DNA from: Desulfurellaceae bacterium
GTDB lineage: Bacteria; Desulfobacterota; Binatia; Bin18
DNA length: 64,000 nt
Assembly: GCA_021296095.1 (NCBI GenBank)
Contig: JAGWBB010000037.1
Span: forward strand, 1-64,000
Reading direction: 5' to 3'
In this document: in pieces, positions 1 to 64,000 of the stretch
Layout of the letters: each line of letters opens with the position of its first letter
Position numbering within the stretch: the first letter of the stretch is position 1
Notes under the pieces: generated by a model
Databases searched by the model: none
Seen by the model: the letters and a program-made list of their open reading frames with translations, nothing else
Told to the model about the DNA's origin: nothing
Program-made: the position numbers and the translations under genes

Positions 1-2
1 TT

Positions 3-143
3 GACGTTGCCGTCAGTGACGAGGAGATGGCACGCCGTCAGGCACAGTGGACCATGCCGCCGTACAAGGCGACGCGCGGGACGCTGTACAAGTATATCAA
101 GAGCGTGAAGAACGCCTCCGAGGGCTGTGTGACGGACGAATAA
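3..143 (+). CDS. IlvD/Edd family dehydratase, C-terminal end (partial)
   Basis: Only the last 46 codons are inside the window; the gene begins upstream of base 1 and ends at a TAA. The peptide contains [13 protein letters not shown] and [18 protein letters not shown] followed by CVTDE, which is the usual C-terminal tail of dihydroxy-acid dehydratase/6-phosphogluconate dehydratase family proteins. Those enzymes use an Fe-S cluster to dehydrate dihydroxy acids (branched-chain amino acid synthesis) or sugar acids. The tail alone cannot separate IlvD from sugar-acid dehydratases; in a catabolic neighbourhood either is possible. It converges with the LLM gene that ends 40 bases further on. Confidence 0.72.
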
Positions 144-183
144 ATCCTTCGCGCCTCTGCGGCCGGCCAGGCGTTTCAATTCA

Positions 184-1188
184 TTATGAGTCATCGCGCA
201 GCGCCGGCAGCACCCGCTCGCCTAATAAGCGCAGACCCTCTGCGGTGCTCAGGCCGTGGGGCGTGCCGAACTCGACCCGCTGCGCTCCCGCCTCGAACAC
301 GGCCGCAGCCTGGTCCGCCACCTGCTCGGGTGTTCCGGCGAACGCCACCCGTCGTAGTAAGTCATCGGAGATATAGCTGCCGGCCCGTTCGAAATCGTAG
401 GCATCGCTGGCCGTTCTGATGCGGGCCAGCAGCTCCGGCTCGATAGCCAGGCTGCGATCCAGCTCGGCGATAACCGGCAGATACAGCGCGGCCTCTCGGC
501 GCGCCAGATCACGGGCCGCTTTGCCGTCCGCGTCCACCACCGTCACCGCTCCGACTACGAGGCCGATGGCGTCCGTGCTCCGTTGGCTGTGAGTCGCACT
601 GCTCTTCAGGACGCTCCGCATCTGAGACACCGCAGCCGGATTGGCCGTTCCGCCGAGTTTGACCTCGCTGATGTGTTTGGCGCAGGCCGCCAGGGTTTGC
701 ACTCCCCATGTCCCCAACAAAAAGGGCACATCGGGCCGGGCGATTTTCCACCGCAGGGCCTCGCCGCCGGCCAGGGAAAACACCTGTCCGACATAGGGTT
801 CGGACGATTGGCTGAGCAGGTGGCGAATGCAGCCGAAGGCTTCCCGCAGGGCGGTCACCGGCCGCTGGGCGTGTACGCCGACAAAGTCCAGCCAGGCTCC
901 CCGCGCCAAGCCCAGGTAGGCGCGGCCGTGTGAGGCCTCGTCGAGCAGGGCGATGTTGCCGGCAATGTTGATGGGGTGGCAGGTGAACGGGTTGACCGCC
1001 GCAGGGCCGATGCGGACACGGGTGGTGTGGCGGGCGATTTCCAGCAGGGGCAGCCAGGCGGGCTGATACAGCATGTCGTTGTACACGCTCACCCCGCCGA
1101 AGCCGAAGTCTTCAACGGCTTTGGCCAGAGACCCGTAGGCGGCAAGAGGCTTGTCGGTCTGGAAGGCGATGCTGACGGAGCGCTGCAT
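184..1188 (-). CDS. LLM-class (F420/flavin-dependent) oxidoreductase
   Basis: A 334-residue bacterial luciferase-like (LLM) TIM-barrel protein. The N-terminal strand SIAFQTDKPLAAYGSLAKA, the segment RVRIGPAAVNPFTCHP (like the coenzyme-F420 methylene-H4MPT reductase branch) and YLGLARGAWLD are typical. Members reduce or mono-oxygenate substrates using reduced F420 or FMN; this subgroup is usually assigned to F420, but the cofactor cannot be read directly. The length is normal and the frame is intact. ATG at 1188 lacks a strong Shine-Dalgarno, so the start is slightly uncertain. It is downstream of the deacylase gene on the same strand, with a hairpin between them. One of four LLM genes in the window; substrate unknown. 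Confidence 0.85.
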   Translation of the reverse strand: MQRSVSIAFQTDKPLAAYGSLAKAVEDFGFGGVSVYNDMLYQPAWLPLLEIARHTTRVRIGPAAVNPFTCHPINIAGNIALLDEASHGRAYLGLARGAWLDFVGVHAQRPVTALREAFGCIRHLLSQSSEPYVGQVFSLAGGEALRWKIARPDVPFLLGTWGVQTLAACAKHISEVKLGGTANPAAVSQMRSVLKSSATHSQRSTDAIGLVVGAVTVVDADGKAARDLARREAALYLPVIAELDRSLAIEPELLARIRTASDAYDFERAGSYISDDLLRRVAFAGTPEQVADQAAAVFEAGAQRVEFGTPHGLSTAEGLRLLGERVLPALRDDS

Positions 1189-1215
1189 GGCACGTGATCG
1201 GACGCTCTACGGACG

Positions 1216-1239
1216 GACGGGCAGGGACGCCCGCCCGTC
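1216..1239 (-). terminator. Terminator-like hairpin after the deacylase gene
   Basis: A 7-bp perfect stem (GACGGGC / GCCCGTC) with a 10-base loop lies just beyond the stop of the deacylase gene on the minus strand. No clear U-run follows, so termination is only suggested. Confidence 0.35.
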
Positions 1240-1249
1240 ATGGCTGAAC

Positions 1250-2959
1250 TCAGCGCCGGCCGGCCGGGCCGCGCAGCAGCTGGCCGGGCAGGGCGCCGGT
1301 GTGCTCGCCGTCGCGCAGCACCACCTGACCGTTGACGATGCTGGCCAGAAAACCGTCGGCTTTCTGCTTCAGGCGGCGTGCCCCGGCCGGCAGATCGTGG
1401 GTGACCTGGGGGAGTCGGGGGCTGACCGTCGCAGGATCAAAAATCACCACATCGGCCTGCCAGCCCTCTCGCAGCAGACCGCGTCCGGTCAGACCCCACT
1501 GCGAGGCCGGCACAAAGCTCAGCTGGTGCACAGCCTCTTCCAGGCTCAGCGCCTGTCTGTCGCGGACCCAGTGGCTCAGCACATGGGTCTGGAGCGAGGA
1601 GTCCATGATCTGCGACACGTGCGCCCCGGAGTCCGAGAAGGTGACGACCGAGCGGGGATGGCGCATCATCTCCAGCACGTGGTCCTGGTTGTGGTTGACC
1701 AGCGGCTGTAAGAAAAAGCGTTGCAGGTGTGTCTCCAGGGCCAGATCGAGAAAGGTCTCAAGCGGATCCTGGCCGCGTTCGTCGGCAATCTCGGCCACCG
1801 AGCGGTAGGGCGGGGTTGCCGCGTCCATGACAAACAGCCACTTGAAATTCGCCGCCCGGGCTTCGGCTCCGATGCCCGTATTGCTCCGCCGCGGTGCCTG
1901 ACGCACGGCGGCGACCAGTCGGCCGCGCAGCTCCGGGTCGCGCAGTCCGGCTTCCTGCTCGGCCAGCGGCAGTTTGCGAAAATCGGACCACACCGGCAGC
2001 TTGTCAAACGGCGTGGTCGTCTCAAACGACAGGATCACGTTCAGCGGACGGCTGTGGACCTGGATGAACATCCGCCCGCCGGCCGCCGCCGTGTCATCGG
2101 CCAGCTGAAAGAAGGGCTGCCACATATTGGGCGCCTGACGGCTGCTGAACATGCCGAAGGTAACCGGCACGCCGGTATCGACGGCCAGGGCCTTGAGCCG
2201 TCCCATGTACTCGTCAACCCGGTCGGGATCGAACCGGGCGTCCTCATTGGCGATCTCGAACACCCCGGCGTTCTGCTCGCCCAGCACGCCGACCAGTTGA
2301 CGCACCTCGTCCCAGCTGGCCAGGCGGCTGGCGACCGGCTGGTTGTCCGGCGTCTGATGATTCTTGGTCCGTGAGGTTGTAAAGCCGATCGCCCCGGCCT
2401 GAATGGCGCTGCGCACCTCGTGCTTCATGGCCGCCAGGTCGTCCGGGCTGGATTCCTGACTGAAGGCGCGCTCGCCCATGACGTGGGTACGCAGGGCCGA
2501 GTGGCCGATATAGGCCGCGTAGTTGATGCCCTTGGGCAGACGCTCGACCGCGTCGAGGTATTCCGGGAAGCTCGTCCAGCTCCAGCGGATGCCGGCTTCC
2601 ATGGCCTGGGGGGCGATGTCCTCGGCCCGCTCCAGGTTGCGCATGACCAGCAGTTTGTCCTTTTCCGCGCACGGGGCGAGCGAGAAGCCACAGTTGCCCA
2701 TGACTACGCTGGTGATGCCGTGCCAGCACGAACAGGTGCCGAGCGGGTCCCAGAAGACCTGGGCGTCCATATGGGTGTGGCCATCGACAAAGCCGGGACT
2801 GACCACATGGCCCTCGGCGTCGATGACCTGTGTCGCGCCGTCACGAATACGGCCGATAGCCGCAATTTTTCCCTGGGCGATGGCCACATCGGCACGAAAC
2901 CGGGGCAGGCCCGAGCCGTCAATAAGCGTTCCGTTGCGAATCAGCAGGTCGTAGTGCAT
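1250..2959 (-). CDS. N-acyl-D-amino-acid deacylase family amidohydrolase
   Basis: A 569-residue metal-dependent amidohydrolase of the D-aminoacylase type, which hydrolyses N-acyl-D-amino acids or related amides. The N-terminal beta domain carries the composite motif LIRNGTLIDGSGLPRFRADV. Metal-site motifs follow: GFVDGHTHMDAQVFWDP (HxH), VVMGNCGFSLAPC (the Cys ligand position of D-aminoacylase) and FSDSGAHVSQIMD (the catalytic Asp region). The C-terminal strand region closes the small beta domain. ATG at 2959 is preceded by AAGGAGGG, a strong ribosome site. It is a close paralogue of the gene at 42935-44647, sharing most motifs word for word, and sits directly downstream of the fused CaiB gene in the same direction. 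Real substrates of such paralogues are often unknown. Confidence 0.88.
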   Translation of the reverse strand: MHYDLLIRNGTLIDGSGLPRFRADVAIAQGKIAAIGRIRDGATQVIDAEGHVVSPGFVDGHTHMDAQVFWDPLGTCSCWHGITSVVMGNCGFSLAPCAEKDKLLVMRNLERAEDIAPQAMEAGIRWSWTSFPEYLDAVERLPKGINYAAYIGHSALRTHVMGERAFSQESSPDDLAAMKHEVRSAIQAGAIGFTTSRTKNHQTPDNQPVASRLASWDEVRQLVGVLGEQNAGVFEIANEDARFDPDRVDEYMGRLKALAVDTGVPVTFGMFSSRQAPNMWQPFFQLADDTAAAGGRMFIQVHSRPLNVILSFETTTPFDKLPVWSDFRKLPLAEQEAGLRDPELRGRLVAAVRQAPRRSNTGIGAEARAANFKWLFVMDAATPPYRSVAEIADERGQDPLETFLDLALETHLQRFFLQPLVNHNQDHVLEMMRHPRSVVTFSDSGAHVSQIMDSSLQTHVLSHWVRDRQALSLEEAVHQLSFVPASQWGLTGRGLLREGWQADVVIFDPATVSPRLPQVTHDLPAGARRLKQKADGFLASIVNGQVVLRDGEHTGALPGQLLRGPAGRR

Positions 2960-3034
2960 CCGTCCCTCCTTAGTGCGTGCGGCTGAATCCTACCACCTCA
3001 GCGGTCGAAGTTCGAGGCCAAACTCAGAACGAAC

Positions 3035-5443
3035 TCAGCTCAGAACACGGTCTTCCCTGAGCTGCGCAATCTCCCCGTCTGGGTAGCCGAGGATGTCGCG
3101 CATGACCGCATCGGTGTGCTGTCCGAGCACCGGCGCGGGAGCCTGCACCCCGTTTGGCGCGTTGCTGAGCAGCCAGGGAATGCCGGTGTGGGTCTGGCGG
3201 CCGACCTCGGGATGCGGCAGTCGGACAAAAAATCCGCGTTCGGTGAGATGGGGGTCTCGGTCGAGGTCGTGGCTGTTCATTGACGGAAAGGCCGCCACTC
3301 CGGCCGCCTGTAGGCGCTCGGTGATGTCCCACTTGTCGCGCCGCGAGGTCCAGGCCGTCAGTCGCTCTTCGAGTTCGTCTTCGTGCGCCTTGCGGTCGGC
3401 CGCAGTCAGAAAACGCGCGTCGCGCAGGAGTTCTGGCCGGTCCATAGCCCGACACAGCGCCTGCCACTCCTGGTCGGTCCCGCAGGCAATGGTCACCCAT
3501 TCGTCCTCGCCGGCACACCGAAAGCAGTTATGGGGCGCAAGCCACGGGTCACGGTTGCCCTGCCGGGCGGGCTGTTGGCCGTTCATGGCGTAGGCCATCC
3601 AGCCCTCGGGCAGCAGGGCGGCCACCGCCTCCCACAGCGAGACGTCGATGTACTGGCCGCCGCCGGTTCGCTGGCGGGCGACCAGGGCGGCACAGATGGC
3701 GACCGCAGCGTTGATGCCGGCGTTGGGGTCGCCGTATGAGAGGCCGACTTCGGCGGGTGGGCCGTCCGGATAGCCGGTCAGGGAAGACAGGCCGGTCAGC
3801 GGGGCGATGGCCGGGCCGTAGGCCATGTAGTTTTTCTGCGGGCCGGTATGACCGTAGCCGGAGATGGAGGCGACGATGAGGTCGGGTTTGAGCCGTTTGA
3901 GATCGTCGTAGCCAAAGCCCAGGCTGTCCATCACCCCGGTAGCGAAGTTATCGACCACCACGTCGCTGCGTTGAATCAGCTCGCGGGCAATGCGCCGACC
4001 TTCGGGCGTGGTGAAGTTCAGCCGCAGGCTTTTCTTGGCCTGGGCCCACTGGTTGAAGACGGCGCTGGTGTTGGCGCTGGGTTTGATGCCCCTGGGGCTG
4101 GCCGGCAGACGCCGGGTCAGGTCGAGCCGCGCCCGGGACTCGATCTTGATGACCTCAGCTCCCAGATGAGCCAGATGGGCGGTGCAGAAGGGGCCGGCCC
4201 ACACCCAGCTGAAGTCGGCCACCCGCACGCCGGCCAGGGGAAGAGCCGGGGGAAGAGCCGGGGGAGTCGAGGTTTGGACTGGCTGGGCGGGTGCGGTGGT
4301 CTGGAGTTGCTCGGCGTTCTGCTCGCCCAGCAGCGGGGCCGGACGACGGATCTTCCACCACGGCCGGCCGAGTTGGTAGGGCGGACCCAGGTGGGTCAGC
4401 CGGCCCGCCTTGGGGTGGGATACCTCAACAAAGAAATTGCGGGCTCTGAGCTGCTCCTGCTCGGCCAGCTGGGCCATATCGAACACCGGCGCAAAGCAGA
4501 TGCGCTTGTCCTGTCCGGCCCGGAACAGGTCGGCTACCTTCCAGTTCCGAAACCAGGCGTTCAGATGCTGGTGGAGCGCTTTTTTGTTCCTGGCCCGTCT
4601 GGCCGCGTTGCGGAACAGGTCTTGGCGACTCCAGTCCGGGTTGCCCATCAGCTCTTGCAGCCGCTGCCACTGGTCTTCTTCGGCCACAGCCAGAAAAATG
4701 AGACCGTCTTTGCAGGCGAAGATTTTCCACGGGTCTTGCAGGCGTCGGCCCAGGCGCGAGGTGTGCCAGCCCAGATAGGTGTAGAAGACAAAGTTGTGCT
4801 CCAGAAACGACGCCACATAGGACTGGACAGACAGGTCGATGTGTTCGCCCCGGCCGGTTTGCAGGGCGCGAAAGTAGGTGGCCAGGCAGGCGGTGGCGGC
4901 CGCCAGCCCGCCCTGAAAATCGGCCTGCTGACCGGCGGCTCTGAGCGGCGGCAGGTCGGGTCGGTCGGAACCGCCCGGGCTGAGCCAGGCCCAGCCGCCG
5001 CCGTGGGCGACGGTGAGTTCGTAGGCCGTGTAATCCTTGTACGGTCCGGTCAGGCCAAACGGCGTGACCGCACACATGACGAGACGCGGGTTAATGGCCT
5101 GGAACGCCCGGTAGTCAAGGCCCAGCGCCTCGGCCTGGGCGGCCGGGTAATTATGCACCAGCAGGTCGGCCCAGCCGACCAGTTCGGACAGGCGGTGACG
5201 ATCTTGGGTTGAGCGCAGGTCGAGCGTCTGGCCGCGCTTATTGGTATTCAGAGCCAGAAACAGGCCGCTCTTTTCCGGGTCCGTAATGTCGTCCGGAAAC
5301 GGACCGTGGCGACGCGCCCGGTCCCCGTCCGGCTCTTCGATTTTCACCACATCGGCGCCCAGGTCGGCCATCAGCTTGGTCGCGTAGGCGGCCGAGACCA
5401 TGTGGCCGAGTTCCAGGACTCTGACCCCCTCAAGGCCCTGCAT
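3035..5443 (-). CDS. Double-length CaiB/BaiF family CoA-transferase (tandem fusion)
   Basis: An 802-residue protein made of two complete family III CoA-transferase domains. Domain 1 (about residues 1-375) opens with GVRVLELGHMVSAAYATKLM and has the active-site region RGEHIDLSVQSYVAS. A proline/glutamine-rich linker (about 380-395) follows. Domain 2 (about 395-800) opens with GVRVADFSWVWAGPFCTAHL and has GGGQYIDVSLWEAVAAL. The Asp in each IDLSV/IDVSL is at the position of the catalytic aspartate that forms the acyl anhydride and aspartyl-CoA intermediates. Usual members are about 400 residues and form interlocked dimers, so this chain probably contains a pseudo-dimer. ATG at 5443 follows AGGAGGG. 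It is probably cotranscribed with the deacylase below it; acyl donor and acceptor are unknown. Confidence 0.88.
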   Translation of the reverse strand: MQGLEGVRVLELGHMVSAAYATKLMADLGADVVKIEEPDGDRARRHGPFPDDITDPEKSGLFLALNTNKRGQTLDLRSTQDRHRLSELVGWADLLVHNYPAAQAEALGLDYRAFQAINPRLVMCAVTPFGLTGPYKDYTAYELTVAHGGGWAWLSPGGSDRPDLPPLRAAGQQADFQGGLAAATACLATYFRALQTGRGEHIDLSVQSYVASFLEHNFVFYTYLGWHTSRLGRRLQDPWKIFACKDGLIFLAVAEEDQWQRLQELMGNPDWSRQDLFRNAARRARNKKALHQHLNAWFRNWKVADLFRAGQDKRICFAPVFDMAQLAEQEQLRARNFFVEVSHPKAGRLTHLGPPYQLGRPWWKIRRPAPLLGEQNAEQLQTTAPAQPVQTSTPPALPPALPLAGVRVADFSWVWAGPFCTAHLAHLGAEVIKIESRARLDLTRRLPASPRGIKPSANTSAVFNQWAQAKKSLRLNFTTPEGRRIARELIQRSDVVVDNFATGVMDSLGFGYDDLKRLKPDLIVASISGYGHTGPQKNYMAYGPAIAPLTGLSSLTGYPDGPPAEVGLSYGDPNAGINAAVAICAALVARQRTGGGQYIDVSLWEAVAALLPEGWMAYAMNGQQPARQGNRDPWLAPHNCFRCAGEDEWVTIACGTDQEWQALCRAMDRPELLRDARFLTAADRKAHEDELEERLTAWTSRRDKWDITERLQAAGVAAFPSMNSHDLDRDPHLTERGFFVRLPHPEVGRQTHTGIPWLLSNAPNGVQAPAPVLGQHTDAVMRDILGYPDGEIAQLREDRVLS

Positions 5444-5464
5444 GGCATTCCCTCCTGTCGTCCA

Positions 5465-5746
5465 TCAGGCAGATTCTAAGTGGGGAAGGGTCTTAATGAA
5501 TTGGTCCGTCACCAAGCGGACCGCCTCCATTATTGCGGCTCGGGAGACACGACCGCGATACCCTTTGACGATCTCATCTATGTGTTCTCCAGCTGCCAGC
5601 CGTTCAAGCGTGCCGGTGATCTCAATGCGTGTGTATTTGAAAGTGGGACGGCCTTCACATACCCCTCCCGCCCGTACGACAAAGTCCCCGAGCGGGTGAT
5701 AGTGGTAGGGTTCTCCAGCAACTATCTCGGTCAAGAAATCTGACAT
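5465..5746 (-). CDS. DUF433 domain protein (possible antitoxin-like)
   Basis: A 93-residue protein with the DUF433 pattern: GVCEGRPTFKYTRIEITGTL, then LAAGEHIDEIVKGY and RVSRAAIMEAVRLVTD. DUF433 proteins carry a small helix-turn-helix-like fold and are commonly the antitoxin-like partner of a DUF5615 PIN-like protein encoded just downstream. No such partner is present here: the next gene downstream is the CaiB fusion. Start ATG 5746 has GAGGAG upstream. The N-terminal part (FLTEIVAGEPYHYHPLGDFV) is longer than the minimal domain. Function as a regulator or orphan antitoxin is an inference. Confidence 0.7.
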   Translation of the reverse strand: MSDFLTEIVAGEPYHYHPLGDFVVRAGGVCEGRPTFKYTRIEITGTLERLAAGEHIDEIVKGYRGRVSRAAIMEAVRLVTDQFIKTLPHLESA

Positions 5747-5781
5747 GAGAGGGACTCCTCACTCGGCCGTTTACCCTCGGT

Positions 5782-5808
5782 ACCGGGCGAGCGCTGTGCC
5801 CGCCCGGT
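5782..5808 (-). terminator. Hairpin downstream of LLM gene
   Basis: ACCGGGCG and CGCCCGGT form an 8-bp stem around an 11-base loop, about 20 bases past the stop of the LLM gene on the minus strand and ahead of the DUF433 gene. No U-run. Confidence 0.35.
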
Positions 5809-5827
5809 GGTGTCATGCCGACCTGGT

Positions 5828-6703
5828 CTAGCGCGGGGCAAAGGCCTCAACGACGCGTGGGTCGGGCAGGGCTTCGTCATCGGCCCGAATCGGCAGCAGG
5901 CAGACGTGCGTCGCTCCCGCGCCTAGATGGGCATCGATGCGGTCCTGAATCTTCTCCTCGCTTCCCCAAGCCACAATGGCATCGACCAGCTCGTCGCTGC
6001 AGCCGTTCTCAAAGGCTTCGTCCGGCCAGCCCAGATTCTTCAGATTCCGGGTGTAGTTGGGCAACCGGGGGACATAGGTCTTCATGTACTGACGCGCGGC
6101 GGTGCGGGCCTTGGTCGCGTCGCTCTCCAGAATGACGGCCTGGGCGGCGCAGATCCACGCCTCAGGACCGATCTGAGCCCGGACCTTGGCCGTATGCTCG
6201 GGCGGCACAAAATACGTATGCGTGCCCTGGGCCTGTTCGGCCGACAGAGCCAGCATCTTGGGGTGCAGGGCGGCGATCAGGATCGGGGCCGGCTCGGCCG
6301 GCTTGGGAGCCTGATAAAAGACATCCTTGAGCTTGGGCAGGTAGTCCTTCATGTAGCTGTACGGCTTGTCATAGCTGTGGCCGCGCAGGTTGGAGACGAG
6401 CGGCTTATGGCTGACGCCGATGCCCAGCACGAAGCGGCCGCCCGACAGCTCGGCGACCGTATTGGTGGCCGTAGCCATGGTATAGGCGTCCCGCGCCCAG
6501 ATGTTGGCAATGCCGGTGGCCAGGTTGAGCGTGTCTGTGTTGTTCAGCAGATAGGCCGCGTGGGCAAACGGCTCGCGGCCGACCGCCTCGGGAATCCACA
6601 GTGTCTTGTAGCCCGCTTTTTCGACCGACTGGGCAAAGGCTGCGCTGTCCGGCGCGCTCATGCTGTCCAGAAAAAACCAAATCCCGACTTTTCCGATATC
6701 CAT
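5828..6703 (-). CDS. LLM-class F420-dependent oxidoreductase
   Basis: A 291-residue LLM protein. It begins MDIGKVGIWFFLDSMSAPD, has the segment YKTLWIPEAVGREPFAHAAY and the strand-loop FVLGIGVSHKPLVSNLRG, which resembles a family found largely in F420-producing organisms. The family catalyses hydride transfer from reduced F420 or flavin-dependent oxygenation. ATG at 6703 is preceded by ACAGGAGGTCAT, a near-ideal ribosome site. It is shorter than the other LLM proteins in the window but within the range of this subgroup, with an intact frame. It is transcribed away from the TauD-like gene; the 144 bases between their starts must hold both promoters. Substrate unknown. Confidence 0.85.
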   Translation of the reverse strand: MDIGKVGIWFFLDSMSAPDSAAFAQSVEKAGYKTLWIPEAVGREPFAHAAYLLNNTDTLNLATGIANIWARDAYTMATATNTVAELSGGRFVLGIGVSHKPLVSNLRGHSYDKPYSYMKDYLPKLKDVFYQAPKPAEPAPILIAALHPKMLALSAEQAQGTHTYFVPPEHTAKVRAQIGPEAWICAAQAVILESDATKARTAARQYMKTYVPRLPNYTRNLKNLGWPDEAFENGCSDELVDAIVAWGSEEKIQDRIDAHLGAGATHVCLLPIRADDEALPDPRVVEAFAPR

Positions 6704-6847
6704 ATGACCTCCTGTGCGATCTTTTGGCGCTAGATCATACCGTTTCAGACCGCGTGGGGCTATGCCTGGTAAGCGTGTTCGTTGACTCCGTGCCGGGAAA
6801 ACCGTAGGTTTCGGTCATTCTGAGCGGACTGAGCAGGGGAGGTCGGC

Positions 6848-7756
6848 ATGGCTGTGACGTTTCATAAACTCCACCCCCATTTTGTCGCCGAGGCGGGTCC
6901 GATTGATCTACGCCGGGTACACGACCCGGAGACCCTGGCCGCGATTCGGACCGGCATGGACGACTACGCGCTGCTGGTGTTCCGTGACCAGCGCTTCAGC
7001 GACGAGGAGCACCTGGACTTTGCCCGGCGTCTGGATGGCGAGCTGCACACCAAAACCGGCATCAGCGCCCTCAAAAAGAGCCGCTTGGGCAACGAGGCTC
7101 TGGCCGATGTCTCAAACCTGACCGACCGCGGGCAGCTCCAGCCGGCCGACGACCGGCGGCGCATGTACGGACTGGGCAACCGGCTGTGGCACACCGACGC
7201 CTCGTTTCAGGACCCGCCCGGACGCTACTCGATGCTGTTTGCCCGGGTCATCCCGCCGGTCGGTGCGGACACCGAGTACGCCGATATGCGGGCCGCCTAC
7301 GACGCCTTGTCGCCGGAGCTGAAGACCCGGCTGGAGGGGCTGCGGGTGCACCACTCGATTGCCCACTCGCGTGAAATCCTGGGCTTTGCCTTCTCACAAA
7401 AAGAGCAAGAGATTCTGAAGGGGGCGGTTCATCCTCTGATTCGGAGCCTGCCGCGCTCGGGCCGCAAGTCGCTCTACATTGCCGCCCACGCCTCACGGAT
7501 CATCGACTGGCCGCTGCCCGAAGGCCGGCTGCTGCTGCTCGAACTGATTGAGCACGCCACCCGCCCGGAGTTTGTCTACCGGCATCAGTGGAAGGTCGGT
7601 GATCTGGTGATCTACGACAACCGGGCGACCATGCACCGCGCCCGGCCCTTTGAGGATACGAAATACCCGCGTGAATTGCGGCGGGTGACGACGCTGGATA
7701 TTCAGGACAAGGCCGCTGCCGAGGCCGCCGGCGAGAAGGTCAGGGTGGCCCGGTAG
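6848..7756 (+). CDS. TauD/TfdA family 2-oxoglutarate/Fe(II) dioxygenase
   Basis: A 302-residue alpha-ketoglutarate-dependent dioxygenase. The iron facial triad is visible: HxD in RLWHTDASFQDPPGRYSM and the distal His in IYDNRATMHRARPF, with the following arginine-rich segment RELRRVTTLDI supplying the 2-oxoglutarate-binding Arg. The family includes taurine, 2,4-D and other ether or sulfonate dioxygenases that couple 2-oxoglutarate decarboxylation to hydroxylation. ATG 6848 follows GGGGAGG. Its closest look is to TfdA-like proteins, but the substrate cannot be assigned. The 3' end overlaps, tail to tail, the remains of a helix-turn-helix gene on the opposite strand. Confidence 0.88.
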   Translation: MAVTFHKLHPHFVAEAGPIDLRRVHDPETLAAIRTGMDDYALLVFRDQRFSDEEHLDFARRLDGELHTKTGISALKKSRLGNEALADVSNLTDRGQLQPADDRRRMYGLGNRLWHTDASFQDPPGRYSMLFARVIPPVGADTEYADMRAAYDALSPELKTRLEGLRVHHSIAHSREILGFAFSQKEQEILKGAVHPLIRSLPRSGRKSLYIAAHASRIIDWPLPEGRLLLLELIEHATRPEFVYRHQWKVGDLVIYDNRATMHRARPFEDTKYPRELRRVTTLDIQDKAAAEAAGEKVRVAR

Positions 7757-7857
7757 CCTAAACCGGCCATGACGCGCAGCATCAGGTCTGTCGATACGTC
7801 CTTGGTGTTGCGGTTGAGCATCGCCGTTACACGCGACAATCGGAAGAGGGGCGCATA
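7702..7857 (-). pseudogene. C-terminal fragment of an XRE-type HTH gene
   Basis: Read on the minus strand, this segment encodes LSRVTAMLNRNTKDVSTDLM followed by LRVMAGLGYRATLTFSPAA and a stop at 7702-7704. That is the second half of a small XRE-family antitoxin-like helix-turn-helix protein (the recognition helix end and the C-terminal strand). No start codon or N-terminal half is attached. The missing half is matched by the fragment at 11955-12125, on the same strand, beyond the DUF262/TOPRIM/ATPase cassette. The last 55 bases overlap the 3' end of the TauD-like gene. The upstream boundary is approximate. Confidence 0.6.
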
Positions 7858-8040
7858 TAGCATTGCCGGTTGTCACGCGGTGGGCACTGCGCCTCCCCAC
7901 CTTGAGATCTCGACGGAAAGGGGCCACTAGCGAAAAATCGACCGGAGTATTTCGCCAAAGAGGTGTCAACGATGGGTAGGATGGTCGGCTTTTCCCTCTT
8001 ATCCATCCCGTAGGGCGCTGCCGAACGACACCTCATTAGC

Positions 8041-9708
8041 CTATTCCTCGTCTGACGTTTCACTGTCAGCTACGCTAGCCGCAGTCATCGCTGTTGGCAG
8101 GTGTACGGACCGCTCTCGCATGAATTTCCGTTCATCCTCTATCAGGAACTTCTGCCGTTCTTGGATCAGACTAACTCGGTCATTACTCTGTAACTGGTGG
8201 ATCGAGCTCATCGGGAAGCCATGTGTCGGTAGCAATTTTATTAAGTGGTCGTCTCCCAAGTCAGCCAAGCGTGTGAATGATTGGCCGACTTGGTCTTCGT
8301 CTATGAACATGCGATTCGCGGGACTGCTGAAAAGGTCCGTCATTGCCCCTAGGCTCGATGTCACATAGCCTACTGCCCTGGTTCCACGAGCAGAAAGCAG
8401 ATAACCAGGATCGAGGTGTTCCTCATCGTTGCAAAGTGAGAGGGGGCGAAGAGACGTAAGGTAGAGGAGAAAGGCGCGAACGCGAGCGCTTCGGCTATCG
8501 AAGCGCTCGGGAAACGCCTGGGCTCGTGCGTCCAGATCAACGACACTGACCCCGGTCTTCCTACCTTCAGCAAGGTCTCGGATTTCACTCAGCGCACGAG
8601 TGGCTTGCGTAGTGTTCACTCCGCCAAACCAGCCGGTAAAAGAGGTCACCCAGAACCAGCGCTTTAGCAATGCGACTACATTGGCGTCTGGTTGTGGGCA
8701 CAGTCGAAAAAACTCGCCAAGCATCACAAGTTGGAGCCCATAGGGCAGCAACCGGTCAGAGGTAACTCCCAGATCTTTGAGAAAATCGAGCGCCCTTGTG
8801 ATTCCCTTCTTTGCCTCTTCGAAGGCTGCTGGAAGCTTATCTCTGACCTCCGTCTTGACCACAAGATTCGCCCACTCCTTGGCGTAGATATCAAGGCCGA
8901 GAGCAGCAAGTATTGCCCTAAGAAGGAAGACGCGGTCGAGATTTCCGAACCCTTTTCCCTCAAGCTCTTCCTGAAACTGGTCCAAATTGTCGGCAAGATG
9001 GAACTGTCCTTCCTGATAAGTCAACGCAGAGACCATCTGGTCGGCGGTCATCTTGCGTCCAGTACGATTGAGTCGGGCGAAGACTGCTATGGCACTGTCG
9101 ATGTCTGCCTCACGGATACGAACGAGGGGAATCTGATAGTTTCGGAATGCGTTCGCCAGACGGTCGGCTTGGTCGAGCCAGCGTTTGGCCATATTCTCGT
9201 CATCAACTTTCGAGCTGATGTTGTGGCACGCGGCAAAGAATCCGGCTGTGTTAAGCAGGCTCCTTACGGGGAAGTGGTGCGGCTTCACTCCACCCGTAGG
9301 CTCCCGGAGAAAGTCTCCGTTGTCGAGGTCACAGTACACGCACCATTCCACGTCGTGTATGATGGACTTCTCCCCGTCGGGTAACTGAAGCGTGCCGACA
9401 AGAGTCGATACCCGTTGTTGGCCGTCAAGTAGATATCCAACCACACCACCCGGCTCCCGACTAACCGCGACGGGACCGACGTATTCGGTGGTCTCGACAG
9501 GTTGCTCTGTCTCCCAGACGAGGATGGATCCAATCGGAAAACCGCGTAGTACGCTGTCGAGCAGAGCGTGCAGGTCTGCCTGTTTCCAGACGAAGGGGCG
9601 TTGAAACCTTGGAACGCGGATTTTCCCGGCCATAATGCGTTCGACAAGGTGGCCCAGAAAAATAACCTCGGGGGAGACTATGGTGCGAGAGGGCTGACCG
9701 TCGGACAT
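8041..9708 (-). CDS. DUF262 (ParB/GmrS-like) domain protein of a putative defence cassette
   Basis: A 555-residue protein. Residues about 20-110 form a DUF262 domain: VPRFQRPFVWKQADLHALL at 32-50 and YLLDGQQRVSTLVGTL at about 92-107, including the DGQQR motif that in ParB/Srx-fold proteins binds and hydrolyses nucleotide. The middle is helical. The C-terminal end (about 505-540, ERQKFLIEDERKFMRER) looks like DUF262-only proteins; I see no HNH motif of the DUF1524 type that makes GmrSD and SspE nucleases. It is the last gene of a tight operon, starting 4 bases after the corrected stop of the TOPRIM gene. Codon and base use are less GC-rich than the neighbouring catabolic genes. A role in phage defence is inferred from the domain and its partners. 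Confidence 0.82.
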   Translation of the reverse strand: MSDGQPSRTIVSPEVIFLGHLVERIMAGKIRVPRFQRPFVWKQADLHALLDSVLRGFPIGSILVWETEQPVETTEYVGPVAVSREPGGVVGYLLDGQQRVSTLVGTLQLPDGEKSIIHDVEWCVYCDLDNGDFLREPTGGVKPHHFPVRSLLNTAGFFAACHNISSKVDDENMAKRWLDQADRLANAFRNYQIPLVRIREADIDSAIAVFARLNRTGRKMTADQMVSALTYQEGQFHLADNLDQFQEELEGKGFGNLDRVFLLRAILAALGLDIYAKEWANLVVKTEVRDKLPAAFEEAKKGITRALDFLKDLGVTSDRLLPYGLQLVMLGEFFRLCPQPDANVVALLKRWFWVTSFTGWFGGVNTTQATRALSEIRDLAEGRKTGVSVVDLDARAQAFPERFDSRSARVRAFLLYLTSLRPLSLCNDEEHLDPGYLLSARGTRAVGYVTSSLGAMTDLFSSPANRMFIDEDQVGQSFTRLADLGDDHLIKLLPTHGFPMSSIHQLQSNDRVSLIQERQKFLIEDERKFMRERSVHLPTAMTAASVADSETSDEE

Positions 9709-9712
9709 GTTT

Positions 9713-10683
9713 CTATACTTCCTTCCGAATTATCTCGATGCCGCGCTCAAGGTCACCTTGTCCACGGTCGAGCAGTTCGTTCTTAGCTTGCCCCTCCCAG
9801 AGGGTCCAGCATTTGTAGACATTCTTCCCGAATCCTTTGGAGAGGCCCTCTCGGTCGGCCGGCGACAGGCCAGCAAACAGTTCCTGCTCAGGCGGACAGG
9901 ATTTTTCGACCAGCCATCCTTCATATCGAAGAAATTCTTTTGATCGTCGGTGAGGCTGTCCCAGGCTTCAACCAATTGAGCGTGGTCTGCTCCTACGTCT
10001 TTTCTCTGACTAAGAAGGATTCGGGGGAGGTAATTCTCGGCTTCTCGTTTGGCGAGGACCCAGCATGGAACACTCCACTTCTCGCATTCGGTACGTAGTG
10101 CCCGAGCCGTATGGCTTTCCGTATCCTCCGGACCCTTCCGGTCGCTATCGACAATAACGACCAATCGCGGTCGATAGGGCTTTCCCAGCATCAGGCGCTC
10201 AACATGTTCCAGCATTTTTCCCTTGCCGCCCCGGCTGTCAAATCGGATCGGCTCTCCTGGCTGACGCCAAAGCTTATGAAGAGATTTATCAAGCTCCATC
10301 ACGACGCGTTTTACGAAAGCGCCATCGCTGCCCCGCTCCTCCACTAAAATCTGGAGGGGTTCGTCAGCAAGGCGGAAAGCATTCTCGGGGCTGAGTTCAT
10401 CCGTTCCATTTGGATGCGCTGTCACTCGCACGCGTCTTCCGTGTGGAGCGGAGGTCCACGCATCGCGCTGAATCGACCTGACGAACATCTCGTGTACCCA
10501 ATCACCTTGAGATCCACGGTCACGAATCCAAGACGTGGTTTCAATTATGTCGGGATTTGGCAGACTGGTCGTGTCCCACACGTGCCAGCCATCCTCGATC
10601 CTGTAGATAATGCGATCCAACTGCTGATGAGCGTCCGGGTTGTTCGCTGCACTGGGGTCAATCTCGATGCGCACCAAGCTCAT
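9713..10683 (-). CDS. TOPRIM/DUF4435-like protein, frameshifted near its C-terminus
   Basis: The open frame from ATG 10683 runs to 9730 (317 aa), but its last 60 or so residues look random. Shifting frame once at about 9940-9945 (a missing base in CAAAAG/AATTT) gives a coherent end with EGWLVEKSCPPEQELF, LSPADREGLSKGFGKNVYKC and GDLERGIEIIRKEV, stopping at 9713, 4 bases before the DUF262 start. TOPRIM-like signals are the acidic strand PLQILVEERGSDGAFV, the DxD-type motif RLVVIVDSDRKG and KREAENYLPRILL. This resembles the nuclease half of OLD proteins or AriB of PARIS, encoded apart from its ATPase. The start overlaps the ATPase stop (ATGA). The frameshift may be a sequencing error or a real inactivation. 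Confidence 0.72.
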
Positions 10684-11909
10684 TCCTTCGGCCGGCTGGC
10701 ACGGCGGATAGCAAGAATCTCGTCATAGTCTTCGATGAAGACGCCTTCTGGCCAGCTATCCATCTCGCCGTTCTCGTTGATTTTGATTTTCCGCAGAATA
10801 GAGCCGTGTCCTGGTTCCGTGTCAATCCAGTAAATCAACACGTTCTCGGCCGGCAGTCGTCCTTCCGCGATCCAGCGTCTTGTGCGAAGCAGCATCATTT
10901 CCGAGTGAGTCTCGATAACCATGGGCCGCATGGGGCTAAGGTTCTCGAGCAAGAGTTGTGCGACATCCGCGTGAGCCGCTGGATGGAGCTCGGCTTCGGG
11001 GTGTTCGATGACATCGATACCCTGGCCTGCCTTGCGAGCCGTGAGTGCCATGACCACAACCGGGAGAACATGCGAAAGCCCTCGGCCGGATTGCAAGAGG
11101 CGTACATCGGTGGAGCGGGCAGGCGCTGGGACTACGAGTTCAGAGTAACTGCCCTGTGCTACCACATCGAGACTCACACCGAAGGTGATGCGATACCACT
11201 CGCGAACCGATTCTCTCAACTCGTCGTCCGCCGCTAGAGCTAAGGGCGTATTCTGCCCGTTTGGCCCAAGCTCTGTAGGCGAATGTTCTATCGGAGTGAA
11301 GGGCGATGGAATGAGGCGACGTGGGCACTGCAAATGGCGAACGCCTGAAGCCCAAGCCTTGAGGCCTTTGGCTGACGCACCAACCCAATCTGCAAGATTG
11401 TTCGGCTGCTCGGGGATCAGTCCTCGCCAACCGATCTGTCGCGATTCCTGCGCTCTTCCCGAGACACAGACATTGTAGAGGGCTCCTCTATCGAACCCTT
11501 GCCTTTCCACTGCGACCTTCTGGCCGTCACTGATAAGGCTCCACTTTGAAATCTGACGCTCGGACGGATGAGACGGTGCTACAACGTTCGTAACGGTGGC
11601 CGAAAGCGACAATTCAGTGCCGTTATCCGCTAAGGTTGCGGACAAGTATAGCCGACCGTGAACGGTACGCCCGGTCACCAAATCCTCGAAGGTCTCCCCA
11701 TGTTGGATTCCTCCAGACTTCAACGGAAACGGCTCCAACGTGTCATTCTCTGAAGGAGCCACGCCGCCCGCAAATAGCTGGATCGCCTTGGCTAGTGCTG
11801 TCTTACCCGCGTTATTCGCGCCCACGAGAATGGTCAAAGGGGCGAGTTCCAGCTCGGTCAGTTCAGCATAGCCTTTGTATCGTTCGAGACTGAGCTTGCG
11901 GAGTTTCAT
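10680..11909 (-). CDS. AAA/ABC-type ATPase (OLD/AriA-like) of a putative defence cassette
   Basis: A 409-residue ATPase with an N-terminal RecF/OLD-like start (MKLRKLSLERYKGYAELTEL), Walker A GANNAGKT at residues 30-37, a signature-like segment LLQSGRGLSHVLPVVV near 270-285, a Walker B/D-loop region DVIEHPEAELHPAAHADVAQ, a switch His in VIETHSEMMLLRTRRWI, and a C-terminal tail NENGEMDSWPEGVF typical of DUF3696-type ATPases. The TOPRIM nuclease domain of true OLD proteins is absent here and is encoded by the next gene, which overlaps by 4 bases. This split layout recalls PARIS (AriA ATPase plus AriB TOPRIM). It is the first gene of the cassette; a TTGACA box lies about 45 bases upstream. Confidence 0.83.
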   Translation of the reverse strand: MKLRKLSLERYKGYAELTELELAPLTILVGANNAGKTALAKAIQLFAGGVAPSENDTLEPFPLKSGGIQHGETFEDLVTGRTVHGRLYLSATLADNGTELSLSATVTNVVAPSHPSERQISKWSLISDGQKVAVERQGFDRGALYNVCVSGRAQESRQIGWRGLIPEQPNNLADWVGASAKGLKAWASGVRHLQCPRRLIPSPFTPIEHSPTELGPNGQNTPLALAADDELRESVREWYRITFGVSLDVVAQGSYSELVVPAPARSTDVRLLQSGRGLSHVLPVVVMALTARKAGQGIDVIEHPEAELHPAAHADVAQLLLENLSPMRPMVIETHSEMMLLRTRRWIAEGRLPAENVLIYWIDTEPGHGSILRKIKINENGEMDSWPEGVFIEDYDEILAIRRASRPKE

Positions 11910-11929
11910 TGTTGATCACCTGACAGTCT

Positions 11930-11958
11930 ACCTAAGTGAGTGCTCTATAGAATGTCAA
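11930..11958 (-). promoter_or_regulatory. Possible promoter of the defence cassette
   Basis: On the minus strand a perfect TTGACA (11958-11953) is followed after 17 bases by TTAGGT, a poor -10 match, about 20 bases before the ATPase ATG. The AT-rich stretch TTCTATAGAG lies between them. Assignment is weak because the -10 is poor. Confidence 0.28.
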
Positions 11959-12125
11959 GCCGCTTGAGCATAGAGGATGAACGCTGTTATGCACGACCGG
12001 GAGGTGCGGGCGAGTTTTGCGACTTGCTGATGGGTGAGTCTGCCTTTCTGTACGGCCTCAATGATGGTGTCATTCAAGTCGCTCCGAAGCTGGCTTTCAG
12101 CTCCATCGGCGGGACTGAGCCCCAA
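11955..12125 (-). pseudogene. N-terminal fragment of an XRE-type HTH gene
   Basis: The minus strand encodes GLSPADGAESQLRSDLNDTI then IEAVQKGRLTHQQVAKLART and SRSCITAFILYAQAA with a stop at 11955. This matches the first two thirds of small XRE-family antitoxin-like regulators (DLGxSP...LRSDL then a helix-turn-helix). The frame opens after a stop with only a TTG at 12125, and the end is cut off after the recognition helix, so it looks like a relic. Its missing C-terminal half resembles the fragment at 7702-7857. It could also still be made as a 56-residue protein acting on the operon 45 bases downstream. The rest of the 325-base gap (to 12234) shows no other gene. Confidence 0.5.
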
Positions 12126-12234
12126 CTGTCAAGCTCTCATCCGTCACCTCACTGTTCCATCATCACATCCCGACTGGCGAATCCCTTGGCCATGGCAGCC
12201 CAAGATGCTATGGCCAGAGAAAAAGGAGGACGGC

Positions 12235-12624
12235 ATGAGCGAATCTGGCAACGCAGCACAAAGAGCGGCAACAAGTTCCTACGCCGAGGCCGACCCGAAA
12301 CTGTACGCCTTTCTGGACTGGATGGAGCAACAAGACCCCGACTACTCGAAAGCCTTCAGAGCCTATGGCGAGAAGGGCACCGGGGAGGGGCAGGCCCTGG
12401 CCGTCAAGTATCGGGAGATGGTCATGAGCGCCGTCCTGGTCTTCTCGGGCCGACGGGAAGGCGCGGTGGCCCACCTCAAACGGGCAATCGAGCACGGGGC
12501 GACCAAGCGCGAACTGTTCGAGGCCGGCCAGTCCGCAGCCATCCCCGGCGGCGGCATCACCCTGGGCCTGTGGATGCAGATCCTGGCTCAGCTGGATAGT
12601 GAGGGAGCGTTCAAAAACGGCTGA
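12235..12624 (+). CDS. Carboxymuconolactone decarboxylase (CMD)-like protein without redox cysteines
   Basis: A 129-residue all-helical protein. The C-terminal two thirds follow the CMD/AhpD pattern: YREMVMSAVLVFSGRREGAV, then AHLKRAIEHGATKRELFEAG and GGGITLGLWMQILAQL. In AhpD-type members a CxxC...H motif carries peroxidase activity; here the cysteine positions are Gly/Arg/Glu and only the His (VAHL) remains, so redox activity is unlikely. Such Cys-less forms include lactone decarboxylases and proteins of unknown role. ATG 12235 is chosen because AAAAGGAGGA lies 4 bases upstream; the longer open frame has no such site. First gene of an eleven-gene co-directional run. It is followed after 28 bases by a VOC protein. 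Confidence 0.75.
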   Translation: MSESGNAAQRAATSSYAEADPKLYAFLDWMEQQDPDYSKAFRAYGEKGTGEGQALAVKYREMVMSAVLVFSGRREGAVAHLKRAIEHGATKRELFEAGQSAAIPGGGITLGLWMQILAQLDSEGAFKNG

Positions 12625-12652
12625 TGCCCGACCAGCAAAGGAGGGAGGGTGT

Positions 12653-13171
12653 ATGACACACCAAGCGACCGCGTCGTCCAAGCCGATTCACCCCCAGACC
12701 CAGATCGGTCATATCCATCTGACGGTGACCGACCTGGAGCGCTCACTCGCCTTTTACCGTGATCTGTTGGGCTTTGAGGTGACCATGCGCTACGGGGACT
12801 CGGCCGTGTTTCTATCCGCCGGCGGCTACCACCACCACCTGGCGCTCAACACCTGGGCCGGACCGGAGGCGAGTCCGCCCCCGCCCGGCCATACCGGGCT
12901 GTATCACTTCGCCATTCTCTACCCCAACCGGCAGGAGCTGGCCCGCACGGTCCGGGCCTTGCGTCAGGCCGACTACCCGCTGCAGAGCACCTCCGACCAC
13001 GGCGTGTCCGAGTCCATCTATCTGGCCGACCCGGATGGCAACGGGGTCGAGCTGTCGGTCGACCGGCCGCCCGACAGCTGGCCCCGTGACGCCCAGGGCA
13101 ATCTTCAGGCCAGCCGCGGCAGCCTGGACCTGGACGAGCTGTTGGCCGAGTTGGCGGACAGTCAGGACTGA
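12653..13171 (+). CDS. VOC family protein (extradiol dioxygenase/CatE-like)
   Basis: A 172-residue vicinal-oxygen-chelate protein with two beta-alpha-beta-beta-beta modules. Module 1 has IGHIHLTVTDLERSLAFYRD, with the first metal His in GHIHL. Module 2 has GLYHFAILYPNRQELA (second His) and DHGVSESIYLADPDGNGVEL (Glu ligand region). The DHGVSESIYL.DPDGNG phrase is typical of CatE-like catechol 2,3-dioxygenase relatives, though many are uncharacterised glyoxalase-like proteins. ATG 12653 has GGAGGGAGG upstream, which selects it over the longer frame. It sits between the CMD-like gene and the acyl-CoA dehydrogenase and is probably cotranscribed with them. Ring-cleavage or isomerase activity is possible but not shown. 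Confidence 0.82.
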   Translation: MTHQATASSKPIHPQTQIGHIHLTVTDLERSLAFYRDLLGFEVTMRYGDSAVFLSAGGYHHHLALNTWAGPEASPPPPGHTGLYHFAILYPNRQELARTVRALRQADYPLQSTSDHGVSESIYLADPDGNGVELSVDRPPDSWPRDAQGNLQASRGSLDLDELLAELADSQD

Positions 13172-13205
13172 GCGCACCCGGCAGCAGACAAGAAAGGGCA
13201 CAGGC

Positions 13206-14393
13206 ATGGATTTCAGTTTTAGCCCACAGGAAGAGGTCTTTCGTCGGGAGTTTCGGAGCTGGCTTGAGGCCAACATCCCGCGTGACTGGCGCGACGACGG
13301 CGAGTTGCACGACCCGGATTCCAAGGAGGAGTTTGAACGCCGCCGGGCCTGGCACCGCAAGCTGTACGACGGGGGCTGGATGTGTATTCACTGGCCCGAG
13401 GAATACGGCGGACGCGGGGCCAGTCTGATCGAGCAGGTCATTTACCACGAAGAGCTTGATCGGGCCAAAGCGCCGCCCACGGTCAATTTTCAGGGTATCG
13501 CCCGGGTCGGACCGACGCTGATGCAGTGGGGCACGCCCGAGCAGAAGCAGCGTTTCATTCCCAAGATTCCGCCGGCCGAGGAAATCTGGTGCCAGGGCTT
13601 GTCGGAGCCCAACCACGGCTCTGATCTGGCGGCGGTCGAGACCCGGGCGATTGACCAGGGCGACCACTTCCTGGTCAACGGCGCCAAGGTCTGGACCTCG
13701 AACGCCCACCACGCCGACTACACCACGCTGCTGTGCCGGACCGATCCCGACGTGCCCAAGCATAAGGGCCTCAGCTATCTGCTGGTCGATATGAAAAGCC
13801 CGGGCATCACAGTCCGCCCGCTGGTCCAGATCACCGGCGAGCACGGCTTCAACCAGGTGTTTTTCGAGGATGTCCAGGTGCCCATGGCCAACCTGGTCGG
13901 TGAGAAAAACCGGGGCTGGATGGTGGCCATCACCAACATGATGTTCGAGCGCACCATTCATGGCGGGCGGACCGACATGATGGTCGAGGTCGAGCAGCTC
14001 ATCAGCCTGGCCAAACAGGTCGAACGCCACGGCCGACCGGCCTGGCAGGACAGCTATGTGCGCCAACGGATCGCCGGTTTTGCCTGCGAGGCCTCGGCGC
14101 TGAAGTACACTAGCTTCCGCCAGCTGACCCGCCAGTTGCAGGGCCAGCCGCCCGGACCCGAGGGGTCGATGATGAAGCTCGGCACCAGCACCCTGAACCA
14201 CCGCATGCAGGAGTTTGCCATGGAGCTGCTGGGACCCTACAGCCAGTTTGAATACCAGGCCGACCAGGCCATTGACCGCGGCAAATGGTCACACCGCATG
14301 CTGGCTGCGCGGCGCAGCACGATTGCGGCCGGCACCAACGAGATTCAGCACAACATCATTGGCGAGCGGGTGCTCGGCCTGCCCAAGGGCTGA
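13206..14393 (+). CDS. Acyl-CoA dehydrogenase family protein
   Basis: A 395-residue FAD-dependent acyl-CoA dehydrogenase. The N-terminal helical domain starts MDFSFSPQEEVFRREFRSWL. The middle beta domain has the substrate/FAD signature CQGLSEPNHGSDLAAVETRA and GAKVWTSNAHHADYTTLLCR. The C-terminal helical domain ends ARRSTIAAGTNEIQHNIIG, the FAD-contact signature. It oxidises acyl-CoA thioesters to enoyl-CoA and passes electrons to ETF. The sequence style is that of uncharacterised family members found in actinobacterial and steroid/aromatic catabolic clusters rather than straight-chain enzymes. Start ATG 13206 gives the standard N-terminus; a weaker AAAGGG lies upstream. It is in the middle of the 12.2-24.9 kb run, 34 bases after the VOC gene. 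Confidence 0.88.
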   Translation: MDFSFSPQEEVFRREFRSWLEANIPRDWRDDGELHDPDSKEEFERRRAWHRKLYDGGWMCIHWPEEYGGRGASLIEQVIYHEELDRAKAPPTVNFQGIARVGPTLMQWGTPEQKQRFIPKIPPAEEIWCQGLSEPNHGSDLAAVETRAIDQGDHFLVNGAKVWTSNAHHADYTTLLCRTDPDVPKHKGLSYLLVDMKSPGITVRPLVQITGEHGFNQVFFEDVQVPMANLVGEKNRGWMVAITNMMFERTIHGGRTDMMVEVEQLISLAKQVERHGRPAWQDSYVRQRIAGFACEASALKYTSFRQLTRQLQGQPPGPEGSMMKLGTSTLNHRMQEFAMELLGPYSQFEYQADQAIDRGKWSHRMLAARRSTIAAGTNEIQHNIIGERVLGLPKG

Positions 14394-14428
14394 GGGCGCA
14401 CGGCTTCACGCATAAGGAGGGATGAGCG

Positions 14429-15565
14429 ATGGCAGCCGGAAAAGTGATTGACGCCGACGGACATATCCTCGAACCGCCCGACCTGTGGCAGCGCTACCTG
14501 GAGGGCAAGTATAAAGACCGGGCTATCCGCATGGAAAAAGACCGCGACGGCGTCGAGTACTTCGTGATCGACGGCCGTCCCTCGGCCAACCTGCGCGGCG
14601 TCGGACCGGCGGTGGGGGGAATCGGTCAGCCCTACCAGGAGATCGCCACCTCGGGCAGCTTCAGCTACTTCGACGGTCCCAGGGGCGCCTATGAGCCGAC
14701 CGCCCGCCTCAGCTACATGGATGAGGAAGGCGTGGATGCGGCCGCCATCTTTCCCTCGCTGGGCCTGACCTGGGAGGTCGAGGTGAAAGAAGCCGCCCTG
14801 GCCGCCGCCTATGCCCGGGCCTATAACAACTGGGTGATTGATTTCTGTAGCGCCGACCCGCGGCGCTTGATCCCGGTCGCCCATATCTCGCTGCTCGACA
14901 TTGACGAGGGGGTCAAGGAAGTCCGGCGGGTGGCCAAGCTGGGCGTCAGGGGGGCGTTTATGCGCGCGGCTCCGCCCAGCCAGATTCCGTACTGGGATCG
15001 CGCCTACGACCCGTTCTGGGCCGCCCTGCAAGAGGCCGACATGCCGATCGGCTTCCACGTCTCTTTGAACGAATACTTCCTCGGCCACCAGTGGAAGATG
15101 AACGAGTCGGTCACCGCAGTGTCGAGTCCGCTCCACGGCTACCGTTTCAGCGTGGTCATGTTTGACGTGCAGGCGGCCTTTGCCGCCCTGTGTCAGGGGG
15201 CGGTGTTTGACCGCTTTCCACGCCTCAAGGTGCTGCTGCTCGAAACCGGCGGCGGCTGGATCGCCCACTTTCTGGAGCGCCTCGACGCCAAACACAAGCT
15301 GCTGAGCTGGAAGACCGGCCTCAAGGAGTATCCGAGCGAGTACTTTCGGCGCCAGTGTTGGATCTCTTTCGATCCCGACGAAACGACGATCCCCGACGTG
15401 GTCAAGCACTGCGGGGCCGATAAGTTCATCTGGGCCTCGGACTTCCCCCACTTTGACGCCAGCCCGGCTGCGGTCGAAGAGACCAAACAGGCGGTCTCCA
15501 GCCTGTCGGACGAGGACCAACGGCTGATCCTGGGCGAGAATGTAGCCAGAATCTACAATCTGTGA
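14429..15565 (+). CDS. Amidohydrolase family 2 metalloenzyme
   Basis: A 378-residue TIM-barrel amidohydrolase of the ACMSD/LigW-like (amidohydro_2) group. It opens VIDADGHILEPPDLW (the DxH metal motif at strand 1), has RLIPVAHISLLDIDEGVKEV at mid-barrel, GFHVSLNEYFLG with a metal-binding His, VLLLETGGGWIAHFLERLD, and the strand-8 Asp motif KFIWASDFPHFDAS. Known relatives hydrolyse or decarboxylate aromatic and ring-cleavage acids. ATG 14429 follows AAGGAGGG. It is 36 bases downstream of the acyl-CoA dehydrogenase and a distant paralogue of the genes at 16079, 29818 and 37756. Hydrolase versus decarboxylase cannot be decided by reading. Confidence 0.85.
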   Translation: MAAGKVIDADGHILEPPDLWQRYLEGKYKDRAIRMEKDRDGVEYFVIDGRPSANLRGVGPAVGGIGQPYQEIATSGSFSYFDGPRGAYEPTARLSYMDEEGVDAAAIFPSLGLTWEVEVKEAALAAAYARAYNNWVIDFCSADPRRLIPVAHISLLDIDEGVKEVRRVAKLGVRGAFMRAAPPSQIPYWDRAYDPFWAALQEADMPIGFHVSLNEYFLGHQWKMNESVTAVSSPLHGYRFSVVMFDVQAAFAALCQGAVFDRFPRLKVLLLETGGGWIAHFLERLDAKHKLLSWKTGLKEYPSEYFRRQCWISFDPDETTIPDVVKHCGADKFIWASDFPHFDASPAAVEETKQAVSSLSDEDQRLILGENVARIYNL

Positions 15566-15614
15566 CCTATAATCTGTAATCTCTAATCTGTGAGGGGCGG
15601 CAGGGACTCCAGAC

Positions 15615-16010
15615 ATGAACACCGACACCGCGTCTGATCGTATCGACTTCTACCTGTGCACCCATCTGCACTGTAGCCACAACCGCGTCCGGCTGAAGCT
15701 TCGCCCCGCCGACCGGACGGCCCACGAGCTGAACGGCCCGGCCCTGGCCCGAGCCTTGCGCCAGCTGGTTGGAGAGAAGGGGCTGGGCGATCAGGTTCGG
15801 GTACGGGAGACCTCGTGCATGCGGGGTTGCCTGGTCGGACCCCGGCTCAACGTGGTCGGCGGGGCCGGGTTTCGGGAGGCGGTACGCTATCTGCACCTGC
15901 CGGCCGCCAAGCGCCACCTGAAGTGCGCGGCCTGGCAAACCGCAGGCAGCCTGGAAGAGGTGCTGGAGCGCCACCTCGAGGACAGGCGGCTGCTGCGCCT
16001 CATTACCTAG
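15615..16010 (+). CDS. (2Fe-2S) thioredoxin-like ferredoxin protein
   Basis: A 131-residue small protein with four spaced cysteines suited to a [2Fe-2S] cluster: FYLCTHLHCSHN near residues 13-23 and ETSCMRGCLVGP near 67-77. This is the CxxxxC...CxxxC arrangement of thioredoxin-like (2Fe-2S) ferredoxins, also seen in NuoE-type subunits and in stand-alone DUF1636-like proteins. The C-terminal part LKCAAWQTAGSLEEVLERHL is typical of the stand-alone group. It lies between two amidohydrolase genes in the co-directional cluster and may serve as electron carrier for an oxygenase or for the dehydrogenases nearby; no reductase partner is adjacent. The ribosome site is weak, so the start could shift. 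Confidence 0.75.
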   Translation: MNTDTASDRIDFYLCTHLHCSHNRVRLKLRPADRTAHELNGPALARALRQLVGEKGLGDQVRVRETSCMRGCLVGPRLNVVGGAGFREAVRYLHLPAAKRHLKCAAWQTAGSLEEVLERHLEDRRLLRLIT

Positions 16011-16078
16011 AGACGGTGGTGACAAGCCCCCCTGAAAACGCGTATGAATGACACACTACCCAAAACGGAGGAACGACG

Positions 16079-17197
16079 ATGCGCGATGGATTCAAAATTG
16101 TCGATACCGATTCGCATATGATGGAACCGACGTGGCTGTGGGACCGGCATATGGAGGACGCCTACAAATCACAGGGGCCCCGGATGGGCGAGGCGCCGGG
16201 ATCGGGCCGCCGGGCCTTTCTGGTTGAGGGCGAGTCCTTCACCCGCGAGAAGGGCAAGTATCCGATGGCGGCCAAGGCATTTCTCAAAGCTGCGACCAAG
16301 GCCATGGACCGCTTTGATAAAGCCCGGCAGACCGAGTTCAGTCCCCAGAGCCGGCTCGACGATATGGACGAACACGGGGTTGACGTGCAGATTCTGTACC
16401 CGACCTATACCGGCCAGATGCTGGGCCGCGAGTTCCGCGATACCAAGCTCCTGGCCGCCTGTGTGCGCGCCTACAACAACTGGGCGACCGACTATACCTC
16501 GCTGGCGCCGGAGCGTCTGCGCTGGGCTGCGGCTCTGCCCATGCAAGATGTCGGGGAGGCGATCACAGAGGCCCACCGGGCCGCCGAAGCCGGCTGTGTC
16601 AGCTACTACATGCGGCCCAATCCGGTCCGAGGCCGGACCCTGTGGCACGAAGACTACCATCCGCTGTGGGCCGAGATCGAGAAGATCGGCAAACCCATCT
16701 CGACCCACGATTCGGCCTCGGCCTCGGTCCCGTCGTTCGGCGACCGGATGGACACCCATACCAGCGGCCATATTCTGTCACACCCGTTTGAGGCCATGGC
16801 GGCCATGGCCGGGCTGATCTGGTTCGGCATCTTTGAGAAGTTCCCGAATCTGAAAGTGATCCATGTCGAGGGAGACGGCGGCTGGACCCCGTACTGGCTC
16901 CAGCGCATGGAGCAGCACTGGAGCTTCAGCGGCAACGCCGAGCACGAGTACCTGACCCGCCGGCCGACCGACTACTTCAAGACCAACGTGTGCGTGGCCT
17001 TCCGGGGCGACGAACCGACCATGAAGGCTGCGGTCGAACTGGTCGGCGACGACAACTTCACCTGGGACTCCGACTACCCGCACCCCGACGGCACCTATCC
17101 GTGGGGTGTCCAAGCCATGCTTGAGCAGCCGATTCCCGAGGTGTCCAAGCGCAAGCTGTTGTGGGACAACGCGGCGCGTATCTTCAATCTGGACTGA
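16079..17197 (+). CDS. Amidohydrolase family 2 metalloenzyme
   Basis: A 372-residue amidohydro_2 enzyme. Strand 1 carries IVDTDSHMMEPTWLWDRHM (DxH), mid-barrel DVQILYPTYTGQMLGREF, a His-bearing segment KPISTHDSASASVPSF, KVIHVEGDGGWTPYWLQRME and the Asp motif NFTWDSDYPHPDG. The closing KRKLLWDNAARIFNL is the family's usual end. ATG 16079 has CGGAGGAAC upstream. It resembles the gene at 37756 (DSHMMEP.DLW) more than its neighbour at 14429. A clear rho-independent terminator follows 30 bases downstream. The substrate is unknown; relatives act on carboxylated aromatics or lactones. Confidence 0.85.
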   Translation: MRDGFKIVDTDSHMMEPTWLWDRHMEDAYKSQGPRMGEAPGSGRRAFLVEGESFTREKGKYPMAAKAFLKAATKAMDRFDKARQTEFSPQSRLDDMDEHGVDVQILYPTYTGQMLGREFRDTKLLAACVRAYNNWATDYTSLAPERLRWAAALPMQDVGEAITEAHRAAEAGCVSYYMRPNPVRGRTLWHEDYHPLWAEIEKIGKPISTHDSASASVPSFGDRMDTHTSGHILSHPFEAMAAMAGLIWFGIFEKFPNLKVIHVEGDGGWTPYWLQRMEQHWSFSGNAEHEYLTRRPTDYFKTNVCVAFRGDEPTMKAAVELVGDDNFTWDSDYPHPDGTYPWGVQAMLEQPIPEVSKRKLLWDNAARIFNLD

Positions 17198-17226
17198 GCC
17201 GACCGCCGACGCGGTCTCAACCCACT

Positions 17227-17256
17227 CAGGCGCCGCCCGGCGCCTGATTTCTTTTT
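17227..17256 (+). terminator. Rho-independent terminator
   Basis: CAGGCGCC (17227-17234), loop GCCC, GGCGCCTG (17239-17246), followed directly by ATTTCTTTTT. A perfect 8-bp GC-rich stem with a T-run, placed between the amidohydrolase and SDR genes. It suggests the eleven-gene run is at least two transcription units. Confidence 0.82.
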
Positions 17257-17270
17257 GACAGGAGAGCAAC

Positions 17271-18065
17271 ATGAATTTTGACGCAAAGGTCGGTCTGGTC
17301 ACCGGCGCCGCCTCAGGCATTGGTCGTGCTACTGCGCTGGGCTTTGCCCAGCGCGGGGGAACGGTCGTGGTGGCCGATATCAACCCGGAGGGAGCCGAAC
17401 AGGTTGCGGCTGAAATCGGCGCCAGCGGTGGCAAGGCGCTGGCGCTGGTTGCCGACGTGACCACACAGGCCGATATCGACGCCATGATCTCCCGCACCGT
17501 CGGTGAGTTTGGCCGCCTCGATTTTTTGCATAACAACGCCTTTGGCATGCCGGGTGACGACCGCTTTGCGGCCCGGACCGGCGAGCTTGACGATCAGGTC
17601 TGGGATAAGACCCTGGAGCTGGGCCTGACCGCCGTCTTTCAGGCCATGAAGCGCGCCATTCCCGAGATGCGCAAAAACGGCGGCGGCGCGATTGTCAACA
17701 CCGCCTCGATCTCGGGCCTGTACGCCGACTACGGCATTGCCGCCTATAATGCGGCCAAGGCCGGGGTCATCAACCTGACCCGGGTGGTGGCCGTTGAGTA
17801 TGCCCGCAACGGGATTCGGGCCAACTGTGTGTGTCCGGGCGCGATCAACACGCCGCTGATCGCGCCGGCTCTGGAGATCGCCGGCTTTCAGGACAAGTTC
17901 GACGCCGCGATTCCGATCGGCCGGCTGGGCGAGCCCGAAGAAATCGCCAACGTGGTGCTCTTCCTGGCCTCGGATCTGGCCTCGTTTGTGACCGGTTCGG
18001 CCTTTGTCGCCGACGGCGGACAGACCGCCAAAACCGGCAGTCCGTCGTTCCTGGCCGAGGGCTAG
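17271..18065 (+). CDS. SDR family NAD(P)-dependent oxidoreductase
   Basis: A 264-residue classical short-chain dehydrogenase/reductase. The cofactor motif TGAASGIG lies in KVGLVTGAASGIGRATALGF, the structural NNA in FLHNNAFGMPG, the catalytic Ser in NTASISGLYADYG and YxxxK in AAYNAAKAGVINLTR. It reduces or oxidises a hydroxyl/carbonyl pair with NAD(P); the Asp after strand 2 (VVADINPEG) favours NAD(H). ATG 17271 follows ACAGGAGAG. It starts 15 bases after the terminator's T-run. The C-terminus GSAFVADGGQTAKTGS is standard. It may oxidise an alcohol made by a neighbouring hydrolase, but the substrate is unknown. Confidence 0.88.
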   Translation: MNFDAKVGLVTGAASGIGRATALGFAQRGGTVVVADINPEGAEQVAAEIGASGGKALALVADVTTQADIDAMISRTVGEFGRLDFLHNNAFGMPGDDRFAARTGELDDQVWDKTLELGLTAVFQAMKRAIPEMRKNGGGAIVNTASISGLYADYGIAAYNAAKAGVINLTRVVAVEYARNGIRANCVCPGAINTPLIAPALEIAGFQDKFDAAIPIGRLGEPEEIANVVLFLASDLASFVTGSAFVADGGQTAKTGSPSFLAEG

Positions 18066-18142
18066 ACGCGGCTGTGTCAAGCATTGCACTCGCGTCTCAG
18101 TCGGACTATGCTCGGCTCGAATGACGCCACAAGGAGGGAGCT

Positions 18143-19066
18143 ATGGCAGACCTGGAAACCCAGATGCAAGAGGTGATTGACCGCGAGGCGATCCGTAACC
18201 TGCCGCTGCAGTACTGTCACTGCGTGTGGCAAAAGGACCTGGACGGCTACGCCAATCTGTTCACCGAGGACGGTTCGTTCACGATTGACAACCCCGACCT
18301 GCCGGGCGCCCAGGGCCGGGACAATCTGCGCAAAATGATTGCCAGCGGCCTGGACGACATCCAGCCCCGGCCGTTCATTCATAACCACGTGATTGAGCTG
18401 ACCGGCCCGGACAGCGCCACCGGCACCTGCTACGTCGAGGTCCACATGCTGCGCGAGGGCAAGAAGTGGGAGATGCGGGGCTGGTATAACGACGAGTACG
18501 CCAAGGTCGGCGGCGAGTGGAAATTCAAGTCGCGGTCCCGAGAACGAGGGCTAAGAGGGGAGCCGAGTATGGCAAACTCCAGTCTGGAACCCCAGCTGCA
18601 AGAGGTGCTGGATCGTGAAGCGATCCGCACCCTGCCGCAGCGCTACTGCCACTGTGTGTGGCAAAAAGATCTCGACGGCTACGCCGCGCTGTTTACCGAA
18701 GACGGAACCTTCGGCACCGACGATCCCAGCCTGCCCAGGGGCCAGGGCCGCCAGCAGCTGCGCAGTCTGATCGAGGGGGCGCTCAACGACCTGGGCCCCC
18801 GGCCGTTCATTCACAACCACGTGATCGAGCTGACCGGTCCCGACTCGGCCACCGGCACCTGCTACGTCGAGGTCCACCTGCTGAAGGAGGGCAAGAAGTG
18901 GGAGATGCGGGGCTGGTATAACGACGAGTACGCCAAGGTCGGCGGCGAGTGGAAATTCAAGTCGCTTTGGCCCCGAGAACGAGGGCTGAGCCGCGTCCTC
19001 TGTCAACCACAAGAAGATCGCAGGCGTCACGCGCAGCCAGGGAGGCACCATGGCCCGACCGTTTGA
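18143..19066 (+). CDS. Tandem SnoaL-like (NTF2-fold) double-domain protein
   Basis: One 307-residue frame holding two near-identical SnoaL-like domains: residues about 1-135 and 143-278. Shared blocks include YCHCVWQKDLDGYA, RPFIHNHVIELTGPDSATGT and KKWEMRGWYNDEYAKVGGEW. The second copy has its own ATG (18569) with GAGGGGAG upstream, so this was probably two genes. In both copies the +1 frame after the conserved EWKFKS runs into a stop (TAA 18552-18554 and TGA 18987-18989) via the same PENEG, which suggests each gene once ended there. The last 30 residues of the fused frame are low-quality and overlap the HyuB start. SnoaL-like proteins are often small isomerases, dehydratases or hydroxylases. 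ATG 18143 has AAGGAGGG. Confidence 0.72.
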   Translation: MADLETQMQEVIDREAIRNLPLQYCHCVWQKDLDGYANLFTEDGSFTIDNPDLPGAQGRDNLRKMIASGLDDIQPRPFIHNHVIELTGPDSATGTCYVEVHMLREGKKWEMRGWYNDEYAKVGGEWKFKSRSRERGLRGEPSMANSSLEPQLQEVLDREAIRTLPQRYCHCVWQKDLDGYAALFTEDGTFGTDDPSLPRGQGRQQLRSLIEGALNDLGPRPFIHNHVIELTGPDSATGTCYVEVHLLKEGKKWEMRGWYNDEYAKVGGEWKFKSLWPRERGLSRVLCQPQEDRRRHAQPGRHHGPTV

Positions 19067-20789
19067 TCCCATCCTCGTCGAAGTCATCCGCAACCAGATC
19101 GCGGCAATCACCGAGGAGATGACCCTGACCGTGTACCGGACCGGGCGTTCCGGCATGTGCAAGGTCGGTGATTTCGCTACCGCGGTGTGCGACCGCCACG
19201 GCCGGGTCGTGGGTGAGGGCGGCTCGCCGTACCAGATGTGTGTCTTCATCGACACCATGGACAATGTGCTGGCCAAGCACGGCGACGATCTCAAACCCGG
19301 CGATATCATCATTGCCAACGACCCCTACTGTGGCATTTCCCACATGCCCGATATCACCCTGATTGCGCCGGCCTTCTGGCAGGGTGAGCTGGCCGGCTTC
19401 CTGATCTCCTACTCGCACCACACCGATGTGGGCGGCCGCTTTGCCGGCGGCATCTCCAGCCTGTGCCAGTCGAGCTTTGAGGAGGGCGTGCGGATTCCGA
19501 TGCTCAAGCTGTACGACGCCGGCCAGCGCAACGATGTTCTGCTGGATCTGATCGTGGCCAATGTGCGCACGCCCGAGGAGTGGGTTGGCGACGTTGACGC
19601 CAAGGTGGCCAGCTGCTGGAAGGGCCAGGAGCAGCTGACCAAACTGATCGACAAGTACGGCTTCGAGCAGCTGAACGCCACCTGTGACCACCTGGTCGAG
19701 TATGCCGAGCAGACCACCCGCCAGGCCATCAGCCAGATCCCGTCGGGCGAGTACCGGGAAGAGATGCTGTTTGTTGACGAGAACGAGGTCACCGGCGGGC
19801 CGGTTCCGCTCGACGTCATCGTCCGCATCGAGGGCGACCGGGCCACGCTCGATCTGTCGTCCAGCCCACCCCAGGTCAACGCCTCGATCAACGCCCCGCT
19901 GGTATCGACCAAGGCCGTCACCCGGGCGCCCTTCAAGTCGCTGCTGCCGACCGATGTGATTGTCAACCACGGCTTTGCCCGGCCGATTGATATCATTGTG
20001 CCCGAGGGGACGCTGCTCAACCCGCGCTATCCGGCGGCGGTCGGTGGCCGGGCCTCGCTGATGATGTCGCTCAGCAACATGGTCTACCGGGCGATTGCCA
20101 AGGCGCTGCCCGGTCGGCTCGGCGGGGTCGGCGAGGGCGCCGACATGCTCCATTTCAACGCCCACAGCAACGGCAAGTACCAGTCCTTCATGGACGTATT
20201 TTTCGGTGGCTGGGGCGGCCGTCCGCAGGCCGACGGGGTGGACGGTGCCTCACCGCTGGTGATGGGCGGCGGCTATGGCTCGATGCCGGCCGAGCTGCTC
20301 GAACGGGAGTATCCGGTCACGATCGAGGGCTTTGGTTTTGTGCCCGATACCGAGGGGGCGGGCCGCCACCGCGGCTCGGTGTCGGTCTACCGCGAGTGGC
20401 GTTTCCGCAAGCCGGCCGAGGTCTTGCTGCGGACCGTCGGCCTGCGCGGTTCGGAGGGCCTCGACGGCGGCGGACAGGGCGGCGACGCGGTCAACATCCA
20501 CACCTCGGACGGCCAGCAGACCGTGCTGACCCCCCAGGCCCACGTCCACCTCCAGGTCCAGCCCGGCGACCGGGTCTACCACAAGGTCCACGGTTCGGGC
20601 GGCTATGGCGATCCCTTTGAGCGTGACGTGGAGGCGGTCAGGCTCGACGTGCTTGAGGGCAAGGTCTCGGTCGAGCGCGCCCGCACGGTGTACGGGGTGG
20701 TGATCGACCCCGACAGCCTGAGCGTCGATGAGGCAGGCACGCTGGAGCTGCGGGGCGGTAGACAGCGTCTGGCGGCGGTGGCGGATTAG
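19050..20789 (+). CDS. Hydantoinase B/oxoprolinase family protein (HyuB)
   Basis: A 579-residue HyuB-type subunit. It opens FDPILVEVIRNQIAAITEEM, has GDIIIANDPYCGISHMPDIT and the His-rich FLISYSHHTDVGG, and closes with VHGSGGYGDPFERDVEAV and RARTVYGVVIDPDSLSVDEA, all family hallmarks. With HyuA it forms ATP-dependent hydantoinases, 5-oxoprolinases, or carboxylases such as acetone and acetophenone carboxylase. ATG 19050 follows AGGGAGG. HyuA starts 17 bases downstream, so the pair is almost certainly one complex. In this locus the order is B then A; in the second locus at 48-53 kb it is A then B. No small gamma subunit of the carboxylases is evident nearby, which slightly favours a hydantoinase-like role. 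Confidence 0.88.
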   Translation: MARPFDPILVEVIRNQIAAITEEMTLTVYRTGRSGMCKVGDFATAVCDRHGRVVGEGGSPYQMCVFIDTMDNVLAKHGDDLKPGDIIIANDPYCGISHMPDITLIAPAFWQGELAGFLISYSHHTDVGGRFAGGISSLCQSSFEEGVRIPMLKLYDAGQRNDVLLDLIVANVRTPEEWVGDVDAKVASCWKGQEQLTKLIDKYGFEQLNATCDHLVEYAEQTTRQAISQIPSGEYREEMLFVDENEVTGGPVPLDVIVRIEGDRATLDLSSSPPQVNASINAPLVSTKAVTRAPFKSLLPTDVIVNHGFARPIDIIVPEGTLLNPRYPAAVGGRASLMMSLSNMVYRAIAKALPGRLGGVGEGADMLHFNAHSNGKYQSFMDVFFGGWGGRPQADGVDGASPLVMGGGYGSMPAELLEREYPVTIEGFGFVPDTEGAGRHRGSVSVYREWRFRKPAEVLLRTVGLRGSEGLDGGGQGGDAVNIHTSDGQQTVLTPQAHVHLQVQPGDRVYHKVHGSGGYGDPFERDVEAVRLDVLEGKVSVERARTVYGVVIDPDSLSVDEAGTLELRGGRQRLAAVAD

Positions 20790-20805
20790 GGCGGGAGACA
20801 CGCGC

Positions 20806-22869
20806 ATGCGGGTGGGGTTTGATATCGGCGGGACGTTTACCGATGTGATCGTGCTGGGCGATGACGGTCGGATCGACACGGCCAAGGTCCTGTCCCTGCT
20901 CGACCGGATCGGCGAGGACATCGTCGGTCATATTCGTCAGGTTGGTTCGTCGGAGCAGATCGCCAATTTTGTCCACGGCACGACCATCGCGTCGAACGCC
21001 GTGATCGAGGGCACGACCGCGCCGACCGGTTATATCACCACCCGCGGTTTCCGCGACGACCTGGAGATGCGGGGCGAACGGCGGCCCAATTTGCAAGACC
21101 CCAACTGGGTCAGGGGCCGTCCGCTGGTGCCGCGCCAGCTGCGCCTGGAGCTGAGCGAACGGGTTCTGGGCGACGGAACGGTCGAGCGCTCGCTGGATGC
21201 CGAAGAAGCCCGTCAGGCCATTCGCAGTCTTGCCGCCCAGCGGGTGCAGGCCATTGCCGTGTGTCTGATCAACTCCTACCTCAACCCGGCCCACGAGCAG
21301 GAGGTGGCGCGGCTGATTGCGGATGAGCTCGGCTCCGGGGCGGTGGTGTGTATTTCGTCCGATATCTATCCCCAGATCCGAGAGTATGAGCGGGCCAGCA
21401 CGACTGTCATCAACGCCTCGCTGATTCCGGTCGTGGACCGCTATCTGGACCGGCTCGAACACCACCTGTCAGCCTACAGCGAGCGGCTGCTGGTCATGCA
21501 GTCCAACGGCGGGATCATGTCGGCCGAGCTGGCCCGCAACAAGCCGGCCTTTATGATCGAATCCGGGCCGGCGGCCGGAGTCCTGGCTGCGGCTCGGCTG
21601 GGCCAGGAGACCGGTCTGGACAAGGTCTTGTCGTTCGATATGGGCGGCACCACGGCCAAGGCGTGTCTGATTGAAGACGGGCTGCCGGCCGAGCGGGCCG
21701 CCGGTGAAATCGGTGGGGCGGCCAACGTCACCACCCACCAGTTCTACAAGGGCGGCCATGCCCTGCGCGTGCCCTCGCTCGACATCGTCGAGGTCGGGGC
21801 CGGCGGCGGCAGCATTGCCTGGATCGACGCCAGCGGGGCGCTGCGGGTCGGACCCCACAGCGCCGGGGCCGAGCCCGGACCGGTGTGTTACGGCCGGGGC
21901 GGCAGCAAACCGACGGTGACGGACGCCAACGTAGTCAACGGCTATATCAATCCCGAGGCGATTGCCAACACAACGATGCGGATCGACTATGACGCGGCCT
22001 GGCGGGCGATCAAGGACCAGATCGCCGACCCGCTGGGGCTGGACACCCGCGAGGCAGCCTACGGGATCAGTCAGATCGCCAACTCGGCCATGATGCGCGC
22101 CCTGCGGGCGGTCTCGACCGAGCGCGGACGCGATCCGCGCGACTTTACCCTGGTGTCTTTTGGCGGCTCGGGGCCGGTTCACGCCGCCGCCCTGGCCGAC
22201 GATATCGAGATCGGCAAAGTCCTGGTGCCGGTCTTTCCCGGCGTGTTCAGCGCCCTGGGGCTGTTGCTGGCCGACTACCGCCACGACTATATCCGCAGCG
22301 TGGTGACGCCGCTGGCCGCGATCCGGCCCGGGCGGATCCAGGAGTTGTACGCCGACATGCAGGCCGAGGCCCGGGAGCTGATGCAGGCCGAGGGCATTGA
22401 CGTCGAGCTGATTCGCTTCGAGCCGTATGTTGATATGAAGTACGACTATCAACTCCAGGACTTGAGCATTCCGTGTCCGGACAACGCTGATGCCGCCGAG
22501 CTGCCGGACACACTCGCCCAGGGCTTTCAGGCTGCTCACGAACAGGCGTTCGGCTATACCACCGGCGATCCGATTGAACTGGTCAGCCTGCGCCTGCGCG
22601 CCCTGGCGACGGTTGGGGATATTCGTTTTCGAGACCTGGGGATGCGGATTGGGGCGTCGTCCGGCGCCAACGGTCACAAGCCCCGGGCGGCTTTCTTCGG
22701 CCCGCAGCACGGTCTGCTACAGACGCCGGTATGTCGCCGTAGCGATATTGCCGACCCACAGCCCGGGCCGCTCATTGTTGAAGAGCCCGACACCACCGTC
22801 CTGGTTCCGCCGGACTGGCAGATCAGCCGCGATGCCTTCGGCAGCCTGGTGCTGACCAAGGCCGCCTGA
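20806..22869 (+). CDS. Hydantoinase A/oxoprolinase family protein (HyuA)
   Basis: A 687-residue HyuA subunit with an actin-like ATPase fold. The phosphate-1 motif is VGFDIGGTFTDVIVLGDDG, followed by FVHGTTIASNAVIEGTTAP, the second phosphate motif LSFDMGGTTAKACLIEDG, and VGPHSAGAEPGPVCYGRGG. It phosphorylates the carbonyl of the substrate before ring opening or carboxylation by HyuB. The start at ATG 20806 places the phosphate motif at residue 3, as in relatives, and has GGGAG upstream; a longer frame exists but lacks support. It overlaps nothing and is followed after 39 bases by the copper amine oxidase. Confidence 0.88.
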   Translation: MRVGFDIGGTFTDVIVLGDDGRIDTAKVLSLLDRIGEDIVGHIRQVGSSEQIANFVHGTTIASNAVIEGTTAPTGYITTRGFRDDLEMRGERRPNLQDPNWVRGRPLVPRQLRLELSERVLGDGTVERSLDAEEARQAIRSLAAQRVQAIAVCLINSYLNPAHEQEVARLIADELGSGAVVCISSDIYPQIREYERASTTVINASLIPVVDRYLDRLEHHLSAYSERLLVMQSNGGIMSAELARNKPAFMIESGPAAGVLAAARLGQETGLDKVLSFDMGGTTAKACLIEDGLPAERAAGEIGGAANVTTHQFYKGGHALRVPSLDIVEVGAGGGSIAWIDASGALRVGPHSAGAEPGPVCYGRGGSKPTVTDANVVNGYINPEAIANTTMRIDYDAAWRAIKDQIADPLGLDTREAAYGISQIANSAMMRALRAVSTERGRDPRDFTLVSFGGSGPVHAAALADDIEIGKVLVPVFPGVFSALGLLLADYRHDYIRSVVTPLAAIRPGRIQELYADMQAEARELMQAEGIDVELIRFEPYVDMKYDYQLQDLSIPCPDNADAAELPDTLAQGFQAAHEQAFGYTTGDPIELVSLRLRALATVGDIRFRDLGMRIGASSGANGHKPRAAFFGPQHGLLQTPVCRRSDIADPQPGPLIVEEPDTTVLVPPDWQISRDAFGSLVLTKAA

Positions 22870-22908
22870 GGGGTTTGCCACAACACGACATGTGGAGGAG
22901 AAACTGCG

Positions 22909-24870
22909 ATGTCTGAGACGCTCAGCCAAAATGCGACGGATTCGGCGCCGCCCGTGCGCACGACCGTCCCAAGCCCGGTGCCCCATCCCCTGCATCCCCT
23001 CACCCGCGCCGAGATCGAACGCGGCGTGGCGACCCTGTCCGAGTCGGGGGCGTGCCACGGGCGGCTTGCCTTTTCCAGCGTCAGTCTGCTCGAGCCGGCC
23101 AAGGCTGCGGTCAAGAACTTTGCGCCGGGTCAGCCGCTCACCCGCGTGCTGCGTTTTCTGGGCGTGGACGGACAGGGCAGCTTTGACGCGCGGGTGAACG
23201 TCAGCACCGGCGAGCTGCTCGAAGTCCGCCGTCAGGCCGGTGTGCAGGCACCGCTCAGCGGCCGGGACTTTATCCGGGCGATAAAAATCACCAAGGCCGA
23301 CCCGGCCTGGCAGCGAGCTGTTCGCAAACGTGGGATTGACGATTTTGAGCAGATCCAGATCGACATGTGGCCGGGCAGCGGTCCGGCGGTCAACGGCGCC
23401 GACCCCGGCCATAGGCTGGTTCGTGCGATTGCCTTTGTCCGCCAGGATAAGACCGACAACGGCTACGCCCGGCCGCTGCACGGTATTATCGCCCACCTCG
23501 ATCTGACCGAAGGCCGGGTGGTGCATGTCGAAGACCACGGGGTGAGGACGATTCCGCCCGAGAGCGGCCGCTATGAGCCGGAGCACCAGCCCGGGCTGCG
23601 CACCGACCTCAAGCCGCTCGACATCAGCCAGCCCGAGGGACCGGGCTTTCGTATCGACGGCTATGCCGTGAGTTGGCAGAAATGGTCCTTCCGGGTCGGT
23701 ATGCACCCCCAGCACGGCCTGGTTCTGCACGAGCTGTGTTACGAGGATGGCGGGCAGAAACGCCCCATCCTGTACCGGGCTGCGCTGGCCGACATGGTCG
23801 TGCCCTATGGCGACAGCGACCCGATGCACTCCTGGAAACACGTTCTTGACGCCAGCGAAGCCTCAATCGGCAATCTGGCCAACTCGCTCAAGCTGGGCTG
23901 CGACTGTCTGGGAGAGATTCGCTACCTGGACATCAACACCGTGGCGTATGACGGCTCGGCCGTCACGGTCGAGAACGCGGTGTGCATCCACGAGGAAGAC
24001 TACGGGGTGTTGTGGAAGCATATGGATATCCACTCCGCCCCGGCTTTCCACACCGAGGTTCGCCGCTCGCGGCGGCTGGTGGTGAGTTCCTTTTTCACCG
24101 TCGGCAACTACGAGTACGGCTTCTACTGGTATCTGTACCTGGACGGAACGATTCAGATGGAGGTCAAACTGACCGGTATCGTTGGCGTGAGCGCGGTCGA
24201 GACCGGGGCCGAGAAGCCCGAGTTTGCGCCGCTGATCGCCCCCAACCTGGCCTCGCCCATCCACCAGCACCTGTTCTGCTTCCGGCTCGACTTTGATCTC
24301 GACGGGGAAGACAACGCGGTCTACGAGGTAGACGTCGAGCCGCTGCCGCTTGGGCCGACCAACCCCCACGGCACCCAGTTCCACGCCCGCAGCACCCTCC
24401 TGGGCTCGGAAACCGAAGCCCGCCGGGACTGCGCGCCACACAAAAGTCGAAGCTGGAAAGTGGTCAATCCGCAGCGCCTCAACCGGCTGGGCGTCCCGGT
24501 CGGCTACAAGCTGCTGGCCGGCGCGACCCCGACCCTGTTTGCCGACCCGGACTCCTACGTCGGACGGCGGGCCGGGTTTGCCCGGCATAACCTGTGGGTG
24601 ACTGCCTTTGACGCCGAGGAACTGAGTGCGGCCGGTGATATGAGCCTGCAAAGCCCGGGCGACGATGGGCTGCCGGCCTACTCGCGCGGGCGTGATATCG
24701 ACAACACCGACCTTGTGGTGTGGCACACCTTCGGGCTGACCCATGTCCCCCGGCCCGAGGACTGGCCGGTGATGCCGGTCGAGTACAGCGGCTTCAGCCT
24801 GATGCCGGTTGGATTCTTTGAACGCAACCCGGCCCTCGACCTGCCGCCGAGCAAGCACCACTGTTCGTGA
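22909..24870 (+). CDS. Copper-containing primary amine oxidase
   Basis: A 653-residue copper amine oxidase. The topaquinone precursor tyrosine is residue 401 in FTVGNYEYGFYWYLYLDG. The catalytic-base region is YGDSDPMHSWKHVLDASE. The copper His pair lies in SPIHQHLFCFRLDFD and the third His in FGLTHVPRPEDWPVMP. The tail GFFERNPALDLPPS is also typical. The enzyme oxidises primary amines to aldehydes with release of ammonia and hydrogen peroxide. There is no signal peptide (MSETLSQNATDSAPP), so it is probably cytoplasmic, as in actinobacterial and arthrobacter-type enzymes. ATG 22909 follows GTGGAGGAG. It ends the 12.2-24.9 kb run, next to HyuBA, which suggests a nitrogen-containing substrate for the cluster. 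Confidence 0.92.
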   Translation: MSETLSQNATDSAPPVRTTVPSPVPHPLHPLTRAEIERGVATLSESGACHGRLAFSSVSLLEPAKAAVKNFAPGQPLTRVLRFLGVDGQGSFDARVNVSTGELLEVRRQAGVQAPLSGRDFIRAIKITKADPAWQRAVRKRGIDDFEQIQIDMWPGSGPAVNGADPGHRLVRAIAFVRQDKTDNGYARPLHGIIAHLDLTEGRVVHVEDHGVRTIPPESGRYEPEHQPGLRTDLKPLDISQPEGPGFRIDGYAVSWQKWSFRVGMHPQHGLVLHELCYEDGGQKRPILYRAALADMVVPYGDSDPMHSWKHVLDASEASIGNLANSLKLGCDCLGEIRYLDINTVAYDGSAVTVENAVCIHEEDYGVLWKHMDIHSAPAFHTEVRRSRRLVVSSFFTVGNYEYGFYWYLYLDGTIQMEVKLTGIVGVSAVETGAEKPEFAPLIAPNLASPIHQHLFCFRLDFDLDGEDNAVYEVDVEPLPLGPTNPHGTQFHARSTLLGSETEARRDCAPHKSRSWKVVNPQRLNRLGVPVGYKLLAGATPTLFADPDSYVGRRAGFARHNLWVTAFDAEELSAAGDMSLQSPGDDGLPAYSRGRDIDNTDLVVWHTFGLTHVPRPEDWPVMPVEYSGFSLMPVGFFERNPALDLPPSKHHCS

Positions 24871-24874
24871 CGGG

Positions 24875-24902
24875 GGAGGGGTGAGCGCCCCTCCTGTTTC
24901 TT
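24875..24902 (+). terminator. Terminator hairpin between convergent genes
   Basis: GGAGGGG, loop TGAGCG, CCCCTCC (24875-24894), followed by TGTTTCTT. It lies just after the amine oxidase stop and at the end of the convergent serine hydrolase gene, so it may act in both directions. Confidence 0.65.
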
Positions 24903-26100
24903 AGACTGCGCACGAGGCGGCCAGGCTCGACAGGGCGACCCGGCGGCGGCCTTCGCGCAGGGCGTTGCGATCAAACCCGTTGGTCAGATAGCCGAACGAG
25001 ATGCCGGTGGCCGGATCGGCCCAGCCGCTCTGGCCGCCAAAGCCCGGATGGCCAAACGCCTCGGCCGAGTTGGTCTTGCCAAAGGCGCGCAAATTGGCCT
25101 TGCCGTCCCCGCCGGCTATGGCGATGCCCAGGCCGCGCAGGGCGCGGTGGCCCAGAAAGGGGTCTCTGAGGTCGCCGGTGCGCGGTTGGCGCGCCTGGGC
25201 CAATATTTCGGGCTGCCAGACCTGGTTGCCGTCGTGAGCCCGCCCGTCATTGAGCAGAGCCTGGTAGAACAGGGCGATATCACCGGCGGTGGTGATGCAG
25301 CCGGCCGACGGTGAGCCGGCCTGGCGGGTGACGGTCTCGTTGAGTTCGAGCACACCGTCTTCGCTGATGGCGCTGGTCGTCTTGCCAAAGCCTTTGAGGC
25401 CCATTTTTTCGTACTCTTCGGGGCTCAGGTCCTGGCCGACCCATGCACCGTCGGCCACCTGCTCATTGCCCGAGGGCGGCAGTCCGATCCGCAGCTCGGG
25501 CAGGCCCAGCGGCTCGGCGATCCGCGTCCGCACAAACTCGCTCAGGCTCTGGCCGGTCTGTTTTTCGATGATCGCGGCAACCGCCCAGAAGTTGGACGAG
25601 ATATGGTACTCGAATTTCTCGCCCGGCGCATGGCTGAGCCGCCACTGGGCAAAGCGGTCCACGCGCCGCTGAGGGTCGGCCCATTCTTTCTGCCAGTGCG
25701 GGGCATACGGAATGCCCGAGGTATGGACCAGGCAGTGTTCGACGCTTACTGCGTCTTTGCCGTTGGTGCCGAATTCCGGAATATAGTCGGCGATGCGGTC
25801 GTCAAGGCGTAGCGCGCCCTCCTGCATCATGATCCAGGCCGAGGCTGCGGTCAGCGCCTTGGTCGAAGACATGATGACAAAATGGGTGTCGTTGGTGGCC
25901 GGTTTTTCGGTCCCGCCCTGCACCGCGCGGCCAAAGGTCTGCATGGCGCCGAGCTTGCCGTTGCGGGCAATAGCGACCTGGCTGGCCGGCAGCAGGCCTT
26001 CTTTGACCTCGCGCTCGGCCCGGTCAAACAGGGCCTGGACTTTTGCCGGGTCAAGGCCGACTTCCTCAAGATTTGTGGCAAAAAAATGTGCGGCTGGCAT
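24901..26100 (-). CDS. Serine hydrolase, beta-lactamase/esterase (class C-like) family
   Basis: A 399-residue penicillin-binding-protein-like serine hydrolase. The nucleophile motif SxxK is S78-S-T-K81 in FVIMSSTKALTAASAW. The second motif is in FEYHISSNFWAVAAII, and the KTG-equivalent is GHPGFGGQSGWADPATG near the C-terminus. Such proteins are esterases, carboxypeptidases or beta-lactamase relatives (family VIII esterases); no signal peptide is seen, favouring an intracellular esterase. ATG 26100 is chosen because GGAGGGACACC lies just upstream; the longer frame to 26172 has no ribosome site. It converges with the amine oxidase. Confidence 0.85.
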   Translation of the reverse strand: MPAAHFFATNLEEVGLDPAKVQALFDRAEREVKEGLLPASQVAIARNGKLGAMQTFGRAVQGGTEKPATNDTHFVIMSSTKALTAASAWIMMQEGALRLDDRIADYIPEFGTNGKDAVSVEHCLVHTSGIPYAPHWQKEWADPQRRVDRFAQWRLSHAPGEKFEYHISSNFWAVAAIIEKQTGQSLSEFVRTRIAEPLGLPELRIGLPPSGNEQVADGAWVGQDLSPEEYEKMGLKGFGKTTSAISEDGVLELNETVTRQAGSPSAGCITTAGDIALFYQALLNDGRAHDGNQVWQPEILAQARQPRTGDLRDPFLGHRALRGLGIAIAGGDGKANLRAFGKTNSAEAFGHPGFGGQSGWADPATGISFGYLTNGFDRNALREGRRRVALSSLAASCAV

Positions 26101-26184
26101 GTGGTGTCCCTCCTTTGCGGTGTGGACGGGATTGTAACCGGAAGCGGCCCAAGAAAAAAGGAGCGTGGCCACCCCGGAATCCGG

Positions 26185-26547
26185 TCAGGGGGACGACCCG
26201 TCCGGGCGGAACCACGGCTGCAAAATCGCCTCGTCGGGCCACAGGAACTCGAAGCCGGCGTCGAGCGCGTACTTTTTGTCGAGGTCTTCCCGGTCGCCGA
26301 TATGGTAGTACACATCCGCCTCGAACGCGGCCTTGACGTCGGGCAGCATCATTTTCCCCACGGCAAAGTCTATCGGAATCTTGTGCCGGTCCCAGATCGC
26401 CCGCTGGGCGCTGATTGGACGGTCGGAACAGCTGCCGATCACAAAGCCCTGCTCCTGGACTCTTCTGACCATGGCCATGGTCACGACCCCGGGCGGGTCG
26501 CCGACCTCCAGGGTTCCGTCTATGTCGAAGCTTATGAGTATGAGCAA
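26185..26547 (-). CDS. HAD-like hydrolase (small, TTG start)
   Basis: About 120 residues with HAD phosphatase motifs: SFDIDGTLEVGDPPG (motif I, DxDGT), GSCSDRPISAQRAIW (motif II region with Ser/Asp) and YYHIGDREDLDKKYALDAGF (motif IV-like, GDxxxD). It lacks a cap domain, so it may be a minimal HAD phosphatase. The chosen start is TTG 26547, which sits 6 bases after GGAGGA and places motif I near residue 7; an upstream ATG frame at 26628 would add a low-complexity leader. It lies between the serine hydrolase and a repeat element. The substrate is unknown. Confidence 0.66.
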   Translation of the reverse strand: MLILISFDIDGTLEVGDPPGVVTMAMVRRVQEQGFVIGSCSDRPISAQRAIWDRHKIPIDFAVGKMMLPDVKAAFEADVYYHIGDREDLDKKYALDAGFEFLWPDEAILQPWFRPDGSSP

Positions 26548-26630
26548 GCTCAGTCCTCCGTGTGCTGTCGCTGATGCCGTGTGCCGACCTTTGAGCCGAC
26601 CGGTCGTGTCCGGTCGAGGCAGGGCCACCG

Positions 26631-26716
26631 GGAAAATCCCCCTCAGTCTCCCTTTTTCAAAGGGGGAAGCCTGTCCTGAGCCCTATCGAAGGGCGCGTGA
26701 GCGCAGGCGGATTTCC
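26631..26716. repeat. Dispersed hairpin repeat, copy 1 (MITE-like)
   Basis: About 86 bases bounded by GGAAAATCCCCCT and its near inverse (AGGCGGATTTCC), with an internal CCCTTT...AAAGGG hairpin. The same sequence recurs at 59332-59606, interrupted by another element. It lies just downstream of the thiolase gene. Confidence 0.6.
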
Positions 26717-26750
26717 GGTGGAAGAGGGGCGGCCTCCAAGGCATGCCTGT

Positions 26751-28073
26751 TCAGTCGGGCGTGGCGCTCCAGACGGTGAAGTTGCCGCCCAGGGGCATGG
26801 GACCGCCGGAGACTCCGATCTCGGGTTTGACCCCGGTGACCTGGCGGGCGCCGGCCCGTTGCTGTAGCTGCTGGATGGAGTCGGTGTGCATCCAGAAACG
26901 GCTGCGGCCGCTGCCGATGTTGCCGCCGCTGGGCAGGACCGGGTTTGGGCCCTCAATGCTGATGTCCGTCTGGTAAAAGTCCAAGGCTTCGCCAAACTTG
27001 ATGCCGCGATAGCCCAGACCCTCCAGGTGGAACTGGTGGAACTGGGCGAAGCCGTCGTACATGTTCTCGAAGGACAGATCCGCAGCGGTGATCCCGGCGC
27101 CCTCGTACAGCTTTCTGCCCGTTCTGGCGGTGTCCTCCTCGACCTCGTCCAGGGTGGGCGTGAGGCTTCTGGGCGTGGTCCGGCTCGACGCATGGTTGAG
27201 GATGTAGACCGGCTTCTGTTGCATGTCCCTGGCCCGTTCGGGGGTGGTGAACAGGTAGGCGGCGGCAACCGTGATCGGGATGTCGTTATCGAACAGGTTG
27301 GCCGGCTTGGCGATCCAGCGCGCGGCCTGGTAGTCCTCCGCCGTCAGCTGCTCGGGTCGGTGCTGCGCCCAGTAGCCCTCCGGGAACATCAGGCCGTTGC
27401 GCCTGGAGTTGGAAATGAAGGGGGCCATCATGTCGTGGCTTTTGCCGTACTTGCGGCAGTACTCGGCGAACTGCAGGGCTGTGCCGTAGCAGGCCGGAGC
27501 GCCCCACAGATTCCTCAGCGCGCTCATTCCAGAAACGGCGCCCCCGGCGTTCGAGCCGCCCTGGTAGTAGCGGCCCTCCAGGTTATGCCAGCCCTTGAGC
27601 ACCAGGCAGGTGTGGGTCAGGCCGTCGCCTACGGCCTGGGCGGCAACGACGATGGCGTTGGACATACAGCCCGGAGCGTGCATGCTGAACTGGACCTTGG
27701 TCAGCTCCGGCATATTCTTCACGATCCACTCGGCGCTCAGTTTGGCGATGCCGTCCAGGGGATCGTCCGTGGGGCTGAAGGCGCTGACGACATCCTCGGG
27801 GATGGGCCGGCCCTTTGGCCAGTAGGCTCCGGTCGTGGTCTCGGGCACGACGACCAGCCCGTCGATCTGGTCCGGTGCAACGCCCGCGTCGGCTACTGCC
27901 TTCCTGAGCGCCTGAAGGCTCCAGGCGCCCACACAGGTGTCGGGGCTGCCGTCCCAGCGCCGGGCGGTCGGCGAGTGGCCGACGCCCACGGCCGCGACCT
28001 TGGCCCGGTGTTCCCACAGGCCCAAGCCCTCGGTGGTGCGATACATGGAAGCCGGAGGAGTCTGGGTATTCAT
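26751..28073 (-). CDS. Thiolase-like protein (acetyl-CoA acetyltransferase/SCP2 type)
   Basis: A 440-residue thiolase-superfamily protein of the SCP2-thiolase type. The candidate nucleophile Cys is in MHAPGCMSNAIVVAAQAVGD; the later segment SFENMYDGFAQFHQFHLEGL and PVLPSGGNIGSGRSRFWMH correspond to the family's His and GG loop. Overall motif conservation is looser than in biosynthetic thiolases, as in many thiolase-like proteins paired with DUF35 proteins. ATG 28073 follows AAAGGAAGG; the first 9 codons of the longer frame have no ribosome site. It overlaps the DUF35 gene by 4 bases (ATGA), so the two are translationally coupled and probably form a complex, with roles in beta-ketoacyl-CoA or side-chain cleavage. 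Confidence 0.84.
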   Translation of the reverse strand: MNTQTPPASMYRTTEGLGLWEHRAKVAAVGVGHSPTARRWDGSPDTCVGAWSLQALRKAVADAGVAPDQIDGLVVVPETTTGAYWPKGRPIPEDVVSAFSPTDDPLDGIAKLSAEWIVKNMPELTKVQFSMHAPGCMSNAIVVAAQAVGDGLTHTCLVLKGWHNLEGRYYQGGSNAGGAVSGMSALRNLWGAPACYGTALQFAEYCRKYGKSHDMMAPFISNSRRNGLMFPEGYWAQHRPEQLTAEDYQAARWIAKPANLFDNDIPITVAAAYLFTTPERARDMQQKPVYILNHASSRTTPRSLTPTLDEVEEDTARTGRKLYEGAGITAADLSFENMYDGFAQFHQFHLEGLGYRGIKFGEALDFYQTDISIEGPNPVLPSGGNIGSGRSRFWMHTDSIQQLQQRAGARQVTGVKPEIGVSGGPMPLGGNFTVWSATPD

Positions 28074-28492
28074 TGTGCCTTCCTTTCTGCGACCCGCCAC
28101 TCGGGGACCTTTTGGCCGTTGGCGGTCGCCTCGAACACCACCTCGACTTTAGCTCCGACCGGGACCTCGTCCACCGGCGTACCGGGCAGGTGGGAGTACA
28201 TCTGGATGCCCGGGTCCTCGTCCAGCATGATGACCGCGACGTTGAACGGCTGATCCTCCTGGAGCAGTCTGACCGGGCAGTCGTAGACCACCCCGTAGTT
28301 GTAGATCGTGCCCCGCCCGCTCATCTCCTTCCATTCCAGATCGTCGGCCGAGCGGCACTGACGACACGTCGGCGCCGGCGGATGCTGGAGCCGGTCGCAG
28401 CCGCGACAGTTCTGGATGACCAGCCGCCCCTGGTTGGCGGCGTCCCAGAAGGGCCGGGTCAAGTCATCGGGTATGACGCCCTGTTTTGCCAT
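28070..28492 (-). CDS. Zn-ribbon OB-fold (DUF35) acyl-CoA-associated protein
   Basis: A 140-residue DUF35 protein. The rubredoxin-like zinc ribbon is CRGCDRLQHPPAPTCRQC near residues 30-47, followed by the OB fold with GRGTIYNYGVVYDCPVR and PFNVAVIMLDEDPGIQM. DUF35 proteins bind acyl-CoA and pair with SCP2-type thiolases or aldolases in steroid and polyketide-like metabolism. The coupled thiolase gene follows with a 4-base overlap, matching that rule. ATG 28492 is preceded by GGAG. High confidence as a family call; the pathway is open. Confidence 0.87.
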   Translation of the reverse strand: MAKQGVIPDDLTRPFWDAANQGRLVIQNCRGCDRLQHPPAPTCRQCRSADDLEWKEMSGRGTIYNYGVVYDCPVRLLQEDQPFNVAVIMLDEDPGIQMYSHLPGTPVDEVPVGAKVEVVFEATANGQKVPEWRVAERKAQ

Positions 28493-28512
28493 ATCTCCCC
28501 TCCACGCTAAGC

Positions 28513-28932
28513 AGGATTGTCAGTGAGAAGTTTTACGCGGCCAACAATAGCCCATTGCTGGTATATGTCAAAAGGTCTGGATCAAAGAGGAAAGGTAATC
28601 TGAACGGGCGCACGCTACGGCTCAGCTTCACTCTAGGCCACAATCGCAATGCCGCTACGACCGCAGACGGCTGGTACATCGACGACGTGGCGGTGTCTGA
28701 TACATCAGCTCCGCCACAAGCGCGGCTGGAAAACCCCGCCCCAAACTCATTCCAGAGCGGTCTTGGTGTCATCTCCGGCTGGGCGTGTGAGGCCAACGAG
28801 ATTGTCATTGAGCTGGACGGGGCTCCGGTACAGGCGGCCTACGGCACGCCCCGAGCGGGTACCCAACAGGTCTGCGGGGATACCAACATGCGATGGGAAG
28901 AGTCCCGCCAGAACTTCGTGATTATTCCCTAA
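28513..28932 (+). pseudogene. Fragment of an exported repeat/Ig-like protein
   Basis: An open frame of about 140 codons without a credible start (it opens inside the DUF35 start region). It encodes GRTLRLSFTLGHNRNAATTA, then DGWYIDDVAVSDTSAPP, a phrase common in MAM/jelly-roll type exported proteins, then SGLGVISGWACEANEIVIEL and PRAGTQQVCGDTNMRW, a Cys-containing repeat unit that normally recurs in large secreted proteins. There is no signal peptide and no ribosome site, and the last residues lose the repeat pattern. I read it as a leftover of a larger gene. Apart from it, 28493-28978 holds nothing that I recognise. Confidence 0.45.
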
Positions 28933-28978
28933 CCGCGCTCCAACGCCCTACGGAGACGGTCAGTCACAAGAGCTGCCC

Positions 28979-29431
28979 CTACTGAGATCGTGTGACGGTC
29001 TGGAGAGAAAAGGAATTTCCTGATCGACTCAGCATCTTCCTCCAGCGTTCCATGTCAGTGACATTCTCTGTCACTAATTCTGCTCTCGCTCGGACAGCTC
29101 CCAGAGCAATCAGCAGATCGTTGATATGGTTTCGCGGTTCCAACTCTCCATAACGCTGCTGATACTGGGCGAGCAATACGCCACTCAAGGTCCAGTCCTC
29201 GTGACTTGGCGTGACGACATAACCTTGCCTGATAAACGCCTGGTTGATACCGTCGTAGTTTCGCTTATCGGCTCGGGTCCGCGCTCCAGCATACAGTTCC
29301 TGCATAACCACTGAGCTCAAGCGTGCCCGACCGGTACGGAGCGCTCGTTGGAACAGTTCCTCATAGGCTTCTCCCCGAATCATCGGAATGAGAACAGACG
29401 AGTCGAACAGTAAGGGGCGACGGCGCGCCAC
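28979..29431 (-). CDS. PIN-domain VapC-like toxin
   Basis: A 150-residue PIN-domain ribonuclease. The first acidic residue is in LLFDSSVLIPMIRGEAYEEL, the second (Glu) in SSVVMQELYAGARTRADKRN, and the later acidic cluster in RNHINDLLIALGAV and LVTENVTDMERW, where VapC toxins have D...N..D. VapC proteins cleave tRNA or rRNA. Only 5 bases separate it from the upstream antitoxin-like gene, the usual antitoxin-toxin order. Length is normal and the frame is intact. Confidence 0.8.
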   Translation of the reverse strand: MARRRPLLFDSSVLIPMIRGEAYEELFQRALRTGRARLSSVVMQELYAGARTRADKRNYDGINQAFIRQGYVVTPSHEDWTLSGVLLAQYQQRYGELEPRNHINDLLIALGAVRARAELVTENVTDMERWRKMLSRSGNSFSLQTVTRSQ

Positions 29432-29436
29432 GGTTA

Positions 29437-29652
29437 CTATTTCCTTGTCGTCCGTTTGCGAGTGTCTTGGACTGTTCCTCTCCGGCGTAGCTGCAAAACA
29501 TGTTTCATGACCTCATCCGCAAAGAGGCGATCGTCAATCACTGTGCGAATGGCTTCAGATTCGCTTGAGGCATCCAGGTGCTTGACCAGTTGTCGCACTT
29601 TTTCCTCTTCCAACATGACATTCTTACGAGTCAGCGTGGCTGCGCGGGCCAT
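29437..29652 (-). CDS. VapB-like antitoxin
   Basis: A 71-residue protein of the ribbon-helix-helix size class: RKNVMLEEEKVRQLVKHLD followed by SSESEAIRTVIDDRLFADEV, and a basic C-terminal tail RRRGTVQDTRKRTTRK. It precedes the PIN-domain gene and has AGAGGAGGGG upstream of ATG 29652. It presumably binds and neutralises that toxin and represses the shared promoter. Homology is too faint to be sure of the exact antitoxin family. Confidence 0.68.
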   Translation of the reverse strand: MARAATLTRKNVMLEEEKVRQLVKHLDASSESEAIRTVIDDRLFADEVMKHVLQLRRRGTVQDTRKRTTRK

Positions 29653-29817
29653 AAGCCCCTCCTCTTATGTATAGTTCTGTATTCTATTACACACTCTGAA
29701 AATCGACAAGGCGAGCCACGTTATAGAACGGTCGTGCAATCTTCAGGTGCTCGTGTTGTCAGCCGGTGTTCGGGTGGCGTATAATCCCTGCCGGCCTGAA
29801 ATGCAAAGGAGGAAGCT

Positions 29818-31050
29818 ATGAGCGCGAGCGCTGGACAGCACGGGGGGACACGGCCGGCGTCCCCCCTCGACTTTTTGATTATTGACGCAGACCATCATTA
29901 CTACGAGCCGGACGACTGCTTTACCCGTCACATGGAATCGGCCTATGCCGACCGGGCGGTGAACATCCGCCGTGGCGAAGCCCCGTTCGGACGGGTGTAT
30001 ATCGGTGATGAGCGCATGCGGTTTTTCAGCATTATCCCCGGTGACCACACCGGGGTGCCGGGTGCGCTCCAAGCCTATCTGAAGGACCACGCCGGTGAGG
30101 GCAACTCACTGGTTCATGACGAGACCATTGCCGCCCACGACTTTCCCGAGGCCATGGACCGGCCAAGCCGGGTGAAAAAGATGGACGCGCAGGGCGTGGA
30201 GGCGGCCATCATGCTGCCGACGCTGGGCGTTGGGGTGGCCCACGAGCTGCGCCACGACCCGCCGGCGCTGTTCGCCAATCTGCGGGCCTTCAACCGCTGG
30301 TTGGAGGAGGACTGGGGCTTTGGCAACCGGGGCCGCATCTACAGCCTGCCCATGCTGTCGCTGGTCGATATCGACCTGGCCGTGGCCGAACTCGAACGGG
30401 TTCTGGCCGAGGGCGCGCGGAGCGTGAACCTCACCCCGGGTCCGGTCAACGGCCATTCCCCGGCCGACCCGCTGTTCGACCCGTTTTGGGCGCGCTGCCA
30501 GGAGGCCGGCATTCCGGTCGTGTTCCACCTCGGCAACGATGGCCTGGCCGAACTGTACTCGGCCCAGTGGGGCGAGAATCCAACCCCGCCCAGCCACCGC
30601 TTGAGCCCCTTCCAGCGGGTGACGGCCTCGACCGAACGGGCCACGGCCGACACCTTGTGCGCGCTCGTTTTTCATAACCTGTTTGGCCGTTTTCCCGACC
30701 TGCGGGTGGTCAGCATCGAGAACGGCGCGGGCTGGGTGGGACCGCTGATGCGGGAGATGGACCACGTCTCCCGCCTGGCCGGGCCGCGCGACTGGACCTA
30801 CGGCCACTGTCCGGGCCGGCCCAGCGAGATTTTCAAACAGCACATCAAAATCTCGCCCTTCCCCGAAGAGAATATCCCCGCCCTGGTCGAGCTGTTGGGA
30901 CCGGACAACGTGCTGGCCGGCTCTGACTGGCCGCATCCCGAGGGCTGCGCCGAACCGATTGATTATCTGGACGGCCTGTCGGGTCTGTCGCCCGAGGTGG
31001 TGCGGGCGGTCATGCGCGACAACACCGCCCAGCTGTTTGGCCTGGCCTAG
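29818..31050 (+). CDS. Amidohydrolase family 2 metalloenzyme
   Basis: A 410-residue amidohydro_2 protein. Motifs: LIIDADHHYYEPDDCFTRHM (DxH near residue 22-25), AAIMLPTLGVGVAHELRHD, IPVVFHLGNDGLAELYSA with the metal His, VVSIENGAGWVGPLMREMD and NVLAGSDWPHPEG (strand-8 Asp). It has an extra N-terminal polar leader MSASAGQHGGTRPASPL. ATG 29818 follows AAAGGAGGAAG. Its TAG stop is part of the left end of a small mobile element (31047-31308). It resembles decarboxylase/hydrolase enzymes for aromatic acids; substrate unknown. Confidence 0.86.
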   Translation: MSASAGQHGGTRPASPLDFLIIDADHHYYEPDDCFTRHMESAYADRAVNIRRGEAPFGRVYIGDERMRFFSIIPGDHTGVPGALQAYLKDHAGEGNSLVHDETIAAHDFPEAMDRPSRVKKMDAQGVEAAIMLPTLGVGVAHELRHDPPALFANLRAFNRWLEEDWGFGNRGRIYSLPMLSLVDIDLAVAELERVLAEGARSVNLTPGPVNGHSPADPLFDPFWARCQEAGIPVVFHLGNDGLAELYSAQWGENPTPPSHRLSPFQRVTASTERATADTLCALVFHNLFGRFPDLRVVSIENGAGWVGPLMREMDHVSRLAGPRDWTYGHCPGRPSEIFKQHIKISPFPEENIPALVELLGPDNVLAGSDWPHPEGCAEPIDYLDGLSGLSPEVVRAVMRDNTAQLFGLA

Positions 31051-31308
31051 CGCGCTTCACACGAGACTGTAGCCCTGCTGTTGCGCTATCGTCAGGCCGG
31101 GCCTGTCCTGAGTGTAGTCGAAGGACGTGATCCGGTATCCATGCTTCGACTCCGCCCTTACGGGCTACGCTCAGCACAAACGGCCTTACGTTCGCCCTGA
31201 GCGTAGCGGAGCGAAGTCGAAGGGCCTGTCCGGCGGCGGGCACCTGCCGTCTTGCGCCGGAATGACGGCAGGGACCGGCTGGCGATATGGAATCGTGAAG
31301 TGTCCTAG
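31047..31308. mobile_element. MITE-like element, copy 1 (contains stop codons of both flanking genes)
   Basis: About 262 bases between CTAG (31047-31050) and CTAG (31305-31308), a possible 4-base target duplication. The ends are inverted: CTAGCGCGCTTCACACG on the left, and CGTGAAGTGTCCTAG on the right. A long inner palindrome reads CTTCGACTCCGC / GCGAAGTCGAAG. The two CTAG ends are the stop codons of the convergent amidohydrolase and LLM genes. Related copies: 42814-42938 and 57891-58051. No transposase. Confidence 0.6.
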
Positions 31309-32342
31309 CGGCAGTGCGGCATCACTTCCTGAGCAAACAGCTCCATCGCGCGCCTCACCGCAGCATGCTCAACCAGTCCCCCCTGGTTGAAATAGCAGAT
31401 AAACTCGTTTGTCTGGAATTCGCGTTGCAGGGCCTGGACCCGCTCGGCGCAATGCTCCGGGTCGCCAAGGACCGCTCCCAGGTCTCCCAGCTCCTCGTAG
31501 GTAATCCCCTTGAGTCTGTCCACCGCCTTCTGCAAGGACTGATAGCTCTCGGGCAGAGCCTTGATATCCGGCCGCCGCTGCTCCAGGAAACTGAAGAAAT
31601 GCATCAGGCTCGCCTCACACTCCCGGCGCGCCTGGGCCTGGCTGGCCGAGACATGGACGGTGAAGGCCACCGCCACATCTTGTGTGACCCCGGCTGGCAG
31701 GCTGTCGCGGTAGGTCCCGATGTACTCCCGCAACTTGTCCATTGAGCCCGCGATCAGCGGCGTGGCAAAGATCGGCAGCCCCAGGCGTCCGGCGATGGTA
31801 TACGTCTCGGGACTGTTGGCGGCGATGCGAATCGGGGGGTGGGGTTTCTGGATCGGTCGAGGAACAACCGGCAGGTCTTGTACCCGTGAGTACTTCCCCT
31901 GGTACGACAGCCGCTCGTTCGTCCAGGCCTGGCGGATGACATCGAGCGCCTCCTCAAACCGCTCCCGGCTCTCTTCTACGGGGACATTATAGGCGGCGAA
32001 GAAACTCGGCGCCGCGCCTCTGCCCACTCCCAGCTCCAGGCGACCACCGGTGAGAATATCCACCGTGGCGGCTTCCTCGGCGACTTTCAGCGGGTTGTGC
32101 AGGGGCAGGAGGGTGACGGCCGTGCCGAGTCGAATACGCTGGGTGCGCTGGGCGGCCGCCGCCAGAACGGTCAGCGGAGAGGCCAGGCGGGAAACGTTCG
32201 GGTAAAAGTGAATTTCGGCCAGCCAGGCGGTATCGAAGCCCAGCGTATCCCCAAGCTCGATCTGGGCCAGGATGTCATGGTAGCGCTGGACCTCCGACTG
32301 CCACTCCGCACACGGCAAATGATCCATAAAGCCAAAGCGCAT
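31305..32342 (-). CDS. LLM-class flavin-dependent oxidoreductase
   Basis: A 345-residue luciferase-like monooxygenase. It begins MRFGFMDHLPCAEWQSEVQR, carries GFDTAWLAEIHFYPNVSRLA (the strand-2/helix pattern with EIHF, like LuxA), RIRLGTAVTLLPLHNPLKVA and ELGVGRGAAPSFFAAYNVPV. These are LuxAB-type, more suggestive of FMN than F420. It probably needs a reductase that supplies reduced flavin; none is adjacent. ATG 32342 follows AAGGAGAG. It lies just after the amidase gene on the same strand (21 bases apart), so it may be cotranscribed with the amidase/GatC-like pair. Confidence 0.86.
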   Translation of the reverse strand: MRFGFMDHLPCAEWQSEVQRYHDILAQIELGDTLGFDTAWLAEIHFYPNVSRLASPLTVLAAAAQRTQRIRLGTAVTLLPLHNPLKVAEEAATVDILTGGRLELGVGRGAAPSFFAAYNVPVEESRERFEEALDVIRQAWTNERLSYQGKYSRVQDLPVVPRPIQKPHPPIRIAANSPETYTIAGRLGLPIFATPLIAGSMDKLREYIGTYRDSLPAGVTQDVAVAFTVHVSASQAQARRECEASLMHFFSFLEQRRPDIKALPESYQSLQKAVDRLKGITYEELGDLGAVLGDPEHCAERVQALQREFQTNEFICYFNQGGLVEHAAVRRAMELFAQEVMPHCR

Positions 32343-32363
32343 GGTGTCTCTCCTTTCTTTTGG

Positions 32364-33782
32364 TCAGGCTCGGCCAGCTGGATGTCGTTCATGCCATGGC
32401 GTGCTGCGCTCATACGCATACGCCACACGCAATAGCAGCGTCTCCTCAAACGGCCGGCCGATAATCTGCAACCCGATAGGCAATCCAGCGGGCGTAAATC
32501 CACACGGCACCGAGATGGCGGGTAGACCTGTCATATTGAAAGGCCGCGTCGCCCGAGCGATATGGGCAGCAACCACAACTTCCTTGCCACCAATATCGAC
32601 TGTGATGTCGTCGATCCTGCTTGCCGCCATCAGGGTCGTTGGCGTAATCAGCGCATCGACCCGACCAAGAATGTCGAGCATCTCCTGACGCAGCAGCGTC
32701 CGAAAGCGTTGGGCCTTGAGATACTGCGAGGCCTGGATGCAGGCGCCGAGCATGAGCCGCGACCGGACATCAGCGCCGTAGTGTTGGCTGTAGGTTTTCA
32801 AGGTCTGGGCATGGACTTCATACGCTTCCGCCCCAATGATGGCGCTGGAGCTGGCGATGACGTGCGGCATGCTCGGGATTGAGACCTCTTCGACTACGGC
32901 ACCGAGGGAAGACAGGTGCTGCACGGCGGCCGTGATTCCATCTCGCACGGCGGATTCGACATCTTCAAAAAAATACTCCTGGGGCACCCCGAGACGCAGG
33001 CCCTGGATATCCTCTCTGAGGGCCAATGTATAATCTGGCACCGCCGCTCGGCTTGTCGTTGGGTCTTTGGGATCAGGACCAGCGATGGCTCGCAACAGCA
33101 CGGCAGCATCGGCAACCGTGCGGACCATTGGCCCAACATGATCGCACGAATGGCTCAAGGGATAGACGCCAAACCGACTGACGCGGCCGTAGGTGGGCTT
33201 GAGACCAACAATACCGCTGAGCGAAGCCGGAATCCGAACAGAGCCGCCCGTATCAGTCCCCAGCGTCCCCATAGCCAGTCCCGCGGCCGTGGCTACAGCA
33301 CAGCCGCCGCTTGATCCACCCGGAAGGCGAGTCAGATCCCACGGATTTCTTGGGGTTCCATAGTGAGGATTCAGAGACGTCCCGCCCCAAGCGAACTCGT
33401 GCATGTTGAGTTTGCCCAGCAGGATTGTCCCGGCATCATTGAGTCGGGTCACGACTGTCGCATCGCTCTCCGCTCTATGATCAGCGAGAATCTTCGAGCC
33501 ACACGTCAGACGCACGCCTTTGACCGCGAAGAGATCCTTGAGGGCGATAGGAATACCGTGCAGCGGACCACGATACTGCCCGCCGACAATTTCTTGTTCA
33601 ATGGCGCGCGCCGCCGCCAGCGCTTCATCTCTCAGGACAGTAAGGTAGGCGAGGTATTGCCCGTTTAAGCGTTCAATCCGGTCGAGATACACTTGCGTCA
33701 CCTCTACAGGTGAGACCTCCTTCCTTTGAATGAGAGGCGCCAGCTCGGTAATGCTCGTAAAGGCTAACTCTTCAGTCTTCAT
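32364..33782 (-). CDS. Amidase (amidase-signature family, GatA-like)
   Basis: A 472-residue amidase-signature enzyme. The catalytic triad is visible: Lys82 in GIPIALKDLFAVKGV, Ser157 in RLPGGSSGGCAVATAAG and Ser181 in GTDTGGSVRIPAS; the 75- and 24-residue spacings equal those of GatA. It hydrolyses carboxylic amides. It is preceded, with an 11-base overlap, by a small GatC-like gene, yet no GatB is near, so it is a stand-alone amidase with an unusual small partner rather than the tRNA amidotransferase. ATG 33782 (MKTEELAF) is chosen over the upstream ATG at 33806 because it gives the standard N-terminus. Substrate unknown. Confidence 0.87.
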   Translation of the reverse strand: MKTEELAFTSITELAPLIQRKEVSPVEVTQVYLDRIERLNGQYLAYLTVLRDEALAAARAIEQEIVGGQYRGPLHGIPIALKDLFAVKGVRLTCGSKILADHRAESDATVVTRLNDAGTILLGKLNMHEFAWGGTSLNPHYGTPRNPWDLTRLPGGSSGGCAVATAAGLAMGTLGTDTGGSVRIPASLSGIVGLKPTYGRVSRFGVYPLSHSCDHVGPMVRTVADAAVLLRAIAGPDPKDPTTSRAAVPDYTLALREDIQGLRLGVPQEYFFEDVESAVRDGITAAVQHLSSLGAVVEEVSIPSMPHVIASSSAIIGAEAYEVHAQTLKTYSQHYGADVRSRLMLGACIQASQYLKAQRFRTLLRQEMLDILGRVDALITPTTLMAASRIDDITVDIGGKEVVVAAHIARATRPFNMTGLPAISVPCGFTPAGLPIGLQIIGRPFEETLLLRVAYAYERSTPWHERHPAGRA

Positions 33783-33984
33783 TGCCTTCAGCCTCCGGCA
33801 TGACAAAGCTCACCGCCGGATCAATATGGCTCAGGTCCAACGCGTCCAGCGCCGCGAGCCCCTCAGATAATTGTGAATACAGCCTGGCGATTTCCTGTAG
33901 TGCGTCATCGCTCAGCGGTCGGGCGATCTTGTCTCGGAGGAGAGCAGCAACGAGTTCTCGGTCTTTCACCGGGATTGTGTCCAT
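33772..33984 (-). CDS. Small GatC-like partner of the amidase
   Basis: A 70-residue protein (start ATG 33984) with a GatC-like pattern: a helix (VKDRELVAALLRDKIARPLS), DDALQEIARLYSQLSEGLAA, then LDLSHIDPAVSFVMPEAEG, where GatC proteins carry 'VEPT'-like turns that wrap around GatA. It ends overlapping the amidase start. The longer open frame to 34086 merely joins it to a degenerate copy of the Rieske-associated protein (34047-34155), which is why the inner ATG is preferred; its ribosome site is weak. A stabilising subunit role is inferred. Confidence 0.6.
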   Translation of the reverse strand: MDTIPVKDRELVAALLRDKIARPLSDDALQEIARLYSQLSEGLAALDALDLSHIDPAVSFVMPEAEGNED

Positions 33985-34046
33985 TTCGATTATACCTATA
34001 TCCAACGCGCCCAGAGCAGAGCGTGGCGCAAGTGCAGGAGCGACCC

Positions 34047-34155
34047 GCTGCCCGAAGAATTCCACGGCTGGCGCGGTCTCGGCCAAGGATAGTGTCAGAA
34101 AAAATAAGCGTCTTACTTCTTAAGGCATGGCGTCGGGGGGAAGCTGCTCCTGTCG
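34047..34155 (-). pseudogene. Relic of a third Rieske-associated small protein
   Basis: At nucleotide level this matches part of the gene at 36020-36403 closely. The minus strand would read QLPPDAMP, then a stop where the intact gene has Glu, then EVRRLFFLTLSLAETAPAVE and FFGQ; the intact copy reads MPEEVRRLILLTLSLAEIAP AVEFFGQ. The flanking halves are missing. It implies a former third oxygenase/partner unit, now mostly deleted. Confidence 0.6.
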
Positions 34156-34233
34156 CCGTTATTGTCGTGTTATGACGGTAGCGTGTAATGAATTGACAGC
34201 ACTCCCAGGCCGGCACCTGGTGTCACCTTCAGC

Positions 34234-34566
34234 TCAGTCCGCTCGGTCGTGGCAAAACTCCAGCCGCGTGCTGTCGTAGCCATCCACCACACTCGGCTGC
34301 TTATAATTCTCCACGGCGGTCGCCACCTCGGCTAGCGATAACGCCAGGTGAAACAACCGCTTGGCATCTTCGGACAGGTTGTCCAGCGGAAACTGGCCCA
34401 AGTAGTTCAGCACGGCTTCCATGCGCGGGAGTAAGGTGTCGTACAACGCCTGTATCTCCGACATGGGACTGGTCAGGCGATGACGATTGCGTTCGGTCTC
34501 TGTGGCCAAGGCCCAGCGCTCGGCTAAGGGCTCCAGGTCTGCGAACCCTTCGGGCAACAAACTCAT
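34234..34566 (-). CDS. Rieske-associated small helical protein of unknown family
   Basis: A 110-residue, mostly helical protein starting within the stop of the Rieske gene above it (ATGA, 34563-34566), so it is translationally coupled to that oxygenase. I do not recognise the family; it is not the NTF2-fold beta subunit of ring-hydroxylating oxygenases (those are about 160-180 residues). Key blocks are GFADLEPLAERWALATETER, RMEAVLNYLGQFPLDNLSED and LFHLALSLAEVATAVENYKQ, ending VVDGYDSTRLEFCHDRAD. The protein at 36020 shares the frame FADLE...RMEA(V/I)L.YL.QFPLD...LSLAE...DG..STRF. A subunit or assembly role for the oxygenase is an inference from coupling alone. Confidence 0.75.
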   Translation of the reverse strand: MSLLPEGFADLEPLAERWALATETERNRHRLTSPMSEIQALYDTLLPRMEAVLNYLGQFPLDNLSEDAKRLFHLALSLAEVATAVENYKQPSVVDGYDSTRLEFCHDRAD

Positions 34567-35792
34567 GCTCCACCTCCCGAATAAAAGCCAACGTACTCTT
34601 CGACGACCTTATGCCCGTGGCGGATACACACTTCATTGTCCTGTAATAAAAAGTGCGTTTTGGCGCGAGTGGCTAGAGCTTGCTGTGTTTCTTCCAGGGT
34701 GCTCAGGTCTTCCAGCAACGCATCCCGAAACAGGCACTTACTATATTCCTGCCCGAAGCGTTGTTCCACGGTGGTGGCCGGTGGGAAGTATTGGCGAAAC
34801 TCCCACAAGGTGCGGTCCACGGCTAGGGGCCAGAAGTGATAGGTAAAATACATGCCGTCGAGCACATCGACAAAGAAGTTGGGAAAAATGACGTTAATGT
34901 CAAAACTCCAATTTGGAACTTTACCCGGGTTCAGATACGGGGGCAGGTCGTCAGTCGAGGCCGAAAGCATGGTATCAAACGAGCGACCCAGTTTGTGCAC
35001 CAAGGTTTGGATAGGGGTCGGCTTGGGCTTGGGATTGCCGTCCACGGAAAACCTACGGTGATTACGATATAGCTTCACCCACGGCAGGTGTACCAGTGGA
35101 TTTTCCTTGGGGCCATAGCTGGGCAGGGAGCGGGCGTGGATAAACGCGACATGATAGCCTTCTTGAAACGCGTCTGCGGCCACCTTCCAGCTCACCTTGG
35201 CTTCGGTCTGATAGGTTTTGCGTGTGGTGTATCGGCCAAACGGAAAGCCGCGCAGCTGTTCCCCGAGTTCGCCTAAGTATTCTGTCAGCGTCTCCTTGGG
35301 CTGGGGGGCAAGGTTGATGAAAATGAACCCCTCCCATGTGTCCACGGCAACAGGAGTCAGGCCGTGGGCGGTTTTATCCAAATCAAAGAACTGATCTTCA
35401 TCTGGTACAAAGATGAGCCGGCCCTCAGTATTGTAGCTCCAGCCATGAAACTTACAGGCAAACACGCCCCGACACGTGCCGTCGCCATCCCACACGACCT
35501 TATTGCCCCGATGCGAGCACATATTGTGAAACGCGCGGATCGTGCCGTCTTGGCCGCGCACGATCAGCACCGAGGCTTCGCCCGCAGCAATATTTTTGAC
35601 CAAATAGTCACCGGCCTTGGGGATTTCTTCCACCCGGCCGACATTCAGCCACACTTGCTTAAAAATCCGCTCGCGTTCCAGGGTATGATACTCGGGTGAA
35701 ATACACGGCTCGATTGGCACGGGCCCGGTCCCCAACTCTGGATACGTTTGCGCCCAGCTCTTCCCGTTCGTCCCGTTTGTTTGAATACCCAT
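34563..35792 (-). CDS. Rieske non-heme iron oxygenase alpha subunit
   Basis: A 409-residue aromatic-ring-hydroxylating-type oxygenase. The Rieske [2Fe-2S] ligands are C92/H94 in HNMCSHRGNK and C113/H116 in ACKFHGWSYN. The mononuclear-iron motif is DAFQEGYHVAFIH with H213 and H218, and a later Asp region follows near NFFVDVLDGMYFTYHFWPL. These enzymes take electrons from a reductase/ferredoxin chain to hydroxylate or demethylate substrates; no reductase is coded nearby. ATG 35792 has AAAGGGGGG upstream. It is a paralogue of the gene at 36414 (same N-terminus plan ELGTGP.PI.P.ISPEY). The N-terminal GTGPVPIEPCISPEY is shared. Substrate unknown. Confidence 0.9.
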   Translation of the reverse strand: MGIQTNGTNGKSWAQTYPELGTGPVPIEPCISPEYHTLERERIFKQVWLNVGRVEEIPKAGDYLVKNIAAGEASVLIVRGQDGTIRAFHNMCSHRGNKVVWDGDGTCRGVFACKFHGWSYNTEGRLIFVPDEDQFFDLDKTAHGLTPVAVDTWEGFIFINLAPQPKETLTEYLGELGEQLRGFPFGRYTTRKTYQTEAKVSWKVAADAFQEGYHVAFIHARSLPSYGPKENPLVHLPWVKLYRNHRRFSVDGNPKPKPTPIQTLVHKLGRSFDTMLSASTDDLPPYLNPGKVPNWSFDINVIFPNFFVDVLDGMYFTYHFWPLAVDRTLWEFRQYFPPATTVEQRFGQEYSKCLFRDALLEDLSTLEETQQALATRAKTHFLLQDNEVCIRHGHKVVEEYVGFYSGGGA

Positions 35793-35886
35793 CGCATGGC
35801 CCCCCTTTCTAACACGGCTTCGGTACGACTCCTATGCATCTTTACCAGCAAACGCAGAGCAGCTCGGCCAGCCCGCTGCAGCAGCG

Positions 35887-36039
35887 TCATGCCGCCCCCA
35901 CCTCTCCGCCGTCTATACTCGGCCTCGCGCCGATGTCAAGAGTTGCGGTTGTATCGGAAGGGGCTGTTCTCCCTCTCGTTGGCAGTTGCTCCCACCCTGC
36001 GAGCACTTCGTCTTGGACTTTATTGCTGCCAAGTGCCAT
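35887..36039 (-). CDS. Possible small ORF (50 aa), unknown
   Basis: A 50-codon frame starting ATG 36039, with GGAGGAGGAAACACC just upstream, overlapping the last 20 bases of the small Rieske-associated gene. It reads MALGSNKVQDEVLAGWEQLP then TRGRTAPSDTTATLDIGARP and ends at 35887. Nothing recognisable; the strong ribosome site is its only support. Confidence 0.28.
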   Translation of the reverse strand: MALGSNKVQDEVLAGWEQLPTRGRTAPSDTTATLDIGARPSIDGGEVGAA

Positions 36040-36403
36040 GGTGTTTCCTCCTCCCTGCTACAGATGAGAACCTCGGTTCGTGTCCGGGTACGAACCGGGT
36101 GGATTCAAAGCCGTCAATCACTCCCGGCTGCCCAAAGAATTCCACGGCCGGTGCAATTTCTGCCAAAGATAATGTCAGTAAAATTAAGCGTCTCACTTCC
36201 TCGGGCATTGTGTCGAGAGGAAACTGCCGTAGATACTCAAGGATGGCTTCCATCCGGGGAAAGATCGCGTCATAAAATGTCCGCAGCTCTTCCATGCTGC
36301 TCGACAGGCGCTTTTGGTTGCGCGCCCTTTCTTCGGCCAGGGACCAGTCAGCAACGAAAGCCTCGAGGTCTGCAAACTGATCCGGCAACACACCCTGAGA
36401 CAT
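36020..36403 (-). CDS. Rieske-associated small helical protein of unknown family
   Basis: A 127-residue paralogue of the protein at 34234. Blocks: LPDQFADLEAFVADWSLAEE, FYDAIFPRMEAILEYLRQFP, MPEEVRRLILLTLSLAEIAP and AVEFFGQPGVIDGFESTRFV. It has an extra C-terminal basic tail (SSVAGRRKHHGTWQQ) that the other copy lacks. ATG 36403 follows GGGGGGAGCT and lies 10 bases after the stop of the second Rieske gene; a further upstream ATG at 36427 would overlap it. Family unknown, but two intact copies each directly downstream of a Rieske alpha subunit make an accessory-subunit role plausible. Confidence 0.75.
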   Translation of the reverse strand: MSQGVLPDQFADLEAFVADWSLAEERARNQKRLSSSMEELRTFYDAIFPRMEAILEYLRQFPLDTMPEEVRRLILLTLSLAEIAPAVEFFGQPGVIDGFESTRFVPGHEPRFSSVAGRRKHHGTWQQ

Positions 36404-36413
36404 AGCTCCCCCC

Positions 36414-37631
36414 TTATCTTTCGCCATCTTCTATAAAGTCCTCCGCAAGCTTATTGGCGTGTCTGATCAACAGTTCTTGATCTTGCAGCGGGGTATGGGT
36501 GAGCGCACCAGAAGCGAGCCCCCTTTGTACGTTCTCAAGCGTACTGCCGTCTTCCAGCCACACGTCGCGGGTCACGCATCTGGTGTGTTCTCGGCTAAAC
36601 CACTGGGCGGCATTTTCCGCCTGGGGTAAATACAGCCGGGCTTCCCACACCGATCGATCGACCGTCAGCGGCCACATATGGTGGGTGAGGCAGAAGCCCC
36701 CGAACAGCAAGAAGTGAAAATTGGGGAAGATATAATACAGATCGAAAGACCAATTCGGATTTCTGGTTGGGTTGAGGACACTCGGTGGCAGTCGTTCGAG
36801 AAAGGAGCCGGTTGCTTCAGCGCTGAGCATCGCTCCGAATTGAGAAGCCAGGGCTTCTACGGGAGTTGGCGTATGGGTCTGATTCCCGTAACCGGAGAGC
36901 ATACTGTGACGCCGATAGAGTTTGATGTCGAGGGTGTGAAGAGAAGGGTTGTCTGCATTGGCGAAAAAATCTGGGACCGTGCGCGCGTGCAGGCTCTTGG
37001 CGTGATAGGCTTCCAGCTGGGAGTCTCGCGCCGCTCTCCAGTTACATTGCAGCTCTGCCTTATAGGAGTAACAGACCGACAGTTCGGCGAAGGGAAATTC
37101 TGTCAAGACTGTCACCGCCTCGCCCAAATACTGCGGCAAGGTTTCCTGCGGGTGGGGATCGAGATGGATGAAGATAAACCCTCCACAGATGTCTGTGGTA
37201 ACCGGGGTCAGACCATGCTCGCTCTTCCTGAAATCAAAGAACATCTCCTCTTCCGGCACGCCGATCAGCCGTCCGTCCGGGGCATAGGTCCAGCCGTGAA
37301 ATTTACACGTCAATCTCTGACACGAACCCCGTCCATTCCAGACAAGCTTATTCCCACGATGTTTACACACATTGTGGAAAGCGCGTACCGTTCCGTCCTG
37401 TCCGCGAACAACAAGAATTGAGGTATTGCCCACGGCAAGGTCCTGAACGAAGTAGTCTCCCGGTCGTGGAATGTCTTCCAGCCTGCCGACATTGAGCCAC
37501 ACCCGCCGAAAGATCCGCTCCCGTTCCAACTTAAAATATTCCGGTGAAATATAGGGTTTGATCGGGGCCGGGCCTGTTCCCAGCTCACCATACTGTGTTG
37601 TCCAGTGTTGGTGCTTCGTTGCAGTCTCCAT
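36414..37631 (-). CDS. Rieske non-heme iron oxygenase alpha subunit
   Basis: A 405-residue oxygenase, paralogue of the gene at 34563. Rieske ligands are C89/H91 in NVCKHRGNK and C109/H112 in LTCKFHGWTY; the mononuclear-iron pair is in SQLEAYHAKSLHARTV. The upstream conserved Asp/Glu that bridges the two centres is Gln-Leu-Glu here (SQLEAYH), differing from DAFQEGYH in the paralogue, so substrates probably differ. ATG 37631 follows GAAGGGAGAG. The small partner gene follows 10 bases later. A reductase is not encoded nearby. Divergence between the two alphas is moderate, so the duplication is not recent. Confidence 0.9.
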   Translation of the reverse strand: METATKHQHWTTQYGELGTGPAPIKPYISPEYFKLERERIFRRVWLNVGRLEDIPRPGDYFVQDLAVGNTSILVVRGQDGTVRAFHNVCKHRGNKLVWNGRGSCQRLTCKFHGWTYAPDGRLIGVPEEEMFFDFRKSEHGLTPVTTDICGGFIFIHLDPHPQETLPQYLGEAVTVLTEFPFAELSVCYSYKAELQCNWRAARDSQLEAYHAKSLHARTVPDFFANADNPSLHTLDIKLYRRHSMLSGYGNQTHTPTPVEALASQFGAMLSAEATGSFLERLPPSVLNPTRNPNWSFDLYYIFPNFHFLLFGGFCLTHHMWPLTVDRSVWEARLYLPQAENAAQWFSREHTRCVTRDVWLEDGSTLENVQRGLASGALTHTPLQDQELLIRHANKLAEDFIEDGER

Positions 37632-37717
37632 TCTCTCTCCCTTCTTATCCTGTCCCCATGAGTACCGTTTCTTCTCCCAGCCATAACACTCATGAACGTC
37701 CCGTTTGAGAAGAAGAG

Positions 37718-37745
37718 ACGGTTCCCACCCGGACGTGGGAACCGT
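37718..37745 (-). terminator. Terminator-like hairpin after amidohydrolase
   Basis: ACGGTTCCCAC, loop CCGGAC, GTGGGAACCGT: an 11-bp perfect stem 10 bases past the stop of the amidohydrolase gene on the minus strand. The following CTCTTCTTCTC is only partly T-rich. Confidence 0.6.
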
Positions 37746-37755
37746 GAGACACGGG

Positions 37756-38868
37756 CTAGGTCAGCTCAATTCGGTACAGCTTGGCCGCATTGTCACAGAT
37801 GATCTTTTTGGTGACCTCCGCCGGCACGTTGGAAAAGTCGCGCTCAATGATTTTGAGCGAGTCGGGCCAGGTCGAGTCGGTGTGGGGAAAGTCCGAGGCC
37901 CACATGTAGTTATTCTCTCCGAAGATGTCGTAGGTTTTGGGACCGACCGGGTCGTCCTGGAAGGTGGCCCACATCTGGCGCTTGACATACGCGCTGGGCT
38001 TTTGCGGCAGGGGTTCCTTGAGCATGGCGTTGAACTTCTCAAAGGCGTGGTCCAGGCGGTACATATAGTGCGGGAACCAGCCCGAGTCGTTCTCGGCCGA
38101 CACGATCGGCAGCTCGGGGAAGCGCTCCAACACCCCGCCGAAGATCAGGCTGGTCAGCGAGCGCTGGACCTCGTGAATGATGTTCATGTACTGCGAGGCA
38201 ATCTCGGGGCCCAGAGTTTCCTTGCCCTGCCGCTTTTTGCCGGTGATGACGTGCAGCGACAGGGGCAGGTGGAGTTCCGAGGCGGCCTGCCAAAACGGAT
38301 CGTAGACTTTGTCGCTGTACGGCCGGTCGGGTGGCGGCGAGCCCCAGATCATCGCGCCCTTGAGGCCGAGCTTGGCGCTCCGCTCCAGCTCCTTGACCCC
38401 GGCGTGTATGTCTTCGAGTGAGATCAGGGCGATGGCGTGCAGGCGTTGCGGGTTGTGCGAGCAGAACTCGGCAACCCAGTCGTTATAGACCCCGAAGCAG
38501 GCGCGTTGCAGGTCCGCGTCCTGCAGGCCGAACAGCGGCATGCCCAGGGTGGTGTACAAGACCTCGGCCTGCACCCCGTCAATATCCTGGTCCTTGAGGC
38601 GTTCGGCCGGATCCCAGCCGCTGGGCCGGGCCGCCTCATAGCCCCGGTTCAAATGGTCTTTGAGTTCCTGGCCGCTGCGGCCGGCGCCAAAGCCGCCCGC
38701 AACCGGAAAGGGCTGGATGTCGGGCGCGACAAAGATCTGGGTCGGTTTTCTGGGGTGTTTGATGACCTTGGGGGCCTGGTCGCGGTATTTTTTATCCAGC
38801 CGTTGCTGCCACAGATCGGCCGGTTCCATCATGTGCGAGTCGGCCGATATGATCTGGATTTGTGTCAT
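37756..38868 (-). CDS. Amidohydrolase family 2 metalloenzyme
   Basis: A 370-residue amidohydro_2 protein. Motifs: IISADSHMMEPADLWQQRLD (DxH), ALISLEDIHAGVKELERSA, LPLSLHVITGKKRQGKETLG with the metal His, PIVSAENDSGWFPHYMYRLD and NYMWASDFPHTDSTWPDS (strand-8 Asp). The end KIICDNAAKLYRIELT is typical. ATG 38868 follows ACAGGAGGAAC. It is nearest to the gene at 16079 (both DSHMMEP..LW). It is probably transcribed together with the imidazolonepropionase-like gene upstream, 30 bases away. Substrate unknown. Confidence 0.86.
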   Translation of the reverse strand: MTQIQIISADSHMMEPADLWQQRLDKKYRDQAPKVIKHPRKPTQIFVAPDIQPFPVAGGFGAGRSGQELKDHLNRGYEAARPSGWDPAERLKDQDIDGVQAEVLYTTLGMPLFGLQDADLQRACFGVYNDWVAEFCSHNPQRLHAIALISLEDIHAGVKELERSAKLGLKGAMIWGSPPPDRPYSDKVYDPFWQAASELHLPLSLHVITGKKRQGKETLGPEIASQYMNIIHEVQRSLTSLIFGGVLERFPELPIVSAENDSGWFPHYMYRLDHAFEKFNAMLKEPLPQKPSAYVKRQMWATFQDDPVGPKTYDIFGENNYMWASDFPHTDSTWPDSLKIIERDFSNVPAEVTKKIICDNAAKLYRIELT

Positions 38869-38898
38869 AGGGTGTTCCTCCTGTTTGGAATCTGGCGG

Positions 38899-40266
38899 TC
38901 AGTGAGCGGCGGCGTCCGAGTGCGGAACCTGGGCCAGCAGCGTGGGCGGGTCGTAGGCCACGCCGCCGCGATACACGTCGGTCAGCCGCCGCAGCTGCCG
39001 CGGGTCGGTGAGCGGGTCGCCGTCGACGACGAGCAGGTCGGCGTAGCGGCCCGATGCCACGCTGCCGAGATGGTCCTGCTGGCGCAGATAGCGGGCCGCC
39101 ACAGACGTGACCGCCTTGAGCGCGGCCATGGCGCCGATGGCTTCGGACAAGAGTTCGATTTCCCGCAGCAGGCCAAACCCGGCCGGTGGATAGGCAATCC
39201 CGCCGCAGTCGGTCCCGCCGACCACGATGCCGCCGGCCTCGTGGAGAATCCGGGTCACCTCCTGGTGCTTTTCCAGCGCCCTGGCGCCCAGGCTGGGCTC
39301 AAAGCCGGGGAACATGTCCCAGTCGGGGCGTTCGCCGATGTGCTCGGCCAGGCTCCGCTGCCGGGCCAGCGCCATAGGCGCGATATAGCGCCGGTCGGTG
39401 TCGTGCAGGGCGGCTTCGGCTCCCACCTTGGCCAGCCACAACAGGTCCAGAGTGGTGCCCATATTGACCTGATGATCGACCATGGCGTCGAACCAGGTCT
39501 TGGCCTGATCGCCGTGCAGGTCGGCGTCTTCCCAGCCTTTGAAGGTCAGCGGGGCGAAGCGGCGGTCCATCATGGAATGGACCGACAGGCCGGGGCCGAA
39601 GCGCATGTCGGCGGCGCAGAAATCGTTATAGGGCGAGATCCAGACGTGTTCGAGTCCGTCGATACCGGCCCGAATCACGTCCAGCGAATGGGTGTAGCCC
39701 AGGTGGCCGGTGACCGGAACGCGCTTATCCACAAAGTCGATCACCGCCTTGGCGGTGTCCGGCGGCAGGGTGAAATACAGCTTGACGCCGTCCACGCCGG
39801 CCGCCAGCAAACCGCTAATTTTGGCCGGTACGGCCTCGACTGAGGGGATGCTGTCCAGCAGCTCGGCAAACGGACCGTTAGGATCAAAGCTGGAATCCGA
39901 ACCGTCGAGCAGCGGGCCGCAGATGAACAGCCGGGGACCGAGCAGATGGCCGCTGTTCAGCTCGTCTTTGAGCTGTGTGACCTTTTCGAGTTTGCCGCCC
40001 ACATCGCGCGCGGTTGTCACCCCGGCGGCCAGAAACAGCGGCAGGCTCTCCTTGTCCATGAAAGTCGTGTGGACGTGGGTATCGATCAGGCCCGGCAGGA
40101 CGGTTTTGCCGCCCAGGTCAATGATCCGGGTGCCGGGCGGGGCTGTAATCTCACCGCTGGCGACCTGGCTGATGCGCTCGCCGTCGATGAGAATTGAGAC
40201 TCCCGATTGCGCTTGGTCGGCGATGCCGTCGATCAGCCGCGCGTTTTTCAGCAGCATGGGTGGCAT
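38899..40266 (-). CDS. Amidohydrolase family protein (imidazolonepropionase/prolidase-like)
   Basis: A 455-residue amidohydrolase of the group that includes imidazolonepropionase and Xaa-Pro/organophosphate-type amidohydrolases. The small beta domain begins NARLIDGIADQAQSGVSILI. The metal HxH is in VLPGLIDTHVHTTFMDKESL, followed by LFLAAGVTTARDVGGKLEKV, the mid-barrel His in VTGHLGYTHSLDVI and GLEHVWISPYNDF, and the Asp in VVGGTDCGGIAYP. The lysine of carboxylated enzymes may be in VDGVKLYFTLPPDT. ATG 40266 sits 4 bases after AGGAGGA; an ATG 3 codons in is also possible. It converts cyclic amides or lactones by hydrolysis; substrate unknown. Confidence 0.82.
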   Translation of the reverse strand: MPPMLLKNARLIDGIADQAQSGVSILIDGERISQVASGEITAPPGTRIIDLGGKTVLPGLIDTHVHTTFMDKESLPLFLAAGVTTARDVGGKLEKVTQLKDELNSGHLLGPRLFICGPLLDGSDSSFDPNGPFAELLDSIPSVEAVPAKISGLLAAGVDGVKLYFTLPPDTAKAVIDFVDKRVPVTGHLGYTHSLDVIRAGIDGLEHVWISPYNDFCAADMRFGPGLSVHSMMDRRFAPLTFKGWEDADLHGDQAKTWFDAMVDHQVNMGTTLDLLWLAKVGAEAALHDTDRRYIAPMALARQRSLAEHIGERPDWDMFPGFEPSLGARALEKHQEVTRILHEAGGIVVGGTDCGGIAYPPAGFGLLREIELLSEAIGAMAALKAVTSVAARYLRQQDHLGSVASGRYADLLVVDGDPLTDPRQLRRLTDVYRGGVAYDPPTLLAQVPHSDAAAH

Positions 40267-40430
40267 ACTTCCTCCTTATCGGTGCTCCCAACATACTCCT
40301 GATTGGAAAGAATCCGCAAACCCCGGGCGGTCCTGCCTGAACGCTTGACAGCCCAGTGGATATGGGCGAGCCTGACCGAGGCCGCACGGCGCAGGGCGTC
40401 GGCGTTGAAGTCATACACATCGGAGAACGT

Positions 40431-41441
<1,011 letters not shown>

Positions 41442-41467
41442 TCTGGACCGCTAGCCCTGCTCAGGTC

Positions 41468-42004
41468 CTAGCGCTGAATGCTTCGGATGGGGTCGGAGCC
41501 GTCCCAATGCTGGGCTGCCTCGGCAACTTTCTGGAAGAACTTGGCCTTCCAGCCACACGCTTCTGACAGCTCAACGACTGTACCCGGATGCGCTTCTGTA
41601 CACAGGTACACGAAGCGTCCATTTTCGCCGACCGTACCCGACTGTCCGACCTCGTAACCCAGAGACTCGGCACGCGCCAGGGCGGCATCCATGGCTTCAG
41701 GACTCTCCATCCAATAGGCAAAATGCTGCAAGCCTTCGTGGCCGGCGTCCAGAAAGTCGCGCCACATGGAGGGCGCGGTGTTGCGGGGCTGGATGAGTTC
41801 GATTTGAAGCTGCCCGGAGTTGGCCAGGGCGATACTCGCCGCCGCCTCAGACGGCTGATCTCGATATCGAAAATCGTCGATCCTGACCTGATCGAAGTAG
41901 AAAAACGGTCCGACGCCGAGGACATTGATCCAGTGATTGAGCGCCGTCTCAATGTCGCGGACAACGTAGCCGTTCTGACGAATCGCACCAAAAATACGAC
42001 TCAT
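41468..42004 (-). CDS. VOC family protein
   Basis: A 178-residue glyoxalase/bleomycin-resistance-fold protein of the methylmalonyl-CoA epimerase-like group. The first motif is NGYVVRDIETALNHWINVLG, the second His region is GHEGLQHFAYWMESPEAMDA and the Glu is in HPGTVVELSEACGW. The C-terminal extension FQKVAEAAQHWDGSDPIRSI is longer than epimerases. ATG 42004 has AAAAGGAGGC upstream. It converges with the aldo/keto reductase at a 26-base gap. Function undefined: epimerase, isomerase or dioxygenase are all possible. Confidence 0.8.
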   Translation of the reverse strand: MSRIFGAIRQNGYVVRDIETALNHWINVLGVGPFFYFDQVRIDDFRYRDQPSEAAASIALANSGQLQIELIQPRNTAPSMWRDFLDAGHEGLQHFAYWMESPEAMDAALARAESLGYEVGQSGTVGENGRFVYLCTEAHPGTVVELSEACGWKAKFFQKVAEAAQHWDGSDPIRSIQR

Positions 42005-42117
42005 GGTGAGCCTCCTTTTCGACCCTCAGCCGTTGCAGGGGTGAGCCTAGAACGCAACCTGTCTGCCGGTCAACCGGTTGCTTGCCGTGTGGAAGGCAGA
42101 ATAGCGCCGAGACTGGC

Positions 42118-42450
42118 TCAGTCACATCCGGTTGCAACGGTTATCGCCCGACATACGGCTCGCATCTGCTCAGGCTTAAGACGGCCGATATATCGGGACA
42201 AATGGGAACGTTCGACGGTCTGTATATGATCGAGGTTGACTGCCGACTCGTGCTTGAGCCCCTCTGGCGTCCCGACTATGACCTCACTGGGAAGGCCACG
42301 GATCGTTGAGGTGAGCGGAGCGACGAGTACGGTATGCAGGACCTTGATAGCCTCTGGGCGGCTCAGGACTAAGACAGGGCGTCGTTTGTCCGGTCGGGCA
42401 AACTCGTATGTCCAGAGTTCTCCCCTGGCAATTGCTACTCGTCTGGCCAT
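42118..42450 (-). CDS. MazF/PemK-like toxin
   Basis: A 110-residue MazF-fold endoribonuclease. Family signs: ARGELWTYEFARPDKRRPVL, VLVAPLTSTIRGLPSEVIVG, HESAVNLDHIQTVERSHLSR and a final IGRLKPEQMRAVCRAI. MazF/PemK toxins cleave mRNA at short motifs. It overlaps the end of the antitoxin gene upstream by 16 bases, the usual arrangement. The frame is intact. Confidence 0.87.
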   Translation of the reverse strand: MARRVAIARGELWTYEFARPDKRRPVLVLSRPEAIKVLHTVLVAPLTSTIRGLPSEVIVGTPEGLKHESAVNLDHIQTVERSHLSRYIGRLKPEQMRAVCRAITVATGCD

Positions 42451-42665
42451 GTTCCTTGATCCGCCCAGCCGTTGAGGTCTGAGTCCGCCGGGTGTTCGCT
42501 ATAGCCACGCTGGTAGGCTTCGGCAATCGAATCCCGGCGCTTCTTCCGCAAATAGTCTGCCACCGCCCGACGGATCACCGCAGAACGGCCGTTCTGTTTG
42601 ACCTCTTCGTCCCGGTCGAGCGTTTCCAAGAGCTGTTCGTCAAAGGTAATTTGAATGGCTTTCAT
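42435..42665 (-). CDS. Ribbon-helix-helix antitoxin of the MazEF-like module
   Basis: A 76-residue protein with MKAIQITFDEQLLETLDRDE, EVKQNGRSAVIRRAVADYLR and an acidic tail ending NGWADQGTWPDE. This is the CopG/MetJ-like DNA-binding layout (strand, then two helices with GRSAVIRRAV). It would repress its own promoter and bind the MazF-like toxin. It precedes and overlaps that gene. The 269 bases beyond it, to 42934, hold no other gene but a hairpin and a small repeat element. Confidence 0.8.
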   Translation of the reverse strand: MKAIQITFDEQLLETLDRDEEVKQNGRSAVIRRAVADYLRKKRRDSIAEAYQRGYSEHPADSDLNGWADQGTWPDE

Positions 42666-42764
42666 GAGGATATTCTATGTGGATAAACTGTACACATCAA
42701 TATGTATACGATAGGACTGAGAGGGGACTCTGGACACGTCTTATCAGAGAGAAGGGGAGGGGGG

Positions 42765-42793
42765 AGCAGACCCGCCTTTACGGCGGGTCTGCT
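42765..42793 (-). terminator. Terminator-like hairpin
   Basis: AGCAGACCCGCC, loop TTTAC, GGCGGGTCTGCT: a perfect 12-bp stem downstream of the deacylase gene on the minus strand. No U-run follows. Confidence 0.5.
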
Positions 42794-42813
42794 GGAACTG
42801 GGACGGTGCGGGG

Positions 42814-42938
42814 TTAGAGCACTTCACGATTCCGTATAGCCAGCCGGTTCTTGTCGTCATTCCGGCGAAAGCCGGAATCCAGGCGCTCGGCCGCATGACG
42901 AGAGTGGCAAGGCTACAGCTTAACGTGAACCGCTCTAG
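42814..42938. mobile_element. MITE-like element, copy 2 (right end holds the deacylase stop codon)
   Basis: About 125 bases. Left end TTAGAGCACTTCACGATT and right end, in reverse, TAGAGCGGTTCACGTTA are inverted. The inner part has GTCATTCCGGCGAAAGCC GG hairpin. The right CTAG (42935-42938) contains the deacylase stop codon. Left flank TTAG and right CTAG fit a four-base YTAR-type target. Related to 31047-31308 and 57891-58051. Confidence 0.6.
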
Positions 42939-44647
42939 CGGCTGGCCAGCGGACCGCGCAGCAGCTGGCCGGGCAGGGCGCCGGTGTGCTCGTTGTTGCG
43001 CAGCACGACCTCACCGTTGACAACGGTGGCCAGAAAGCCGTCGGCCTTTTGTTTCAGCCGCCGGGCGCCGGCCGGCAGATCGTAGGTCAGGGTCGGCACC
43101 TGGGGGGCAACCGTCTCGGGATCGAAGACCACCACGTCGGCCTGCCAGCCCTCACGCAGCAGACCCCGGCCGCTCAGGCCCCAGTGCGAGGCCGGCACAA
43201 AGCTGAGCTGACGCACAGCTTCTTCCAGACTCATCGCCTCCCGCTCTCGAACCCAGTAGCTCAGCAGGTGGGTTTGCAGCGACGAGTCCATGATCTGCGA
43301 CACGTGGGCGCCCGAGTCGGAGAAGGTGATCACCGAGCGGGGGTGGCGCATCATCTCCAGCACGTGGTCGTTGTTGGTGTTGGTCAGGGGCTGCATGAAG
43401 AAACGCTTCAGACCCTTTTCCAGAGCCAGGTCGATATACGTCTCGACCGGGTCCTGGCCGCGCTCCTGGGCCATGTCCTGCATCGAGCGGTAGGGCGGAA
43501 CCGCCTTGTCCATGATCGGAAACAGCCACTTGAAATTGGCCGCCCGCGCCTCGGCGCCGACCGCCCGCCCGCTGTCCTGGGGTGGATTGTTGGCCGACTC
43601 GACCAGCTTGTGTCGCATGTCCGGGTTGCGCAGGGCGGCTTCCTGTTCGGCCAGCGGCAGTTTGCGGATATCGCGCCACACCGGCAGCTTGTCGAACGAG
43701 GTGACCGTTTCGAACGATTGCAGCACGCTGATGGAACGGCTGTGGACCTGGACGAAGATACGTCCCCCGGCCTCGGCCGTCTCGTCGGCCAGGGCAAAGA
43801 AGGGCCGCCAGTAGTCGGGCGCTTTGGGGGCGCTGAACATGCCGTAGGTGACCGGTACGCCGGTATCAACGGCCAGCGCCTTGAGACGGTTCAGATAATC
43901 CTGGATGCGGTCCGGGTTGAGGCCGGTGTCCTCGCCGGCGATCTCAAACACGCCGCTGCCCATCTCGCCCATGCTGCCAACGAGCTGGCGGACTTCTTCC
44001 CAGCTGGCCAGACGGCTGGCAACCGGCTGACCGTCGGGCGTTTGGTGGTTGCGCGTCCGTGAGGTGGTAAAGCCGATGGCGCCGGCCCGCATCGCAGCCC
44101 GCACCTCGTTCTTCATCGCCTCCAGGTCGTTGTCGCTGGCCTCGTCGGTAAAGGCGCGCTCGCCCATGATGTGGGTGCGCAGGGCCGAGTGACCCATATA
44201 GGCCGCGTAGTTGATGCCCTTGGGCAGGCGCTCGACCGCGTCGAGGTATTCCGGGAAGGTCGTCCAGCTCCACCGAATGCCGGCTTCCATGGCCTGGGGC
44301 GAGATGTCTTCGGCCCGCTCCAGGTTGCGCATGACCATCAGCTTCTTGTCCTCGCTGCACGGGGCGAGCGAGAAACCGCAGTTGCCCATGACCACGCTGG
44401 TGATGCCGTGCCAGCACGAACAGGTGCCGAGCGGGTCCCAGAAGACCTGGGCGTCCATATGGGTATGGCCGTCGATAAAGCCCGGAGCGACGACATGGCC
44501 CTCGGCGTCAATGACTTCCTTGGCGCTGTCGCGAATTTTTCCAATCGCCGCGATCTTGCCCGCGACGATGCCGACATCGGCCCGAAAGCGCGGCAGGCCC
44601 GAGCCGTCAACAACACTGCCGTTCCGAATCAGTACGTCGTATTGCAT
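42935..44647 (-). CDS. N-acyl-D-amino-acid deacylase family amidohydrolase
   Basis: A 570-residue paralogue of the gene at 1250-2959; the two share long runs such as DGHTHMDAQVFWDPLGTCSC and FSDSGAHVSQIMDSSLQTH. Motifs: HxH in GFIDGHTHMDAQVFWDP, VVMGNCGFSLAPC and the catalytic Asp in ITFSDSGAHVSQIMD. It is 19 bases downstream of a third, more distant deacylase (44667), in the same operon. ATG 44647 follows AGAGAGGAC. D-aminoacylase-type hydrolysis of N-acyl amino acids is likely; the close duplication suggests a dosage or specificity split. Confidence 0.88.
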   Translation of the reverse strand: MQYDVLIRNGSVVDGSGLPRFRADVGIVAGKIAAIGKIRDSAKEVIDAEGHVVAPGFIDGHTHMDAQVFWDPLGTCSCWHGITSVVMGNCGFSLAPCSEDKKLMVMRNLERAEDISPQAMEAGIRWSWTTFPEYLDAVERLPKGINYAAYMGHSALRTHIMGERAFTDEASDNDLEAMKNEVRAAMRAGAIGFTTSRTRNHQTPDGQPVASRLASWEEVRQLVGSMGEMGSGVFEIAGEDTGLNPDRIQDYLNRLKALAVDTGVPVTYGMFSAPKAPDYWRPFFALADETAEAGGRIFVQVHSRSISVLQSFETVTSFDKLPVWRDIRKLPLAEQEAALRNPDMRHKLVESANNPPQDSGRAVGAEARAANFKWLFPIMDKAVPPYRSMQDMAQERGQDPVETYIDLALEKGLKRFFMQPLTNTNNDHVLEMMRHPRSVITFSDSGAHVSQIMDSSLQTHLLSYWVREREAMSLEEAVRQLSFVPASHWGLSGRGLLREGWQADVVVFDPETVAPQVPTLTYDLPAGARRLKQKADGFLATVVNGEVVLRNNEHTGALPGQLLRGPLASR

Positions 44648-44666
44648 GGTGTGTCCTCTCTGCCGT

Positions 44667-46409
44667 CTATGCGTCCTGGCCCTGGCCGTGGCGCAGCAGC
44701 TGGCCCGGCGTGGCTCCGGTACACGCGCCGTCCTTGAAGGTCAGCTGACCGTTGACGATAATGGCGTGATAGCCCTTGGCGCGCTGTACGCGGCGCCATT
44801 CTCCGCCCGGGAAGTCGTGCGAGACCTCACCGATCCAGTCCGGCTCAATGCCCAGCCCGTCCAGATCGTACACCACCACATCGGCTGCGGCGCCCGGTTT
44901 CAGCACCCCACGGTCACGGAAGCCCGCCGCCTTGGCCGGCAGGGCCGACAGCCGGTAGTGGGCCTCTTCCAGGGTGATCCGCCCTTCGTCACGGACCAGC
45001 CAGTGCAGAAAGTCGGTGGTGAAGGCGCCGCCGGTGAAGAACTTGGTATGCGCCCCGCCGTCGGACACGCCGGGGAAGGTGTAGTCGGAGTCGTTGATCA
45101 TCTCGGCCATGTACTGGGCGTTGAAGCCCTTGTTGGGACCCAGGAACTCGACGTTCAGATCACCGGCCAGCGACAGGTCGAGCATCACGTCAATCGGCGT
45201 CTTATTCTCTTCCTCGGCAATCTGGCCCAGGGATTTGCCGACGTATTTTTCCAGTGCGGTCTGGTTGTTGACGCTCTGGACGAGCAGGCTGGGAATGGAG
45301 CCGCCGACACCAGCCTGAATGATCTGGAGGCGCCGGTCGGCCTCCTCGGCCTCGCGTTTGACGGCCTCGCGCAGGGCCGGGTTACGCATCTTGTCCAGCT
45401 TCTGCTGCTTGGTGCCGGTCGTCAGCTCGCGCCAGGCCGGGCTGGCGTCATACAGGTTCCAGTGTTCCAGGGTGAAGGCAAAACCGGTCCGGATGGTGCC
45501 GGTCTGGCCATAGATGGGCAGCCCCTGGGCGCGACAGCGCTCCAGCCAGTCCAGGCTGCGGCGGTGGACCTTGGGGTCTTTGCGGGCCGGCACGATGGCG
45601 TTGTGCAGAATCGGCCGTTTGGCGGTCGCGGCCAGTTGTTCCAGGAAGCGCAGATCGTCTTTGATGTTGCCGGTGGCCTGGGTGATCTGGATGAAGCCGT
45701 CCCCGCGCTCGCTCAGCACCTCGCCCAGGTTCAGAATGTCGGCGTCGGCCATGGTGTCGGTGACCATGGGCGAGCCGTCATAGTCGGCCTGGGTCGAGTC
45801 CGGGCCGAGACGCTGGATGGAAAAGCCGCACAGGCCGGCCTGCATGCCCTCGTGCAGCAGGCGCTTCATCTCCTGGCGTTCGGCCTCGGTCGCCGGCCGA
45901 CTCTTGGCCGCCTCCAGGCCCATGACGTAGGTCATCAGCGAGGCGGTCGGCATGTACTGGATACAGTTCACGCCCTTGGTGGAGCGGTCGAGCGAGTCGA
46001 GATACTCCGGGATGGTTTCCCAGTCCCAGTTCATTCCCACCTTCATCGACTCGTACGGAATCGCCTCGGTGCGGGTCATGGTCAGCATCGAGCGTTCCCG
46101 GAAATCGGGTTTGACCGGCGCAAAACCGAAGCCGCAGTTACCCAGCACAACCGAGGTGACGCCGTGCCAGCCAGAAATGGTGCAGTACGGGTCCCAGCGA
46201 ATCTGGGCGTCGTAATGGGTGTGCAGGTCGATAAAGCCGGGGGCGACGATCAGGCCGTCAGCCTTGATGGTGTGGTCGGCAAAGCCGGGGGATTCGGTAC
46301 CGATATGGGCGATTTTCCCGTCTTTGATCCAGACGTCGGCCCGGCGTCGTGGCGCCCGGCTGCCGTCAACCAGCGTGCCGCCTGCAATGTGAAGATCGTA
46401 TTCGGCCAT
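44667..46409 (-). CDS. D-aminoacylase/N-acyl-D-amino-acid deacylase
   Basis: A 580-residue amidohydrolase. HxH is in GFIDLHTHYDAQIRWDP, the Cys-bearing loop in SVVLGNCGFGFAPVKPD, and the catalytic Asp in FPGVSDGGAHTKFFTGG. It differs from the other two deacylases (e.g. ISGWHGVTSVVLGN for SCWHGITSVVMGN; long insertion around residues 270-330). ATG 46409 follows AAGGAGGGAAGC, selected over the frame start at 46472. It is the first gene of the operon with the deacylase at 42935. D-amino acid amides or N-acyl compounds are plausible substrates. Confidence 0.88.
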   Translation of the reverse strand: MAEYDLHIAGGTLVDGSRAPRRRADVWIKDGKIAHIGTESPGFADHTIKADGLIVAPGFIDLHTHYDAQIRWDPYCTISGWHGVTSVVLGNCGFGFAPVKPDFRERSMLTMTRTEAIPYESMKVGMNWDWETIPEYLDSLDRSTKGVNCIQYMPTASLMTYVMGLEAAKSRPATEAERQEMKRLLHEGMQAGLCGFSIQRLGPDSTQADYDGSPMVTDTMADADILNLGEVLSERGDGFIQITQATGNIKDDLRFLEQLAATAKRPILHNAIVPARKDPKVHRRSLDWLERCRAQGLPIYGQTGTIRTGFAFTLEHWNLYDASPAWRELTTGTKQQKLDKMRNPALREAVKREAEEADRRLQIIQAGVGGSIPSLLVQSVNNQTALEKYVGKSLGQIAEEENKTPIDVMLDLSLAGDLNVEFLGPNKGFNAQYMAEMINDSDYTFPGVSDGGAHTKFFTGGAFTTDFLHWLVRDEGRITLEEAHYRLSALPAKAAGFRDRGVLKPGAAADVVVYDLDGLGIEPDWIGEVSHDFPGGEWRRVQRAKGYHAIIVNGQLTFKDGACTGATPGQLLRHGQGQDA

Positions 46410-46526
46410 GCTTCCCTCCTTGCGATAACGGGTGGTCAGGACCCTTGTGAGTCTGTCTGAACGTTCATTCACCTATAGACCAAATCGGCACCCCGGGCTA
46501 GCCCGAAACCCGGGGGACGGCAGCCA

Positions 46527-47266
46527 TCAGCCCGGCAGATACAGCCCGCCGTTCACGTGCAGGGTCTGGCCGGTGATATACGCCGCGTCGTCCGACAGCA
46601 GAAAGGCGACCGTGGCCGCAATCTCCTCGGGTCTGCCCGGCCGGCCGGAATGGGGCGGGCCAGCTTTTCCAGCTCGGCCTCGGAAAACACGGCCCTCAAA
46701 CCGTCGTGCAGAATCAGGCCCGGGGCCAGGGCGTTGACCGTCACGCCGTGGCGGGCGAGGTCGAGGGCGACCGAGCGGGTGTAGCCGGTCACCGCCGCCT
46801 TGGCCGCAGAGTAGGGGGCTTGCTCGCTGGGTGGGGCGTAGGCGGACAGCGAGGCAAGATTCACTATCCGACCGAAGCCGCGGGCGACCATGGCCTGGCT
46901 GAAGGCCCGGGTCATGTAGAAGGTGCCGTGGATATTGACCCGCAGGGTGCGCTCCCACACCCGCGACTCGGTGCCGGCGCCAAAAATCCCGGCGTTATTG
47001 ATCAGGTAGGCGACATGAACGGCGTCGTCACCCAGGCGCTTGGCCAGGGCCTCGACCTGGTCTTCCTTGGTCACGTCGAGCGGCTCGAAGCGGACACTCT
47101 GCTGCTGCTCGGCCGGCAGCCGCTCCAGCCATTCGCCGGCTGCCTCCGCGTTCCGGTCACAGGCGATGATCGTATGGCCTTCCTGAAGCAGACGGCGGAC
47201 CATGGCCGTTCCCAAGCCGCCGACTGCGCCGGTAATCAGCACCTGGCCGTGTTTCACGCCGGGCAT
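46527..47266 (-). CDS. SDR family oxidoreductase, frameshifted near the C-terminus
   Basis: The frame from ATG 47266 reads a good SDR until about 46655: [51 protein letters not shown] and [20 protein letters not shown]. It then becomes Arg/Pro-rich and stops at 46553. A +/-1 shift near 46640-46660 restores [16 protein letters not shown] then [16 protein letters not shown], the usual C-terminal region, ending at 46527. The gene is therefore frameshifted once, either by sequencing error in a GC-rich stretch or by mutation. ATG 47266 follows GAGGAGGAAG. It lies between the IPNS-type oxygenase and the deacylases. If intact, it is an NAD(P)-dependent alcohol/ketone oxidoreductase. Confidence 0.75.
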
Positions 47267-47302
47267 GTCTTCCTCCTCGGTGCGTTCCTCGCCGGGGGTG
47301 TG

Positions 47303-48337
47303 TCAGCCGGCCGTTGAGACCAGTTCCCCCTTGTCGTTATAGATCGTATCGCCCAGGGCAAAACTCGCCTCAATAAACTTCTTGGCATAGGCGCCGCAGG
47401 TAATCGGCGGTTTTTTGGGCGGATTGTCCGGCCCGCAGCACGTCGGCAGGCAGTCGATGACGGTGTCAGCCGCAGGCTGGAAGAAAAACGGAATCGAGTA
47501 GCGGTGGGTGCCCGAGGTGTTGACCACCCGATGCGGGGTGGACAGCACCCGGCCGTTCGACCAGCGGGCCAGCAGGTCGCCCGAGTTGACCACAAAGGCG
47601 TCTGGAATCAGCGGGGCGGTGATCCAGCGCCCGGACTGGCTCAGGATCTCCAGACCGGGCTGGTCCGAGGTGGCCAGCAGGGTCATGAACGAGCCGTCGG
47701 TGTGGGGACAGATGTTGAACTGGTTGTCGTCGAGCGGGTCGGGCGGCATATGGGACACGCGCAGCACGTTCAGACAGCGATCCCTGGGAAATTTGTCGGC
47801 AAAGAAGTCCGGCGCCAGCTCCAGGGCTCGGGCGTACAGCGGCAGCAGGCGCAGGCTCAGGTCTTCTGTGGCGTCGAAGAAATCTTGCATGGCGGCCTGA
47901 AATTCAGGCTCGCCCGCCGGCCATTGGTTGCGGGTGTGGGGCCGGCGCGTCCCCCAGTCGCGCTGGAGCAGAAAGGCTTCGCTGAGGTCCGGTTTTTTGG
48001 TGCCGGTGTAATAGCGCGAGTGTTTGCCGAACTCGCCCTTGGACGGGATATAGCCCAGCCCGGCGCGGTTGATCTTGAGCGCCATTCTGGCTTCCGGCGG
48101 CAGGGCGTAGAAACGCGCGGTGGCCTCGACCGTCCGCTCACGCAGCGCCGTGGCAATGCCGTGGTTGATAATGAAAAAGAAGCCGATGTGTTCGAGCGCG
48201 TCGCGCATCTCGGCTGCGGTCGTCTCGGCCGCGTCGGGCCGGTCGCTCAGATAGGGGCCGAGGTCGATGATCGGGATCTCTTCGCCGGCCACCGCATAGG
48301 CGGCTTGGAGTTGGCGTTTGTGCTGGATCGTAGGCAT
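47303..48337 (-). CDS. Isopenicillin N synthase-like 2-oxoglutarate/Fe(II) oxygenase
   Basis: A 344-residue IPNS/gibberellin-oxidase-type dioxygenase. The N-terminal EIPIIDLGPYL is the family's start. The Fe(II) HxD is in NICPHTDGSFMTLLATSD, the distal His in RVLSTPHRVVNTSG and the 2OG-binding RxS in HRYSIPFFFQP. The substrate pocket and length (344) are standard. ATG 48337 is preferred over an upstream GTG at 48355; no strong ribosome site is seen in either case. It diverges from the HyuA gene at 48454, so the 116-base gap must hold promoters. Gene order 2OG, SDR, deacylase pair suggests a single unit. Confidence 0.85.
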   Translation of the reverse strand: MPTIQHKRQLQAAYAVAGEEIPIIDLGPYLSDRPDAAETTAAEMRDALEHIGFFFIINHGIATALRERTVEATARFYALPPEARMALKINRAGLGYIPSKGEFGKHSRYYTGTKKPDLSEAFLLQRDWGTRRPHTRNQWPAGEPEFQAAMQDFFDATEDLSLRLLPLYARALELAPDFFADKFPRDRCLNVLRVSHMPPDPLDDNQFNICPHTDGSFMTLLATSDQPGLEILSQSGRWITAPLIPDAFVVNSGDLLARWSNGRVLSTPHRVVNTSGTHRYSIPFFFQPAADTVIDCLPTCCGPDNPPKKPPITCGAYAKKFIEASFALGDTIYNDKGELVSTAG

Positions 48338-48453
48338 GGGTGTTGTGTAGCACACCCGGGGCTGCGTCGCCTAGAAGCCTGGCGGCCCGACATGCTATGG
48401 AAGGGGGTAGGGCAGGCTTGGCTGTCCGGTCTGTAAGCAGGGGTGGCATACGC

Positions 48454-50523
48454 ATGTACAAGCTTGGAATCGATGTCGGTGGGACCTTCACCGACCTGGT
48501 GTGCGCCGACCAAACGGGCCATATCGAGACTCAGAAGGTCTTGTCCACGGCTGAAAATCAGGCCATCGGCGTCCTGGCCGGGATTGAGCAGCTGGCGGCC
48601 AGGTATGGCCTCGACAGCCCGCAGCTGCTGAGCCAGATCTCGAGCATCGTGCACGGCACGACTGTCGCCACCAACACCATGCTGGAATACACCGGGGCGG
48701 ATGTCGGCCTCATCACCACGGCCGGATTCCGCGACATCATCGAGATCCGGCGCAACTACAAGGAAGCCGCCTTTGATATTCGTTTGCCGGCCCCATACCC
48801 CATTGTCCCGCGCCGGCGGCGGCTGGGTGTGACCGAACGGATCGACGCCAGCGGAGCTATCGTCAAGCCGCTGGCCGAGGACGAAGTCCGGGCTGCGGCC
48901 CACCGCCTGGCCGACATGCAGGTCGAGGCGATTGCCGTCGCCTATCTGTTTTCGTTCGTCAACCCGGTCCACGAGCTGCGCACACGCGACCTCATTCGGG
49001 AGATGCTGCCCGACGTGTACATCAGCCTGTCGTCCGAAATCCTGCCCCAGGTTCGGGAGTTCGAGCGGCTCAGCACGACCCTGGTCGACGCCTATGTGAC
49101 GCCCCGGCTGCGGGCCTATCTGCAACGGCTGGAAAGAGAACTCCGGGAACGCGGCTTCCAGGGCCAGCTGTTCATCATGCACGGCAACGGCGGCATAGCC
49201 GATGTCCGGCAGGCCAGTCAGCACGGCGCCCAGGCCCTGCTGTCCGGGCCGGCCAGCGGCGTGGTGGCCGGCGCCCAGCTCGGTCAGGGCTCCGGCTTTC
49301 GGAATGTCATCACCGTCGATATGGGCGGGACGAGCTTTGACGTGTGCCTGGTCCAGGACGGCCGGCCCAGAATCGGCACCGAGCAGTGGATCAGCCGCTA
49401 TCGGGTGGCGGTCCCGTTTATTGACATTCACACCATTGGGGCTGGTGGCGGCAGCATCGCCTGGGTCGATGAGGGCGGCGCCCTGCGCGTCGGTCCGCAC
49501 AGCGCTGGGGCGCACCCGGGGCCGGCCTGTTACGGCTTTGGCGGACAGCAGCCCACGGTCACCGACGCCGACGTGGTCTTGGGCTACCTCAACCCCGCCT
49601 CTTTTCTGGGCGGGACCATGCGACTCGATGCGGCTGCGGCCGAGCGAGCGATTGTGAGCAGGATTGCCGAGCCGCTGGGCATGTCGGTGCTCGAAGCGGC
49701 CGGCGGCATTTTTCGGATTGTGAATAACAGCATGAGCAACAGCGTCCGCCAGGTCTCGCTGGCCAAGGGGTATGACCCGCGCGATTTTGCCCTCACCGCA
49801 TTTGGCGGCGCCGGCGCGGTCCACGCCGGGGCGCTGGTTGACGCCTTGGGCATTCGGACGATTGTCGTGCCCAAGGGCACCGCCCCGGTGCTGTGCGCGC
49901 TGGGCGACCTGTTGTCCGACCTGCGGGTGAGCCGGGTGCGGAGTTTCTACGCGCGCGGCAGTGAGTTCGATCTGGCCGATCTGAACGCGCTGTTCCGAAG
50001 GATGCAGACCGAGGCCGAGGAGGCGCTGGGTGGTCAGCGCTCCCAGCTGGACACAATTCTGGCCCGCTTCTCCCTGGACATGCGCTATGTCGGACAGACC
50101 CACGAGGTCACGGTCGAGGTGCCCAGCCCGGACGGCCAAGTCGGGCCGACCGAGCTGGCCGCCACGATTGACGGCTTCCACACCCTCCACCGCCAGCTGT
50201 ACACCTTCGACAAGCCGCAGGATGAGGTCGAGATCCTGAACGTTCACCTGGACCTGATCGGCGTCCGTCCCAAGCCCCGCCTGCAAACCGCCCGGCCGGG
50301 AGCCGCCGACCCGCAGGCCGCCCACACGGGCCGACGGCCGGTCTATTTTGTGTCTGCCCTGGACTATGTGGACACCGACATCTATGACGGCGACCGGGTG
50401 GTGGCGGGAAATGTGATCGCGGGACCGGCGGTGATCGAAGAGCAACAGACTTCGATTGTGATTTTGCCGGGCCAACGGGCGATTCTCAACGAACAGCTCA
50501 GCTACGTCATTGAGGTGGTATGA
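48454..50523 (+). CDS. Hydantoinase A/oxoprolinase family protein (HyuA)
   Basis: A 689-residue HyuA. Motifs: LGIDVGGTFTDLVCADQTG (phosphate-1), VHGTTVATNTMLEYTGADVG, VDMGGTSFDVCLVQDGRP (phosphate-2), VGPHSAGAHPGPACYGFGG and a middle ATPase region. ATG 48454 is the start that places the phosphate motif at residue 5. The gene overlaps nothing; a HyuB-like gene follows after one base (stop TGA 50521-50523, ATG 50525), so they are coupled. It is more distant from the HyuA at 20806 than expected for a recent copy. It would provide the ATP-dependent activation step. Confidence 0.86.
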   Translation: MYKLGIDVGGTFTDLVCADQTGHIETQKVLSTAENQAIGVLAGIEQLAARYGLDSPQLLSQISSIVHGTTVATNTMLEYTGADVGLITTAGFRDIIEIRRNYKEAAFDIRLPAPYPIVPRRRRLGVTERIDASGAIVKPLAEDEVRAAAHRLADMQVEAIAVAYLFSFVNPVHELRTRDLIREMLPDVYISLSSEILPQVREFERLSTTLVDAYVTPRLRAYLQRLERELRERGFQGQLFIMHGNGGIADVRQASQHGAQALLSGPASGVVAGAQLGQGSGFRNVITVDMGGTSFDVCLVQDGRPRIGTEQWISRYRVAVPFIDIHTIGAGGGSIAWVDEGGALRVGPHSAGAHPGPACYGFGGQQPTVTDADVVLGYLNPASFLGGTMRLDAAAAERAIVSRIAEPLGMSVLEAAGGIFRIVNNSMSNSVRQVSLAKGYDPRDFALTAFGGAGAVHAGALVDALGIRTIVVPKGTAPVLCALGDLLSDLRVSRVRSFYARGSEFDLADLNALFRRMQTEAEEALGGQRSQLDTILARFSLDMRYVGQTHEVTVEVPSPDGQVGPTELAATIDGFHTLHRQLYTFDKPQDEVEILNVHLDLIGVRPKPRLQTARPGAADPQAAHTGRRPVYFVSALDYVDTDIYDGDRVVAGNVIAGPAVIEEQQTSIVILPGQRAILNEQLSYVIEVV

Positions 50524-50524
50524 G

Positions 50525-51682
50525 ATGAGCGAGCAGACTCTTGCAAAGGGGCTGGCGGCGATCCTCCAGCGCATCCGTCCCCGTCTGCTCCGTTCGCTGG
50601 CGTCCCTGGCCCTGATTGATCGACGCCACCTCGGCTGCGCCCTCAGCACGGCCGACGGGCAGCTGGTCGCCACCGACAACCCGGCCCGTCTCGGTATCCT
50701 CGGCGCAGTCACCCGCTCGGTGTTGGCCTATTTTGGAGACACGCTGGCCGAGGGCGATGTTGTCCTGACCAACGATCCCTTTTCAGGTGGCAGCCACGTG
50801 CAGGATGCGGCCCTGGTCAAGCCCCTCTTCGCCGCCGGCCACCGGCTCGGCTATGCCACGTTCCAGGTCCCGCTGGCCGATATCGGCGGGAACGCCCTGG
50901 GCGGCTATTTCCCCCGGGCTCTGGAAATCTGGGCTGAGGGCGTGCGGGTCACGCCGATACGCCTGTACCGTGGCGGGGTATTGCAGCGGGACGCGCTGAC
51001 CATGCTGACGCTGAACAGTCGCCTGCCGCACCTGATCGAAAAAGACCTGGAGCTGCTGGTGGCTGCCCTGGAGGGGTGTCAGAACGAGGTGAGGGCCCTG
51101 GCTGCCCAGTACTCGCCCGGCGCCTACACTCAGGCCCTGCACGACATCCTGGCCGACACCGAAGGGCAGGTGAGGGCCGAACTCGGGAAAATCGCGCCTG
51201 GGGAGTGGCGGGCCGAGAGCGGGCCGGTCCATTCGTGTCTGGAAGACGACGCGTTCCGGGTCGCGCTCAGGCTGTCGCTTGCCGACGGGACACTCCGTCT
51301 CGACTTCAGCGGTAGCTCGGCCACCGCCAAAGGATTTGTGAACAGCACGACGGCAACGACGACCGCCGCCGCCCTGCTGCCCCTGGCGACCCTGTGGCCG
51401 GCAATCCCGGCCAATGACGGGCTGCTGCGCCCCGTGTCTTTCGTCATTCCCGAGCACAGTTTTCTGCACGCCACGCTCCCCATGTCGGTCGGCTGGTCGC
51501 CCTACCAGCCGAGTCTGGCCGTCGCACAGGCGGTGCGTGGGGCTTTACACCAGGCCCGGGCCGGACAGATTGCTGCCACACGGCTGGAGGCCGCGTTCAG
51601 GCCGCCGGCGCTGCCGTTTCGCATCAGCGGTTGTGGCCGTCCGGGCTGTCCGTTCCCGACCGAGATGTCTCAACAGTTGTAG
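50525..51682 (+). CDS. Short HyuB-like protein
   Basis: A 385-residue HyuB homologue lacking the C-terminal third of the usual 550-580 residues. The N-terminal half is intact: LASLALIDRRHLGCALSTAD, VLTNDPFSGGSHVQDAALVK, LGYATFQVPLADIGGNALGG and PVSFVIPEHSFLHATLPMSV. It ends with a Cys pair, SGCGRPGCPFPTEMSQQL. The tail that contains VHGSGGYGDPF in full HyuB is absent. The ATG lies one base after the HyuA stop. A complete HyuB gene follows 38 bases later, so this may be an extra subunit or a truncated duplicate. It is not a frameshifted form of a longer gene as far as I can see. Confidence 0.72.
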   Translation: MSEQTLAKGLAAILQRIRPRLLRSLASLALIDRRHLGCALSTADGQLVATDNPARLGILGAVTRSVLAYFGDTLAEGDVVLTNDPFSGGSHVQDAALVKPLFAAGHRLGYATFQVPLADIGGNALGGYFPRALEIWAEGVRVTPIRLYRGGVLQRDALTMLTLNSRLPHLIEKDLELLVAALEGCQNEVRALAAQYSPGAYTQALHDILADTEGQVRAELGKIAPGEWRAESGPVHSCLEDDAFRVALRLSLADGTLRLDFSGSSATAKGFVNSTTATTTAAALLPLATLWPAIPANDGLLRPVSFVIPEHSFLHATLPMSVGWSPYQPSLAVAQAVRGALHQARAGQIAATRLEAAFRPPALPFRISGCGRPGCPFPTEMSQQL

Positions 51683-51720
51683 CAATCTCCACGAGACACA
51701 CAGGCACAGGAGGAGCACTC

Positions 51721-53460
51721 ATGGTTGACCGTATCACCGCTCTGGTAGTGAAAGACTCGCTGGAGGCAATCTCTGAGGAAATGAGCAAGACGGTCGAGCG
51801 CACAGCGGTCCATCCGCTGTTCAACGAGGTCCACGACTATTCGACCGGGGTGTTCTTCTACGACGGACACGCTGTCCGCCTGGTTGCCCGGGCGACGGCC
51901 ATCCCGGTGCATATCTTTGCCTCTATTCTGTCGGTCGAAGCGCTGATGGACACCTTTGGTGACGACCTGCACGAGGGCGACGTGGTGATGGTCAACGATC
52001 CCTATTACGGCGGGACGCACCACGCCGACTGGACGGTCATGAAGCCCGTCTTTTTTGACGGCAAGCCGGTGCTGTTCCCGTCCGTCCGCGCCCATATGGC
52101 CGATTTCGGCGGACCGGTGGCCGGCGGCTATAATCCCGAGGCCAGGGACATCTGGCAGGAAGCCCTGCGCATCCCGCCCATCAAACTGTTTGAGAAGGGA
52201 CAGCTGCGCGAGGACGTTCTGGACTGGATTCTGGCCAACTCGCGTATTCCGCAGGTACTGCGGGGAGACCTGGCGGCCATGTTCGGGGCGTGCAATCTGG
52301 CCGAACAGCGCATTCAGGCCCTGTTTGCCAAGTACGGCGGCGAGGTGGTCAACGACAGTATCGAGTACACCCTGGACTACGCCGAAAAACGCTTCCGGGC
52401 CGAGGTCGCCAAGTGGCCCGACGGCAGGTATCAGGGCACCGCCGTCCTCGATCACGACAGCCTGGGCAGCCACGATGTCGAGGTCACGGCGACGGTGCAG
52501 ATTGAGGGCTCGGACCTGAGCGTCGATTTTGCCGGCTCGAGTCCCGAAACGCCGGGCTTCGTCAACAGCCCGTTCGGCAACACCGCGTCGTGGGTGTATA
52601 CCGCCCTGTGCTCGGTCCTGCCCGACGACATTCCGGTCAATTCCGGGGTGTTCCGGGCGGTCCGCATCAGCGCGCCCGAGGGCACGGTGGTCAACCCGCT
52701 GCCGCCCGCGCCGTGCATGTTCAGTACGGTGGTCATCGGCGGGGATATCGGCACGGCGACGATGCGTGCCCTGGAGCAGGCGATTCCCGACCGGGCCGGG
52801 GCGGTGTCGCTGAACTATTGCCTGTGTACGACCTACGGCCACGACTCGCGCTACGACGCGATGTTTGTGACCATCGAGTACGGTAATACCCTGGTGGCGG
52901 CCAGCGGCACCCGGGGCAGCGACGGCTGGGGCGGCTGGCCGGCGCCGATGTGCGGGCTGATCTATTCCACGGTCGAGATGAGCGAGATCCAGTTTCCGTT
53001 TTTCTACCACCAGTACGAGTACGTTGCGGACACCGCGGCCGCCGGCCAGTGGCGCGGTGTGCCCGGCTTTGCCATGAAGCGTGAGAGCGTGCGGGACGAG
53101 TCGATCATCAATGTCGCCCTGACCGGGGTGCGGCATACCGCGCCGGGCTATGCCGGCGGCAAGGACGGCGCCAGCAGCCGCTATGTGCTCAACTGGGGCA
53201 CCGAACACGAGGAAGAAGTCCTGGAGTCGGCGGCCAACCGACCCTCCCCGCCGGGCTCGATCATTGCCACCTTCAAGGGTGGTGGCGGTGGCTGGGGCGA
53301 CCCGTTTCGGCGCGACCCGCAGAAAGTCCTGGACGATGTGCTCGACGAGTACCTCAGCGTCGAACGGGCCGAACAGGATTACGGGGTGGTGATCGATCCC
53401 GATACCCTGAGCCTGGATATGGAGGAAACCGTTCGGCGCCGGGCGCAGACGGCGAAGTGA
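51721..53460 (+). CDS. Hydantoinase B/oxoprolinase family protein (HyuB)
   Basis: A 579-residue HyuB. Motifs: VDRITALVVKDSLEAISEEM (N-terminus), GDVVMVNDPYYGGTHHADWT, FADFGGPVAGGYNPEARDIW-type metal region (AHMADFGGPVAGGYNPEARD), and the end FKGGGGGWGDPFRRDPQKVL. It forms the ATP-dependent hydrolase or carboxylase complex with HyuA. ATG 51721 has CAGGAGGAG upstream. It is the third gene of HyuA/short-HyuB/HyuB. An LLM gene follows after 105 bases. The closest same-window homologue is the HyuB at 19050, with moderate divergence. Confidence 0.87.
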   Translation: MVDRITALVVKDSLEAISEEMSKTVERTAVHPLFNEVHDYSTGVFFYDGHAVRLVARATAIPVHIFASILSVEALMDTFGDDLHEGDVVMVNDPYYGGTHHADWTVMKPVFFDGKPVLFPSVRAHMADFGGPVAGGYNPEARDIWQEALRIPPIKLFEKGQLREDVLDWILANSRIPQVLRGDLAAMFGACNLAEQRIQALFAKYGGEVVNDSIEYTLDYAEKRFRAEVAKWPDGRYQGTAVLDHDSLGSHDVEVTATVQIEGSDLSVDFAGSSPETPGFVNSPFGNTASWVYTALCSVLPDDIPVNSGVFRAVRISAPEGTVVNPLPPAPCMFSTVVIGGDIGTATMRALEQAIPDRAGAVSLNYCLCTTYGHDSRYDAMFVTIEYGNTLVAASGTRGSDGWGGWPAPMCGLIYSTVEMSEIQFPFFYHQYEYVADTAAAGQWRGVPGFAMKRESVRDESIINVALTGVRHTAPGYAGGKDGASSRYVLNWGTEHEEEVLESAANRPSPPGSIIATFKGGGGGWGDPFRRDPQKVLDDVLDEYLSVERAEQDYGVVIDPDTLSLDMEETVRRRAQTAK

Positions 53461-53565
53461 CAGGGAGCAAGGAGCAGGCAGAGGGTAGGGCTGGAAAATT
53501 GTGTCAAAGCCAGGCAGAGTATGGACACCGTCATGGATAATGCCGTGCAGAAAAAGGAGGCTCAC

Positions 53566-54705
53566 ATGCAATTTGGTATGCTGTACGAAATGCAAACCCC
53601 ACGACCGTGGACCAAGCTCAGCAGCTACAACATCTACCACGAAGCTTTGGCCCAGATAGAACTGGCGGATAAGCTTGGCTTCGATTATGTCTGGGAAGTG
53701 GAGCACCACTTTCTGGAAGAGTATTCGCACAGCCCGGCGCCCGAAGTATTCTACGGCGCCGTTTCCCAGCGGACCAAGAATATCCGGATCGCACACGGCG
53801 TGCGTTTGCTGCCGCATCGCTTCAACCATCCGATTAAAGTCGCGGTACAAGCCGCCGTGCTCGATATTCTGAGTAATGGCCGGATGGACCTCGGCACCGG
53901 CCGCTCGACGACCGCCCAGGAGCTGGATGGCTTTGGTATTGATTATGATCGGACGCGCCTGGAAGTCCGGGAAGCGCTCGATGTCATTGTCAAAGCCTGG
54001 ACGGACGAGATTCTGGAATACGAGGGCGAGACGATTACGGTACCGCCTCGGATGGTCATTCCCAAGCCGATCCAGGAGCCGCATCCGCCGATGTGGATGG
54101 CCTGTACCGCCCCGGACAGCTACGAGATGGCTGCCAACCGCGGGCTTGGGGTGCTCAGTTTCAACTTCAACTGGGAACAAGTCCAGAAGACCATGCAGAT
54201 CTATCGTGACACCAACAAGACCCGCAATGATGTGGTGACCAAGGTCATCAATGACCGGTTTTCTGGTGTGGTCATGTGTCACGTATCAGAAAGCAAAGAA
54301 GAAGAGGCAATTGGGATCAATGGTGCACGCTGGTTCCTGCACAACATCGCCAAGCTGTTTGAGCCGCTGATGGCCAAAAATAATCTGTACTCCTACGAGT
54401 ACCTGCGCCAGCTGTTTGACCTGAGCGAGGACGCCAACGATCTCAGCGATCAACAGCTGAAAGATCATCCGATGGTGACCGTCGGCAATCCGGATGAAGT
54501 CAGTCGGAAGTTGGAGAAATTTCGCGACAATGGTCTCGACCAGGTCATCTTCTTCAAGCAGATGGGGGAGATTCCACACCAGAACGTCATGCGCTCCATT
54601 CGCCGCATCGGTGAGCATATCATCCCGCAGTACAATCCTCACAAGAAGATTGCCACGGATGTTGATGTGAGCTTCGCCGAACAGCCGCTGGCTGCGGCCA
54701 AATAG
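53566..54705 (+). CDS. LLM-class flavin-dependent oxidoreductase
   Basis: A 379-residue LuxA-like monooxygenase. It opens MQFGMLYEMQTPRPWTKLSS, has FDYVWEVEHHFLEEYSHSPA, IRIAHGVRLLPHRFNHPIKV and RMDLGTGRSTTAQELDGFGI, all typical of the alkanal-monooxygenase branch. A reduced flavin supply is needed. ATG 53566 follows AAAAAGGAGG; the longer frame to 53521 has no such site. It begins a new unit after HyuB and precedes a CaiB gene; a terminator hairpin follows it. It is less GC-rich (many ATT/AAT/GAA codons) than its neighbours, which may mark a different origin. Confidence 0.86.
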   Translation: MQFGMLYEMQTPRPWTKLSSYNIYHEALAQIELADKLGFDYVWEVEHHFLEEYSHSPAPEVFYGAVSQRTKNIRIAHGVRLLPHRFNHPIKVAVQAAVLDILSNGRMDLGTGRSTTAQELDGFGIDYDRTRLEVREALDVIVKAWTDEILEYEGETITVPPRMVIPKPIQEPHPPMWMACTAPDSYEMAANRGLGVLSFNFNWEQVQKTMQIYRDTNKTRNDVVTKVINDRFSGVVMCHVSESKEEEAIGINGARWFLHNIAKLFEPLMAKNNLYSYEYLRQLFDLSEDANDLSDQQLKDHPMVTVGNPDEVSRKLEKFRDNGLDQVIFFKQMGEIPHQNVMRSIRRIGEHIIPQYNPHKKIATDVDVSFAEQPLAAAK

Positions 54706-54730
54706 TCGCTATTTGTTCTCTTGGCACGCA

Positions 54731-54762
54731 CCCGGACAGTCCGTCCGGGCGCTTCTTCTTCT
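54731..54762 (+). terminator. Rho-independent terminator
   Basis: CCCGGAC, loop AGTCC, GTCCGGG (54731-54749), then GCGCTTCTTCTTCTC. A 7-bp stem with a T-rich tail just beyond the LLM gene. Confidence 0.68.
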
Positions 54763-54863
54763 CACCTCATTCAAACGAGACCCGCAAACGAGACCCGCCG
54801 GACCACCCTGGCTCCGTCAGCTGTGGAGTGCCATACTGTCCGACCATATCCAAGGAGGACTGT

Positions 54864-56102
54864 ATGGCAGAACTCAAACATATCCTTGATGGCTACAAAG
54901 TCCTGGACTTCACCCAAGTCCTGGCCGGTCCGACGGTCACCCGACTGATGGCCGAGATGGGCGCCGAGATCATCAAGGTTGAACTCGCCCCCAACGGCGA
55001 ACTCTCGCGCGGCCTGCCGTATCTGAGAAATGGCCGCAGCGCCTACTTTATTCAGCAGAATCGGGGCAAGAAGAGCCTGTGCATCGACGCCAGACACGCC
55101 AAGGGCCTGGCGATCCTCAAACAGCTCGTCAAACAGGTCGATGTGCTGGTCGAGAACTTTGCGCCCGGCGTGATCGGGCGTCTGGGGCTCGACTACGGGT
55201 CGGTCAAAGACCTGAATCCCAAGATCGTCATGTGTTCGATTTCGGCCTTTGGTCAGAGCGGCCCGCTGTCCCACCTGCCGGGCTATGATTATATCGCCCA
55301 GGCGTATTCCGGCATTACCTCGATGATAGGCGAGAAAGACGGCCAGCCGTATTTTCCGCTGCCGGGGATCGGTGATGTGAGCACCGGCGTCCACGCCACC
55401 GCCGCCATTAACGGCGCCCTGCTGTACCGCGAGCGAACCGGGCAGGGACAGTACGTGGATATTGCCCTGCTCGACGCCTATTTCCACTGCCACGAACTCA
55501 ACGTCCAGATGTACTCGGCCAGCGGGGGCGACATCAAACCGACCCGCTCGGGCACCCAGCACTATGCGATCTGTCCCAGCGGCTTATACAAGGGCCGCGA
55601 GACCTATGTGTTTATCATGGCCCTGCCTCACCAGTGGCCGAGTGTGTGCAGAGCCATCGGGCGGCCCGAGCTTGCCGACGATCCGCGCTTTGTCGATAAC
55701 GAGGCACGGCTGCAAAACACCGAGGCCGTGGCCAGGATTCTGGAAGACTGGATCGCCTCGATGCCCAGCGACGCGGCCGCCCTGCGCGCGCTTGAGGAGG
55801 CCCGCGTCCCGGTCGCGCCGGTGCTGTCGGTCGAGCAGGCCGTCAACCATCCGCACATGCGTCAGCGTCAGACCGTCCGCACGGTCACCGACCGGGCGTT
55901 TGGCGAGTTCCAGATTCCGGGCATGCCGCTCAGATTTTCCGCCTTCCCCGACCTGCTGCCGCTCGAAGCGCCCTTTCTGGGAGAGCATAACGCCGAGATT
56001 TTACACCGCTATCTCGGCTATGCCGCCGAGCAGGTGCGGGCCTTGGAAGAAGAAGGCGTGCTCAAGCGGGAGGTACCCGACCCGCCAGACCGGCCGGTCT
56101 GA
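54864..56102 (+). CDS. CaiB/BaiF family CoA-transferase
   Basis: A 412-residue family III CoA-transferase of standard length. Motifs: VLDFTQVLAGPTVTRLMAEM (start), AEIIKVELAPNGELSRGLPY, VDVLVENFAPGVIGRLGLDY, and the active-site Asp in RTGQGQYVDIALLDAYFHC. The end has SVEQAVNHPHMRQRQTV. It transfers CoA between acyl donors and carboxylic acids. ATG 54864 follows CAAGGAGGAC. Compared with the fused protein at 3035, this is a single domain. It follows the LLM gene after a terminator and converges with the hotdog gene, so it is probably a unit of its own. Substrate unknown. Confidence 0.89.
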   Translation: MAELKHILDGYKVLDFTQVLAGPTVTRLMAEMGAEIIKVELAPNGELSRGLPYLRNGRSAYFIQQNRGKKSLCIDARHAKGLAILKQLVKQVDVLVENFAPGVIGRLGLDYGSVKDLNPKIVMCSISAFGQSGPLSHLPGYDYIAQAYSGITSMIGEKDGQPYFPLPGIGDVSTGVHATAAINGALLYRERTGQGQYVDIALLDAYFHCHELNVQMYSASGGDIKPTRSGTQHYAICPSGLYKGRETYVFIMALPHQWPSVCRAIGRPELADDPRFVDNEARLQNTEAVARILEDWIASMPSDAAALRALEEARVPVAPVLSVEQAVNHPHMRQRQTVRTVTDRAFGEFQIPGMPLRFSAFPDLLPLEAPFLGEHNAEILHRYLGYAAEQVRALEEEGVLKREVPDPPDRPV

Positions 56103-56159
56103 GACCTGCTCCGGCCGGGGGCGCTCGGAGATGCCGGCGCGCCCGGATGCGGAAAAGCC

Positions 56160-57002
56160 TCAGGTCGTCTGGACACTCGCGTTGGCAATCAGCACGACCG
56201 TACCGTCCGGCTTGGCCAGCCACACAAAGGCGGCGGTTCTGTCGGGTTCGTCCTCCAGCCGACCCAGCTCGACGCCACGCGCAATCACCGTATCCTCTTC
56301 CCACACCGGGTTGGTGAACTTCACGTCCATCCGCCCGTTGCTCAGCCAAGCTGCGCCGTAGCGCTCTTCGAGAACGTGGCCGGCGTAGGCCATGGTCATC
56401 CGCCCGCCAACCACCACGTTGCGAAAACCGAGCTTGAGCGATGCCTCACGGTCGGTGTGGTAGTTGACGTCGCCGCCAAAGAAGCGGTCGCACATGTCCA
56501 GCGTAATTGTGCGTTCCAGCGAGCCGAACGGTTCGCCCTGGGGCACGTTGAACGTGCGGGCGCCAGGCTTCGCCTTGGGGTCGCGAAACTGGAGTTCGCC
56601 AGTCTGCTGGTCGAGCAGAAAGCTCTGGTGGTGTTGGCTGCGCAGAACAAGCCCGCCCGCCTCGTCGTGCAGCTCAACGGCGTACTGCACGACCTTACGG
56701 TCACGGCGTTGATAGATATCGGCAATGTGGCCGCTGGTCTCATACGCGTGCCCGACGTGCAGCGGGGCGAACAGTTCCCACTCCTGGCGCATCCACAGAT
56801 GGCCGAAGTGGTTGCTGAAGCAGATCTGATCGAAATAGCCGTTGTCCGTGCCGCTGGCCAGCATGGACGGCACCTGGACCGCAGCGTCGAGGTCCAAGCC
56901 CCGGCAGTAATCGTCCAGGGCCTCCTGGCTGACCGGAAAGCTCCGACGCTCCAGCACCTTTCCGACATACGGCTCAGGACCGACCGTTGGTGTATCGCTC
57001 AT
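56160..57002 (-). CDS. Double-hotdog MaoC-like dehydratase/hydratase
   Basis: A 280-residue protein with two hotdog folds, the layout of MaoC/FAS1-type hydratases. The N-terminal half has SQEALDDYCRGLDLDAAVQV and the pocket SNHFGHLWMRQEWELFAPL. The C-terminal half carries the hydratase-2-like GDVNYHTDREASLKLGFRNV (Asn/His dyad region NYHTD) and VVGGRMTMAYAGHVLEERYG. It probably hydrates or dehydrates an enoyl-CoA. ATG 57002 has AAAGGAGGAGTACG upstream. It converges with the CaiB gene (57 bases apart), so the pair may act in the same CoA-ester pathway. Confidence 0.78.
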   Translation of the reverse strand: MSDTPTVGPEPYVGKVLERRSFPVSQEALDDYCRGLDLDAAVQVPSMLASGTDNGYFDQICFSNHFGHLWMRQEWELFAPLHVGHAYETSGHIADIYQRRDRKVVQYAVELHDEAGGLVLRSQHHQSFLLDQQTGELQFRDPKAKPGARTFNVPQGEPFGSLERTITLDMCDRFFGGDVNYHTDREASLKLGFRNVVVGGRMTMAYAGHVLEERYGAAWLSNGRMDVKFTNPVWEEDTVIARGVELGRLEDEPDRTAAFVWLAKPDGTVVLIANASVQTT

Positions 57003-57195
57003 CGTACTCCTCCTTTCGGCGGCCCTCAGTGTGTCAAACAACGCCCCCGTCTGCAATTCCAAGGGGCAGGTGGGCGAGGCGCGGTCCGATTGGATAGGGC
57101 CTCACTCTGTATTTCTTTCCTGCCAGCCTGAGACAGCAGGCCGATTCGAGGCAGCTTGCAAAACCGCAGCGCTCATGGTTGGGTGTCTGGCCTGT

Positions 57196-57894
57196 ATGCA
57201 AGAGGAGCAAGATGAGCCTGCCGCCTCGACCTGGTCGGTCCATTCCAGCTATGTCTTCTATTCCTTTTTGGCCGGTATTTTTCTCACCTCGCTGACCCTG
57301 GGCAATGTCGTCGGCATCACCAAGTTTGTTGATCTGGGCTGGTTTGTGATTCCGGCCGGCCTGCTGGCCTATCCGTTCACCTTTCTGGCCACCGACCTGA
57401 TCAGCGAGCTGTACGGCCGCCGACGAGCCCAGGCGCTGGTGTGGGTCGGCCTGTGCATGAACCTCTTCATGCTGTTCCTGATGTGGTTTGGCCATACGCT
57501 GCCGGACGCGTCCGGGGTGTCGGGCGCCAGCGCCACGTTTGAACAGGTATACGCGTTCATGAAGCCGAATGTGGTGGCGTCGATGATCGCCTATCTGGTC
57601 GCCCAGTCGGTCGATGTCCAGCTGTTTCATTTCTGGAAGAGGCTGACCCGGGGACGCCACCTGTGGCTGCGCAACAACGGCTCGACGCTGTTGAGCCAGC
57701 TCGTTGATACGGTCCTGATTTCGTTCGTGTTGTACGCCTCGGGCGGGCTCGGCAGCCAGATTGACTCGGTGGCCAAGCTGATCCCGCTGGTCTTGTCGTC
57801 CTACGCCTTCAAATGCGTCTTTGCCGTGTTGGACACGCCGTTGTTCTACCTCGGCGTCTATGTGCTGCGCGAGCGGCTGCCCAGCGCCGAGTAG
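57196..57894 (+). CDS. VUT family queuosine-precursor transporter (YhhQ/QPTR-like)
   Basis: A membrane protein of about 232 residues with six hydrophobic segments. Signature parts: SYVFYSFLAGIFLTSLTLGN, VVGITKFVDLGWFVIPAGLL, AYPFTFLATDLISELYGRRR (the conserved D-x-ISE-YG motif) and RHLWLRNNGSTLLSQLVDTV. These are the marks of YhhQ/VUT proteins that take up 7-cyano-7-deazaguanine or related queuine precursors. The start is uncertain (ATG 57175 or 57196); neither has a strong ribosome site. It stands alone, between the hotdog gene and a repeat; no queuosine biosynthesis gene is near. Its TAG stop lies at the left end of MITE copy 3. Confidence 0.84.
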   Translation: MQEEQDEPAASTWSVHSSYVFYSFLAGIFLTSLTLGNVVGITKFVDLGWFVIPAGLLAYPFTFLATDLISELYGRRRAQALVWVGLCMNLFMLFLMWFGHTLPDASGVSGASATFEQVYAFMKPNVVASMIAYLVAQSVDVQLFHFWKRLTRGRHLWLRNNGSTLLSQLVDTVLISFVLYASGGLGSQIDSVAKLIPLVLSSYAFKCVFAVLDTPLFYLGVYVLRERLPSAE

Positions 57895-58051
57895 GAGCGC
57901 TGCTCAGGCGCGTTGCGCCTTACGCTCAGGACTAAGGGCCTCCCGTTCATGCTGAGCGTAGCGGAGCGAAGTCGAAGCAGGGAATGCCGGATCACGTCCG
58001 GCCTGACGAGAGCGGAACAGCAGGGCTACAGCCTAACGTGAAACGCTCTAA
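57891..58051. mobile_element. MITE-like element, copy 3 (between convergent genes)
   Basis: About 160 bases filling the gap between the transporter stop (TAG 57892-57894) and the glycosyltransferase stop (CTA 58048-58050). The right end, reversed, is TAGAGCGTTTCACGTTAGG, like copy 2; the left is TAGGAGCGCTGCTCAGG, degenerate. The interior TGCTGAGCGTAGCGGAGCG and AAGTCGAAG match copy 1. No transposase. Confidence 0.55.
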
Positions 58052-58731
58052 GAGCGCTGGGCAGGCCGTTGCTGGTCGGCCCATTCCTGGTAGCGCGCGA
58101 TCCGCAGGCTGTCGGGCGTTTCGTGCAGACAGTAGGTGGTCGGGGTCCGAAAGGTGGCGACCTTGAAGCGCCGTCGGGCTCTGGTCCACAGGTCGAGATC
58201 TTCCCCGTAGTTGAGGTCACCAAAGCCGCCCAGGGCGAGAAACACGTCCCGTTTGCCAAACAGGGTCCCGCCGATAATACAGTCGGACAGCCGGACCAGC
58301 CGTTGGGGATCGAAGAAATCGACCGTCCAGTCTTTGCCCAGGACACGCACCCCGCCCTGCACCAGGTCAAGTCGGTGGCGGCGTAGCAGCCTGAGCCGCG
58401 TCTCCAGATGCTTGGGCAGATACTCGTCGTCGCTGTCCAGGCAGGAGATATACTGCCCGCGGGCGTGTTGAATGCCGAGATTGCGAGCGGCGCCAACGCC
58501 GCGATTGGTCTGGTGCAGATAGCGGAGCCGGGACGTTTTGCGCTGCCAGTCCTGCACGACCTGGGCCGTGTTGTCGGTGCTGCCGTCGTCAATGACGATC
58601 AGCTCCCAGTCGCTGAAGGTCTGGGCCAGGACTGAGCGCAGGCTGCGGGGCAGCAGGTGGGCGCGCTCGAAGGTCGGCAGGATGACCGAGATGCACGGCG
58701 CGGCCGCGGCTGAGCGCGTCTCCCCCTCCAT
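58048..58731 (-). CDS. Family 2 glycosyltransferase
   Basis: A 227-residue GT-A fold glycosyltransferase of family GT2. It opens CISVILPTFERAHLLPRSLR, has IVIDDGSTDNTAQVVQDW, and the metal-binding DxD-type motif in QYISCLDSDDEYLPKHLETR, then GGFGDLNYGEDLDLWTRARR (acceptor-side ED). The length matches short GT2 members that stop after the catalytic domain. It transfers a sugar from a nucleotide sugar to an unknown acceptor, probably in a cell-surface polysaccharide. It shows no membrane segment. Upstream of it is the VOC gene (40 bases); the ribosome site is unclear. Confidence 0.85.
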   Translation of the reverse strand: MEGETRSAAAAPCISVILPTFERAHLLPRSLRSVLAQTFSDWELIVIDDGSTDNTAQVVQDWQRKTSRLRYLHQTNRGVGAARNLGIQHARGQYISCLDSDDEYLPKHLETRLRLLRRHRLDLVQGGVRVLGKDWTVDFFDPQRLVRLSDCIIGGTLFGKRDVFLALGGFGDLNYGEDLDLWTRARRRFKVATFRTPTTYCLHETPDSLRIARYQEWADQQRPAQRS

Positions 58732-58770
58732 AGCGGTGCCCCTGTCTGAAAACGCGGTCTGGCCGATCTC

Positions 58771-59223
58771 CTAGTGATAATCTCCGGACGGATTGAAGCC
58801 GGCTCCGTCGGCAAAAATTCCCCTGCCCGGCACGTAGTTGACCTCCAGGCGGGTGCCGACCGGGTCTTCAAACAGCACCGAGTAATAGCCCGGCGCCCAC
58901 GGTCCTTCCTCGGGCGGGTGAACGACGGTGGCGTGCTGCTCCTGGAGGAAGGCGTACACCTGGTCAACGTCCTCCCGACTGCGGGCTCGAAAGCTCAGGT
59001 GGTGCAGGCCGACGCTGTTCTGGACAAAGCGGTCCTTGGCATGGGCGTCGTCGCAGCGGCTCACACCGAGCGCGGTCCGACCGCCGACATAGTAGATCAT
59101 GTCCTCGCCGCTGAAGGCCTGCTTGAGACCCAGAAAGGGCAGCACTGCCTCGTAAAAGCTCCGGCAGCGGTCCCAGTCACTCACTGTCAGGATGACGTGG
59201 GCCATCCCGTTGACTTCGATCAT
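58771..59223 (-). CDS. VOC family protein (glyoxalase-like)
   Basis: A 150-residue vicinal oxygen chelate protein: MIEVNGMAHVILTVSDWDRC opens the first module with His in AHVIL, GLHHLSFRARSREDVDQVYA contains the second metal His, and VLFEDPVGTRLEVNYVPG ends the second module with Glu. ATG 59223 follows CAGGAGGGAGC; the long frame upstream is noncoding. Such proteins are lactoylglutathione-lyase-like or dioxygenases; the exact role is unknown. It runs in the same direction as the glycosyltransferase, 39 bases away. Confidence 0.8.
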   Translation of the reverse strand: MIEVNGMAHVILTVSDWDRCRSFYEAVLPFLGLKQAFSGEDMIYYVGGRTALGVSRCDDAHAKDRFVQNSVGLHHLSFRARSREDVDQVYAFLQEQHATVVHPPEEGPWAPGYYSVLFEDPVGTRLEVNYVPGRGIFADGAGFNPSGDYH

Positions 59224-59331
59224 GCTCCCTCCTGACCCGGCTTCGATACCACACTCGGCCCGGGATTGGTAGCCGTGGGCAGCCTGGGCGGTTGCAAATG
59301 TTTGACCTGCTCCGAGTGCGGAAATCGCGTC

Positions 59332-59606
59332 GGAAAAATCCCCCTCAATCTCCCTTTCCAAACGTGTGATGCCTATTGCGTTGTCCTGCGGCTCAGAAGG
59401 CACCCACCCCGGCCCTTCGGGCCAGCCCTCCGAGGAGGGGATCCGCCCCCATCCCCTCCTCGGAGGGGTGCCGCGTGAGCGGCGGTGTGGGGGCCTTCGC
59501 ACGGCTGGTGAGCACAGGTTCCTGAGAATGGGCATTACACGTTGGCAAAGGGGGAAGCCTGTTCTGATCCCCGTCGAGGGGCGTGTCGCGCCAGCGCAGG
59601 GGATTT
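59332..59606. repeat. Dispersed hairpin repeat, copy 2, interrupted
   Basis: Matches the repeat at 26631-26716 in two blocks: GGAAAAATCCCCCTCAATCT (59332 on) and CAAAGGGGGAAGCCTGTTCT (59545 on), ending AGCGCAGGGGATTT. A 188-base element sits between them at the loop of the CCCTTT/AAAGGG hairpin. The 478-base gap 59224-59701 holds only these repeats. Confidence 0.6.
59358..59545. mobile_element. Nested 188-bp inverted-repeat element
   Basis: Ends CCAAACGTGTGATGCC (59358-59373) and GGCATTACACGTTGG (59531-59545) are inverted, differing at two positions. Inside lies a perfect 17-bp palindrome CCCTCCGAGGAGGGGAT / ATCCCCTCCTCGGAGGG (59426-59467, 8-base loop). It has inserted into the repeat at 59332-59606. 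No coding capacity. A MITE or attenuator-like structure is possible. Confidence 0.55.
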
Positions 59607-59701
59607 GTAGGGGGCGGAGAGGCGTCCTCGTAGGGGCGGGTTTCAAACCCGCCCCCTGCCGCGCTAGAGTGTACATAATCATAGGCATAAGGGAGATGGT
59701 G

Positions 59702-59983
59702 ATGACCGACAGACATTCGATTGCCGAGGCGCGCCGCAACCTGCCGAGCCTGGTCCGCGCGGCGGAGAGCGGCACCGCCGTAGAGTTGACCCGTCACGGG
59801 AAATCGGTGGCAGTGCTCATCGGCTGGAAGGCATTCGAGCAGCTTGCCGCAGGTCGGCGCCGCTTCAGCGAGACCTACGCTGCCTTCGCCAAAGACGCCG
59901 ACTTGCAGACACTCGGGCTGGAGCCTAACGAGGTGTTCGGGACCGTGCGGGACATGACGCCGGGCCGTGACATTGAGCTGTGA
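59702..59983 (+). CDS. Prevent-host-death (PhD/YefM) family antitoxin
   Basis: A 93-residue antitoxin: HSIAEARRNLPSLVRAAESG, VELTRHGKSVAVLIGWKAFE and a C-terminal acidic tail LEPNEVFGTVRDMTPGRDIE. This is the PhD-fold DNA-binding domain with toxin-binding tail. ATG 59702 is selected by AAGGGAG upstream. The PIN toxin gene begins 3 bases after its stop (GTG). It neutralises that toxin and probably represses the pair. Confidence 0.85.
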   Translation: MTDRHSIAEARRNLPSLVRAAESGTAVELTRHGKSVAVLIGWKAFEQLAAGRRRFSETYAAFAKDADLQTLGLEPNEVFGTVRDMTPGRDIEL

Positions 59984-59986
59984 GGC

Positions 59987-60397
59987 GTGGAATACCTACT
60001 GGACACCAATGTCGTCTCGGAACCGCTGCGGCCGCAGCCGGCCGCCGGCATCATGCGCGGATTGCGGGCGCATGAGAGCGTGTCGGCGATCCCGGCGCCG
60101 GTCTGGCACGAGTTGCGTTTCGGCTGTACCCGGCTGCCGCGGTCGCGCCGCCGGGCCGTGATCGAACGCTACCTTGAGGAAGTTGTCCTGGCGAGCTTTC
60201 CGGTGCTCGCCTACGACCGGGACGCTGCGGACTGGCACGCGCTTGAGCGGGCGCGTCTGAGCCGGACCGGCCAAGTGCCGCCGTTTGTCGATGGACAGAT
60301 CGCGGCGATCGCGTATGTCAACGGCCTGACCCTGATCACCTCGAATACGAGCCATTTTCTGGGCTTCAAGGGGCTGCGGGTGCAGAGCTGGACGTGA
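59987..60397 (+). CDS. PIN-domain VapC-like toxin
   Basis: A 136-residue PIN-domain ribonuclease starting GTG 59987. Acidic residues: Asp in MEYLLDTNVVSEPLRPQ, Glu in PAPVWHELRFGCTRLPR, Asp in AYDRDAADWHALERARL and the final Asp in PPFVDGQIAAIAYVNGLTL, then SNTSHFLGFKGLRVQSW. That is the full VapC catalytic quartet. It is coupled to the PhD-type antitoxin. The next gene's open frame overlaps its stop. Confidence 0.85.
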   Translation: MEYLLDTNVVSEPLRPQPAAGIMRGLRAHESVSAIPAPVWHELRFGCTRLPRSRRRAVIERYLEEVVLASFPVLAYDRDAADWHALERARLSRTGQVPPFVDGQIAAIAYVNGLTLITSNTSHFLGFKGLRVQSWT

Positions 60398-60423
60398 GCG
60401 GAACAGAAGGGTATGAGGGCGGG

Positions 60424-61530
60424 ATGCGAATGCGGATATACCGGCTGTGTGTCCCGATGCTGACCGTGTTGCTGATGGCAGTCGAGGCGACCGCCCAACT
60501 GCCGCCGGATATTCAGGCCGACCGTTACCTTATACAGGCTGAGCGCCATATTGGGACCGGGGACTATACCGCGGCCAAGGCGACCCTGGACCGGATTCTG
60601 GAGTTGCAGGCCGAGCATGATCTGGCCTTGCCCGAGGCGTTCTGGTTCAAGCACGCTCAGGTGTCGCACCAGGCGGGAGATCATGCGGAAGCGGTGGAGT
60701 CCGTCACCCGCTATCTGACGACCGCGGGCTGTGAGGGAGCGCATTACCGAGAGGCGCTGGAGCTATTGGATCGGGCGGAGGCGGAGGCGGAGGTGGAAGC
60801 GGAGCGGCAGGCTGCGGAGCGACGGGCGGCGGAGATACGCCGCGTTCTCAACGAGATGGAGTTCGTGCTGATTGAGCCAGGGACCTTCGAGATGGGCTCA
60901 CCGGAGACGGAAGCATGGCGAGTTAGTGACGAAAGGCTGCACCGTGTGATGCTCAGCCAGCCCTTTTATCTGGGCAAGTACGAAGTGACGCAAGGGCAGT
61001 GGCAAGCGGTGATGGGGAGCAATCCGTCACTTTTCGCCTGTGGTGCCACCTGTCCGGTGGAGAATGTCTCCTGGGAGGACACGCAGGCATTTATCGCGGC
61101 TCTGAACCGGCAGGAGGGCGTAGAGAAGTACCGGCTGCCAACCGAAGCGGAGTGGGAGTATGCGGCGCGGGCGGGGACGCAGACGGCGTATCACTTTGGG
61201 GATGATGCGTCCCAGTTAGGGGCGTATGCCTGGTATGGTGACAACGTTGATTACGAGAACCTCATCCACCCGGTGGGGCAGAAACGCCCGAATGCCTGGG
61301 GCTTGTATGACATGCACGGGAACGTGCAGGAATGGGTGCAGGACTGGTATGGCGGCTATCCTCATGGCGCGGTGACCGACCCTCGCGGCCCGAGTTCAGG
61401 CGCCCGCCGGGTGGATCGCGGCGGGAGTTGGTTCAACAGTGCCCGCCAGTGCCGGGCGGCGGATCGCGGCGATAGTTCGCCGGGCTATCGCAACGGCGAC
61501 CTGGGCTTCCGCCTGGCGAGAATTTCGTGA
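60424..61530 (+). CDS. Exported SUMF1/formylglycine-generating-enzyme-like protein
   Basis: About 368 residues. A signal peptide (MRMRIYRLCVPMLTVLLMAV, then EATA) leads to a TPR-like helical region with YLIQAERHIGTGDYTAAKAT and HQAGDHAEAVESVTRYLTT, a Glu/Ala-rich coiled stretch (EAEAEVEAERQAAERRAAE), then a SUMF1 domain: FVLIEPGTFEMGSPETEAWR, LPTEAEWEYAARAGTQTAYH, WGLYDMHGNVQEWVQDWYGG and DRGGSWFNSARQCRAADRG. True formylglycine-generating enzymes have two catalytic cysteines in RGGSxxCxxxxC; here only the second is present, so it is more like PvdO/nonheme iron relatives of unknown function. It lies between two toxin-antitoxin modules. Confidence 0.85.
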   Translation: MRMRIYRLCVPMLTVLLMAVEATAQLPPDIQADRYLIQAERHIGTGDYTAAKATLDRILELQAEHDLALPEAFWFKHAQVSHQAGDHAEAVESVTRYLTTAGCEGAHYREALELLDRAEAEAEVEAERQAAERRAAEIRRVLNEMEFVLIEPGTFEMGSPETEAWRVSDERLHRVMLSQPFYLGKYEVTQGQWQAVMGSNPSLFACGATCPVENVSWEDTQAFIAALNRQEGVEKYRLPTEAEWEYAARAGTQTAYHFGDDASQLGAYAWYGDNVDYENLIHPVGQKRPNAWGLYDMHGNVQEWVQDWYGGYPHGAVTDPRGPSSGARRVDRGGSWFNSARQCRAADRGDSSPGYRNGDLGFRLARIS

Positions 61531-61692
61531 CCCTGTGTGCTGTTACCCTTTTACGCTTTGTGGTGGTGGGGCAGCCGTCCCGCGTGCTGTCCCGAAGGGC
61601 GCACGGCGGGCGGCAGGGGTGGGGTCTTGGGGGTCCAGGGGCGAAGCCCCTGGTCGCAGCGGTTTTGTAAAGTGCTTCTTGTCCCTGGGTTT

Positions 61693-61770
61693 CTGAACAA
61701 GGAAGCTGCGCCGGGTCTCCTGTCCGCCATGATCCGTCAGCTTGGCCTGACCCGCCGCGATTTTCGATGA
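61693..61770 (+). pseudogene. hicA relic
   Basis: The frame ends NKEAAPGLLSAMIRQLGLTR and RDFR, which resembles the C-terminus of HicA toxins (KELxPGTLxSILRQAGL). The N-terminal half is gone, replaced by GC-rich sequence with a GGGGTCCAGGGGCGAAGCCC CTGG hairpin. The stop is 19 bases before the HicB ATG, the usual hicA-hicB spacing. Nothing else is visible in 61531-61692. Confidence 0.45.
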
Positions 61771-61789
61771 GGATGAAAAGGAGCGTTGC

Positions 61790-62218
61790 ATGCAGTTTCG
61801 CTATCCCGCCCGGCTACAGCCCGACCGCTCAGGTGCCATTCTCGTCTCATTTCGGGACCTCCCGGAGTGTCTCACGTCCGGGGCTGACGCGCCCGAAGCC
61901 CTGAGAGAGGCGGGCGATGCCCTTGAGGAAGCTATCGCCGGCCGCATCGACGATGGCGAACCGATCCCGGTGCCGAGCCGGTTGCGGACCGGCGAGCGGC
62001 TCATTGCCGTACCCCCCGACATGGCCGCCAAGGCAGCGTTCGTGCTCGCCTTCCGTGACAGTGGGCTGTCACGGCTCGCCGTGGCACGTCGCCTCGGCGT
62101 CAATGAAAAAGTTGCCCGGCGCTGGCTCGATCCGCGCCACCACACGGCGGCCACCCGCCTGCACACAGCGCTGCGGGCCTTCGGCCAGGAACTCATTGTG
62201 GCATCCCAGACGGCGTGA
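61790..62218 (+). CDS. HicB family antitoxin (apparently orphan)
   Basis: A 142-residue HicB: an RNase-H-like domain with MQFRYPARLQPDRSGAILVS, FRDLPECLTSGADAPEALRE and AGDALEEAIAGRIDDGEPIP, then a C-terminal helix-turn-helix LSRLAVARRLGVNEKVARRW. ATG 61790 follows AAAAGGAGCG. HicB binds HicA and represses its operon. Only a C-terminal scrap of hicA remains upstream, so the gene may persist as an orphan antitoxin or regulator. It precedes the VWA gene. Confidence 0.85.
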   Translation: MQFRYPARLQPDRSGAILVSFRDLPECLTSGADAPEALREAGDALEEAIAGRIDDGEPIPVPSRLRTGERLIAVPPDMAAKAAFVLAFRDSGLSRLAVARRLGVNEKVARRWLDPRHHTAATRLHTALRAFGQELIVASQTA

Positions 62219-62288
62219 AAAACGTGACCGCTGCGGGGCTTGCCACAGCGATTCTGGTTCACGTGTTTTGAGGAAGGATTCAGCAAAG

Positions 62289-63473
62289 ATGCACCGTATC
62301 GCAAAAGTGTTGCTGCCCGTCGCTGTGGTGGCGGGCCTGCTCGTCTGGGGTGCGCCGGCCTTATCGCAGAGCCGAGGGCCGGTCGCCAGCAGTTTGCTGC
62401 TGCTGATTGACGCCTCGGGGAGTATGGGGGACGCCATCGGCAGCGGCAACCCCCAGGTGAAGATAGCGGCCGCCAAGCAGGCCGCCATCACCGCCTTGGG
62501 CCGGGCGGCAAAGAGCGGCGCCGTCGAAGTGGCCGTGCTGGCCTTCAGCGGCGACTGCCAGAACCCCGTCCCGCGCTATCAGGACTTCACCCGTGACATC
62601 AATCAGCTGACCCGGTTCATCAGCAGTCTGCAACCGGGCGGTGGTACACCCATGGCAGACGCCTTGCTCTTCGCCAATCGCTACATGGCCAACAATGGTG
62701 ACGCCGGTGCGTCCGACCGGATGATTATGCTGCTGGCGGATGGCCAGAACGACTGTGGCGATGTTGGCCAGGCCATGGCCAGCTTGCAGGCCAGCGGGAT
62801 CATCTTCCGCCATGAAACGGTCGGGTTTGGCATCATCCCTACCTCCCAAGCCGCCCAAGATTTACGCGACATTGCCACCCAAACCGGCGGCACCTACCAT
62901 CATGCGGCAGACGCCACGCAGCTCGCGGACGTATTCATGGAATTTGTGGAGACGCTGAGTGTGATTGACCTGCTGGGACGGTTTGGCAGCAACGCACAGG
63001 CACCGTCCAGCGGGCCGCAGCGCCAAAAAACTGGAAATCCGCCCAGGGGTTCGCAGAGCCAGCAGACAGGGAATCAGCCCCCAGCAAACAGCGGCAGCTT
63101 GACCAGTATGCTCGGCAGCTTCACAGCTCCATCGTCAACGCCGAAAGCTGACCCTCCAAAGCCTCCTCAGTACGGGGCGCTGGCCATCGGCTCGAACCAG
63201 GGACCGGCCTGGGGCTGGGCCATCAACTATGCGACGCCCCAGGCTGCGGATCGCCGAGCGCTTCGGGAGTGCGGCGGTAACTGCCGTATTGTCATGCGCT
63301 TCAGCAACGAATGCGCGGTCTTCGCCGCAGACCAGGCGCAGGGCAACACGAGTTATGGCTGGGCGCATGGGTATGACACGAGCGCTGGAGCGCAGAACAG
63401 GGCTACCGACGAATGCCGCAAAAAAGGCGGAACCTCGCGCATCGTGCGAGCCTGGGGGTGTACGCGACGATAA
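62289..63473 (+). CDS. Exported VWA-domain protein with C-terminal DUF4189 domain
   Basis: A 394-residue exported protein: signal peptide (LLPVAVVAGLLVWGAPALS) followed by a von Willebrand A domain with MIDAS motif in LLLLIDASGSMGDA, the threonine in PGGGTPMADALLF and the Asp in MLLADGQNDCGDVG. A Ser/Gln/Pro-rich linker (about 240-300) leads to a DUF4189 domain: YGALAIGSNQGPAWGWAINY, ALRECGGNCRIVMRFSNECA and FAADQAQGNTSYGWAHGYDT, rich in paired cysteines and usually exported. ATG 62289 sets the signal at the N-terminus; the ribosome site is poor. The domain pair suggests protein-binding in the periplasm or outside. Confidence 0.86.
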   Translation: MHRIAKVLLPVAVVAGLLVWGAPALSQSRGPVASSLLLLIDASGSMGDAIGSGNPQVKIAAAKQAAITALGRAAKSGAVEVAVLAFSGDCQNPVPRYQDFTRDINQLTRFISSLQPGGGTPMADALLFANRYMANNGDAGASDRMIMLLADGQNDCGDVGQAMASLQASGIIFRHETVGFGIIPTSQAAQDLRDIATQTGGTYHHAADATQLADVFMEFVETLSVIDLLGRFGSNAQAPSSGPQRQKTGNPPRGSQSQQTGNQPPANSGSLTSMLGSFTAPSSTPKADPPKPPQYGALAIGSNQGPAWGWAINYATPQAADRRALRECGGNCRIVMRFSNECAVFAADQAQGNTSYGWAHGYDTSAGAQNRATDECRKKGGTSRIVRAWGCTRR

Positions 63474-63514
63474 TCGGCAGGGGCGGCTCTCTCTCACAAG
63501 TGAAACCGGCCGGA

Positions 63515-63817
63515 CTATTCGTCGCTCCTGAGGGGCGATCCGCCGGCGGCTTCCTTGAAGGCCCGTAACACGGCGTTCATCCGGGTCTGATAGCCGGCGC
63601 CCTGCGCTTTGAACCACGCCAGCACATCGGCATCCACCCGTAGGGAAATCAGCGTTTTGGGGGGAGCGGGCCGTAAGCCCTGGCGGGCAATGCCGCGCAC
63701 GATGTGGTTCACCTCGGTGGCCGGATGCTCATCGGTGAGCCGAATGTCTGTGTCCTGCATCGCCTTGAGTCGCAGCCAATCCGTCTTAGACGTTTTGGAA
63801 GAAGATGATTTGCTCAT
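63515..63817 (-). CDS. BrnA-like antitoxin
   Basis: A 100-residue protein ending with the BrnA pattern KTLISLRVDADVLAWFKAQG, GYQTRMNAVLRAFKEAAGG, which is a ribbon-helix-helix DNA-binding domain. The N-terminus is basic and Ser-rich. It overlaps the end of the BrnT-like gene upstream by 32 bases, as in BrnTA modules. It should neutralise BrnT and repress the operon. Confidence 0.84.
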   Translation of the reverse strand: MSKSSSSKTSKTDWLRLKAMQDTDIRLTDEHPATEVNHIVRGIARQGLRPAPPKTLISLRVDADVLAWFKAQGAGYQTRMNAVLRAFKEAAGGSPLRSDE

Positions 63818-64000
63818 GTCTGGTCGCCTTTCGGAAGGAGATGATATGAATGCGTTCTGTCGTCTCAGTATGCACGAGCGAGACGCAGACGCCTCGGAGA
63901 AGGCCCAGGGTCACAAAACGCTGTTCGGGATACTGAAATCGGTCGTCCTCAAAGGTGAATGTCGGTCCGGCAAAGACCTCTTCGGCATCCACGAAATCTA
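63786..64000 (-). CDS. BrnT-like toxin, N-terminus beyond the window
   Basis: About 71 codons lie inside the window and the gene continues past its right edge (codons DFV lie ahead of DAEEVFAGPTFTFEDD). The body EQRFVTLGLLRGVCVSLVHT then RIHIISFRKATRHEQIIFF is typical of BrnT, a RelE-fold ribonuclease toxin: the T-G-L...T...RIISFRKA..HE pattern is there. It precedes BrnA, the usual order. Confidence 0.83.
   Translation of the reverse strand, partial: DFVDAEEVFAGPTFTFEDDRFQYPEQRFVTLGLLRGVCVSLVHTETTERIHIISFRKATRHEQIIFFQNV

Follow-up and report, generated by a model that had tools for sequence, protein, structure and literature searches.

Whether a cassette of three adjoining genes, for an OLD/ABC-type ATPase (A), a TOPRIM-like protein (B) and a DUF262 protein (C), represents a defence system of a new kind or a copy of a known one is the question that this locus raises. 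The cassette spans 8041-11909 of the window (the whole 64,000-nt stretch analysed, from contig JAGWBB010000037.1 of assembly GCA_021296095.1; the host is an uncultured Candidatus Binatia bacterium), and the ORF list places all three genes on the minus strand. Gene A (10680-11909; 409 aa, intact) is assigned from PADLOC and Pfam, gene B (9713-10683) from its PDC-M55B match, its ORF, the frame of its tail and the fold of an intact relative, L013, and gene C (8041-9708; 555 aa, intact) from PADLOC, its GmrSD_N domain, a structural model and Foldseek. As read, the ORF of gene B runs from 10683 to 9730 (317 aa), and the homologous tail lies in a different frame that reaches 9713; A and B overlap by 4 bases, and 4 bases separate the tail of B from C. 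An earlier note on this DNA had described an operon of overlapping or near-abutting ATPase, middle and DUF262 genes with a GC content below that of the flanks, and indeed all three ORFs are found where it placed them and its domain calls hold up broadly, with a GC of 0.554 in the cassette versus 0.631 in the rest of the window.

The same note recognised no named system in this combination. Judged by sequence, the trio is rather a copy of PDC-M55, a three-gene defence candidate already catalogued in PADLOC-DB 2.0, with its middle gene frameshifted. The window matches PDC-M55A at residues 1-405 (E=5e-72), PDC-M55B at residues 5-262, where the frameshift intervenes (1e-26), and PDC-M55C at residues 9-549 (1e-133), and given these E-values a chance match is ruled out. 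The models likewise match the A (47/47), B (47/47) and C (51/51) proteins of relatives. The A, B and C proteins of PDC-M55 are all encoded in the window, by three adjacent genes on one strand; their sizes agree and no architectural difference was found, the window copy being noted only for the frameshift in B. A literature search for the system's name found no paper or experimental test, and PADLOC candidate systems (PDCs) are by description largely unvalidated (PMC12988326). With a probability of about 0.6, PDC-M55 is a defence operon in which C senses, A relays and B is a TOPRIM nuclease effector. The single-base frameshift itself lies at 9900-9912 (minus strand), pairwise DNA alignments with L013 and a second intact relative, L012, both showing a net one-base difference near 9907, and because of it the last ~65 residues of B, to the stop at 9713, fall in another frame. 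By speaking of a repaired cassette the earlier note seems to have suspected as much. The frameshift is downstream of B's putative catalytic residues, and the window copy may be inactive. Programmed frameshifting was considered and rejected: close relatives read straight through, and by inspection the local sequence is no canonical slippery site.

Gene A is an ATPase with an AAA_15 domain (E=3e-16) and, as the earlier note had it, a Walker A motif at residues 30-37 (GANNAGKT; 11799-11822, minus strand) and a DUF3696-like C-terminal tail (23.8 bits, cut-off 22). Residues G30, N32, G35 and K36 are invariant in 47 homologues, as are the ExPE (302-305) and ETH (333-335) motifs. Its nearest named relative is NsnB of Menshen (NsnABC), a validated system that likewise combines a DUF262 protein with an OLD-type ATPase bearing a DUF3696-like tail, and the match, although weaker than that to PDC-M55A, runs over the full length (E=3e-34 in the window; 47/47 relatives, best 2e-55). 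Gene C in turn resembles NsnA (E=5e-10 in the window, with the DUF262 part alone; 51/51 relatives match). In Menshen and Dazbog, DUF262 genes are needed for phage resistance (PMC10952713). The trio might thus be a divergent Menshen, with C as NsnA, A as NsnB and B as one of several interchangeable effectors at the NsnC position, and the shared tail of A and NsnB speaks for this, as does the 'domain polymorphism' of Menshen that Li et al. 2025 reportedly describe, going by their title. However, none of 47 B proteins matches NsnC at E<0.1, two NsnC-family proteins examined by eye (L165 and L166) carry no TOPRIM motifs, and the PDC-M55 models score far better on all three proteins. Menshen differs in having an NsnC-family third protein where PDC-M55 has the TOPRIM-like B, and its NsnA model covers 385 positions against the 555 aa of PDC-M55 C, with its long C-terminal domain. 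A divergent Menshen is possible but doubtful.

Gene B is a TOPRIM-like putative nuclease, an assignment that derives from motifs and predicted topology. Three motifs stand out on the minus strand: VEERGSD (10324-10344), whose Glu and Asp, both conserved, follow the first TOPRIM-like core strand (E112 and D117 in L013 numbering, invariant in 47 homologues); DSD (10141-10149), a DxD motif that follows the third such strand, within the VIVDSDRKG of the window protein (D176 invariant, S177 and D178 nearly so); and REAENY (10030-10047; R210, E213 and Y215 invariant). The predicted structure of the L013 protein (m40664f0861e6, pLDDT 93.7) has an alternating strand/helix core in TOPRIM strand order, in which the Glu follows strand 1 and the DxD follows strand 3. 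For B, no Foldseek match reached E<0.001, the hits including GajA (E=0.07), an RloB-like protein (0.12) and chain 8v46_D of the AriA-AriB complex (0.42), and searching PDB sequences with a B alignment of five rows gave nothing credible. Pfam gave no match for gene B. The earlier note's TOPRIM/DUF4435-like label thus stands in its TOPRIM half, on topology and motifs, with resemblance to GajA and AriB below significance; DUF4435 was dropped, given that PF14491 matches none of 47 B proteins at E<1 and that hhalign against a shallow set of four DUF4435 proteins was weak (E 0.018).

The likeness of the ATPase and TOPRIM split to PARIS or a split OLD protein, which the note had also remarked on, is upheld at the level of architecture, as in PARIS (AriA/AriB), too, the OLD-type ATPase and the TOPRIM-like effector are separate proteins; gene A matches AriA (E=1e-17, best in the Walker A region; 47/47 relatives match). 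AriA activates AriB, and AriB cleaves tRNA (PMC12839542). By analogy, A might sense a phage anti-restriction protein and release a tRNA-cleaving B, with C an accessory, a reading with which B's separate TOPRIM-like chain, the presence of 8v46_D among its top structural matches and a two-gene relative carried by prophages (a long ATPase and a B-like protein, without C) are consistent. Yet at E<0.1 none of the 47 B proteins gave an AriB match, so that membership of PARIS or OLD was rejected, the DUF262 protein is an addition of PDC-M55, and nearly all chromosomal copies have C, which is therefore no casual accessory; the PARIS-like reading is improbable. Similarly, the ABC ATPase and TOPRIM parts are common to Gabija GajA and OLD nucleases, but in PDC-M55 they sit on separate chains, without a UvrD-like helicase and with DUF262 added, and the ORF list holds no helicase-sized ORF adjoining A-B-C that could stand for the GajB of Gabija.

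Gene C has the GmrSD_N domain (E=6e-21) with its QR, DGQQR and FxxxN motifs, which it shares, along with the fold, with GmrSD, BrxU (HEC-05), SspE and TgvAB. The DGQQR nucleotide-pocket motif, noted earlier, is at residues 95-99 (9412-9426, minus strand), and DGxQR is present in 78/78 trio members. The model of the window protein (pLDDT 91) finds BrxU as a whole-protein Foldseek match (E=7e-12) and also resembles SspE in fold. C differs from these proteins in that its His-Me finger residues are not conserved, and whereas they stand alone, C adjoins an ATPase and a TOPRIM-like protein. A degenerate His-Me (HNH) finger was located by alignment at 8305-8385 (minus strand), where some solo relatives have HHIFP...N...N-K; the window protein has GYVTS in place of HHIFP, with Tyr at the His column, and the catalytic His and Asn of DUF1524/HNH are absent from it. 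Among trio C proteins, His stands at the catalytic column in 24/78 and the helix Asn in 7/78, and GmrSD_C matches only 1/51 C proteins (E=0.1). The earlier observation of a DUF262 protein without HNH motif thus holds: by the alignment, the C-terminal HNH domain of window C has decayed, and the nucleotide-pocket motifs have been kept. A strict tie between HNH loss and the trio was weakened, since no more than about half of the 12 solo C proteins have a clear HNH motif and those 24 trio members keep the His. In BrxU, SspE and TgvAB, DUF262 senses modified DNA and gates a nuclease (PMC11411939), and GajA nicks DNA with its TOPRIM domain (PMC10952713). Type IV-like restriction, in which B would nick or cut modified phage DNA recognised by C with no cell death, draws on both the GajA precedent and the GmrSD/BrxU-type fold of C; C lacks the conserved HNH set, however, and no DNA-binding domain was identified, and such restriction is rather unlikely.

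The case for defence by C as sensor, A as relay and B as effector is broadened by distribution. Among the best 80 DUF262 (C) relatives in GTDB, 70 loci from >10 phyla keep the A-B-C order, with spacings mostly of -17 to +20 bp, so that a check proposed in the earlier note finds the trio conserved as a unit in distant genomes. Bearing out the earlier suggestion of transfer, the cassette travels between distant phyla as one discrete unit: some copies are carried by plasmids next to genes for recombinases or integrases, six full trios are on viral contigs, and the trio of a Gammaproteobacterium has 92% DNA identity to that of a Longimicrobiales bacterium, within unrelated flanks. In the window the variable site, cassette plus short spacers, spans 7757-12173, its flanks collinear in relatives from the genus and the family; flank homology with such relatives (L177-L182) ends at 7698 and resumes at 12174-12201, other genes filling the site there. 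The genes beside the cassette in the window are, by inspection, presumably a TauD-like gene and a small decarboxylase-like gene. Neighbours of the cassette are mostly ordinary metabolic genes, which would suit a non-defence function such as a mobile-element stabilisation module or a housekeeping operon; that is very improbable in light of the patchy distribution, the low cassette GC in 53/55 loci, the prophage and plasmid carriage and the homology of the parts to defence proteins. PADLOC matches at E<1e-20 are confined to a handful of the 115 neighbours, and because there is no control set they are not used as strong evidence. Defence-type neighbours include a type IV REase, DpdF, SoFic, PsyrT and Cas1. 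Taken together, we infer, with good support, that the trio serves in defence.

In the sensor-relay-effector reading, C would be an NTP switch with the ParB/Srx fold of GmrSD, BrxU and SspE that recognises DNA entering the cell, perhaps when modified, and passes on the signal by binding or hydrolysing NTP. A, as an ABC ATPase of the OLD type, comparable to AriA or NsnB, would scaffold the complex and keep B inactive until C fires, whereupon its ATP cycle would release or activate B, a presumed Mg-dependent TOPRIM nuclease that would cut DNA or RNA and so stop the infection, probably by abortive infection. The GmrSD-type protein would thus have lost its own working nuclease and passed the job to a separate TOPRIM effector. 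More broadly, and only tentatively, PDC-M55 may be a modification- or DNA-sensing abortive system made of a dead GmrSD-type sensor, an OLD-type ATPase relay and an exchangeable TOPRIM killer, joining type IV restriction with PARIS/OLD immunity. Should this be right, the system illustrates how a protein that both sensed and cut can give up its nuclease and enlist an ATPase/TOPRIM pair, and two large defence families are linked by PDC-M55. The two-gene relative still found in prophages would be a simpler counterpart of PDC-M55. In any case PDC-M55 makes a good target: its three genes keep strictly together across many phyla, they move between phyla as a clean cassette of ~4 kb, and the domain logic can be probed with point mutations.

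The three minus-strand genes at 11909-8041, called a cassette in the earlier note and recovered by an ORF check, constitute a real, well-conserved and mobile three-gene system, which is catalogued as PDC-M55 and is related to Menshen (NsnABC) and PARIS (AriA/AriB). Gene A (10680-11909) encodes a 409-aa ABC/OLD-type ATPase with a DUF3696 tail and intact Walker A (residues 30-37), ExPE (302-305) and ETHSE (333-337) motifs. Gene B, which starts at 10683 and overlaps A by 4 bases, is a 317-aa ORF that returned zero matches in a Pfam search, and gene C (8041-9708) encodes 555 aa with a GmrSD_N (DUF262) domain (E=6e-21); A and C are both full length. The three proteins match the PADLOC-DB models PDC-M55A (5e-72), PDC-M55B (1e-26) and PDC-M55C (1e-133), as do all relatives examined (47/47 for A, 47/47 for B, 51/51 for C). 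The earlier note did not recognise the trio as a named system; it was already a catalogued candidate, and the kind itself is not new. PDC systems were picked out by a guilt-by-embedding screen, and their validation is described as still to come (PMC12988326); a literature search found no paper treating PDC-M55 by name.

The genes do co-occur in distant genomes. When GTDB contigs were scanned with the C alignment, 70 of the 80 loci kept carried A, B and C in the same order and on the same strand, usually -17 to +20 bp apart, across many phyla. The groups named in the record titles include Binatia, Acidobacteria, Spirochaetia, Gammaproteobacteria, Longimicrobiales, Vicinamibacteria, Chloroflexota, Rhodothermales, Bacteroidetes, Myxococcota, Magnetococcales, Actinomycetota and one cyanobacterium. 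C also occurs without A and B; ten such solo loci (L007, L010, L011, L081, L083, L085-L089) form one branch of the tree, and another, L077, lies inside the trio clade. At a further solo locus, L008 (6560-7765, on an Azospirillum plasmid), a HipA-family toxin gene lies directly 3' of the DUF262 gene. The window's own genome holds a second DUF262 gene (L002, G000:C3:18040-19134), which has an in-frame TAG and matches PDC-M55C at E=1e-12.

Gene B is probably TOPRIM-like. An AlphaFold2 model of the intact B of the relative L013 (pLDDT 93.7) presents a strand at 107-110, E112, a helix, a strand at 143-146 and a helix, followed by a strand at 171-175, D176-S177-D178, a helix and a strand at 203-206. 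The TOPRIM fold has this order of strands and helices, with Glu and DxD at set places. The 47 homologues compared all have E112, D117, G149, G150, D176, R210, E213 and Y215. Hence the earlier TOPRIM assignment stands on fold order and motifs, short of proof given that no Foldseek match in the PDB was significant (GajA ranked first, an AriA-AriB complex chain 22nd). The best viral match of B is an RloB-like protein.

The window carries a frameshifted copy of this putative effector. DNA alignment with the intact L012 and L013 places one net single-base difference near 9907; all putative catalytic residues are retained upstream, and downstream about 65 residues of conserved tail continue in another frame, ending at 9713. 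Most relatives have intact B, and in a 185-contig assembly the frameshift may be a sequencing or assembly error. Other decayed copies have B damaged by IS1 (L009), by stops or frameshifts (L021, L030) or, apparently, by deletion (L016). Such damage would fit a costly effector, although the number is small and A (L066, L091) and C (L021, L091) are also hit.

The model of gene C (pLDDT 91) matches BrxU (7e-12) and SspE (2e-4), and the three DUF262 motifs, QR, DGQQR and FxxxN (PMC11411939), are all conserved. The absence of an HNH motif noted earlier holds: the window protein has GYVTS where some solo relatives have HHIFP of the motif HHIFP...N...N-K, and the set is not conserved in trio C proteins (His at the catalytic column in 24/78, helix Asn in 7/78). 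Gene C is thus probably no longer a nuclease. Some solo proteins keep the full motif and some have lost it, so trio members are not alone in this loss.

Six prophage contigs (L098:7131-9795, L118:1-2627, L130:965-3692, L137:1506-4135, L140:6966-9642, L150:4539-7384) carry a two-gene version without C, in which a longer OLD-type ATPase (~520-560 aa) precedes a TOPRIM-like protein resembling B. The pair is surrounded by phage genes, as cargo genes are. Most of the B-like proteins share the motifs of B (VE..SDG, GGG, DSDK and CRExEN), and the four scanned match PDC-M55B only. This version suggests that C is a sensor added to a core made up of A and B. The best-supported mechanism, by analogy, would make C an NTP-gated sensor like the DUF262 proteins SspE, BrxU and TgvAB, A a relay and scaffold, and B a nuclease effector, as in PARIS, where AriB, a TOPRIM nuclease, is switched on by AriA (PMC12839542).

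Full trios lie on a Paracoccus yeei plasmid, adjoining a recombinase gene, and on a Leclercia plasmid with an integrase nearby and B split by IS1. Six viral contigs (L092-L096, L141) also carry full trios. Over 8040-11922, and no further, the window cassette is 79% identical in DNA to the cassettes of two Candidatus Binatia genomes. Likewise, the cassettes of a Gammaproteobacterium (L017:5500-9740) and a Longimicrobiales member (L018:5509-9743) are 92.3% identical over 4256 bp with no match between their flanks in DNA comparison, which argues for recent transfer of one discrete unit between phyla, unless either assembly is contaminated. The lower GC reported earlier is confirmed (0.554 versus 0.631 in the remaining window), with the cassette below its flanks in 53/55 loci.

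The site looks like an insertion hotspot holding different accessory genes in relatives. In members of the same family, which includes the Candidatus Binatia relative G311, flanking genes are collinear and other genes occupy the site: by names read from sequence, a phosphotriesterase-like and a DUF2332-like gene, and sometimes, as in L181 (7104-8800), toxin-antitoxin genes. In the sole same-genus genome homology resumes at window position 12174, next to genes for a DNA methyltransferase and a ParD-like antitoxin, likewise so named (L177:1-1609). Many of the nearest relatives give the impression of being assemblies of sponge symbionts.
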